IMG/VR virus record: IMGVR_UViG_3300032315_000677
Span: 1-32,213 of that record
Reading direction: 5' to 3' (one strand)
DNA: 32,213 bases
From: a virus
Shown here: in pieces, positions 1-32,213 of the stretch
Layout of the letters: the number at the start of each line of letters is the position of its first letter
Position numbering within the stretch: position 1 is the stretch's first letter
Notes under the pieces: generated by a model
The model's input: only the letters and a program-made list of their open reading frames with translations
Told to the model about the DNA's origin: nothing
Database searches by the model: none
Position numbers and translations under genes: made by a program

Positions 1-52
1 CTGGGACACTAGGTCTGCGAGCCGCTGCCGGTAGCCGTTCGCACCGCCATCG

Positions 53-71
53 GCCCCGCCTTGCGCGGGGC
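53..71. other. GC-rich hairpin
   Basis: A perfect 7-bp stem (GCCCCGC / GCGGGGC) with a 5-base loop. No T-run follows, so it is only terminator-like. Together with bases 1-146 it is upstream of the first small gene. I see no convincing coding end at the left edge: all three forward frames reach a stop within the first 75 bases. Confidence 0.3.
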
Positions 72-146
72 TGATGTGCATGTCGTGAACCTAGGGGTTA
101 CGGACAACCCCGACTGTCGGACCCGCGTGCCACCCTTGGAGCCATG

Positions 147-365
147 ATGACTTACGAGGAAATCAACGCGGTCGTGTCCGAGCTGAAGCCCGGTGACCAC
201 GTTTGGCTGCGGGTCGCTCACGAGTCGGGGCACACCGAGGATGCCACTGGCGTCGTCTGGGGGTCGGACAACGGCTACCTGTGCCTAGGGCCGCGCGTTA
301 TCCGCTGGCCCGAGGGAAAGCATCCTGAGGGCTTGCAGGCGCTCGCGTTGCTGATCCCTGCCTGA
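147..365 (+). CDS. small hypothetical protein (72 aa)
   Basis: I do not recognise this 72-residue protein. It is acidic to neutral, has no cysteine pair or membrane segment, and begins MTYEEINAVV. The tandem ATGATG at 144 offers two starts. A GGAG at 138-141 lies 5 bases from the second ATG (147) but only 2 from the first, so 147 is preferred. The middle (HVWLRV, then GVVWGSDNGYLCLG) suggests a small beta-rich fold. A stem-loop at 375-419 closes the gene, as another does for the next gene, so the two look like independent small cassettes of the kind common at the edges of actinophage structural regions. Confidence 0.6.
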   Translation: MTYEEINAVVSELKPGDHVWLRVAHESGHTEDATGVVWGSDNGYLCLGPRVIRWPEGKHPEGLQALALLIPA

Positions 366-374
366 CCGGGGTCG

Positions 375-419
375 GTGGGATTGGGCCGCGCTTTCGAGCG
401 ATTGTGGCCCAAGGCCCAC
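375..419 (+). terminator. hairpin, copy 1 of a repeated stem element
   Basis: The left arm GTGGGATTGGGCC (375-387) pairs with the right arm at 406-419 (GGCCCAAGGCCCAC) across an 18-base spacer. The same arms recur at 679-701 without the spacer. Its position 10 bases after a stop codon suggests transcription termination or mRNA 3' end protection. A clear T-run is missing. Confidence 0.4.
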
Positions 420-475
420 CACTCTCGGTGTGTTGGCCTAACCTCAATATCGGGTAAGTCTGAGAGGATGACGGC

Positions 476-679
476 ATGACGCATGACCCGCTGTGCAAGG
501 GCGACGAGGTCGGCTACGCCTGCATGTGTCCGCTCATCGCCAGGGTCAGGGCAGACGAGCGGGCCAAGTACGTCCTGCCCGACCTGCCAAGAGGCGGCGA
601 CCATGTGGACTGGTGCCGTGACCTCGCTTGCTACGGCTGCGAGGAGATCGCAGACGGCGTGATCGCTCAAATGCTTTAG
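476..679 (+). CDS. small cysteine-rich protein (67 aa)
   Basis: This 67-residue protein has seven cysteines or potential metal ligands spread through CKG, ACMC, DWCRD and CYGC, suggesting a small zinc-binding fold. The spacing does not match a family I can name. A Shine-Dalgarno-like GAGAGG (462-467) sits 8 bases before the ATG, which supports this start. The gene follows the 72-aa gene at 147 with a hairpin between them, and its own stop codon (677-679) runs into a second copy of that hairpin. It is probably a mobile small-gene cassette. The function is unknown. Confidence 0.6.
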   Translation: MTHDPLCKGDEVGYACMCPLIARVRADERAKYVLPDLPRGGDHVDWCRDLACYGCEEIADGVIAQML

Positions 680-701
680 TGGGATTGGGCCCAAGGCCCA
701 C
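679..701 (+). terminator. hairpin, copy 2 of a repeated stem element
   Basis: GTGGG and CCCAC flank a perfect TTGGGCCCAA palindrome directly after the stop codon of the 67-aa gene. The arms match the hairpin at 375-419. It is probably a terminator or processing element. No T-run is visible. Confidence 0.4.
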
Positions 702-744
702 CGTCTCCCGTGGTAGCCTTGCCACCTACCGCCAAGTAGAGCCG

Positions 745-774
745 AACCCCGGTTGAGGTCATCTCACCGGGGTT
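745..774 (+). terminator. stem-loop followed by TTTG
   Basis: A perfect 9-bp stem, AACCCCGGT (745-753) with ACCGGGGTT (766-774), encloses a 12-base loop that can itself form GAG/CTC. It is followed by TTGTGC. This fits a terminator between the small genes and the tRNA-like region, although the U-tract is weak. Confidence 0.45.
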
Positions 775-848
775 TGTGCATTCCACGTCCGCAACGTAAG
801 AGTTTACGATCTAACTCCCCATCGTCCTCAGGGACTGGTGGGGTTTTA

Positions 849-916
849 TCCACCCGCGCTGGGCGCAGACGGGCCTCCAAATCCTGTCGTGCTGAGTTCG
901 ATTCTCAGGGGTGGGG
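849..916 (+). tRNA. tRNA-Trp(CCA)-like gene with a shortened D arm
   Basis: Seven acceptor pairs (849-855 with 909-915, the first a T-G) flank a perfect 5-bp T stem CTGAG/CTCAG (892-896, 904-908) with the canonical loop TTCGATT. The anticodon loop CTCCAAA (875-881) has T33 and anticodon CCA, for tryptophan. The anticodon stem 870-874/882-886 has one wobble and a C-T mismatch next to the loop. The D region is only about 14 nt instead of about 19; GCGC/GCGC could pair across TGG but leaves no room for positions 8-9. No 3' CCA is encoded. Trp(CCA) tRNAs are common near the left end of actinophage genomes. This one is either an unusual functional tRNA or a decayed copy. Confidence 0.5.
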
Positions 917-1041
917 CGAACATTCTCATAGGCCGAGCCTGACTTCCGCTGATGAGTATTTCCCTATTGCGATCCCCACTGCACTGCAATGCAGTAAGGC
1001 AGCGATTCATCCTGCACCCTGATGCCAGATAAGGAGTTCTT

Positions 1042-1095
1042 ATGGACGACGACATCTGGGAGTTCCTTGGATACGTCGAATACGACGAAGACTGA
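1042..1095 (+). CDS. possible 17-aa acidic peptide
   Basis: An ATG preceded by AAGGAG (1031-1036, 5 bases away) opens an 18-codon frame for MDDDIWEFLGYVEYDED. The ribosome site is better than chance and eight of the 17 residues are Asp or Glu. The DIWE stretch resembles the acidic tail DIWEDWED of the membrane peptide ending at 12391. It lies between the tRNA-like element and the terminator at 1148, so it would be the last gene of that transcript. No function is known, and such short frames can be fortuitous. Confidence 0.35.
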   Translation: MDDDIWEFLGYVEYDED

Positions 1096-1147
1096 CCACT
1101 GCTGCGCCCATTGCGGCATTCCACATCCCTTCCTCCTTCTAGTTGAT

Positions 1148-1171
1148 GGGGCGGGTCTTCGGACCCGCCCC
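1148..1171 (+). terminator. strong TTCG-tetraloop terminator
   Basis: A perfect 10-bp GC-rich stem (1148-1157 with 1162-1171) is capped by a TTCG tetraloop and followed by TTTA. This is a near-ideal intrinsic terminator separating the upstream small-gene/tRNA region from the tail gene. It lies upstream of the chosen tail start at 1185 and argues against starting that gene at 1143 or 1146. Confidence 0.8.
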
Positions 1172-1184
1172 TTTAGGGGTTGCT

Positions 1185-3059
1185 TTGACCAACATTGACA
1201 TCACTCAGGACACCGTCTTCTCCCTGCCATTTGGTGATTCAGGTGATGACGTATACCGCCTGAGCGGGTTCAACTATGAGTGGGCCATTGCTGGTCAGCC
1301 TTTCCTGTCTGTGGCGTCTGATGAGTTCCCGCTGATTCGAGGGTTCACTGCAACAAACAAGGAGCAGTTCGATAATCAGCGTGACCCTGGTGAGCAGTCC
1401 CTGACGGGCTGGTGGCTTCGCAGTCAGCGTGACTTCTCTGGCGGTACAGGTATCACGTTCTTGGAGCCTGCTGATGATGAGCGGGTGATGCGTCGGTTCA
1501 CCTCATCTGTGGGTATTGATTGTTGGACGCCTGGTGAGTTCAAACTCCTGAGGAGTATGAGTCTTCAGGATGCGTCTACGGGTACGGCCCGGTGTGTGTC
1601 TGTGGTTTCTGGTTCCACGAACTATGTCTACCTGTCCACCCATAACAAGGTGTACAGGTCTACGGGGTCTGCGTCTTCGACGGAGATCACGGGCTGGACG
1701 GCTAACCCGTCGTGGCTGGTGTCTACGGGTGACGGTGTGTGGGGTTTCCACGCCACGGGTATTGATTTCGCTGCCGCTTCCGGCACTACTGCGTCCTCGA
1801 AGTGGACGGGTGCTAGCAGTGCTGGCAAGGGCTGGTGGGTGAAGCAGCGTCTGATCGCCGCCTATGGGGCGGCTCTGCACGAGTTGGGTGGGTTCACAGG
1901 TGGGGCACTACCAGCAGCAATCTATACGCATCCTCAGTCAGGCTGGCAGTGGACTGCTGCGGTTGACAGCCCAGGGGCGATCCTGGCTGCTGGCTATTCA
2001 GGCAATTCTTCAGCGATCTACAAGTTCACGGTCGATGAGACGGATGGTTCCCTTCCGACGCTGACTGCTGCTGTGACGGTAGCCGAGCTGCCTGTCGGTG
2101 AGTATGTGACGGGCATGTTCTCCTACCTGGGTTCTCTGATTGTGATCGGGACGAACAAGGGGATCCGTATCGGTCAGGTGTCTGACCAGGGGCAGGTCAC
2201 CTACGGGGCACTCACCTACCAGTCCTCTGCACCTGTGGAGTTCTTCACTGGCTTTGACAGGTTTGTGTTCGCTGGTGTGCGGGACTCGATTGACGGTAGG
2301 AGTGGGGTGGTTCGGCTTGATCTATCTGATCTTGATGCGTCGGGCAGGGCTGCCTACGCCACTGACGTATCGACCGGAGTTACGGGATCCGTCAATGGGG
2401 TGTGCCTGCTTGGCTCGTCTGACCGGGTGTGTGTCGGTGTCAACGGGTCAGGAACATACATAACCTCAGCGTCCACCCTGGTGCCTTCCGGTCGCTTCAC
2501 CACGGGTCAGGTCAGGTACAACACGCTTGAAGACAAGACGTTCCGGCTAATGAGCGTGAGACGTTCCAGCCTGCTAGGAACTGTCACGGTTTCGTCCGTG
2601 ACTCAGGATGATGCGACTGTTGTCCTGTACGCCTATACGTCTGGCACCGCGAATCAGGAGTTTCAGATCAGGCCATCAGCTCCACGGGAGTCGATGGGTT
2701 TCAAACTTGAACTGGCCCGTGAGTCTACGGATTCCACTAAGGGTCCTGTGGTGCGGGGCTGGCAGGTCAAAGCGTTGCCTGCTGTACCTCGCAAGCAACT
2801 GTGGCGGCTACCACTTTTGGTATTCGACGCTGAACAAGACCGCTTCGGGAACAAGGCCGGATCCGTCATGTCAGGTCTGCGCCGTTTTCAGGATCTGCGT
2901 AACGCCCTGCTGACAGGTGAGCCTGTCGTGCTACAGGACTTGGTGTATCGGGAGCAGTGGACTGTGCTGATTGAGGATTTGCAGTTCACGCAGACCTCTC
3001 CCCCGCGTAACGCTTCAGGGTTCGGTGGCGTGCTGATCGTGACCTGTCGGGAGTTGTAA
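1185..3059 (+). CDS. tail protein (candidate tail tube/fiber-type structural protein)
   Basis: This 624-residue protein is rich in Ser, Thr, Gly and Val with many short beta-strand-like segments and few charged clusters, typical of phage tail structural proteins. The middle (about residues 130-430) has repeated blade-like strands such as VYLSTHNKVYRST and LIVIGTNKGIRIG, suggesting a beta-propeller. The C-terminal part (LRRFQDLRNALLTGEPVVLQD) looks like a distal-tail or fiber attachment domain. The TTG start at 1185 has AGGGG (1175-1179) 5 bases upstream. An in-frame ATG at 1146 would place the terminator hairpin inside the gene. The gene is followed directly by the lysis genes and its stop overlaps the next start (TAATGA). 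The exact tail role is inferred. Confidence 0.75.
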   Translation: MTNIDITQDTVFSLPFGDSGDDVYRLSGFNYEWAIAGQPFLSVASDEFPLIRGFTATNKEQFDNQRDPGEQSLTGWWLRSQRDFSGGTGITFLEPADDERVMRRFTSSVGIDCWTPGEFKLLRSMSLQDASTGTARCVSVVSGSTNYVYLSTHNKVYRSTGSASSTEITGWTANPSWLVSTGDGVWGFHATGIDFAAASGTTASSKWTGASSAGKGWWVKQRLIAAYGAALHELGGFTGGALPAAIYTHPQSGWQWTAAVDSPGAILAAGYSGNSSAIYKFTVDETDGSLPTLTAAVTVAELPVGEYVTGMFSYLGSLIVIGTNKGIRIGQVSDQGQVTYGALTYQSSAPVEFFTGFDRFVFAGVRDSIDGRSGVVRLDLSDLDASGRAAYATDVSTGVTGSVNGVCLLGSSDRVCVGVNGSGTYITSASTLVPSGRFTTGQVRYNTLEDKTFRLMSVRRSSLLGTVTVSSVTQDDATVVLYAYTSGTANQEFQIRPSAPRESMGFKLELARESTDSTKGPVVRGWQVKALPAVPRKQLWRLPLLVFDAEQDRFGNKAGSVMSGLRRFQDLRNALLTGEPVVLQDLVYREQWTVLIEDLQFTQTSPPRNASGFGGVLIVTCREL

Positions 3060-3331
3060 TGAGTTACGACACACCTGACTGGATTCAAATCGTGCAGGAC
3101 GCAGCAATCGTGCTGGCGTTCCTGACTGCCGTTATTGGTGCGCTGATTGCTCTAGGCAAGTTCTTAATCGTGAAGCCTCTCGAAAGGTACATCGAAGCTC
3201 GCATGCCTAAGAACGGTGGCAAGTCTTTGGGTGACTTGCATATCAAAGTGGATGACATGGCTACGCGGATCTCTCGCATTGAGCGGGAGATCGTGAGGAT
3301 TGATGAGGAGATTGAGCATCTTGCTGAATGA
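3059..3331 (+). CDS. membrane protein with coiled-coil tail, lysis-cassette associated
   Basis: This 90-residue protein has one hydrophobic segment (about residues 14-37, AAIVLAFLTAVIGALIALGKFL) and then a charged heptad-like helix ending DDMATRISRIEREIVRIDEEIEHLAE. The layout matches the DUF2746-like small membrane proteins often found beside actinophage holins. A role as antiholin, spanin-like or second holin component is possible but inferred. The ATG overlaps the tail gene stop (TAATG), and the gene overlaps the holin downstream by about 29 bases, so the three are translationally coupled in a lysis block. Confidence 0.65.
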   Translation: MSYDTPDWIQIVQDAAIVLAFLTAVIGALIALGKFLIVKPLERYIEARMPKNGGKSLGDLHIKVDDMATRISRIEREIVRIDEEIEHLAE

Positions 3332-3581
3332 TCGTGGTTTCTGGATCGCAAGCTCGGAAAGAGCCATCAAAACTTTCTGCCAAGCCTTGGTGGGTTTGTT
3401 CGTTGCTGGGGTGACTGTGCTGACGATTGACTGGCAGCAGGGTCTGGCTGTGGCAGCGACTGCCGCTGTCGCGTCCGTGCTGACCTCTATTGCCTCCTAC
3501 TCCGTGGGTCCGTTCCTTGGCCCGTCTCTGGTGGATGAGGCTGTGATCCTGCCGGATGATGATGAGGATGATGATCTGTGA
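3303..3581 (+). CDS. holin (r1t-type)
   Basis: This 92-residue protein carries two hydrophobic helices, QALVGLFVAGVTVLTI and LAVAATAAVASVLTSIASY, after an amphipathic ERAIKTFCQ lead and before a highly acidic tail (DDDEDDDL). ERAxKTFxQAL, then a DW turn, then AAxAAxxSVLTS is the pattern of the phage r1t holin family, which forms membrane lesions that release endolysin. The start is uncertain. ATG 3303 follows GTGAGG at short distance, and TTG 3321 lies 10 bases after GAGGAG (3305-3310) and would give a more usual N terminus. It sits between the coiled-coil membrane protein and the endolysin, whose GTG start overlaps its stop. Confidence 0.8.
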   Translation: MRRLSILLNDRGFWIASSERAIKTFCQALVGLFVAGVTVLTIDWQQGLAVAATAAVASVLTSIASYSVGPFLGPSLVDEAVILPDDDEDDDL

Positions 3582-4201
3582 GTACGGGTGTGTGGCTGAA
3601 GGATCTGGTGAAGGTTCTTCGCAAGGCTGGTGTGCCTGTTGAGGGCATGACGTACAAGTACGGCAGGTACGCGGGTAAGTCGTGGAAGGATGTTGGCTGG
3701 AACGGGATCGGCCTGACTGAGCTGCGCGGCGTCATGTGGCATCACGATGCGAGTCCAGCGAATCAGCCTTCGCCTGGAGCTTTGGTTTGGTGCATGTACT
3801 CCGAGCTTGCTCCGTGTGCCTCGATCTGGGTGGACATGCAGGGCAAGTGGCATGTGTACGCCGCTGGTCTGGCGAACCATGCAGGGGTCGGCTCTTCTGC
3901 CCTAGCCCCTAACTCCACGGGTAACCAGTTCTATCTTGGGATTGAGACGGATCACACGGATGGGGAGAAGTGGCCCAAGGAGCAGGTGTCCAGCCTGCGG
4001 AAGGGCACTGCTGCCCTGATGAAGCATTACGGGCTGGATCCGAAGGTGGCTCTTGAGTTCCATAAGACGTATGCCCCTGGTCGGAAGTCTGATCCTGATG
4101 GTCTGGAGTTGAGGACTGAGCGCCGTAGGGTTGGTCGCCTTATGAAGTCAGATCAAACTGGTATCAAAGGCTTGCTGGACAGGTGGTTCCGTACCCCATA
4201 G
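3578..4201 (+). CDS. endolysin, N-acetylmuramoyl-L-alanine amidase
   Basis: This 207-residue protein matches the Amidase_2/PGRP fold, which cuts the amide bond between N-acetylmuramic acid and L-alanine in peptidoglycan. Likely zinc ligands and active-site positions are visible: WHHD (H55/H56), NHAG (H101), GIETD (121-125) and FHKTYAPGRKSDPDG (H162 with D172/D174). The domain fills most of the protein, and the C-terminal 30 residues are basic with no recognisable cell-wall-binding repeat. No signal peptide is seen, consistent with holin-dependent release. The GTG start overlaps the holin stop (GTGA). A strong hairpin at 4233 ends the unit. Confidence 0.88.
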   Translation: MSTGVWLKDLVKVLRKAGVPVEGMTYKYGRYAGKSWKDVGWNGIGLTELRGVMWHHDASPANQPSPGALVWCMYSELAPCASIWVDMQGKWHVYAAGLANHAGVGSSALAPNSTGNQFYLGIETDHTDGEKWPKEQVSSLRKGTAALMKHYGLDPKVALEFHKTYAPGRKSDPDGLELRTERRRVGRLMKSDQTGIKGLLDRWFRTP

Positions 4202-4232
4202 GGCAAAAGCCCTGTAAGCAATTCTGAACGAC

Positions 4233-4271
4233 GATCCCCCTCCAGGGTGTAACTACCCTAGGAGGGGGATC
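4233..4271. terminator. strong (probably bidirectional) terminator
   Basis: GATCCCCCTCC (4233-4243) pairs perfectly with GGAGGGGGATC (4261-4271), with an inner AGGGT/ACCCT stem. It is followed by TTGT on the + strand. It sits between the + lysis genes and the convergent - integrase unit and would insulate both. Confidence 0.75.
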
Positions 4272-4317
4272 TTGTCGCGTCTACGGGCCTTACAGGGCCA
4301 TCTAGACCCATCCTAGG

Positions 4318-4551
4318 TTACAGGTTAGCTTCCGTAATTTGGGTCTTCCTAACTCTGGCCTGCGGTCTAACATTATTGATCTTGGCCCTACGGCTCACAG
4401 CGTGCATATCGGACATCCGATTGCCATAGCAGCGAGTGCAAAGGTCCAGTTCCCACGGGGACTCATCCCCGTACTTCCAGACCACAGCCATCGTGTACAC
4501 ATCCTCGCGACTGTTACACAAGTCGCAGATCTTTACTTCTAGGGTTGCCAT
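4318..4551 (-). CDS. zinc-ribbon protein (77 aa)
   Basis: Two CxxC knuckles, CDLC near the N terminus and CTRC about 30 residues later in an LDLCTRCYG context, define a small zinc ribbon. This is followed by a basic tail (RRAKINN, RPQARVRK) that could bind nucleic acid. Similar CDLC...DLC proteins occur in actinobacteria and their phages, some next to Lsr2-like domains, but I see no Lsr2 HTH here. The internal ATG at 4551 has GGGAGG 4 bases upstream and is preferred over the ATG at 4563. It lies 17 bases downstream of the integrase stop on the same strand, so it is probably cotranscribed with int and may modulate it. That role is inference. Confidence 0.65.
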   Translation of the reverse strand: MATLEVKICDLCNSREDVYTMAVVWKYGDESPWELDLCTRCYGNRMSDMHAVSRRAKINNVRPQARVRKTQITEANL

Positions 4552-4568
4552 TCTGCCTCCCATCCTGA

Positions 4569-5579
4569 CTACCCAGCCCTGAGGTCAGTAACTGTAGCGA
4601 CCTCGTACATCCCTGGGAACATGGCCTTGCCAGCGAACATCTCATTACGCTGCACCTTCTCCACATCCAGACCCAGGTAAGTCTCGGTGTGCTGGGCTGA
4701 GGTGTGTCCGAGCATCGCCTGCACCCTCTTGAGGGCACCGTCATAGCCCTCCGTGCGGAGGCGGTCGAACAGGACCCTGGCCCCTGACCGCCTGAGAACG
4801 TGCCCACCCAGGCCCTTACCGTCCATGCCGATAGCCCTCAGGGCACGCTGTGAGGCTCTGTAGGGGTGGCTCATGGGCTTGGTAGGGCGAAGGGGTGCTG
4901 GGGCACCTGTCGGTGCCAGCCGACCCAGCGTGTGGTTCCACGCCATCGGCAGAGGATCCTTCGACGGGACCAGATACCAGTCAGGCTGCACCTCCCCTGC
5001 CAGGGAGCGGTAGATGTTCAGCCAGCGCAGCATCTCGTTCCTCAACTCCACCGGCATGGGCATGACATCGCCCTCCTTGGTCTTGTGGCGGTAGATGTCC
5101 ACCAACTCCCGGTCGAAGTCCAGATCCCTCACCTTCAGGGTCTGTACCTCACTAGCCCTACAGAAGGTGAACAGGCCCAGGGCCACGACTGCCCTGTCCC
5201 TGGGATCGGTAGCCGCCTCAAGAACCCTGGCGAAGTCTTCGATCCCGATGCGGGGCATCTCCCTGCGGGGAACCTTCACGGGTCGCCAGGACTCAGTCGG
5301 GTCGTAGTCCCTAGGCATCCAGTTGTGCCTACGGCAATGAGCGAGGAACAGCTTGTAGTTCCCCAGGTACAGGTTCCTAGTAGCAGGAGCCCAGGGGTAG
5401 TGGCTGAAAAGCCTGTCGATGTGTTCAGGCTTGATGTTGCTGACATAAATGTTTCCCCACAACGTGAGTGCTTTCCTCAACGGAATCTCGTGGGTCTTAC
5501 GGGTGCCAGGAGTCAGGCCTACGGCAGTCAGGTGCCTCAGGTACTCCCCTATGGCATCGCTCAATAGTTTCGTTCGCAT
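4569..5579 (-). CDS. int: tyrosine recombinase / phage integrase
   Basis: The protein has 336 residues, a normal length. An N-terminal SAM-like core-binding domain (about 1-105) precedes a catalytic domain with all expected residues: R141 in CRASE, K168 in HKTKEG, H260 and R263 in GHVLRR, H292 in LGHTS and the nucleophile Y301 in TETYLGL. It catalyses site-specific integration and excision of the phage genome. GGAGG lies 7 bases before the ATG. Upstream of its start is a sequence copying the 3' end of a tRNA-Leu gene, the probable attP. It reads away from the repressor gene, the classic integration/immunity layout of temperate phages. Confidence 0.93.
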   Translation of the reverse strand: MRTKLLSDAIGEYLRHLTAVGLTPGTRKTHEIPLRKALTLWGNIYVSNIKPEHIDRLFSHYPWAPATRNLYLGNYKLFLAHCRRHNWMPRDYDPTESWRPVKVPRREMPRIGIEDFARVLEAATDPRDRAVVALGLFTFCRASEVQTLKVRDLDFDRELVDIYRHKTKEGDVMPMPVELRNEMLRWLNIYRSLAGEVQPDWYLVPSKDPLPMAWNHTLGRLAPTGAPAPLRPTKPMSHPYRASQRALRAIGMDGKGLGGHVLRRSGARVLFDRLRTEGYDGALKRVQAMLGHTSAQHTETYLGLDVEKVQRNEMFAGKAMFPGMYEVATVTDLRAG

Positions 5580-5671
5580 TGGTCTAGCCTCCGTCCAAAG
5601 GTGGATATGATTTATTGCTTACATACTGCTGTGGACGATGCTAACACACCCGTATACTTACTTTCCAGAAA

Positions 5672-5697
5672 GGGGTTCAATTCCCCCCTCGGACACC
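5672..5697 (+). other. putative attP core (copy of a tRNA-Leu 3' end)
   Basis: GGGG TTCAATT CCCC forms a tRNA T arm and is followed by CTCGGACACC, the 3' acceptor strand, discriminator and CC of a tRNA. CTCGGACACC after a G-rich T arm is typical of actinobacterial tRNA-Leu genes whose 5' end is GTCCGAG. No matching 5' half exists upstream, so this is not a complete tRNA. It lies about 90 bp from the integrase start. The integrase would recombine it with the host tRNA-Leu gene, restoring the gene end after integration. The exact ends of the core are not certain. Confidence 0.7.
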
Positions 5698-5814
5698 GCA
5701 ATACCTATACACAATCTGACATGGGAAAACGCACCAGATTTGTGGGTACAGATGTTCGATTTTCCTCTATGGAAGTTACTAGTGGGTAACATCGACCACG
5801 CCGCTCTTTTGTTT

Positions 5815-5843
5815 TTGACATACATCTGAGTCTGACTTATCCT
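5815..5843 (+). promoter_or_regulatory. sigma70-type promoter of the repressor gene
   Basis: A perfect -35 TTGACA (5815-5820) is separated by exactly 17 bp from TATCCT (5838-5843). Transcription would start near 5850 and read into the gene at 5880. A motif resembling the phage operator, CGACCACGCCG (5793-5803), sits just upstream. Confidence 0.65.
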
Positions 5844-5871
5844 GTTTCTAACTTTGAGAGTTAGGAACAGG
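5841..5871 (+). promoter_or_regulatory. inverted repeat overlapping promoter -10 and ribosome site
   Basis: CCTGTTTCTAAC (5841-5852) and GTTAGGAACAGG (5860-5871) form a 12-bp inverted repeat with one G-T pair. Its left arm overlaps the -10 box and its right arm overlaps the AGGGG ribosome site (5869-5873) of the downstream gene. It could be an autoregulatory operator or an RNA hairpin that masks translation. Confidence 0.5.
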
Positions 5872-5879
5872 GGCAGCTA

Positions 5880-6335
5880 ATGGCACCGCAGAAGTTCACG
5901 CCGGACAAGACCACCTTTCAGGCTTGGCTTGCTGAAGGACTCACCCATCAGCAGATGGCAGATCGAGTCTATGAGAACACGGGCCGAAGGGTGACTAGAG
6001 CAGCAATCACCGTGGCACTCATGGGCTACGGATTGACTGCCTCCAAACCTCGGTACAAGGAGACGATCCCCTGGCGGGTGAGGGTGGAGCATGCCAAGAC
6101 CTACCCGATCAGGATGCTTCGGCTCCTGGGTAAGCGCAGGGCAGGGGTGGAACTGCCTGAGGATGATGCTCGCCTGCTGGATACCTGGCTAGTACACCTG
6201 AGCAACGAGAACCTGATCGTGGCCTATGACCCTGGCGATGACATGGGGGTCCACTATGTGGACGCTGGCTACAAGGACCATGAGGATGAGGGTCTACCCA
6301 TTAGAAAGAAGACCATTCACCTAAGCCGCGCCTGA
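5880..6335 (+). CDS. HTH DNA-binding protein, candidate immunity repressor
   Basis: The protein has 151 residues. The N-terminal half reads like a helix-turn-helix: TFQAWLAEGLTHQQMADRV, a turn, then TRAAITVALMGYG as the recognition helix. The C-terminal half is helical and acidic and shows no catalytic motif. Gene position supports a repressor role: it is next to attP and divergent from the integrase, has its own consensus promoter, and is followed by terminators and then the early operon. The operator motif CGACACGCCGA near the early promoters would be its target (inference). I cannot assign a named repressor family. An alternative is a Cro- or excise-like regulator. Confidence 0.65.
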   Translation: MAPQKFTPDKTTFQAWLAEGLTHQQMADRVYENTGRRVTRAAITVALMGYGLTASKPRYKETIPWRVRVEHAKTYPIRMLRLLGKRRAGVELPEDDARLLDTWLVHLSNENLIVAYDPGDDMGVHYVDAGYKDHEDEGLPIRKKTIHLSRA

Positions 6336-6396
6336 GGCGCGGCCCTATACCTATACCTATACAGATCTAAAGCCCAGGCCCTCACGGGCCTGGGCT
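6325..6396 (+). terminator. two tandem terminator hairpins after the repressor gene
   Basis: The first stem, GCCGCGCC/GGCGCGGC (6325-6332 with 6336-6343), spans the stop codon. The second is a perfect 11-bp stem, AGCCCAGGCCC with GGGCCTGGGCT (6371-6381, 6386-6396), and is followed by ATTTCTGTTTCTGTT, a convincing intrinsic terminator. Between them lie three tandem CTATAC hexamers (6345-6362). Confidence 0.8.
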
Positions 6397-6462
6397 ATTT
6401 CTGTTTCTGTTACCTGTATTTGATCTCAAGTGTAATCGTGCCGAAGATCATTTTCCGAAAAG

Positions 6463-6474
6463 CGACACGCCGAA
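6463..6474 (+). promoter_or_regulatory. operator-like site 1 (CGACACGCCGAA)
   Basis: This 12-mer is the exact reverse complement of the site at 6536-6547, and 11 of its bases recur at 14004-14014. It lies 11 bases upstream of a possible -10 TACTAT (6486-6491) in the region before the early operon. It is a likely binding site for the phage repressor (inference from sharing and position). Confidence 0.55.
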
Positions 6475-6535
6475 GGTCAGACCCCTACTATAGCCTTGTA
6501 CCGATGCAGCGAAACTCTGACTGGTCAGAACTTCA

Positions 6536-6547
6536 TTCGGCGTGTCG
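6536..6547 (+). promoter_or_regulatory. operator-like site 2 (TTCGGCGTGTCG) near the early promoter
   Basis: This exact inverted copy of site 1 lies immediately before the -35 position of a candidate promoter with -10 TATAAC (6571-6576), which would drive the early operon starting at 6609. The two sites are 61 bp apart in inverted orientation, which would allow looping or cooperative binding. Confidence 0.55.
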
Positions 6548-6622
6548 GGTGGAAACTACATCGCTGTAACTATAACGTTTTAGCCACGAACTTGAAGGAG
6601 GAGGAACTATGAACGTGCATTC

Positions 6623-6634
6623 GGGGGGGGGGGG
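6623..6634 (+). repeat. 12-base G homopolymer inside the first early gene
   Basis: Twelve consecutive G residues lie between an ATG with a strong ribosome site (6609) and the open frame that continues to 6829. One extra G would join the two frames. Such a tract is prone to polymerase slippage and also to sequencing error. Confidence 0.9.
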
Positions 6635-6637
6635 CAC

Positions 6638-6829
6638 ATGGAACTCGTGAGCGTTGCTGTCGCCGGAGATCTGATGGTCGTGTCTTGCGCTCCTGGCTGG
6701 ACTGAGCGGGACTACGTCACCGCGACGAGCCCCTACCGGCATCTTGAAGCGCACTTGGCTGGTCTAACTGATGAAGCAGACGGCACCGAGATCTTGATCT
6801 TTGAGGTCCTCAGGGAGGAAGCCGCATGA
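6638..6829 (+). CDS. small early protein (63 aa), N terminus disrupted by a G tract
   Basis: The frame encodes 63 residues from ATG 6638, with no recognised family. That ATG has no normal ribosome site. The strong AAGGAGGAGGAACT lies at 6595-6608, directly before ATG 6609. Reading from 6609 gives MNVHSGGGGT and stops at 6650 because the 12-G run leaves the frame off by one; 13 Gs would give one protein of about 73 residues. The gene is therefore either frameshifted in this assembly or phase-variable. The 3' end overlaps the next gene (ATGA), so it is the first gene of the early/replication operon behind the operator region. Confidence 0.6.
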   Translation: MELVSVAVAGDLMVVSCAPGWTERDYVTATSPYRHLEAHLAGLTDEADGTEILIFEVLREEAA

Positions 6830-7002
6830 GTCACATTTCCTACAGCCAGTTCAACGAATACGTTGGCTGCTCAGAGCGATACCGGCTGACCCGCATCGTG
6901 GGTGTAGCCGAAGACCCCGCCTATTGGTTCGTTGGTGGTACTGCTGTCCATGCCGCAACAGAGGCGATTGACCGCGCACTCTTTGAGGAGTTCAAGGCAT
7001 GA
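6826..7002 (+). CDS. N-terminal piece of a Cas4/RecB-like nuclease (58 aa)
   Basis: The 58 residues contain ISYSQFNEYVGCSERYRL and GGTAVHAATEAIDRA, the usual N terminus of phage Cas4-family/RecB-like PD-(D/E)XK exonucleases: a lone cysteine (C15) that joins the Fe-S cluster, and the H42 motif. The remaining motifs are in the next ORF, which starts at 6999 with an ATGA overlap. Family members are usually one protein of about 280-300 residues; 58 plus 233 gives that length. This is either a genuine two-subunit split by translational coupling or a -1 frameshift from mutation or assembly error. ATG 6826 overlaps the upstream stop. Confidence 0.75.
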   Translation: MSHISYSQFNEYVGCSERYRLTRIVGVAEDPAYWFVGGTAVHAATEAIDRALFEEFKA

Positions 7003-7700
7003 ACAAATACCTAGAGATCGGTGTTGAAGAGTTCAACAAGTCCTGGCAGCAGGACATGGACGAGATCACACCGGGCAAGACGATCCGTGCAGGCGGTAGA
7101 CCTACCAAGGCGATGCCCTTCGGGGAAGATGGCACATGGTGGAAGGCACAAGGCCCTGCCTACATCCAGTCGTGGATCACCTGGCGTCAGGCGAATCCGA
7201 ACCTACACATCCTCACGATGGAAGACGGCTCCCCCGCTATCGAGCTGGGGGTACTGGCTGACATTGAGGTGGATGCCGGTGAGGTCATTCAACTGAAGGG
7301 CTACATCGACCGTGTCTTCGTGGATGAATCCACGGGTCAGGTCCTGATCGTGGACCTGAAGACAGGCAAGACCACACCTAACGGTATGCAGCTTGGCTTC
7401 TACAGGCGTGCATTGAAGGCCGCGTACGGCATTGACGCACAGTACGGGGCTTACTGGATGGCTCGTGAGGGAAGCCTGTCTGCAATTGAAAACCTAGATC
7501 CGTATAGCGATCAGGTCATCGACTATTGGGTAGCCAAGACCTACGCAGGGGTGAAGGCAGAGATCTTCCTGCCGCACATCACCAACCTGTGCAAGGGCTG
7601 CGGTGTGAAGCAGCACTGCTACGTCTTCAATCCCAACACAAGATTTTCACCGTTCAATACTAACAACCAACCCGTAATGCAGGAGGAAGCGAATGTCTAG
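6999..7700 (+). CDS. Cas4/RecB-like PD-(D/E)XK exonuclease, main part (233 aa)
   Basis: The catalytic PD-(D/E)XK core is visible: GYIDRVF with D104, then LIVDLKTG with D119 and K121, and the QLGFYRRAL helix at 131-139. Three C-terminal cysteines, CKGCGVKQHC (C198, C201, C207), would join C15 of the preceding ORF to hold a 4Fe-4S cluster, as in Cas4/AddB-type nucleases. These act as single-strand exonucleases in phage recombination and replication. The start ATGA overlaps the N-terminal piece and its stop overlaps the next gene. Part of its active-site segment is duplicated in a small gene at 14021-14182. Confidence 0.85.
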   Translation: MNKYLEIGVEEFNKSWQQDMDEITPGKTIRAGGRPTKAMPFGEDGTWWKAQGPAYIQSWITWRQANPNLHILTMEDGSPAIELGVLADIEVDAGEVIQLKGYIDRVFVDESTGQVLIVDLKTGKTTPNGMQLGFYRRALKAAYGIDAQYGAYWMAREGSLSAIENLDPYSDQVIDYWVAKTYAGVKAEIFLPHITNLCKGCGVKQHCYVFNPNTRFSPFNTNNQPVMQEEANV

Positions 7701-8160
7701 CACCGAGTCCCCGTTCAGCGCGAACATGCGTGTTCGCCTTTCCGATCACGATGTGCAGCTCACAGTTCGTGGAGACACATCCTCAGACTTCAACCTTCGA
7801 TGGGCTGAACTGGCTGAGTCCATGCCTGTCCTCATCGAATCCATTCAACTCACTCTGGCAGCGTCTAACGCTGCTTCCTTGACCCAGCAGCCGGTGGGAA
7901 CGCCTCCTCCTGCGCCTGCTGCTGTGGTGAGCGACGGTGGCTGGGCTACGCCAGCGCCCTCCCCCCAGGCTGCGCCTCCCCCGGCGTTCTCAGCCGCCGT
8001 CGCTCCCGTCTGCGCTCATGGTCCGCGCAATCCCGTATCCAAGGTTGGCGACAAGGGACCTTGGAAAGGCTGGTTCTGCAACGTGCCAAAGGGTGGGGCG
8101 AAGTGCGACCCAATCTTCGTGGACAAGCGTTCCCCCGAGTGGTCTTCGTTCCCCGGTTAA
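7693..8160 (+). CDS. hypothetical protein with C-terminal zinc ribbon, nuclease-associated (155 aa)
   Basis: Three parts are visible. A beta-rich N domain (about 1-58; MRVRLSDHDVQLTVRGDTS) is followed by a Pro/Ala-rich linker (about 68-105). The C-terminal ribbon-like segment has CAHG, then GPWKGWFC and AKCDPIF, giving three cysteines and one histidine as possible zinc ligands. Proteins of this layout are common beside Cas4-type nucleases in actinophages but lack a known function. A single-strand DNA-binding or nuclease-partner role is inference. ATG 7693 overlaps the nuclease stop by 8 bases. Confidence 0.7.
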   Translation: MSSTESPFSANMRVRLSDHDVQLTVRGDTSSDFNLRWAELAESMPVLIESIQLTLAASNAASLTQQPVGTPPPAPAAVVSDGGWATPAPSPQAAPPPAFSAAVAPVCAHGPRNPVSKVGDKGPWKGWFCNVPKGGAKCDPIFVDKRSPEWSSFPG

Positions 8161-8163
8161 GGC

Positions 8164-8946
8164 ATGAGGCGACTAGACCGTGCAGTTCAACACCTGGATC
8201 GGGGCGGGGCCACAATCCCCGTCCCGTTCCGGTCTTGGGCTGACTACCAAGTGTCGATACGGAGGGGTGAGGTGACCCAGTTCGCTGGTCCACCGGGTGC
8301 AGGCAAGTCCACCCTGGCCCTATCTGTGGCTGTGCTGTCTTGCGTGCCCACGTTGTACGCCAGCATGGACACACACGAAACCACGATGGCTCTACGCACA
8401 ACAGCGATGGTCACAGGCCTTGCTCAAAGTGATGTGGAGAACAGGATCAAGGAGAACCCCACCTGGGCATCAGAGATCCTGGCATCCAAGGCTAGTCACA
8501 TCTCGTGGATGTTCGATGCCTCCCCATCCCTACAGGATTTGTCCGATGAACTGTCCCTGTACCGGGAGATCAATGGTCAGCCACCGCATCTACTGGTGGT
8601 GGACAACATGATCGACGTAACCCACGACTCAGGAGATGAGTTCTCATCCCTGCGCTCCCTGTCCAGGGAGCTGAAGTGGTGGGCTCGTGAGACAGGTGCT
8701 GCTGTGCTGGCCCTGCATCACACCTCGGAGCAGTTCAACGGCAATCCGTGTCCTCCTCGTGCTGCCTTGCACGGGAAGATCTCGCAGATCCCTAGCCTCA
8801 TCTGCACCCTGGCTTCACCCAGTGACGGCCTGATGGCTATCGCCCCGGTGAAGAACAGGTATGGCCCTGCTGACCCATCGGGTCAGACAGCCATGTGGAT
8901 GGAGTACACACCCGCCACCATGCAGATCAAGGACATCAATCTGTGA
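8164..8946 (+). CDS. DnaB/RecA-like ATPase, candidate replicative helicase (260 aa)
   Basis: Walker A GPPGAGKST (42-50) and Walker B LLVVDN (D147) sit in a RecA/DnaB-type core. ALHHTSE (183-189) occupies the position of the DnaB H4/sensor region. It lacks the N-terminal DnaB domain, so it resembles the short RepA/KaiC-like helicases of actinophages. It would unwind the fork together with the primase encoded downstream. AAGG lies just upstream of ATG 8164, and the TGA overlaps the GTG start of the next gene. The family is clear, but helicase versus recombinase is not proven by sequence alone. Confidence 0.85.
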   Translation: MRRLDRAVQHLDRGGATIPVPFRSWADYQVSIRRGEVTQFAGPPGAGKSTLALSVAVLSCVPTLYASMDTHETTMALRTTAMVTGLAQSDVENRIKENPTWASEILASKASHISWMFDASPSLQDLSDELSLYREINGQPPHLLVVDNMIDVTHDSGDEFSSLRSLSRELKWWARETGAAVLALHHTSEQFNGNPCPPRAALHGKISQIPSLICTLASPSDGLMAIAPVKNRYGPADPSGQTAMWMEYTPATMQIKDINL

Positions 8947-9047
8947 GCGAGTGCAGGCACGAGGGATGCGTGCGACTGGTCACCTTCGAGGGTGATGAGA
9001 ACACCGTGTGCTGCGACTGTGGGGTGGAGCTACATGGATGCCTCTAG
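8943..9047 (+). CDS. 34-aa zinc-finger miniprotein
   Basis: A GTG start overlapping the helicase stop (GTGA) opens a 35-codon frame, MSECRHEGCVRLV... then TVCCDCGVELHGCL. The ligands CRHEGC and CCDC would form a compact zinc ribbon. The gene overlaps the next start (9034) by 14 bases, so it is wedged between helicase and resolvase in a fully coupled operon. It resembles many tiny Cys-rich proteins of actinophages. The function is unknown, and it could be a helicase or nuclease accessory. Confidence 0.55.
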   Translation: MSECRHEGCVRLVTFEGDENTVCCDCGVELHGCL

Positions 9048-9426
9048 TAAGGCCAGAGCAGCGAAGCGCAAGGGCGCACAGTTTGAAGTGGACCTTGAAC
9101 AGATGTTCCGTGAGAGGTTCCTGCATGCCACGAGACTGGTCAGGCGTGGAAAGGATGATGAGGGAGACATCCTCATCAGGGTCCACGACCTGGCTGTGAT
9201 CCTTGAGGCCAAGAACGAGAAGGCCATTGACCTGGCTGGCTACATGAAGGAAGCCACCGAAGAAGCGTTGCGGTGGGAGTCCAAGCATGTGCATGAGCCG
9301 ATGCCTGCTGATCTCGTGATCGGGGCTGCCGCCGTGAAGCGGCGCATGCAGCCCACATCCAAGTCGTACATCGTCATGGAGGCTGATGACTTTGCCGAAC
9401 TCCTCTTACACCTACAGAAGAGGTGA
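9034..9426 (+). CDS. Holliday junction resolvase-like PD-(D/E)XK endonuclease (130 aa)
   Basis: KGAQFEVDL (E18), GKDDEGDILI (D45) and VILEAKN (E58, K60) follow the E...GD...ExK signature of Hjc/VSR-like phage Holliday junction resolvases, which resolve branched DNA before packaging. The length is normal. ATG 9034 follows GGTGGAG with good spacing, while the frame remains open upstream to 8992. The latter start would overlap the small zinc-finger gene more deeply and is less likely. It overlaps the primase zinc-ribbon gene by about 41 bases. Confidence 0.82.
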   Translation: MDASSKARAAKRKGAQFEVDLEQMFRERFLHATRLVRRGKDDEGDILIRVHDLAVILEAKNEKAIDLAGYMKEATEEALRWESKHVHEPMPADLVIGAAAVKRRMQPTSKSYIVMEADDFAELLLHLQKR

Positions 9427-9778
9427 CCTGTGGGCTGTACTCGCATACCTAGGTTGGAAGCTGCCTGGTCCTCGGTCGGGGTGGCAGACCATCTCCTGCG
9501 GGATGCACGCAGACAACACACCCAGTTGCAGGGTCAACAACGAGACGGGCGCGGTTGCCTGCATGAGTTGTGGCTTTCGTGGGGACCTACCGAAACTAGT
9601 CAAGGAGGCACAGGGAGTTGAGTACAGGGATGCTTTCCGAATCATTGCGGATGTCACTAGCGGAAGCGGCAACGACGTACCACCAGTCGGTAGATCTGGC
9701 CTCGGAGTATCTGGCTCGCAGAGGGATTACTCAGGCAGCAGCAGCCGCTCATCTTCTCGGGTACGTCACAGAGGCTAA
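9386..9778 (+). CDS. primase zinc-binding subunit (CHC2-like, 130 aa)
   Basis: C38, H41, C59 and C62 in ISCGMHADNTPSC and VACMSCGFRGD give the DnaG-type zinc ribbon that recognises template DNA. The tail (after about residue 90) is Gly/Ser/Arg-rich, as in actinophage primase zinc-ribbon proteins. The catalytic TOPRIM domain is in the next ORF, in a different frame. The start is ATG 9386 with GGAGG 3 bases upstream; TTG 9392 gives better spacing. Its last 149 bases overlap the TOPRIM gene out of frame, so that DNA encodes two proteins. Confidence 0.8.
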   Translation: MTLPNSSYTYRRGDLWAVLAYLGWKLPGPRSGWQTISCGMHADNTPSCRVNNETGAVACMSCGFRGDLPKLVKEAQGVEYRDAFRIIADVTSGSGNDVPPVGRSGLGVSGSQRDYSGSSSRSSSRVRHRG

Positions 9779-10253
9779 CGTCGCTGTCGGGCATGAGTCA
9801 TTCGTGAACCGGGTGTCCATCCCCTACATCACGACGACAGGTGTCATCGACCTCAGGTTCAGGTCGATATCGGATGAGGTATCACCTAAGTACCTGGGTC
9901 GGGTAGGTGCAGAGCTGACGCTCTACAACCCGCTGGCCTTCTCCGTCCCCTCCGATGCGATCGCCATCTGTGAGGGCGAGATCGACACCATCACAGCCCA
10001 CACCTTGGTCGGTATCCCCGCCATTGGGATCGCAGGGGTGAACGCCTGGAAGCCGTACTACGCACGCGCCTTCGGTGACTATCAGCGTGTGCTGGTACTG
10101 GCTGACGGTGACCAACCGGGCCGGGAACTGGGCAAGAAGATCGCCACACAGGTGGACCAAGCAGTCGTCATCGTCATGCCTGACGGCATGGATGTGAACG
10201 GCACCTATCTCCAAGAGGGTGCCGAAGGTATTCGTAGGAGGGCTGGTGTCTGA
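9630..10253 (+). CDS. primase catalytic subunit with TOPRIM domain (207 aa)
   Basis: ICEGEIDTITA (E115) and VLADGDQPG (D159, D161) are the metal-binding Glu and DxD of a TOPRIM domain, so this is the catalytic half of a DnaG-like primase. The N-terminal part has the YLARRGI helix seen before TOPRIM in phage primases. ATG 9630 is chosen, with a weak ribosome site (GGGAG 12 bases upstream); the frame extends to TTG 9618. The overlap with the zinc-ribbon gene suggests translational coupling. The zinc-ribbon protein and this one would act together to prime replication. Confidence 0.8.
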   Translation: MLSESLRMSLAEAATTYHQSVDLASEYLARRGITQAAAAAHLLGYVTEANVAVGHESFVNRVSIPYITTTGVIDLRFRSISDEVSPKYLGRVGAELTLYNPLAFSVPSDAIAICEGEIDTITAHTLVGIPAIGIAGVNAWKPYYARAFGDYQRVLVLADGDQPGRELGKKIATQVDQAVVIVMPDGMDVNGTYLQEGAEGIRRRAGV

Positions 10254-10665
10254 GTTTGATGAACGAGGATTGGCAAAGGCTCATGTCCGCATTACAGGAT
10301 CTGGGTTTAGTGAGGATCAAGATCGACAAGAAGAACGGTTTCATAGGGGGCTACCTGCCGCCGAGCAGGGACTGAATGCGGCGTTTCTATTCGATGTCGT
10401 ATCTGCCTTCAATGAGGCTGAAGACTTGCTCATCGGCAGGCACCAAGACTACGGTCCCGGCAATATCGCCAATGCCTACCCCGATCCCCTGACTGCACTC
10501 GTGGTTCGCATGGGTGACAAGTTGGAACGGATCAAGCACATCCTCAAGAGTGAGGGTGAGGCTGTCTACGGCGAGCGGCTTCGGGATTCATGGCTTGACC
10601 TTGCGAACTATGCACTCATCGGTGTCATGTGTCAGGACGGCAAGTGGCCTGGGGTCAAGCGGTGA
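10246..10665 (+). CDS. DUF1599 / nucleotide-modification-associated domain protein
   Basis: The conserved block runs from about 10372 on: AFNEAEDLLIGRHQDYGPGNI, then LTALVVRMGDKLERIKHIL, then DSWLDLANYALIG. It matches DUF1599 (Nmad1, PF07659), an all-alpha MazG-like domain linked to phage nucleotide or DNA modification. The start is unclear. GTG 10246 has AGGAGG 4 bases upstream and overlaps the primase stop, but the first 40 residues look unlike the family and overlap another plausible small ORF at 10259. Other options are GTG 10219, TTG 10270 or a rare CTG at 10372 overlapping TGA. The stop overlaps the next GTG. Confidence 0.75.
   Translation: MSEFDERGLAKAHVRITGSGFSEDQDRQEERFHRGLPAAEQGLNAAFLFDVVSAFNEAEDLLIGRHQDYGPGNIANAYPDPLTALVVRMGDKLERIKHILKSEGEAVYGERLRDSWLDLANYALIGVMCQDGKWPGVKR
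10259..10375 (+). CDS. possible 38-aa protein overlapping the DUF1599 N terminus
   Basis: In the +1 frame relative to the DUF1599 gene, MNEDWQRLMSALQDLG then VRIKIDKKNGF and GYLPPSRD reads like a real helix-strand mini-domain. Its stop TGA at 10373 overlaps the point where the conserved DUF1599 sequence begins. The AGGAGG at 10236 is 17 bases from its ATG, too far for a standard ribosome site. It may be a separate small gene, the true N terminus of DUF1599 joined by frameshift, or a fortuitous frame. Confidence 0.35.
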   Translation: MNEDWQRLMSALQDLGLVRIKIDKKNGFIGGYLPPSRD

Positions 10666-10895
10666 CATTCAGCGAAGAAGACTTCCCCGACGTATCGGCA
10701 ATGGTCGATCCGTATGTGGATGTACATCTGGCAAGCGGCAAGACCATCAGGCTTGCGGAGATCTCCATCGTGGAAGTGGCGAAGCGACTGCATCATTACG
10801 GCTTCGTGTACCTGTCAGACGGCGAAGGAAGTTATGCCGTGTTCTTCGGGCACGGAGTGTGTGCCCTGACTGTGCCTAGCGCGAACGATAAGTGA
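10662..10895 (+). CDS. hypothetical protein (77 aa)
   Basis: A GTG start overlapping the upstream TGA (GTGA) gives 77 residues, MTFSEEDFPDVSAMV... with alternating strand-like segments (VDVHLASGKTIRLAEISI, GFVYLSDGEGSYAVFF). I do not recognise it. The frame opens upstream at 10629, but the coupled GTG is more likely given the operon's pattern of 4-base overlaps. It lies between the DUF1599 protein and a metallophosphoesterase, a neighbourhood concerned with nucleotide or nucleic-acid chemistry. Confidence 0.65.
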   Translation: MTFSEEDFPDVSAMVDPYVDVHLASGKTIRLAEISIVEVAKRLHHYGFVYLSDGEGSYAVFFGHGVCALTVPSANDK

Positions 10896-10908
10896 GAGGG
10901 CCATAACT

Positions 10909-11652
10909 ATGCGCCGCGTATGGATCATTTCCGATCTTCAAGTTCCCCTGCACGATAGGGCCGCAGTGTCCGCTGTTGCACAAGCAATCTCAGACCTCAA
11001 GGGTCCCGATGATCTTGTTGCTACGGCTGGGGATGAAATGGATTTCACTCAAATAGGACGGTGGTCCCAAGGGACGGCACTGGAATGGTCACGCACCATT
11101 GGCAAAGACCGGGACATGACGGTTCAGATCCTGAAAGACCTTCAGGTCGATGTCTGTGTCCGCTCGAACCACACAGACAGGCTATTCACATCCCTCATGC
11201 GACGGCTTCCTGGCTTGATTGGTCTGCCGGAACTGGAGCTGGAGAACTTCCTGCGTCTGCCTGAACTCAACATCCATTTCTCAAAGGGTGCCTATCCCGT
11301 GGCACCGGGCTGGAATCTGCTCCACGGCGATGAAGCAGGAGTGTCACAGATTGCTGGGCAGACAGCGGCTGGACTGGTGAAGAAGGTCGGCACCTCCGTT
11401 GCCTGCGGTCACACTCATCGCCTCGGCCTAGTTCCCTACACGACCTCAGTGAATGGGCGCGTGACGCGCACCCTCTTTGGATTCGAGGTCGGGAATCTGA
11501 TGGACATGAGGAAGGCGACTTACGCAAAGACCCACAACTGGCAGCAGGGCTTCGGCCTGCTCTATGTGGACGGCACTCATGTCACACCCTGCCCCATCCC
11601 CATTCAGAAGAAGTCATTCGTCATTGAGGGAGAGCGTTACTCGTGGAACTGA
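10909..11652 (+). CDS. calcineurin-like metallophosphoesterase (247 aa)
   Basis: The five metal-binding motifs appear in order: SDLQVPLH (D9, H15), GDEMD (D42), SNHTD (N87, H88), LHGDE (H139) and GHTHR (H168, H170). These proteins hydrolyse phosphomono- or diesters, often DNA ends or cyclic nucleotides; the phage substrate is not known. GNH is altered to SNH, a common variant. It follows the 77-aa gene by 13 bases with AGAGGG upstream, and its stop overlaps the GTG start of the sigma-like gene. It could process DNA or RNA ends during replication (inference). Confidence 0.82.
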   Translation: MRRVWIISDLQVPLHDRAAVSAVAQAISDLKGPDDLVATAGDEMDFTQIGRWSQGTALEWSRTIGKDRDMTVQILKDLQVDVCVRSNHTDRLFTSLMRRLPGLIGLPELELENFLRLPELNIHFSKGAYPVAPGWNLLHGDEAGVSQIAGQTAAGLVKKVGTSVACGHTHRLGLVPYTTSVNGRVTRTLFGFEVGNLMDMRKATYAKTHNWQQGFGLLYVDGTHVTPCPIPIQKKSFVIEGERYSWN

Positions 11653-12266
11653 CTGATCGAGAACTACAGGTGATCACTCAGGGGGCGACCAATGCTTACA
11701 ACGCACAACGAAAGTTCATGGATGTCGGTGACCTCATCAATGAGGCCGTGCTGTGGGCGCTCACGCATGAGAAGAAGTTGCTCATGTGGCGGGAGAAGGG
11801 CAAGCACGGTGAGAACTTGCTGCGCTTCTCTGCGAAGCAGCATTGCCTGTCGCTGATTGGCAAGGAGCGCAGGCGTATCTATGTGTTGGAGAAGGATGAC
11901 ATCGCCTACTACACGCCTGCGATTGTGCGTGAGGTACTGCCTGACATCTTCGACATTGACGACTGGCTGTCAGGTTCCACGAATGATCAGGAGCGGGTGT
12001 CGGGTACATCCCGACCAAGTGAGGGCAACACTCGCCTCGCCACGGTAGTCGATGTGAAGTCTGGCTTCGACTCTTTGAGTGTCGATGACAAGGCCCTGCT
12101 CACGGATCTGTATGCCGATGGTGGTGTCACGCATCAGGTGCTGGCAGCCACGTTGGAGGTTGCCGAGAAGACGATTCAACGCCGGGAGCAGCGTGCGGTG
12201 CAGCGTCTGGTGGACAAGCTGGGTGGTGAGCTGCCCTGGTGGGACATGAAGGGTCGAAGCGCATGA
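11643..12266 (+). CDS. sigma-factor-like HTH protein (207 aa)
   Basis: The N-terminal region (FMDVGDLINEAVLWALTHEK) resembles sigma region 2 helices. The C terminus (LSVDDKALLTDLYADGGVTHQVLAATLEVAEKTIQRREQRAVQRL), about residues 140-195, resembles sigma region 4 with its helix-turn-helix. It probably binds host RNA polymerase to redirect transcription to later phage genes (inference). An alternative is a plain transcriptional activator. GTG 11643 has GAGGGAGAG upstream and overlaps the phosphoesterase stop by 10 bases. The stop overlaps the next ATG (ATGA). Confidence 0.65.
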   Translation: MELTDRELQVITQGATNAYNAQRKFMDVGDLINEAVLWALTHEKKLLMWREKGKHGENLLRFSAKQHCLSLIGKERRRIYVLEKDDIAYYTPAIVREVLPDIFDIDDWLSGSTNDQERVSGTSRPSEGNTRLATVVDVKSGFDSLSVDDKALLTDLYADGGVTHQVLAATLEVAEKTIQRREQRAVQRLVDKLGGELPWWDMKGRSA

Positions 12267-12391
12267 ACTGGACTTGGCTAATCATCCCTGTGTTCAGCCT
12301 ATTCGGGCTGGCTGTCGGTTGGATTGTGGGCACGATCCTGCTGTCGTTCAGGGATGACCCGCACGATATTTGGGAAGACTGGGAAGACTGA
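12263..12391 (+). CDS. 42-aa single-pass membrane protein
   Basis: The ATG overlaps the sigma-like gene stop. The peptide has one strongly hydrophobic helix (about residues 3-28, ending VGTILLSF) and then a short acidic cytoplasmic tail, RDDPHDIWEDWED. The N terminus is short and probably extracytoplasmic. It ends the + early operon and is followed by a hairpin at 12409. Small membrane proteins at such positions can be superinfection-exclusion or anti-sigma partners, but nothing in the sequence decides this. Confidence 0.6.
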   Translation: MNWTWLIIPVFSLFGLAVGWIVGTILLSFRDDPHDIWEDWED

Positions 12392-12408
12392 AGCGCATGA
12401 TGTGCAGA

Positions 12409-12429
12409 CCCCGCTCGAAGTAAGCGGGG
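12409..12429. terminator. hairpin between convergent operons
   Basis: CCCCGCT (12409-12415) pairs with AGCGGGG (12423-12429) over a 7-base loop. It lies in the 55-bp gap between the + early operon and the - accessory operon. A symmetric stem here could act in both directions. No T-run is present on either side. Confidence 0.5.
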
Positions 12430-12446
12430 CCTCACACCAGAAACAG

Positions 12447-12641
12447 TCAGTCACCTCTGCGCCATGCTGCATCAAAGACGAAGGCGCACTTGCAGGTGCA
12501 GCGACCCTGCTTCAGTGGAATGTATTCTCCACACCAGAAGCAGTGAGTGAGCCCATCAAAGTGTTCAGCTAGGGCACGCATCCTGTCAGGAGTTGAAGGC
12601 TTTACTCCCTTTGCTTCGCCTACGAATACAACGCGTCTCAT
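12447..12641 (-). CDS. zinc-finger-like small protein (64 aa)
   Basis: The cysteine pattern THCFWCGEYIPLKQGRCTCKCAF (CxxC ... CxCxC) marks a small metal-binding domain. The N terminus is basic (MRRVVFVGEAKGVK). It is the last gene of the minus-strand accessory operon and overlaps the preceding gene by 4 bases (ATGA). One of several zinc-ribbon proteins in this operon. The function is unknown. Confidence 0.6.
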   Translation of the reverse strand: MRRVVFVGEAKGVKPSTPDRMRALAEHFDGLTHCFWCGEYIPLKQGRCTCKCAFVFDAAWRRGD

Positions 12642-12874
12642 CTTGGCAGCCCTACCAGAATGTCGTACCCCTCCACCCCAAGCTGAGACTCACTGAACGT
12701 CTCATCCACGATGTCTGAACGGAAGCACAGCGACAGGAAGCACTCGTCCAGCACCGTGTCCTTCGGGATATGCAACCGCTCCACCTCAGCGATCCATGCC
12801 AGTACGTCATGGATCGTGGCCTTGTCCTTATCCAGCCCCACAAGAACCAGGGCACTGCTCATTACGCTATCCAT
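12638..12874 (-). CDS. hypothetical protein (78 aa)
   Basis: An acidic mostly helical protein (ATIHDVLAWIAEVERLHI, then DECFLSLCFRSD). No family is recognised. ATG 12874 has AAGGA about 10 bases upstream, whereas the internal ATG 12862 has no ribosome site. The gene overlaps the upstream gene by 13 bases and the downstream gene by 4, in the tightly packed accessory operon. Confidence 0.6.
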   Translation of the reverse strand: MDSVMSSALVLVGLDKDKATIHDVLAWIAEVERLHIPKDTVLDECFLSLCFRSDIVDETFSESQLGVEGYDILVGLPR

Positions 12875-13056
12875 GCCTCTTGTTCCTTCCTCACGTTCTC
12901 AATGGCTTGCCACAACTCATCCCTCACCACAGCATCGGGATGTGTCGTAGCCCAAGTCATCAGGTACTGCTCGATACGGTCTTTCGTATCGCGACAGCCA
13001 CGCTCGTAGGCCTGCCGCTTGATCCGGTCATACTCAGGTTCCAGAATGTTGTTCAT
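12862..13056 (-). CDS. hypothetical protein (64 aa)
   Basis: A highly charged helical protein (YDRIKRQAYERGCRDTKDRIEQYLMTWA, then RDELWQAIENVRKEQEAWIA). It may form a coiled coil or bind another protein. Of the tandem ATGs at 13059 and 13056, the second has GAGG at 6-base spacing. It overlaps neighbours on both sides. The function is unknown. Confidence 0.6.
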   Translation of the reverse strand: MNNILEPEYDRIKRQAYERGCRDTKDRIEQYLMTWATTHPDAVVRDELWQAIENVRKEQEAWIA

Positions 13057-13270
13057 CATCAGCCTCAGTAGGTGCGATCAGGTGTGCCCCGCATGCGAGA
13101 CACCGAATATCTGTGAAATACAAAGCGATCTGCCTGTCATGGAAGACAGTGATCGTGGCGAAGCTGTGATTCCCACATAGACACATGTGCGTCGGGCCAG
13201 CGAACCTGTAGTCAGGCCCACCCTCAGCCAACTCATCGAAGATGTGGGACCAGGGCTTCACTTCGCTCAT
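13034..13270 (-). CDS. zinc-ribbon protein (78 aa)
   Basis: CLCG (about residue 30) and CLACG (about residue 57) frame a four-cysteine ribbon with beta-strand-like sequence between (FATITVFHDRQIALYFTDI), the usual layout of a zinc beta-ribbon. Its ATG overlaps the upstream stop (ATGA) and has no good ribosome site of its own, so translation probably depends on coupling. The function is unknown. Confidence 0.62.
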   Translation of the reverse strand: MSEVKPWSHIFDELAEGGPDYRFAGPTHMCLCGNHSFATITVFHDRQIALYFTDIRCLACGAHLIAPTEADDEQHSGT

Positions 13271-13431
13271 AGCGGAGTAACCACCAGTGAGTCAGTGCCG
13301 ATAGCGTGCTGACACGAGCAGCCCTTGCACTGTGCATGGTCAGCGGCAGCGAGGTCAAGGAACGTCTGTCCCCCGCCAGCCCTCCATGCCTTGTTATGTG
13401 TAGCCCCGTTCAGGCATGGCTGACAGATCAT
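13267..13431 (-). CDS. zinc-finger miniprotein (54 aa)
   Basis: MICQPCLNG near the N terminus and CKGCSCQH (residues 35-42) provide two cysteine knuckles separated by a helical AFLDLAAAD-like segment. The pattern (CxxC, then CxxCxC) suggests one zinc site. It overlaps the WhiB gene stop by 4 bases and the next gene by 4, so it is the immediate partner of WhiB. Similar WhiB-plus-Cys-protein pairs are not a pattern I can name. Confidence 0.6.
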   Translation of the reverse strand: MICQPCLNGATHNKAWRAGGGQTFLDLAAADHAQCKGCSCQHAIGTDSLVVTPL

Positions 13432-13718
13432 GCGACCTTCCTCCGCTCCGTCAACGGAATGACAGGCACGTTCAGAGGGATACGCATGTGTCTACGCATC
13501 TTCTCCCTGTCTGCTGGTGTCGTTCCTGCCCAGTAGCCCTCAGCCTCGTGATGCAAAGCCCACAACAGGCACGGTTCGCGCTTGCCGCAGTCATTGCACA
13601 GCGAATCCATGAGTTGCCGTGTCATGCGAGACACGGCATTGAATGAGGATGGGTAGTAGATCTCGGGATCGACCTGTCGGCACGGTTCAGAGCCGTCATA
13701 GGCAGGGAAGGCCACCAT
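13428..13718 (-). CDS. whiB: WhiB-family transcriptional regulator
   Basis: Four cysteines bind the 4Fe-4S cluster: C13 (EPC), C41 and C44 (CNDC) and C50, followed by the turn GYWAGTT (61-67), a form of the family's G[VI]WGG motif, and a basic C-terminal tail (REKMRRHMRI). WhiB proteins bind the host principal sigma factor and regulate promoters; phage WhiB proteins can block host WhiB genes. The 96-residue length fits. ATG 13718 overlaps the upstream TGA and has AGAGG 7 bases upstream; GTG 13721 is an alternative. It is an actinobacterial hallmark. Confidence 0.9.
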   Translation of the reverse strand: MVAFPAYDGSEPCRQVDPEIYYPSSFNAVSRMTRQLMDSLCNDCGKREPCLLWALHHEAEGYWAGTTPADREKMRRHMRIPLNVPVIPLTERRKVA

Positions 13719-13939
13719 CACGCCACCTCTAGGGTGCGATCGTGCTTTTCGTTCTCTGCCAACACCTCATCAACGGCCTCATCGGTGTATCCGAACCACT
13801 TCACCGCGAGCTCGGCGTAGTCGATAGTCCAGCGAGGTACTCGTGGCGCAGGCCAGGGATCCATGCCTCGCTGGGAGCAGTAGTGCAGGTACAGCAGGCG
13901 TGCAAGCGCCTGCGTAGCCCTCTGATCTTCGATGCTCAT
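13718..13939 (-). CDS. hypothetical protein (73 aa)
   Basis: First gene of the WhiB transcription unit, with an AAGGA site 11 bases before ATG 13939. The sequence (QALARLLYLHYCSQRGMDPWPAP, then TIDYAELAVKWFGYTDEAVDEVLAE) looks helical, with an HTH-like second half, but I cannot assign a family. The upstream region contains the operator-like palindrome at 13996. Confidence 0.6.
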   Translation of the reverse strand: MSIEDQRATQALARLLYLHYCSQRGMDPWPAPRVPRWTIDYAELAVKWFGYTDEAVDEVLAENEKHDRTLEVA

Positions 13940-13995
13940 TGGTCTAGTCGTCCTTTCGTAGGTCTGTAGTTGTATGTTAGTATCACTGGTTTGAT

Positions 13996-14014
13996 TCGGC
14001 GTCCGACACGCCGA
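13996..14014 (-). promoter_or_regulatory. palindromic operator-like site 3
   Basis: TCGGCGT and ACGCCGA flank CCGAC, giving a 7+7 dyad. It contains CGACACGCCGA, shared with the two sites before the early operon. On the minus strand it lies upstream of a possible -10 TACTAA about 40 bases before the first WhiB-unit gene, so it could control that unit by the same regulator. The overlap with the upstream gene's stop at 14021 is close but separate. Confidence 0.55.
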
Positions 14015-14020
14015 GAGGTA

Positions 14021-14182
14021 CTAGATTTGCCCCATTTTTATTGGGTTTTTGGGCACTTGGGTGCCTGTCTTTATGTCTACGATCACTACCTGGCCTGTGC
14101 GCTCATCCATGAACACAAGGTCGATGTGACCCTGCGGGGTGTGGTCGCTGCTTGTGCGCGTACCCCTGGTCTTGCGGGTCAC
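14021..14182 (-). CDS. 53-aa PD-(D/E)XK motif miniprotein (nuclease fragment duplicate)
   Basis: GTG 14182 overlaps the upstream TGA (GTGA). The 53 residues have a basic start (MTRKTRGTRT), then GHIDLVFMDERTG and QVVIVDIKTG, then KNPIKMGQI. D21 and D36-x-K38 align with D104 and D119-x-K121 of the phage's Cas4-like nuclease (6999-7700): over the 23 residues from GYID/GHID to KTG, 17 are identical. The rest of the nuclease fold is missing. It may be a relic of recombination with a nuclease gene, or a deliberate mini-protein such as a decoy or modulator of the nuclease. The function is not known. Confidence 0.55.
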   Translation of the reverse strand: MTRKTRGTRTSSDHTPQGHIDLVFMDERTGQVVIVDIKTGTQVPKNPIKMGQI

Positions 14183-14556
14183 AGGTTGTCCTCCGTGATC
14201 TCAACCTTGACCACCCTTTCCATGCCCAGGGTATTTAGGGTCTGCGACCACTCCCCTAGGCCTGGATAGTCGTCCTCGTGCGACTCAGACTCCCACTCAT
14301 CTACGCTTTCCCACCTGAACCCAGGAATCTCTTGTTCCACCTCGGGGGGAAGCAGCATCACATCCACGGCAACGAGCGGGAAGCCCTGAAACAAGTCCTG
14401 CATACGCAGCTCGTCATCCTCTATCTGCCAGCACTCGGACTTGATGAGGTCGATGCCGATGTGTTCTTCCGTGATGCTCTTTGCCACACTGACCACGATT
14501 CGGGCCTGACATTCACCGCCCCGGCAGTGTTCACAGGCAGGTATTCCCTTAGCCAT
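14179..14556 (-). CDS. hypothetical protein (125 aa)
   Basis: Near the N terminus, PACEHCRGGEC gives a CxxC and a further cysteine, possibly a small metal knuckle. The rest is very acidic (DDELRMQDL, ESVDEWESESHEDDY), ending in a strand-like VVKVEITEDN. No family is recognised. No clear ribosome site precedes ATG 14556; it overlaps a 17-codon ORF upstream by 8 bases, so reinitiation is likely. It is directly upstream of the nuclease-like miniprotein and coupled to it (GTGA), which could mean the two act together. Confidence 0.6.
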   Translation of the reverse strand: MAKGIPACEHCRGGECQARIVVSVAKSITEEHIGIDLIKSECWQIEDDELRMQDLFQGFPLVAVDVMLLPPEVEQEIPGFRWESVDEWESESHEDDYPGLGEWSQTLNTLGMERVVKVEITEDNL

Positions 14557-14602
14557 TAGAGTCGTCGCTAATTTTCATGACGCTCATGCTCCCATTTCTC
14601 AT
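14549..14602 (-). CDS. possible 17-aa coupling ORF
   Basis: An ATG overlapping the upstream stop (ATGA) opens MRNGSMSVMKISDDSNG and stops 8 bases inside the following gene. It could simply carry ribosomes from the 48-aa gene to the 125-aa gene, which lacks its own ribosome site. Its presence as a real peptide is uncertain. Confidence 0.3.
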   Translation of the reverse strand: MRNGSMSVMKISDDSNG

Positions 14603-14745
14603 GCCACATCCTCCGTTACTGCCTGTCGATAGGCCACCAAGTCCACTAGCAATTCCTCCACGCTCGGAGCAGGCTGCCCCGTCAGGTTGATGTACGCCTC
14701 AATGAGAGCAGCGCCACGCAGCACTGCCAGGTCGTAGTCGGTCAT
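14599..14745 (-). CDS. small helical protein (48 aa)
   Basis: MTDYDLAVLRGAALIEAYINL then PAPSVEELLVDLVAYRQAV reads as two helices. A strong GGGAGGT precedes ATG 14745 with 6-base spacing, and the ATG overlaps the methyltransferase stop (ATGA), so expression is both coupled and independent. No family recognised. Confidence 0.6.
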   Translation of the reverse strand: MTDYDLAVLRGAALIEAYINLTGQPAPSVEELLVDLVAYRQAVTEDVA

Positions 14746-15422
14746 GCACTTACCTCCCTATGTGCTGTTAGCATCGTCAGATAATCAAACGCCTGCTCCC
14801 CCACATGCTGCGTGTACGCAGGAGGGAACCCTTCCTTCAGCTCGTTCCAAGTCAGGTCACGGGTCACACCCATGACCTGGCGACCATGCTCCACGTTGCG
14901 TGCCGTCCTGCCACCTTGCGGAATGTCATCCTTCGGAACGTGATACACACCCCAAGGCCTGCCCTGCTCCTTGTGCTTGCACCCTGAGCCTGTCAGCGGG
15001 ATCGCATCGGAGGCGAACAGGCGATGCCTGCGAACCCCCAACCCATACGCAGAGCCACACTCCACTGCCGCACCCTCCATGCCTGGTGCGCCTGGTACGT
15101 TCTCAACGATCCACGCCGTGTCATGCGCCCTGAGTAGGGCAATCGTGGGCGTGAGCAGATCCTCATACTTTGACTTCCCTCCTTGTGCTGCGCGTAGATG
15201 CTTCGCTCTTGTGTGTGCTTGGCATGGTGGTGAGGCATGGATCAGGTCGAACCCTGCGAGGTAGTCGGTGTCAGCCAAGACAGCCAGCGCATCCCCTTGA
15301 TGGAACTCATAAGGGTAGTTGGGTTGTGCGCTAATGTCCCAGCCCACGACCTCGGTGAATCCGGCAGCGTGATACCCATCTGAGGCCATGCCTGCGCCAC
15401 AGAACAGGTCCAGCAGCCTCAT
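14742..15422 (-). CDS. C5-cytosine DNA methyltransferase (226 aa)
   Basis: The Dcm-type motifs are present: I LDLFCGAGM (4-12), II-like GWDI (27-30), IV SPPCQ with catalytic C67, VI ENVPG (107-111) and VIII RRHRLF (131-136). The C-terminal helix (PPAYTQHVGEQAFDYL) stands in for motif X. At 226 residues it is short, with a reduced target-recognition region, typical for phage enzymes. It transfers a methyl group to C5 of cytosine, probably to protect phage DNA from host restriction. No cognate restriction enzyme is seen. Its ATG overlaps the upstream stop. Confidence 0.9.
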   Translation of the reverse strand: MRLLDLFCGAGMASDGYHAAGFTEVVGWDISAQPNYPYEFHQGDALAVLADTDYLAGFDLIHASPPCQAHTRAKHLRAAQGGKSKYEDLLTPTIALLRAHDTAWIVENVPGAPGMEGAAVECGSAYGLGVRRHRLFASDAIPLTGSGCKHKEQGRPWGVYHVPKDDIPQGGRTARNVEHGRQVMGVTRDLTWNELKEGFPPAYTQHVGEQAFDYLTMLTAHREVSA

Positions 15423-15568
15423 GCCTCAGCCCCAAGCAGTCGCTCCTCTTGCTCCCACTTGATCTGGTTGTCCACCCATGCGTCATGGGCAGCAGCCGCT
15501 GCCTCCCGTTCCTCCTGCTCCTGGCAGTCAGGGCACAGGCCCAGGCGATACAGTCCACACTCACTCAT
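15419..15568 (-). CDS. small Cys/Glu-rich protein (49 aa)
   Basis: MSECGLYRLGLCPDCQ supplies C4, C12 and C15 for a half zinc-knuckle. The rest is a charged helix (EEREAAAAAHDAWVDNQIKWEQEERLL). It overlaps the upstream membrane-protein gene by 8 bases and the methyltransferase by 4. The function is unknown. Confidence 0.55.
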   Translation of the reverse strand: MSECGLYRLGLCPDCQEQEEREAAAAAHDAWVDNQIKWEQEERLLGAEA

Positions 15569-15728
15569 ATCTGCGTTCCTTCCTGGTTGTTAGCATCAGG
15601 TCAAGCCTGCGTTCCTTGTGCTGGCGGTACTTCATCCAGCGGTACTCATCCCAAATGGCGACAGCCACAGGGAAGACAAAGAACGTGACGAACACGATGA
15701 AGATGAGCTCAGGTATCGGTGCGTTCAT
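15561..15728 (-). CDS. small membrane protein (55 aa)
   Basis: MNAPIPELIFIVFVTFFVFPVAVAIW forms one clear transmembrane helix, followed by a basic tail (MKYRQHKERRLDLMLTTRKERR), so the N terminus is probably outside. ATG 15728 overlaps the upstream TGA (ATGA); the frame is open upstream to 15818, but that part is out of keeping with the operon. The role is unknown. Small basic-tailed membrane proteins in phage accessory operons can mediate superinfection exclusion. Confidence 0.6.
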   Translation of the reverse strand: MNAPIPELIFIVFVTFFVFPVAVAIWDEYRWMKYRQHKERRLDLMLTTRKERRYE

Positions 15729-16006
15729 GTCAGTCCCTTCAGCAAGGCGGCCAGCTCGGCCTCGTCTGTCACATATAGCGGTTCGCCGAAGGCCTGCCTG
15801 CGGTGCGAAGTCTGCCATTGGATCCTCGCGTAACCATCCAACCAGTCCTGGCGATCCGTCTCCCGACGCAAAGCCTTGAACACGGGAAGGGTGAGGCGCA
15901 AGGACTCAGCAAAGTGTCGCAACGTCAGATCGTCCTGTCCCACATACTCTGTCAACCATTCCGGCGCTGACAGTTCGACCGTCTCATACGCCTCACGAAC
16001 ACCCAT
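15725..16006 (-). CDS. hypothetical protein (93 aa)
   Basis: The sequence is soluble and helical; WLTEYVGQDDLTLRHFAESLRLTLPVFKALRRET has a helix-turn-helix-like arrangement, and the C-terminal half is mixed. AAGGAGG lies about 7 bases before ATG 16006. It may be a DNA-binding protein, but the HTH call is tentative. Neighbours are a membrane protein and a zinc-finger protein. Confidence 0.6.
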   Translation of the reverse strand: MGVREAYETVELSAPEWLTEYVGQDDLTLRHFAESLRLTLPVFKALRRETDRQDWLDGYARIQWQTSHRRQAFGEPLYVTDEAELAALLKGLT

Positions 16007-16007
16007 G

Positions 16008-16157
16008 TCATGCCTCCTTACGCATCTCGCAGGTCAGGTCCCAGCACACCGGGCCTAGGTTTGTCGGACTACCGCACACCTGGCATGCTTTCGACTCGCC
16101 ACGCATAACGTCCTCGCCTTGCGTGCTATCCCATGCCATCCTTACTGCTTCACGCAT
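16008..16157 (-). CDS. zinc-finger miniprotein (49 aa)
   Basis: CQVCGSPTNLGPVCWDLTC (residues 25-43) has a CxxC, C, C arrangement for one zinc. The N half is acidic. ATG 16157 has GAGAGGG upstream and overlaps the previous gene by 8 bases. Such KACxxC...GPVCxxxC proteins recur among actinophage small genes. The function is unknown. Confidence 0.58.
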   Translation of the reverse strand: MREAVRMAWDSTQGEDVMRGESKACQVCGSPTNLGPVCWDLTCEMRKEA

Positions 16158-16320
16158 GGACGATGCCCTCTCTTTCTGCCGCCTTGATCATCTCGCTATA
16201 GGCGTTCTCGCACTTACCTGAGAGCGACCTGTTCGTTGACCATCGACCCTCGAGATACTCGCGGTTGTAACGTGCCACCAACTTGTCGTGCTTGGCCTTG
16301 GCCTTCTCGTAGTCACTCAT
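16150..16320 (-). CDS. small basic helical protein (56 aa)
   Basis: MSDYEKAKAKHDKLVARYNREYLEGRW then LSGKCENAYSEMIKAAEREGI looks like a charged helical hairpin. AGGAGG lies 7-8 bases before ATG 16320. The open frame reaches 16566, but its upstream part overlaps the next gene and lacks phage-like sequence. No family recognised. Confidence 0.6.
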   Translation of the reverse strand: MSDYEKAKAKHDKLVARYNREYLEGRWSTNRSLSGKCENAYSEMIKAAEREGIVHA

Positions 16321-16321
16321 G

Positions 16322-16693
16322 TCATGCCTCCTGACCCACAAGGGCAAGGAACCCAGCGAGAGTCCACTTGCGTTTCGGTGCGCTACCGAAGAGCGACTGC
16401 CATGTGTCGATCGTTTCGACCGTGCCCGAATCCCAATCCACGACGTATGCGTAGGAGTAGTCAGGTTCTGAGAACGTATTGATAGACAGCCCGTAACCTG
16501 TCTCGCTCCCCCATTGCTCGCCAATGATGTGTGACACGGCGATACGGGTCGCATACTCAGGGTCACCCCACCGGGTCGACGCCACGCGGATCGCCTCCTG
16601 CATCGTGGCTAGTTGCTCATCGCCACCCCAATGTGAGTACAGGAACAGCGTGTGACCGTCACTCTTGAATCCGAATACTGCGCGATCTCCCAT
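16322..16693 (-). CDS. hypothetical protein (123 aa)
   Basis: The sequence (MGDRAVFGFKSDGHTLFLYSHWGG..., DPEYATRIAVSHIIGEQW..., SYAYVVDWDSGTVETI) is a mixed alpha/beta globular protein of a type seen in actinophage accessory regions, without a known function. GAGAGGAAAG precedes ATG 16693. A 37-bp gap with AT-rich sequence (TAAGTATCTTAC) upstream could hold a secondary promoter. The frame opens further upstream to 16792 but would overlap the DUF7227-like gene. Confidence 0.62.
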   Translation of the reverse strand: MGDRAVFGFKSDGHTLFLYSHWGGDEQLATMQEAIRVASTRWGDPEYATRIAVSHIIGEQWGSETGYGLSINTFSEPDYSYAYVVDWDSGTVETIDTWQSLFGSAPKRKWTLAGFLALVGQEA

Positions 16694-16730
16694 GATCTTT
16701 CCTCTCGTTTCTTTGTATGGTGTAAGTATC

Positions 16731-17369
16731 TTACCGCTTAGAAGCAACGGCGAGCCCGATCTTGTTCTTTGCACCGTGCGGCAGGAATGCAATCGTCACC
16801 GCACGGTCCTTCTTCATGCACAGTCTGCACTCAGCGCAGGTCACCCCGCGTGTCTGATTCGGGCACACGATGACGCGCTTGCCTGCCACCTTCTGCCCGA
16901 TGAGCTCATCATCCTCCCCCGTAGCCACGAGGACCGTGTCCCAGCCGTTAGCCGTGGCCTTCTCTAGTTCCTCAGGTGTCTCGCATGATGCGTTAGGCAC
17001 GAGGTTGGCAGGGAACTCGGCAGGAGATCGGTCGGGCCAGGAGTGTAGGTACGTCCATCCCAGCGTGTCGGGCCTGTCGATGTGTGCCTGTCCCATCTCT
17101 GCGACGTACTCAGGTGTCGGCTCACCCGACACAGCGTGTCGGACCAGTGATCCCTGCGGCAGGTTGCGGATACCGTCAGCCGTGCGTGTCAGATCCTCGG
17201 TGCCGTGCGTGTCTGCGATCTTGAATGGCGTGTTACCCATCGTGCCCTGATTGGCGTAGCAGATCTTCAGGAATGGGCACCGATCAGGACAGGTGTCGCC
17301 CGTGATATAGGTGGCAGCGCCCTTGCCTGTCTTCTTGTTTTTCGTCTTGCGGACGAGATGAACCTTCAT
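16731..17369 (-). CDS. DUF7227-like cysteine-rich protein (212 aa)
   Basis: CPDRCPFLKICYANQG near the N terminus and CPNQTRGVTCAECRLCMKKDRAV...FLPHG at the C terminus match the cysteine signature that I recall for DUF7227 proteins of actinobacteriophages (CPxxCPxxxxCYA, then CPxQ...CxxCxLC...GFPxHG). The central part (GWTYLHSWPD, WDTVLVATGEDDEL) resembles a TIM-barrel-like rim. The cysteines may bind zinc or an Fe-S cluster; the role is unknown. ATG 17369 is chosen, just after the upstream stop; the frame opens to 17429. It is one of the longest genes of the accessory operon. Confidence 0.7.
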   Translation of the reverse strand: MKVHLVRKTKNKKTGKGAATYITGDTCPDRCPFLKICYANQGTMGNTPFKIADTHGTEDLTRTADGIRNLPQGSLVRHAVSGEPTPEYVAEMGQAHIDRPDTLGWTYLHSWPDRSPAEFPANLVPNASCETPEELEKATANGWDTVLVATGEDDELIGQKVAGKRVIVCPNQTRGVTCAECRLCMKKDRAVTIAFLPHGAKNKIGLAVASKR

Positions 17370-17370
17370 G

Positions 17371-17586
17371 TCAGTCGTCCTCCAATCCGCAGGCCTTGGC
17401 AATGCGCAAGTGAATCTCGGTGAGCGCAACGGAGTACGCGCCCTCGGTGGGTAGCGCGATCGTCACGCCCTCTCGTCTTGCGATCCTGGCTGTCAATCGC
17501 TCGAGGTCGATGAGCGCGTCAGATAGTGCGTCCCGGTCCTCTCCCCTGTCGGGAGTCATGCTGTCGCCAGATCTAGTCGTGCCCAT
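17371..17586 (-). CDS. hypothetical protein (71 aa)
   Basis: An acidic N terminus (MTPDRGEDRD) is followed by helices (ALSDALIDLERLTARIARREGV, ALTEIHLRIAKACGLEDD). AAGGAGG lies about 9 bases before ATG 17586. It overlaps the upstream gene by 31 bases. No family recognised; it could be a helical-bundle accessory protein. Confidence 0.6.
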   Translation of the reverse strand: MGTTRSGDSMTPDRGEDRDALSDALIDLERLTARIARREGVTIALPTEGAYSVALTEIHLRIAKACGLEDD

Positions 17587-17771
17587 GACAGTGCCTCCTT
17601 GTCTTTCTTGTTCCCCAAATCCAAAGCCACCTGTAGGCATTCCAGCGCATAGATCCTCAGATCCTCATCAGTCAGATCCGCTGCTAGGCGACCAATGTCG
17701 TCGGACAGGTCGATCCAAAAGACCAGATTCGCGTCGATCTCCACCGTGCGTTCCGTCTTCACACCTTGCAT
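17556..17771 (-). CDS. hypothetical protein (71 aa)
   Basis: MQGVKTERTVEIDANLVFWIDLSDDIGRLAADL then LRIYALECLQVALDLGNKKDKEAL: a strand, then helices. AAGGAG lies 9 bases before ATG 17771. It overlaps the next gene by 31 bases, the longest overlap in this stretch. No family recognised. Confidence 0.6.
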   Translation of the reverse strand: MQGVKTERTVEIDANLVFWIDLSDDIGRLAADLTDEDLRIYALECLQVALDLGNKKDKEALSWARLDLATA

Positions 17772-17807
17772 GATTGCTCTCCTTTAGTTTCTAGTGCGTT
17801 GTTAGGA

Positions 17808-18041
17808 TCAAGCGTAGGAAATGTGTTGTGTGTCTTCCAGGTACTCAACAAGTGCTGCCAGTAGGTCCGCGCCCGTTACGTCGTAGGGCTCTTGCTCGTG
17901 CGCGTCCCTCATCCAATCCCACGGACGTACCTGGATGAGGTCGATGCACTCACCGCTAGGTGTGTAGATATCTGCGGTCCGATATCCCCGATACACGATC
18001 CCCCAACCTAGGGTCGGGTGAATCAGCTTTGACTCACTCAT
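17808..18041 (-). CDS. hypothetical protein (77 aa)
   Basis: MSESKLIHPTLGWGIVYRGYRTADIYTPSGECIDLIQV suggests an SH3-like small beta fold, followed by helices (TGADLLAALVEYLEDTQ). ATG 18041 overlaps the upstream stop (ATGA) and has GAGG upstream. The frame extends to 18326 but in a region used by the next two genes. The function is unknown. Confidence 0.6.
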   Translation of the reverse strand: MSESKLIHPTLGWGIVYRGYRTADIYTPSGECIDLIQVRPWDWMRDAHEQEPYDVTGADLLAALVEYLEDTQHISYA

Positions 18042-18205
18042 GGCTTCTCGCCTCGATCCAGCATCTCCGACACGATCGTCTCTGACAGGTCGCCGAGTTG
18101 CTTCGGTTCCAGTCGGATGCCGTGACGTTCCGCGATCTCGGTCAGTGCGATGCTCACCGATACTCCTATCCCCAGCCGCTGATGGGCATTGATGAAAACA
18201 CTCAT
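18038..18205 (-). CDS. small helical protein (55 aa)
   Basis: MSVFINAHQRLGIGVSVSIALTEIAERHGIRLEPKQLGDLSETIVSEMLDRGEKP: ATG 18205 follows GAGAGGAACG. An internal GTG (18157, with GGGATAGGAG upstream) could make a shorter product, SIALTEIAERHGIR... No family is recognised. It is coupled to the next gene through ATGA. Confidence 0.55.
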   Translation of the reverse strand: MSVFINAHQRLGIGVSVSIALTEIAERHGIRLEPKQLGDLSETIVSEMLDRGEKP

Positions 18206-18220
18206 GCGCGTTCCTCTCGT

Positions 18221-18481
18221 CTAGTCTTCCAGCCACACGATGGCGTCTGGCCTGTCGATCACCGGGAGTCGGATGCTCCCGTCTGGTGCGTCTATTGCCT
18301 GCCATCCGTTGACGACCCTGCGACATCTTCGGCAGGCTACGTCGTGCCCGTTCCAGTGAGGATCGGATGGCTCTGTCTCTCGCCCCTGTCGGTACGGTAG
18401 GAAGCCCTCATGGTCTTCCGTGTTGCCACAGACGCATTGCCAGGTTCCACCTGTCGCTGACTCTACTATCCATTCTGCCAT
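18221..18481 (-). CDS. zinc-ribbon protein (86 aa)
   Basis: CVCGNTEDHEGF (residues 16-18) and CRRCRRVVNGW (50-53) supply two cysteine knuckles about 34 residues apart; the sequence between is long and polar. It looks like a small zinc ribbon with a trailing strand-rich tail (SIRLPVIDRPDAIVWLED). AGGAGG precedes ATG 18481. The function is unknown; it joins five or six other Cys-knuckle proteins in this operon. Confidence 0.6.
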   Translation of the reverse strand: MAEWIVESATGGTWQCVCGNTEDHEGFLPYRQGRETEPSDPHWNGHDVACRRCRRVVNGWQAIDAPDGSIRLPVIDRPDAIVWLED

Positions 18482-18493
18482 GTTAGCATCCTC

Positions 18494-18790
18494 CTAGAAC
18501 TCTGCCATGACGATCACGCCAGCGCGTTGACGTTCAGCGGCGTAGTCCGTTCGGACGTAGCGGCGTACTGGAGCATCATCATCAACGGGTGCGAGAGGCG
18601 CCAGGAGTCCCGTCGTAGGGTCCACAACCTCGCGCCTCTTACGGCGCGGTCGGGAGCCATAGGCAGGAGCCCAACCGTCAGGATGGGAAGCAGTCCGAAG
18701 ACCATAGGCGCGGCGTGCCGCGACCATAGGAGTACGGGCCGGATCTATCCATGACGGGCCATACACACCCGCGCTAGTGGCGCGGGACAT
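18494..18790 (-). CDS. hypothetical protein (98 aa), first gene of the accessory operon
   Basis: A basic, proline-rich protein (RRAYGLRTAS, GSRPRRKRREVVDPTTG, VRRYVRTDYAAERQRAGV). GAGAGGAGACAGGAT precedes ATG 18790. Two promoters (18850-18878 and 18973-19002) read toward it. The sequence resembles neither a helix-turn-helix nor a zinc finger. The middle RPRRKRRE could bind nucleic acid. No family recognised. Confidence 0.6.
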   Translation of the reverse strand: MSRATSAGVYGPSWIDPARTPMVAARRAYGLRTASHPDGWAPAYGSRPRRKRREVVDPTTGLLAPLAPVDDDAPVRRYVRTDYAAERQRAGVIVMAEF

Positions 18791-18849
18791 ATCCTGTCTC
18801 CTCTCATCTAGTCTCGTGGTGCCTTGCCTTGCTTGCCTTACTAGATCCT

Positions 18850-18878
18850 ATCCTAGCATACTTTGACTTGCCTGTCAA
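18850..18878 (-). promoter_or_regulatory. proximal promoter of the minus-strand accessory operon
   Basis: On the minus strand TTGACA (18878-18873) is followed by a 17-bp spacer and TAGGAT (18855-18850), a near-consensus sigma70 promoter about 60 bp upstream of the ATG at 18790. Confidence 0.7.
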
Positions 18879-18972
18879 CATCTGGGGGGAAGATGTCCTA
18901 GTGTCCTCCGGGCGTCCCGTTTGGTGTGAGGATCTGGCCTAGTTGTCTGTCTCCCCTTTTCTGTTGTAGTCC

Positions 18973-19002
18973 TATCTAATCATACATGAACCTAGTTGTC
19001 AA
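18973..19002 (-). promoter_or_regulatory. distal promoter of the minus-strand accessory operon
   Basis: On the minus strand TTGACA (19002-18997) is followed by an 18-bp spacer and TAGATA (18978-18973). A second tandem promoter for the same operon, about 180 bp upstream of its first gene. Confidence 0.6.
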
Positions 19003-19119
19003 GCGGTATTGCCTCATGGGCAGGTCACAAATAGGTCACGCTTACATCAATCTCAGGTCAACTCTGGAGTCTGTAATATTCTGGACTCATTCCAGAATCA
19101 GGGTAGCCTAACCTGGCAG

Positions 19120-19341
19120 GATCAACGTTGATCAACATTGATCAGGTCTGATCAGACAGGGATCAGCGGGTAGCATGGGGATAGTCTCCCCTCCTGCCTG
19201 TCTCCCCTATTGTCCTAGATCAGGGGGAGATCAGACCTATATGTATACACACGGGGCCCGGCAGGCCCTCCCCCTGGGACTGGGAGGGGGACTAGGTGTG
19301 ATATCCGCACAACAACCCCTATGCTGATCAGCCTTTGATCA
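19120..19341. repeat. nine GATCAR boxes with helical phasing (iteron-like)
   Basis: GATCA starts at 19120, 19130, 19140, 19150, 19161, 19218, 19229, 19326 and 19337, each time followed by A or G. The spacings are 10, 10, 10, 11, 57, 11, 97 and 11, so boxes within a cluster lie on one face of the helix. Two longer palindromes are embedded, GATCAACGTTGATC (19120-19133) and GTCTGATCAGAC (19146-19157). There is no gene in this region. It is likely a protein-binding array of an origin, partition or regulatory site. Confidence 0.75.
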
Positions 19342-19376
19342 ATCGCCTGCATCTGTCAGCATGACCCCAGGGTGTT

Positions 19377-19405
19377 AAACAACAGATATATATACTATAT
19401 ATACT
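19377..19405. other. AT-rich stretch (possible DNA-unwinding element)
   Basis: AAACAACAGATATATATAC then TATATATACTAC is the most AT-rich run in the window and lies 36 bp after the last GATCAR box. Next to iterons and DnaA-like boxes it would suit duplex opening at an origin. Other explanations include promoter sequence. Confidence 0.45.
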
Positions 19406-19612
19406 ACCCACTTTTCATTCTGCGTAGCATTGTAATCCTGCCTGTAGAGCTGACCCCAGTACCTGTCTGACCCCACCCCTACCTGGCCTGTTCTGTACCT
19501 GTATGTCCGATATTTACTGTGAACTGCGTCACATTCAGGTAAAATCTTGCCTTTCAGGTGTCCACCTACCCCCCCTAAAACCAGGGAATAACATATAGAG
19601 CCTTTAACTAAA

Positions 19613-19671
19613 GGCGCCCCTTCAGGGGGGCGCCGCTACAGGTACTTCAGTCAGGTATAGGTAGACCTATA
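19613..19671. other. two inverted repeats upstream of terminase
   Basis: GGCGCCCC (19613-19620) pairs with GGGGCGCC (19627-19634) across a 6-base loop. TATAGGT (19656-19662) and ACCTATA (19665-19671) form a second repeat separated by AG. The first hairpin is followed by TTTAG on the minus strand and may terminate leftward transcription; the second looks like a protein site. Packaging-site function (cos or pac) is possible since terminase is adjacent. Confidence 0.45.
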
Positions 19672-19695
19672 TCTGTAGGGACAGGTCTGTCCTGG

Positions 19696-19727
19696 CTCCG
19701 TCTCGGGAGCAAGCTCCCTCGCCGGAG
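19696..19727. other. nested hairpin before terminase
   Basis: GGGAGC (19705-19710) and GCTCCC (19713-19718) form a 6-bp stem with an AA loop, inside CTCCG (19696-19700) / CGGAG (19723-19727). The whole element can be extruded as a small structured motif. It lies about 90 bp before the terminase start. Confidence 0.45.
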
Positions 19728-19742
19728 TAAATATAGGTTCCG

Positions 19743-19763
19743 TTTTCCACAGGCTGTGGATAT
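19743..19763. promoter_or_regulatory. paired DnaA-box-like sites
   Basis: TTTTCCACA (19743-19751) and TGTGGATAT (19755-19763) are inverted with three bases between. Each differs at one position from the DnaA box TTATCCACA. They support host DnaA involvement in an origin here. Because the sequence is only about 55 bp upstream of terminase, chance similarity cannot be excluded. Confidence 0.5.
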
Positions 19764-19817
19764 GAGCCTGTGACCCCCCTTGCAGGGAGTCCCCTGATTT
19801 GGGTGAGGAGTCCTGGG

Positions 19818-21698
19818 TTGGCTACGAACAGTGCTGGCAGGAAGCGCAACGATAATCCGGCTGAGGCGAAGAAGCGGTTCCTGGCTTTTCTGGGCGAGGG
19901 CCGCACGATTAACGATGCCCTCCAGCTCGCGGGTCGGACGCGGACGACGTATGAGGCGTGGCGGCGGCAGGATGCCCAGTTCGCGGCTGATGCGGACCGG
20001 ATCCGGTTGATGCGTGTCGGGGCGCAGATGGTGCGCGGCGAGGAACTGACTTTCTCGGAGTTTTCTGAGAGGTATTTGGACGCCAAGGTGTTCCCGCACA
20101 TGCAGAACGTGGTGGACCTGATCGAGGGGAATGACCCGAGCTGGCGTCATGCGGGGATGACGTATGAGCCGGGTGAGCGGGACCTGCTGATCGTGAACAT
20201 GCCCCCTGAGCATGCGAAGACGACGAGCGTGACGATCAACTACGTCACCTACCGGATTTGTATGGATCCGAATATTCGGGTGATCGTGGTGTCGAAGACG
20301 ATGGATATGGCGAAGAAGATGCTGTATGCCATTAAGACGCGCCTGACGCATCCGAAGTATGCGGAGATGATCGCGAACTATGCCCCGGTGGGCGGGTTTG
20401 AGAAGAACTCTGAGGCGTGGAATCAGAACATGATCTACATCTCGGACGATGCACGCGATTCGGGCGAAAAGGACCCTACGGTTCAGGCGCTGGGTATCCG
20501 TGGTCATATCTATGGTGCCCGTGCTGATCTGATCATCATGGATGACTGCGTGGATTTGACGAACGCCCACGAGTTCGAGAAGCAGATCGACTGGTTGCAG
20601 TCCGAGGTGATTTCCCGTATTTCCTCCACGGGTGCCCTACTGGTGGTGGGGACCAGGCTGGCGAGCAAGGATCTGTATTCGGAGATCCGTGAGCCGCAGC
20701 GGTATCCCGATGAGGTCAGCCCGTGGACGTACCTGGCGATGCCTGCCCTGCTCGATGCTGCGGACACCCCTGAGGACTGGGTGACCTTGTGGCCCCGGTC
20801 GAATCAGCCGGAGCCTGGGGTGAAGGGCCGCGATGCGGAACCGGACGCTGATGGCCTGTATCCGAAGTGGGATGGGCCGCGTCTGGCGAAGAAGAGGGCG
20901 CGAGTCAGCCCAAGAGCATGGGCGCTGGTGTACCAACAGCAGCAGGTTGCTGATGAGGGCATCTTCATGGCTGAAGCCCTGAGGGCTTCCATCAATGGCA
21001 ATCGCATGACCGGGTTGATGCCGCGTGGCATGGTGAACTGCCGCCCTGAGGGGATGGATGGGCTGATATGTGTAGCTGGCTTGGACCCGGCAATGGCGGG
21101 ACACACAGCATCGGTAGTGATCGGCTTGGATCCGTCCACGCAGAAACGCTACGTCTTGGACATTTGGAACAAGGCGGCGATGACACCGGACCAGATCAGG
21201 GATCTGATCAGGGAGTGGACCACTAAGTACGGTGTCGTGGAGTGGCGTGTGGAGAAGAACGCCTTCCAGTCGATGCTGACGCAGGACCGCGAGGTGCGCG
21301 AGTACCTGGCGGGTGCTGGCGCGATCTTGCGGGAACACTTCACTGGATCCAATAAGCATGATGTGGATTTCGGTGTCGCCTCCATGACCACGTTGTGGCA
21401 TGGCTGGCAGGACAAGCATCAGATGATTGAGCTGCCGTCCACTGCGATCAGCGAGTCAGCGAAAGCCATGATCGAGCAGTTGCTCATTTGGCACCCTGCC
21501 GCACCTAAGACCCAGAAGACCGACATCGTGATGGCGTTGTGGTTTGCGGAACTTGCGTGTCGTGACCGTATCGCGGCGATGACGAACTTCTCCCGCTCCC
21601 ATGTGAATAACCCGTTTGCCACACGCTTCGACCGTTCCACTCGGGCGACGGTGGACTTGAACGAGTTTGAACGTAATCGAATGTTCGTAACACTGTAG
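19818..21698 (+). CDS. terL: terminase large subunit (626 aa)
   Basis: An N-terminal HTH-like region (TINDALQLAGRTRTTYEAWRR, about 30-50) may bind DNA, as small terminase domains do. It is followed by the packaging ATPase: a Walker A-like PPEHAKTT (129-136), Walker B LIIMDD (D242, D243) and VVGTRLASKDLY coupling motif (about 276-287). The C-terminal nuclease has GLDPAM (D423) and KTDIVMALW as acidic metal sites. It cuts concatemers and pumps DNA into the procapsid. TTG 19818 has GAGGAG 7 bases upstream and is preferred; the frame is open to GTG 19770. The portal gene follows after 8 bases. Confidence 0.93.
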   Translation: MATNSAGRKRNDNPAEAKKRFLAFLGEGRTINDALQLAGRTRTTYEAWRRQDAQFAADADRIRLMRVGAQMVRGEELTFSEFSERYLDAKVFPHMQNVVDLIEGNDPSWRHAGMTYEPGERDLLIVNMPPEHAKTTSVTINYVTYRICMDPNIRVIVVSKTMDMAKKMLYAIKTRLTHPKYAEMIANYAPVGGFEKNSEAWNQNMIYISDDARDSGEKDPTVQALGIRGHIYGARADLIIMDDCVDLTNAHEFEKQIDWLQSEVISRISSTGALLVVGTRLASKDLYSEIREPQRYPDEVSPWTYLAMPALLDAADTPEDWVTLWPRSNQPEPGVKGRDAEPDADGLYPKWDGPRLAKKRARVSPRAWALVYQQQQVADEGIFMAEALRASINGNRMTGLMPRGMVNCRPEGMDGLICVAGLDPAMAGHTASVVIGLDPSTQKRYVLDIWNKAAMTPDQIRDLIREWTTKYGVVEWRVEKNAFQSMLTQDREVREYLAGAGAILREHFTGSNKHDVDFGVASMTTLWHGWQDKHQMIELPSTAISESAKAMIEQLLIWHPAAPKTQKTDIVMALWFAELACRDRIAAMTNFSRSHVNNPFATRFDRSTRATVDLNEFERNRMFVTL

Positions 21699-21706
21699 GA
21701 GGCCCC

Positions 21707-23539
21707 TTGCCTAGTACCGCCGAGGTTGCTGGCCTCTATAACCGTCTTCGTGTTCAGAACAACAGCCGTGACCAGCGCATGCGTGACATCAAGATGGTGC
21801 GTGCAGGTCAGATGGCGAACGTGTTCCCCGAGATGTTCCCTGAGGATGGCCCGTTTACTCGCCCCATCGTGGCGAACATGGTGGATGTAGCGGCGCGGGA
21901 TCTGTCTGAGGTTATCGCTCCCCTGCCTTCGTTCAACTGCTCTAGCTCGTCGATGGTGAGTGATTCTGCGCGGAAGCGTGCAGAGATGCGTACTCGTATC
22001 GCCACCTACTATGTGCAGTATTCGCAGTTGCAGAAGCAGGCCTACACGGCTGCTGACCGCTATGTGACGTATGGCTTTGTTCCTGGGATCGTGGAGATCG
22101 ACTGGGATGAGCGCATGCCGCGCATCAAGTGGCTGGACTCGATGGGCTGCTACACGGTGCGCGATAAGCGTGACCGGGTGAAGGCACTGTTCCAGACGAT
22201 CAACTACCACATTGATGATCTGGTCGCGAAGTTCCCGCAGTTGGAGAACGTGATCTTGTCGCAGGCACCGGGTGCCACGACGAAGATCGAGGTGGTGCGC
22301 TACCACGACAAGGATGTAGACATCCTGTTCCTGCCCGGTGAGGGCGGCATTGAGCTGCTGCGTACCGCGAACCCCGTGGGCAAGTGCCTTGCGGTGGAGG
22401 TGCGTCGCCCTGGCCTGGATGAGGATCCGCGCGGTCAGTTCGATGATGTGATCGCGGTTCAGGTGGCGAAGGCGCGTTTCGCGCTGCTCGCGATGGAAGC
22501 AGCACAGAAGTCCGTGCAGGCACCTATCGCCCTGCCCCAGGATGTGCAGGAACTGTCTCTGGGTTCTGATGCGGTGCTGCGGTCCACCACACCGGAGAAG
22601 ATCCGGCGCATCCCGCTTGAGGTTCCTGCTGCCGCGTTCCAAGAGCAAGGCATTCTCGATCAGGAACTGCGTCAAGGTTCCCGCTACCCCGAGGTTCGCG
22701 GTGGCAACCTAGACGCATCTATCGTCACAGGCCGTGGCGTGCAGGCGCTGATGACCGGGTTCGACACCCAGGTTCGCACCGCGCACGCCATGTTCGCTGA
22801 GGCATACACGGATTTGATCGCCCTCTGCTTCGAGGTGGAGGAGGTCTGCTGGTCGTCGTTCCGCAAGACTGTTCGCGGTAACGACAATGGCACCCCATAT
22901 GAGGTTTCATACTCGCCCGAGAAAGACATCAAGAACGATTACTCGGTCGATGTTCAGTATGGCCTCATGGCGGGTCTGGACCCTAACCGCGCACTGGTGT
23001 TTGGGTTGCAGGCCCGTGGGGATCGCCTTATCTCCCAGGACTGGCTACGCCGATCCCTGCCGTTCTCACTGAACGCGACAGAGGAAGAGCAGAAGCTGGA
23101 CATTGAGGACATGCGTCAGGCGCTGCGTCAGGCGGTTGCTGGTTACGCGCAAGCCATTCCTGTTCTCGCTCAGGCAGGTCAGGATCCTGGGGAGATCCTT
23201 ACCCGCCTAGCGGTGATCATTGAGGGCAGGCAGAAGGGTAAGCCAATTGAGGAAGTGATCGCGGAAGCGTTCGCCCCCCCTGAGCCGCCACCCGGCATGG
23301 TTGATCCGATGGTTGATGCTGCCTCCCCGGTCCCTGGCGATCCCATGCAGGATCCCATGTCGGGTGGTGAGAACCTTGAGGGCATTGATGCCACGGGTCG
23401 TTTGCGTGGTGTGGCTCCTGGGCAGGCTGGTATGCCGCCCGGTGGGCGTCCTGATTTGAACTTCCTTCTCGCTGGTTTGTCCTCGCGTGGCGAGCCGAAC
23501 CTGTCAGCGAATGTGTCACGCAGAGTACCTATCGGTTAA
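21707..23539 (+). CDS. portal protein (610 aa)
   Basis: The position right after terL, the size and the sequence fit a portal: an N-terminal DNA-tube/wing region with RAGQMANVFPEMFPEDGPFTRPIVANMVDVAARDL and a long helical stem, and a C-terminal Pro/Gly/Met-rich tail (from about residue 525) that is probably disordered. The portal ring gates DNA packaging and ejection. Family hallmarks are weak at sequence level, so the identification leans on context. TTG 21707 follows AGGAGG with 5-base spacing. It is followed by a cluster of very small basic genes. Confidence 0.8.
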   Translation: MPSTAEVAGLYNRLRVQNNSRDQRMRDIKMVRAGQMANVFPEMFPEDGPFTRPIVANMVDVAARDLSEVIAPLPSFNCSSSSMVSDSARKRAEMRTRIATYYVQYSQLQKQAYTAADRYVTYGFVPGIVEIDWDERMPRIKWLDSMGCYTVRDKRDRVKALFQTINYHIDDLVAKFPQLENVILSQAPGATTKIEVVRYHDKDVDILFLPGEGGIELLRTANPVGKCLAVEVRRPGLDEDPRGQFDDVIAVQVAKARFALLAMEAAQKSVQAPIALPQDVQELSLGSDAVLRSTTPEKIRRIPLEVPAAAFQEQGILDQELRQGSRYPEVRGGNLDASIVTGRGVQALMTGFDTQVRTAHAMFAEAYTDLIALCFEVEEVCWSSFRKTVRGNDNGTPYEVSYSPEKDIKNDYSVDVQYGLMAGLDPNRALVFGLQARGDRLISQDWLRRSLPFSLNATEEEQKLDIEDMRQALRQAVAGYAQAIPVLAQAGQDPGEILTRLAVIIEGRQKGKPIEEVIAEAFAPPEPPPGMVDPMVDAASPVPGDPMQDPMSGGENLEGIDATGRLRGVAPGQAGMPPGGRPDLNFLLAGLSSRGEPNLSANVSRRVPIG

Positions 23540-23550
23540 GGAGAAACATC

Positions 23551-23760
23551 ATGGCAGTTCCAGCAGCAGCGCCTAAGAAGCCTGCGAATCAGGGTGGTAA
23601 GGCTGCGGCTTACGTTCAGCCGCCGAATGTGAACGTGTCGAATGTGTCAGGCACGAATGCGCTTCCGCATCAGGTGGCTGGTACGGCGAACTCGTGGACG
23701 AATCACTCGAATGCGAAGCAGCCGGGTGGTACTCGTGGCTCAGGTAAGGGGACTCGCTGA
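23551..23760 (+). CDS. small Asn/Gly/Lys-rich protein (69 aa)
   Basis: Low-complexity MAVPAAAPKKPANQGGKAAAYVQPPNVNVSNVSG... to GGTRGSGKGTR. No globular domain is visible. AAGGAGAAACATC precedes the ATG. It may be a disordered capsid- or portal-associated protein. It overlaps the next ATG by one base of its stop. Confidence 0.6.
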   Translation: MAVPAAAPKKPANQGGKAAAYVQPPNVNVSNVSGTNALPHQVAGTANSWTNHSNAKQPGGTRGSGKGTR

Positions 23761-23831
23761 TGTGCAATTTCTGTGGGTGTCAGTCGAAGGTCGGTAATGG
23801 CTACGGTGGTAGCAAGAGCGGGAGCAAGTGA
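23760..23831 (+). CDS. 23-aa cysteine-rich peptide
   Basis: The 72-base frame encodes MCNFCGCQSKVGNGYGGSKSGSK, with CxxCxC at the very N terminus and a Gly/Ser/Lys tail. Start and stop overlap both neighbours (TGATG, TGATGA), so it fits the coupled operon too well to be chance. The cysteines might bind metal or be lipidated or disulfide-linked; the position right after portal hints at a virion-assembly role. Confidence 0.5.
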   Translation: MCNFCGCQSKVGNGYGGSKSGSK

Positions 23832-23971
23832 TGAAGGCTCAGTCAGGAAGCACAGGTAAGGGTGGCTCTAAGGGATCGCGCACACTGCGTCCTGAGGCTG
23901 CGCCTAAGAAGTCGCTGTACAACGCAAAGGGTCAACTCAAGGAGCGTCCGAAGAAGAAGAGTGGCCGCTAA
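23831..23971 (+). CDS. small Lys/Ser-rich protein (46 aa)
   Basis: MKAQSGSTGKGGSKGSRTLRP then APKKSLYNAKGQLKERPKKKSGR: strongly basic, no hydrophobic core. ATG overlaps the upstream TGA. Probably a nucleic-acid- or capsid-binding peptide; no family recognised. Confidence 0.55.
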   Translation: MKAQSGSTGKGGSKGSRTLRPEAAPKKSLYNAKGQLKERPKKKSGR

Positions 23972-24119
23972 GAAGGCGTTCTGGGATCGGCCCAACCCGA
24001 AGAAGAAGTCCACTCCCCTGACCCCAGCTCAGAAGGCTGCGGCGAAGGCGCGTGCGAAGAAGGCGGGTAGGCCGTACCCCAACCTCGTTGACAACGCTGC
24101 TGTCCGAAAGAAGAAGTGA
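23961..24119 (+). CDS. small Lys-rich protein (52 aa)
   Basis: GTG 23961 lies inside the 3' end of the upstream gene. MAAKKAFWDRPNPKKKSTPLTPAQKAAAKARAKKAGRPYPN is a lysine/alanine-rich helix-like protein that resembles histone-like tails (AAAKARAKKAG). It overlaps the next start by one base (TGATG). A DNA-condensing role inside the capsid is speculative. Confidence 0.58.
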   Translation: MAAKKAFWDRPNPKKKSTPLTPAQKAAAKARAKKAGRPYPNLVDNAAVRKKK

Positions 24120-24385
24120 TGGCTGCGAAGAAGGACTCGCGCCTAGAGCGTGCTGGCGTATCTGGCTACAACAAGCCTAAGCGCACCCCGAACCATCCCA
24201 CGAAGTCGCACGTTGTTGTGGCTAAGGAAGGTTCGCAGGTCAAGACGATTCGTTTTGGTCAGCAGGGTGTGACGGGTGACAGGCAGCCAACGAAACGTCA
24301 GGCGTCCTTTAAGGCTCGTCATGCGGCGAACATTGCGAAGGGCAAGATGAGCGCGGCCTACTGGGCTGACAAGGTGAAGTGGTGA
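24119..24385 (+). CDS. DUF6321-like phage head-region protein (88 aa)
   Basis: SRLERAGVSGYNKPKRTPNHPTKSHVVVA, then GSQVKTIRFGQQGV and SFKARHAANIAKGKMSAAYWADKVKW match the conserved block I know from DUF6321 proteins in podovirus- and pelagiphage-like genomes. The protein is basic and carries no catalytic residues; a structural or DNA-packaging role in the head is likely by context. ATG 24119 overlaps the upstream TGA. Family by memory of the motif, not by search. Confidence 0.68.
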   Translation: MAAKKDSRLERAGVSGYNKPKRTPNHPTKSHVVVAKEGSQVKTIRFGQQGVTGDRQPTKRQASFKARHAANIAKGKMSAAYWADKVKW

Positions 24386-24386
24386 C

Positions 24387-24608
24387 ATGGCAGACCAGAA
24401 AAAGGACCCGCGTTCAGGTGAGTTGATTTTCCGTACTGACATCAATCGCCGTGAAAGCGCCCGGTACAGGTACTGGCGTCATGTTGAGGATCAGCAGAAG
24501 GCTGCGAAGCAGGCAGAAAAGAATGCTTCTAAGCGTCGTGCTGCTGCCGATGTTGCAGGGTCTGAGGGTCCGAAACCGCCAGGTTCTACGAAGAAGAAGC
24601 GAGTTTAG
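24387..24608 (+). CDS. small basic protein (73 aa)
   Basis: MADQKKDPRSGELIFRTDINRRESARYRYWRHVEDQQKAAKQAEKNASKRRAAA, ending GSTKKKRV. A charged helix with a flexible tail. It lies one base after the DUF6321-like gene. No family recognised; it may be a scaffold or DNA-binding head component. Confidence 0.58.
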   Translation: MADQKKDPRSGELIFRTDINRRESARYRYWRHVEDQQKAAKQAEKNASKRRAAADVAGSEGPKPPGSTKKKRV

Positions 24609-24620
24609 GAAGGACCGGGT

Positions 24621-24887
24621 GTGGACGAGGACGACGAGATCATCGAGATCATTGAAGAGCAGCCTGTCGTTGTCGAAGCCACACCCTGGTTCAACTCTGA
24701 CACGGTAGCCACCTCCATGATGTTCGCATCACAGATGGCGCAAGCCGCAGCAGAACACTTCCAAAACCTCGCGCTACTGGCCTTGGGCCAGTCAGCGCAT
24801 GAGTGGGTGCGTGCTGATCGTGAAGAGTTCGCTGAAGAGACAGCGGCTGACATTTCTAGGCTTGAGGTGAAGGAGAAGGATGGCTGA
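24621..24887 (+). CDS. acidic small protein (88 aa)
   Basis: GTG 24621 with GGAAGG upstream begins MDEDDEIIEIIEEQP. The middle (SMMFASQMAQAAAEHFQNLALLALGQSAHEW) is a helical, amphipathic segment, and the ends are acidic. It contrasts with the basic neighbours upstream, suggesting a partner or chaperone role during head assembly (inference). It overlaps the next gene by 8 bases. Confidence 0.58.
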   Translation: MDEDDEIIEIIEEQPVVVEATPWFNSDTVATSMMFASQMAQAAAEHFQNLALLALGQSAHEWVRADREEFAEETAADISRLEVKEKDG

Positions 24888-25329
24888 GGGTCACGGCGGT
24901 ATGCGCCGACCAAGCAACCCAGCTCCTGTGTCCGGTCCTGGGGCTTTGTCGCGTCGCACGGATGGTCAGGGTGCTAAGTACATCGCTGGCGGTGAGTATG
25001 GGGAGGGTCAGGAGATGATGGATCTTCAGACTTCTGCTCCGATGTCGAAGGCTCCCGCTGCTCCGCGTCCCCGCACGGGACGCCAGGTGGTGTCGGAGGA
25101 GATGGCTCCTCCCACTCCCCTGTTTGCTCCTACGGAGCGACCGGATGAGCCGATTACTGCGGGTGCTCCCTTCGGGCCTGGGCCTGGGCCAGCCGCCTCA
25201 CCAGCCACGCCCAATGGTCGTAGCGACATGATCCTGAAGTATCTACCTTCCCTTGAAGAGGCAACTCGCTGGCCCGATACTCCCGAGACGTTTAAGGCGC
25301 TGGTTCGCTACCTTCAGGGAATGCGATGA
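24880..25329 (+). CDS. Pro/Gly-rich protein, possible scaffold-like (149 aa)
   Basis: Most of the sequence is low-complexity Pro/Gly/Ala (APMSKAPAAPRPRTGRQVV, GPGPGPAASPATP) with a short helical C terminus (SLEEATRWPDTPETFKALVRYLQGMR). No family recognised. Such disordered proteins with a folded C-terminal helix can be scaffold or virion proteins. ATGA overlap with the following gene. Confidence 0.58.
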   Translation: MAEGHGGMRRPSNPAPVSGPGALSRRTDGQGAKYIAGGEYGEGQEMMDLQTSAPMSKAPAAPRPRTGRQVVSEEMAPPTPLFAPTERPDEPITAGAPFGPGPGPAASPATPNGRSDMILKYLPSLEEATRWPDTPETFKALVRYLQGMR

Positions 25330-25556
25330 AGGGCCGCAAGGACCCGAATAAGGGTCCTCGTTGGCGTCCTGGCTCCTTCCTTGACAATTTCTCGGCGGCG
25401 GCTGATGCCGTTGGCTTTAGCAATGCAGAACTGGCGTGGGGTCTTGCAAGGGTCCAATGGGAGTCAACTGAGGATCGCGAAGCGTTCTTATCTGCGTTGA
25501 CCGGGCGCAGCAGCCGACAGGTGATTGCGGAAGGCGCGAGTGGCAAACTTTCTTGA
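25326..25556 (+). CDS. small protein (76 aa)
   Basis: MKGRKDPNKGPRWRPGSFLDNFSAAADAVGFSNAELAWGLARVQWESTEDREAFLSALTGRSSRQ: a basic N terminus and two helices; no family recognised. It overlaps the giant gene's start at 25540 by 17 bases, implying translational coupling with it. Confidence 0.6.
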   Translation: MKGRKDPNKGPRWRPGSFLDNFSAAADAVGFSNAELAWGLARVQWESTEDREAFLSALTGRSSRQVIAEGASGKLS

Positions 25557-28500
25557 GGACTTCTTTAGTACCGTTGCCGACAACGTAACACCCGATCCGA
25601 CAACGGGTTTCGCTCAGTTTATGGATCGCGTCTGGCCCGACGAGAACAACTTTGTGGGTCAGGCTTTTGCGGCTCCGCTACTGCTGCCCTCCTACTTGCT
25701 TCGCACGGGCGTTTCTGCTGCGGTTGCGGTTGACGACTTTGTCTCGCGCCCCCTCTCGTTCGGCCTACAGGCTACAACGCTGTCAAACCCGTTGTATCGG
25801 GACGGCATATCCATCAGTGACTTTGAGGAAATGTGGAATGCTTCCGCGTTTCTATCCCCAGGCCGCGCCGCAATGACAAGAATGTTCAGCCCCGGCACCC
25901 TTGAGGGGAATATCGTCAACACCTTCGCTGGCAACGAAGGCAACTGGAACGACCTGTCATTCTCCCCTGGTTCTGACTACAACCCGTACACAATGGGCGA
26001 GGATGTCACCGAGCAGGTTTGGGACAACTCGGCACTCGGAACGATTGGCAGTGGCGCGGTAGATTTTGCTTGGCAACTAGCGGCAGGCAAGGGCATCGGG
26101 GCGGTGGCCTCCGGTGCCAAGCGTGCCGCTGGGCTTTCTACGTCGATCAATGGCGTGCGCGATCTTCAGAAACTAAACAATACGCTGACGGACCACGTTC
26201 GTTATACCCAGACGGAAGGTGCCGAGGGGGCATTTTCTGAGCTAGGTACTGGTGTCATGGAGATTGCACAAACCAAGGAGTTCTGGAAGATCTACTCCAG
26301 CCCATGGCTTGGACGTATGAGTAGCCTAGGCTCTCGCAACCGCATGGCGCTATCAAAGCTACTCGCGGACGTTGATGATCCCTACCTCGTTAAGGACATC
26401 CTGCTTGCTGACCGCGGCGACTACGCGGCTATCGGTCGGCTGATGCAGCAGGCTCCTGACCATGTTTGGACTATGACGGATATGTCTGCGTCTCTCCGCG
26501 CCAAGTTCATCGAGGGTGGGCAGTACTACCCGAGTAAAACTGAGGCTGCGCTAATCCGACAGGTGTTTGATAGCAACCTTGCGCGTGATGAATTCTACTC
26601 CGCTGTCAAGGGACTCTTTCTCAACACTGGCGAAGACGGTCTGATCGCAAACGTTGGTCGCGGCGCGGACTTTGTTCCTATGCAGGGAGTTGCAGGTAGG
26701 GCGCAGAAGTGGCTCTACAACGCAGAAATGGCAACGCGCATTGGTGAAGAGGGTAGGTTCGTTGATATTCCGCTAGGAGTCCTGGGATCCGGTAAGCCCG
26801 TCACCACACTCCTTCAGTGGGTCGGTGGGCGCAGGCCCCTCAATCGCGTATCTCTGTCCGGCCTGCGACCCGACGAGGTTGCTGAAGAGTTACTGTTCTA
26901 CTCGTCCTCAAGTCGCGCTCTGCGCGGGAACCCATTCCTTGAGATTCCGGTAACGCGAGCCGATGGTTCGCAGGGGCTAGAAACCATGTCTATGTCGCAG
27001 TGGCGCAACAACGCCATTGGTCGCCTTGGTGACGCCAAATTGCGTGGTGGTGACACAGCAGTTGCTGAAGAGGTCCGCAAACTTGAGAACGAGCTAATAT
27101 CGGCAGTTGCGAATCGCTACCGCATTGATCCCGATGCTCGAACCGCGATCATTTCGGGCTTGCAAGAGGCGCGGGACAAGAGTCAGCGTTCCGTTGTCAA
27201 CGATGGATTCTTCTACGATGACACGAGGGATCTGGTCGTTGTGGATCCGAGGACTCGTCGCCAGCTTGCTGATGAACTTGTCCTGCTTCCGCTGGATGAG
27301 TTGGACGCCGCTCTACGGGTGGAGTCCACGACCACTTTTGCTCGCCGGGGACGGGGTGTAGCAAATGCTATTGACACGGTAGAGCCTGCACTTGACTTCG
27401 TCCTTAGGTTCTGGCGCACCAACATGCTGTTTAAGCCGGGATATACTCCCAAGAACTCCCTGCTTGAACCCGCCATTTCGTCGCTACTGGCCCACGGCTC
27501 CATGTTGTCACCAGATGGAGTCCTTAGCGCCATCAATAACTTTGGTGCAAATCGTGCCCGTCAGGCTCGCCAGATCGGGTATGGCGTCGTAGATCGCCTT
27601 GGCGTCTCCGGCCTTCGTCGTCAGTCAAACGAGGTCCTTGAGCTTCACCGTCAACGCGAGTTCATTCGCCACGAGTTGGATCAAGAGAATCTGTTTATTG
27701 ACCAAATGGATTCCGCTGGTGTGTCTCCGGCAACTGCTGCCGCATACAGAGAGACTGCATTTGAGTCTCGCAAGATGCTGGATCGACGGCTTGCCGAGGT
27801 AGAGTCAATTCTTGATGACCTCGATCCTGGGTTTCGCAGTGTGCGAGAGGTGCCGACTCTTTCGGAGTTGAGTCGCCGCCTGGATGAGATCGACTCTGCC
27901 CTGTCCAGTGATGCTGCCGCTGGTTCAAGGCTTCAGGCGCAAATCGACGATGTCTACACCGCTGCCCAGGGACGCTCTGTCGGGACCGTGGATGAGATTG
28001 ACTCTGAGTTGGCGGCCTTGACTGCTCGCCGTGATGAACTGCTTAAGGACTGGGATGTCCAGCGGCAGGCCTACGAGGTCGATGAGGTTGTTACTACAAC
28101 CCGTGGAGTCGCGTCGGGCGAGCAGCGGCTTGCCGCCATTGAAGATGAACTTGCACAGTTGCGCGTTGAGCGGACACAGTTGCGCGAGCGAGCCGCTGGG
28201 CTTGATCCAGATAGCAGCGACTTTAGGATTGTTAACGGGCAGATTGCCTCAGCTCAACGGCGCATTCGAGTCTTGGCCCGTCGTCGCGCTAGTGCTGCGA
28301 AGCGTAGCGAGTACAGCACAGAGACGCGCCTAGGCGGTGGCTCTGCCGACATGACGCGGCCCAAGACAACTGCCAAAGGGCGCGACTACCGGGGCACATC
28401 CATCCGTCGCCAAATTGATGCCCTTCAGCGTCAGATTGACGGGCTTGAGTTGAAGCGCTCTCGCTACGTCGAAGATTCAACCGGATACGTTCCTGCCGTT

Positions 28501-31236
28501 TTGACGGGTGCCGAGAAGGCGCAGATCCGTAGCCTTCAGCGCCAGCGTGCCATGTGGGAGCGTGGTCAGGCTGACGATGGGACGATGGCGTCCCGCCTTG
28601 ACGACCTCAAGGCGCAGCGGGAGGCAATCCGCGAGGAGATGTCAGTCCTGTCTCCAACTGCGCTTGAGCGCAAACTTGCCCTTGAGTCGAAGCTTGATTC
28701 CCTTGACGCCGAGATCGGAGTCAAGGGCGAGCGGCTGGTAGAACGACGCCTTAAGCGTGAGCGAGCCAAGCAGCGCAGGCTCGGGGGTGAAGGCCCTATC
28801 ACCATTACCGCTGGTGATGAAAGTATCACGATTGACGGCCTCTACAACGAAGGCGACTTCGGTGCCGCCATTCGGGCTGAGGCGTCCTCTGGACAGACGA
28901 ACATCTTGACGTTTGATCCCGCCGAGTGGGGATCAATGGCATCCAACCGTTGGGCTAGGGCAGGCGGCGTCGGCGTCGTACAACCGACCGACCCCGCGTA
29001 TTGGACCGAGTTGGCCTACATCGCGAATCGACAGATCCGTGGTGACCAGTTGGCTGAACTGATTCTTCGCGGAGTCTCGCCACAGGACATTCTCAAGTGG
29101 GTGAGAACACCCGCTGGCAAGCGGTACGCGCGTGGCATGGGTTGGACCGACGACAACCTCTACAGCAAGATCGTTGGCCGACGTAAGGCATCGCTGCAAT
29201 TTCAGGAAGATGCTGGTCGGGTGCCGAAGGATCCTGGCTCGCGACAGCCCTCCATTCCCATTGTTGAGGAGTCGGTGATCGCCGAGAACATTCGGCTTAT
29301 GTACCAATACTTCCCCGACCCCGCAGTGAGGGCTCGCCTTCTAGACGACGCTGACGTTACTCCTGCCGAATTGCAGGAGATCATGGGACTGCGGGATGAC
29401 CTGTCTCCCGTGCATTCAGGAGCCCTGTCGTTTCAGAACAAGGGTAAGGTGACCCGCGCTGTCAATAACGCGCTAAATGCCATTTGGCGCAATCTTGCGA
29501 CAAAACCTGAAGATCGGTTCGGGCGATTCCCTTATCTTGATCGGCAGTGGCGCACAAACGTCCAGGCAGATGCCAGGCTCCTAAAGGAGCAGGGGCAAGA
29601 ACTTACCGTCGATGTGGTCAACAACCTCCGTGCTGGAGCAGCGTCACGCGCACTCAAGGACATGGAGAACACGTTTTACAACATCCGGCGCTACTCCAAT
29701 CCTGTCTACGCACTGCGATACCTAGTGGGGTTCCCTGGGGCGTACTTCAATTCTTTGTACCGCTACGGGCGACTGGCCTACCGCAATCCTGGTAGGGCCT
29801 TTGTCGGAGCAAATATCTACAGCGGCACCTATGAGACGTTCGGTGTAGACGAGAACGGGGATAGGACGGACGACTGGGCTCAGGTGAAAAACCTAGTCAT
29901 CCCGGTACCCGAAGAAGTTCAGAAGGTTGTCCCGATTGACCCCGAGGTTACGCTGTCCACGCGCACCGTTGACTTCATCTCTTCCGCGCCGACGTTTCTG
30001 CCAATCGTGACGGTCCCCGTGTCCTCTGTCTTGAGGTACAAGCCTACGGCGAACGAATGGATCAGGGAGGAGATGGGCGATGACTTCTACCGCACCATGT
30101 TCCCGTTTAATCAGCCGACCGTAGACAACCAGATCAAGGCGGGGCCGGTCGTACTGGATCCCCTGTTTGCTGGCTGGGAGTTGGACCTTGTCACCGCCAT
30201 GAATCCGACCGATGAGGACTTCATTCAGGCTGCGGATCAGATCTACCTCTTTGAGTTGTCGGAGTGGGAGCGCACGGGCAAGACTGGCAAGCCCCCGCAG
30301 TTTGAGGATGCCGCAAAGGCTGCGAGGAACTTCTGGTTTGGCAAGTCCTTCTTCAAGTTCCTTGGCATGAGCGGCCTTGGGGCGCAACCCCAGGGCCAGC
30401 TCTGGCGAGATGAATGGTTGCGCTACAAAGAGATGTACCCAGGCGACACCATTACCGCTCGCCAGGCGTTCATTGATCAGCACGGCGAGGCCTATAGGTA
30501 CTTCACCTACAGTACGTCGGACTATCGCGTGTACATGCCTGCAAATACGAATGCTTTCAACAGGTTACAGGACTATGGTGACGTAGCCAACAGTTTGCGT
30601 CAGATCAATCCCGATGATCCGGCTCTGGCTTCAGTCATGTTCTGGGGTGCTGACGGTGAGTTTGATCGCGCCATCTACAACTGGATGTCGGAGAACACGA
30701 TTCCTGGCGACGATCAGCCTATCCGATCAAAGCTAGATCCGGCTGACATCGCTGATCGCCAGGCAGCGGAACAGTCCTGGGCTGCGTACAACGCATCTGT
30801 CGCAAAGCGTGACGCCACGATGATGCAGTACGGATACTCGTCCTTGCAGCCAGATGGCGAGTCGGCATGGCTGCATCAGCAATGGTCCCAGTGGGTTGAC
30901 GGATTTGTAACAGATCCTGCGAACAAGCAGTGGTACGCGGAGTTCACGGGCGGCAACTACGGCAAAGCGAATCAGACGATCCAGGCCCTCGCAACGGTCT
31001 TGAGCGACGAGAAGTTCATGACAACGTTTCGCACAGTCCCTGCCTATCAGGTTGCTACAACCTATTTGCAGAACCGTGAGATTGCTTTGCAGGCGTTTGA
31101 TGATGCCGCTGATGCTGACGCTCGCAGAAATCTTCAAGCGCAGTGGGATGCCTGGGTGACGCGCAACATTCTGCCGAGTAGTTCGGAGTTTGCGTCGTTG
31201 TATGTGCGAAACCTACAGGGTGAGGATTTGAACTGA
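25540..31236 (+). CDS. very large virion protein candidate (1898 aa)
   Basis: The longest gene in the window. GTG 25540 has GGAAGG 5 bases upstream; the frame is open to 25525. The N-terminal third is globular and fairly hydrophobic in patches (FVGQAFAAPLLLPSYLLRTGV). About residues 690-1080 form a coiled coil rich in Leu, Glu, Arg and Gln (ELHRQREFIRHELDQ, LAEVESILDDL, LAALTARRDELL, RLVERRLKRERAKQR). The C-terminal part is mixed, with aromatic runs (YLVGFPGAYFNSLYRYGRLAY). Its position after portal and head genes suggests an internal virion/ejection protein or tail-related structural protein. The next, partial gene overlaps by one base. Confidence 0.8.
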   Translation: MANFLEDFFSTVADNVTPDPTTGFAQFMDRVWPDENNFVGQAFAAPLLLPSYLLRTGVSAAVAVDDFVSRPLSFGLQATTLSNPLYRDGISISDFEEMWNASAFLSPGRAAMTRMFSPGTLEGNIVNTFAGNEGNWNDLSFSPGSDYNPYTMGEDVTEQVWDNSALGTIGSGAVDFAWQLAAGKGIGAVASGAKRAAGLSTSINGVRDLQKLNNTLTDHVRYTQTEGAEGAFSELGTGVMEIAQTKEFWKIYSSPWLGRMSSLGSRNRMALSKLLADVDDPYLVKDILLADRGDYAAIGRLMQQAPDHVWTMTDMSASLRAKFIEGGQYYPSKTEAALIRQVFDSNLARDEFYSAVKGLFLNTGEDGLIANVGRGADFVPMQGVAGRAQKWLYNAEMATRIGEEGRFVDIPLGVLGSGKPVTTLLQWVGGRRPLNRVSLSGLRPDEVAEELLFYSSSSRALRGNPFLEIPVTRADGSQGLETMSMSQWRNNAIGRLGDAKLRGGDTAVAEEVRKLENELISAVANRYRIDPDARTAIISGLQEARDKSQRSVVNDGFFYDDTRDLVVVDPRTRRQLADELVLLPLDELDAALRVESTTTFARRGRGVANAIDTVEPALDFVLRFWRTNMLFKPGYTPKNSLLEPAISSLLAHGSMLSPDGVLSAINNFGANRARQARQIGYGVVDRLGVSGLRRQSNEVLELHRQREFIRHELDQENLFIDQMDSAGVSPATAAAYRETAFESRKMLDRRLAEVESILDDLDPGFRSVREVPTLSELSRRLDEIDSALSSDAAAGSRLQAQIDDVYTAAQGRSVGTVDEIDSELAALTARRDELLKDWDVQRQAYEVDEVVTTTRGVASGEQRLAAIEDELAQLRVERTQLRERAAGLDPDSSDFRIVNGQIASAQRRIRVLARRRASAAKRSEYSTETRLGGGSADMTRPKTTAKGRDYRGTSIRRQIDALQRQIDGLELKRSRYVEDSTGYVPAVLTGAEKAQIRSLQRQRAMWERGQADDGTMASRLDDLKAQREAIREEMSVLSPTALERKLALESKLDSLDAEIGVKGERLVERRLKRERAKQRRLGGEGPITITAGDESITIDGLYNEGDFGAAIRAEASSGQTNILTFDPAEWGSMASNRWARAGGVGVVQPTDPAYWTELAYIANRQIRGDQLAELILRGVSPQDILKWVRTPAGKRYARGMGWTDDNLYSKIVGRRKASLQFQEDAGRVPKDPGSRQPSIPIVEESVIAENIRLMYQYFPDPAVRARLLDDADVTPAELQEIMGLRDDLSPVHSGALSFQNKGKVTRAVNNALNAIWRNLATKPEDRFGRFPYLDRQWRTNVQADARLLKEQGQELTVDVVNNLRAGAASRALKDMENTFYNIRRYSNPVYALRYLVGFPGAYFNSLYRYGRLAYRNPGRAFVGANIYSGTYETFGVDENGDRTDDWAQVKNLVIPVPEEVQKVVPIDPEVTLSTRTVDFISSAPTFLPIVTVPVSSVLRYKPTANEWIREEMGDDFYRTMFPFNQPTVDNQIKAGPVVLDPLFAGWELDLVTAMNPTDEDFIQAADQIYLFELSEWERTGKTGKPPQFEDAAKAARNFWFGKSFFKFLGMSGLGAQPQGQLWRDEWLRYKEMYPGDTITARQAFIDQHGEAYRYFTYSTSDYRVYMPANTNAFNRLQDYGDVANSLRQINPDDPALASVMFWGADGEFDRAIYNWMSENTIPGDDQPIRSKLDPADIADRQAAEQSWAAYNASVAKRDATMMQYGYSSLQPDGESAWLHQQWSQWVDGFVTDPANKQWYAEFTGGNYGKANQTIQALATVLSDEKFMTTFRTVPAYQVATTYLQNREIALQAFDDAADADARRNLQAQWDAWVTRNILPSSSEFASLYVRNLQGEDLN

Positions 31237-32213
31237 TGGCTGCAAGGGTTGATGGTGCTGGTGGTGGTTCTCAGTCCGATGGAACGTATTACGGTTCAGC
31301 GACTACAGGCTCCACGCCGCGAACGCCCGTAAGGCGACCAAACCGAAAGGGTCCCTTCCCTGGCGAGTCCTTTGACTGGGATGCCGCACAGTCTGGCGAC
31401 CCCTACCAGGCACCTCGCGCTCAGGCCACTCCACGACTTCGGATCATGCCTGATGGCACCATCGTGGACGAGAACAGTCCCTGGTTCTACCGGGCAAGCT
31501 CACGGGACACGCAGGCAGACTGGGACTACCAGCGCGCTACGACCGAGCGGTTCCTCCGCTTCCAGGGCGGCGCAACGCTTGTTCCAGCAGGCGGGGCTAC
31601 GCAGGCGCCCGTGGTCACGCCAGTTCAGCCCGTAGGGACAGGAAGCAACGGGGCTACCGGACCGGGCACATTCAGTCCAGATCCCGGTGCCGCCGCTGGC
31701 GGCGTGACACCGAGCACCTACGAGTACCGCTCGTGGACGGAACTGCGCGAGGACGAGCGCGAATTGTTCGACACGATGGCTGACCTGTTTAAGGCCGAAT
31801 ACGGATTCAACTCAACTGGAACTTCATGGTACGACCAACTTGTCACTGACGCCTCAAAGATTCGTGATCGGACGGGCATAGCGCCCGATCCGGCAAACCT
31901 CGCCATTCAATACGCCAATAAGCGTGGCTACGACCTTAAACCCTGGCTAGAGCGGGTTCCGACCCTGTCCCCCAACAGTGTCTTGTTTGATCGCGGGTCT
32001 TACGCGCGCGGTGGTGAGGTTGCGGTTGAGGGGGACGAGGCCGACTCAACCAGTGGGGGCTACCCCAGAGGCGGCGGTGGTGGCTACGGGAGCGGAGGCG
32101 GTGGCGGTGGTGGATCTGTCGCTTTGACGAACCCGTCCTCTGCCCGTGGCCTTCTTATGCAAACCATGCAGGGAGTTCTGGGGCGCAACCCCACAGATCA
32201 GGAATACCGACAG
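31236..32213 (+). CDS. virion structural protein, 5' part (cut at right edge)
   Basis: The ATG overlaps the stop of the giant gene, and the frame is open through the right edge (326 codons). The first part is low-complexity (Gly, Pro, Thr), a middle block is folded (about residues 155-265; WTELREDERELFDTMADLF, YDQLVTDASKIRDRTG, PANLAIQYANKRGYDLKPWLERVP), then comes a glycine-rich linker and a helix with ARGLLMQTMQGVLGRNPTDQEYRQ. That last pattern occurs in phage internal/tail proteins, sometimes ahead of a lysozyme-like domain. The function is inferred only from position. Confidence 0.65.
   Translation, partial: MAARVDGAGGGSQSDGTYYGSATTGSTPRTPVRRPNRKGPFPGESFDWDAAQSGDPYQAPRAQATPRLRIMPDGTIVDENSPWFYRASSRDTQADWDYQRATTERFLRFQGGATLVPAGGATQAPVVTPVQPVGTGSNGATGPGTFSPDPGAAAGGVTPSTYEYRSWTELREDERELFDTMADLFKAEYGFNSTGTSWYDQLVTDASKIRDRTGIAPDPANLAIQYANKRGYDLKPWLERVPTLSPNSVLFDRGSYARGGEVAVEGDEADSTSGGYPRGGGGGYGSGGGGGGGSVALTNPSSARGLLMQTMQGVLGRNPTDQEYRQ

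Follow-up and report, generated by a model that had tools for sequence, protein, structure and literature searches.

A phased GATCA array beside the predicted genome end of a temperate actinobacterial phage as a candidate packaging-recognition element

In lambda cosB, the R sites read by TerS are arrayed beside the nuclease site cosN. In phage P1, TGATCA/G hexamers are the binding sites of the pacase and stand under the control of Dam methylation (PMC10028697); in the P1 genome (NC_005856; L293), they are found at 723, 730, 742 and 757 and again at 853, 865, 876 and 904, surrounding both an IHF site and the cuts annotated at 805-814. For the FlowerPower group of phages, a terminal repeat of 253 bp has been reported from isolate sequencing (PMC9753666).

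The DNA analysed here is an IMG/VR contig of 32,213 nucleotides, referred to as the window at its full length, which encodes an integrase, a repressor, a DnaB-like helicase, an exonuclease, an endolysin, a portal and a large terminase, and contains primase-type domains. The phage is temperate. Judged by its sequence, the contig belongs to an actinobacterial phage family related to the Streptomyces Beephvirinae, which are its nearest isolates (e.g., Manuel; terminase identity of 47-50%). The search of viral contigs retrieved 25 loci, most of them at 67-99% terminase identity, and a wider search retrieved 80, and the host search returned only Streptomyces contigs and one MAG, with terminases 45-48% identical. 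G003, a relative that closes into a circle of about 40.5 kb, has an integrase 97% and a repressor 92% identical to those of the window, and thus the contig probably lacks about 8 kb of its genome.

The GATCA array in the intergenic region

The leftward genes of the window end at 18790 and the rightward genes start at 19818, where the terminase heads the late operon. The 1027-bp region between them, described as gene-free in the original prediction, indeed contains no listed open reading frame except for an alternative start of the terminase frame at 19770 and antisense overlaps. Neither a blastn search of the region against isolate phages nor an Rfam search gave a match. The features on which the prediction was built are the following.

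19120 to 19166, plus strand: first cluster, five GATCAR boxes (three of them TGATCA), immediately left of the predicted cut
19218 to 19234, plus strand: second cluster, two GATCAG boxes 11 bp apart, within the predicted terminal repeat
19325 to 19342, plus strand: third cluster, a pair of TGATCA boxes 11 bp apart, within the predicted terminal repeat
19384 to 19405: AT-rich run
About 19743 to 19763, plus strand: inverted DnaA-box-like pair TTTTCCACA / TGTGGATA, in the near clade only

The nine GATCA boxes start on the plus strand at 19120, 19130, 19140, 19150, 19161, 19218, 19229, 19326 and 19337 of the window, all lie within 222 bp (19120-19341), and are each followed by a purine. Their number and positions, as well as the spacings of 10, 10, 10 and 11 bp in the first cluster and of 11 bp in each of the other two, were recovered as originally predicted, and the AT-rich run and the inverted DnaA-box-like pair in front of the terminase are both present. 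Full TGATCA palindromes account for five of the nine boxes (19129, 19139, 19149, 19325, and 19336), and several of these sites are extended symmetrically with differing bases (GTTGATCAAC, GTCTGATCAGAC, and GCTGATCAGC).

Shuffling of the region revealed how rarely such an arrangement arises. In 2000 dinucleotide shuffles of the 1027 bp, there was no chain of at least three boxes and no stretch of 222 bp with nine copies, and in 300 shuffles in which all 5-mers were considered at spacings of 6-26, a chain of five was never reached. Over the whole window, GATCA is the sole 5-mer that forms a chain of at least four at 10-11 bp. The density of GATCAR on both strands, which had been proposed as a check on the array, was 14 in 222 bp (about 63 per kb) as compared to 66 in the other 32 kb (about 2 per kb). 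The GATCA cores are identical in all 10 pairwise comparisons, whereas the five bases that follow them match at 13 of 50, which is the chance level. The array is therefore not a decayed tandem duplication, and the combination of identical cores with chance-level spacers argues for selection on the core and not for slippage. The array, with its phasing, holds up, and so does the proposal that a protein docks on it. A hairpin (RNA or DNA) at the position of the third cluster was not supported, the z-scores being about -1.

The genome end and its conserved elements

Exact direct terminal repeats were identified at the homologous place in Manuel (276 bp), Immanuel3 (275 bp), and FlowerPower (253 bp). 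In the window, as at Beephvirinae-like DTR-type ends, a homologous large terminase gene with 48-50% identity over 93-97% lies right of the predicted repeat. In these three isolates the repeat starts at TACA/GTCCC, the slash marking the cut, and the conserved homologue of this site in the window is GGATA/GTCTC at 19179-19188. A terminase cut is accordingly placed by homology as a prediction only, with the following coordinates.

19179 to 19192, plus strand: GGATA/GTCTCCCC, where the direct terminal repeat is predicted to begin, from homology and contig starts
19184 to 19400, plus strand: predicted direct terminal repeat, its right border approximate and taken from homology to Manuel

The predicted cut, at 19183/19184, would separate the first GATCA cluster from the second and third; we infer both the cut and the repeat of this contig from homologues with about 50% terminase identity. 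The right border of the predicted repeat would lie about 20-40 bp past TGACCCCAGGGTGTTAA (19362-19378), and in Manuel ACCCCAGGGTTGTTAA is located 20-38 bp ahead of the repeat end. The contig reads through the predicted cut site, and its own ends are not visible in it. Of two independent contigs of relatives, the one behind L009 starts at GGATAGTCTC and the one behind L214 at GTCTC, both at most 5 bp from the predicted cut, where about 30 contigs end in the 1.3-kb stretch and an estimated 0.25 such coincidences would be expected; by themselves, these two coinciding starts are modest support for the position of the cut. Relative to it, the five boxes of the first cluster span -64 to -18, the two of the second +34 to +50 and the two of the third +141 to +158. 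On the linear DNA of a virion, the right-end copy of the repeat would directly adjoin the first cluster, and the second and third clusters would be inside the repeat. We consider it highly probable that the region is a genome-end site.

The most conserved element of the region is a CRP/GlxR-type box and not the GATCA array, and this box is also the stronger signal. This box and the other conserved elements are located as follows.

19023 to 19040, plus strand: GGTCACAAATAGGTCACG, direct repeat with an 11-bp period, kept in the relatives compared
19518 to 19533, plus strand: TGTGAACTGCGTCACA, perfect TGTGA-N6-TCACA dyad of CRP/GlxR type
19585 to 19600, plus strand: GGAATAACATATAGAG, conserved AT-rich promoter-like element (GGATATATATATAGA in relatives)
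19613 to 19634, plus strand: stem-loop GGCGCCCC-TTCA..GGGGCGCC, both arms of which carry base changes in relatives

TGTGA-N6-TCACA is the CRP motif, and the motif of the mycobacterial homologue is similar (PMC4117774). Exactly one copy of the box was present in 7 of 10 genomes (this contig and six of the nine others), always upstream of the terminase gene. Among 90 upstream regions, many of which are related and hence non-independent, the box was perfect in 29 and matched at least 9/10 in 51, as compared to none in the coding controls. No gene for a CRP-type protein was found in the nine phage records searched, and for this reason the host CRP/GlxR is the likely ligand of the box, which would link late phage transcription to host cAMP signalling. 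In the limited literature searched, CRP/GlxR boxes were not described from the terminase promoters of phages. Downstream of the box follow the conserved TATATATA element and then the stem-loop, for which the mean z was about -3.2. On the minus strand, the stem-loop resembles a terminator. In near relatives, GGTCACATTTAGGTAAA, which is similar to GGTCACAAATAGGTCACG, overlaps the CRP-type box. The contig also encodes a WhiB-like protein (window 13428-13721) and a sigma-70-region-4-like protein (11643-12266), both of which are candidate late regulators.

Array words in relatives and the function of the array

Comparison with relatives revealed that the GATCA array is not conserved: only its third pair is shared, and this only within the L013-L016 lineage, so that the conservation of spacing by which the original prediction was to be judged fails for GATCA itself. 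L024, whose large terminase is 99% identical and has nearly the same helix-turn-helix, contains no GATCA array, and G003 has only the third pair despite the high identity of its integrase and repressor. In blastn, G003 is collinear with the window on both sides, and the sole unaligned gap, at 19087-19175, is the array block; with G006, which is the genome of L024, the homology close to the terminase begins only at 19353.

In place of GATCA, several relatives carry GTAGGTTAC or its reverse complement near the cut, at an exact period of 15 bp. Counting units at 7/9 or more matching bases, there are seven in L007, six in L006, five each in L008 and L010, and three each in L019, L020, L026, and L228. 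This array lies left of the cut in most of them and right of it in L020 and L026, and its last unit, GTAGGATAG, overlaps the cut in L006, L008, and L010. Coding controls never contained more than one GTAGGTTAC unit in 71 loci, and these array words are nearly absent from the rest of the same genomes. In L024 and L025, GACAGG is repeated instead, and L011, L012, and L213 showed no clear array. Since 15 bp is not a whole helical turn, phasing on one face of the helix is limited to the phage studied here. The GTAGGTTAC array of L007 (L007:4272-4370) is present in both orientations and ends about 10 bp from the predicted cut. Inside the terminal repeat there are AGGTTAGG..CCTAACC dyads; a reading of the AGGTTAGG dyads of relatives as iron boxes was considered but not retained. 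In addition, an unrelated viral contig (L058:4034-4068) has a near-identical array, TTGATCAACGTTGATCAACATTGATCAACATTGATC, adjoining an endonuclease-like gene.

A packaging hub was the third alternative of the original prediction, and it is the one that the comparative data favour, as the boxes lie to both sides of the conserved site of the genome end. What the DNA letters themselves show is the array, the conserved scaffold of the cut site, the terminal repeats found in the isolates and the alternative array of the relatives; from these, we infer that packaging proteins bind the array. In our estimate, the chance that the GATCA array is a packaging-recognition (pac, terminase-recognition) element is about even. 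A putative small terminase or a host architectural protein would dock at the phased TGATCA sites that flank the cut and bend or bridge the DNA, and the large terminase would thereby be placed at GGATA/GTCTC, much as PacA/PacB act with IHF/HU at the P1 pac hexamers. The recognition word would have been swapped in this lineage, the GTAGGTTAC array with its 15-bp period being the counterpart at the same place in relatives. A fuller history is offered tentatively and is rather doubtful as a whole: an ancestral GTAGGTTAC array would have turned into the 10-11-bp TGATCA array, with the architecture, the cut and a nearly unchanged large terminase kept, an exchangeable reader setting the specificity and the word converging on that of P1. 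If the packaging reading is right, the striking repeat array would be explained as part of a packaging site, and the sister phages would form a natural series with differing arrays and one conserved cut, the comparison of which could reveal the reader protein.

The large terminase was considered as a reader of the array.

19818 to 21698, plus strand: large terminase with an N-terminal helix-turn-helix resembling the DNA-binding domains of small terminases

The model of the helix-turn-helix had a mean pLDDT of 69 (about 79-89 over residues 11-60), and its best structural matches were the phBC6A51 and Sf6 TerS, with non-significant E-values. The TerS-like part covers 19818-20040 of the window, and no separate small terminase was found in the phage family. 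In view of L024, in which a nearly identical domain occurs but the array does not, this domain is an unlikely reader of GATCA. The temperate repressor is weakened as a reader by G003, in which the main array is absent despite a repressor that is 92% identical. A different protein, of the phage or of the host, is probably the reader. The phrog_57 TerS (small terminase) was not found in this incomplete contig, PacA (phrog_1711) was found neither in it nor in the records of four relatives, one of them a closed circle, and the nine records contain no gene of the Dam family, only a C5-cytosine methylase. This methylase (window 14742-15422) is short, with 226 amino acids, matches only the first 113 of 324 profile positions, and is kept in relatives with and without integrase.

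The location of the array between divergent transcription units, in a temperate phage, would also suit an operator, in which a phage or host regulator on the phased TGATCA palindromes controls the divergent promoters (leftward early, rightward late) and its specificity shifts by lineage in an immunity-like manner. The leftward units have a recognizable promoter, and the extended palindromes fit a dimeric regulator.

18850 to 18878, minus strand: sigma-70-like promoter TTGACA-17-TAGGAT for the leftward genes

However, the array is more than 200 bp away from both this promoter and the late-promoter element, the repressor gene (5880-6335) has no TGATCA nearby, and the 92% identical repressor of G003 occurs without the main array, and we therefore hold an operator to be unlikely. 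A functionless stretch of rapidly evolving non-coding DNA with cryptic repeats is more improbable still: several relatives over-represent other words here and near relatives lack the array, but the identical cores between chance-level spacers, the absence of such arrays from coding-DNA controls, and the inverted copies at exact 15-bp spacing in L007/L008, which slippage cannot yield, all speak against it.

The origin of replication named in the original prediction gained no support and is very unlikely. It would consist of iterons to which an initiator binds, together with DnaA boxes and an AT-rich element for melting. The phased repeats, the adjoining AT-rich run and the inverted DnaA-box-like pair would fit such a site, and the proposed skew check did find the minimum of the cumulative GC skew near 19-19.5 kb; however, gene orientation switches at the same place, and the skew is therefore not independent evidence for an origin. 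Moreover, the replication genes lie at 7-11 kb, with the helicase and primase at 8-10 kb, and form a module 8-12 kb from the array, no Rep_3 initiator was found, GATCA is not conserved among relatives, and the DnaA-box-like pair, kept in the near clade of G000-G003, G006, G008, and G009, is absent in G004, G005, G007, G010, and G011. The 11-bp spacing recalls ParR-type centromeres, but a partition or centromere-like site, also put forward originally and here taken as one of a plasmid prophage, is scarcely credible, given that the phage encodes an integrase and that a search limited to ParA-type ATPases found none in this contig or in four relatives.

Comparison with known packaging systems

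As a candidate packaging-recognition element, the array differs from lambda cosB in sequence and geometry, and the ends are cohesive there, as opposed to a DTR cut here with sites on both sides of it. FlowerPower, Manuel, and Immanuel3 (Streptomyces cluster BF / Beephvirinae) share with this contig a homologous terminase, a homologous repeat-start sequence and its position relative to the terminase, as well as the CRP-type box, which matches 10/10 in Manuel and Immanuel3 and 9/10 in FlowerPower. In contrast, terminase identity to these isolates is only about 50%, and near the repeat start, no phased TGATCA array occurs in any isolate compared.

With P1 pac, the locus has in common that TGATCA or GATCAR clusters flank the cut (here predicted) on either side, within about 20-160 bp, and that the sites are beside or within terminase genes. 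The cut lies between the clusters in P1, as it is predicted to do here from homology and the two contig starts. The two systems differ in spacing, which is a regular 10-11 bp here versus 7, 12, 15 and 12, 11, 28 in P1, and in the placement of the sites, which are in non-coding DNA here and inside pacA in P1. In addition, no PacA or Dam homologue was found here, and the present phage family is of DTR type and does not package headfuls from pac. Independent support came from an unbiased search for TGATCA triples at 10-11 bp among 2.9 million viral contigs, which found a P1 relative (L080/L090; PacA 36% identical) with the array beside pacA. No common class emerged from the gene context of 39 other phased TGATCA arrays, except that one, in a P1 relative, was at pacA and another lay directly against a large-terminase gene; most were not beside terminase genes. 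The control with 12/13-bp spacing gave 100 matches, but it is an unfair one, as 12 bp is in frame and many of these may be coding, and the scan therefore does not show that 10-11-bp triples are commoner than by chance. As neither a phrog_57 TerS nor PacA or Dam turned up, the array cannot at present be counted in the P1 pac family; by analogy, it may work in a similar way. If so, unrelated actinobacterial phages would have converged with the classical pac hexamers of P1.
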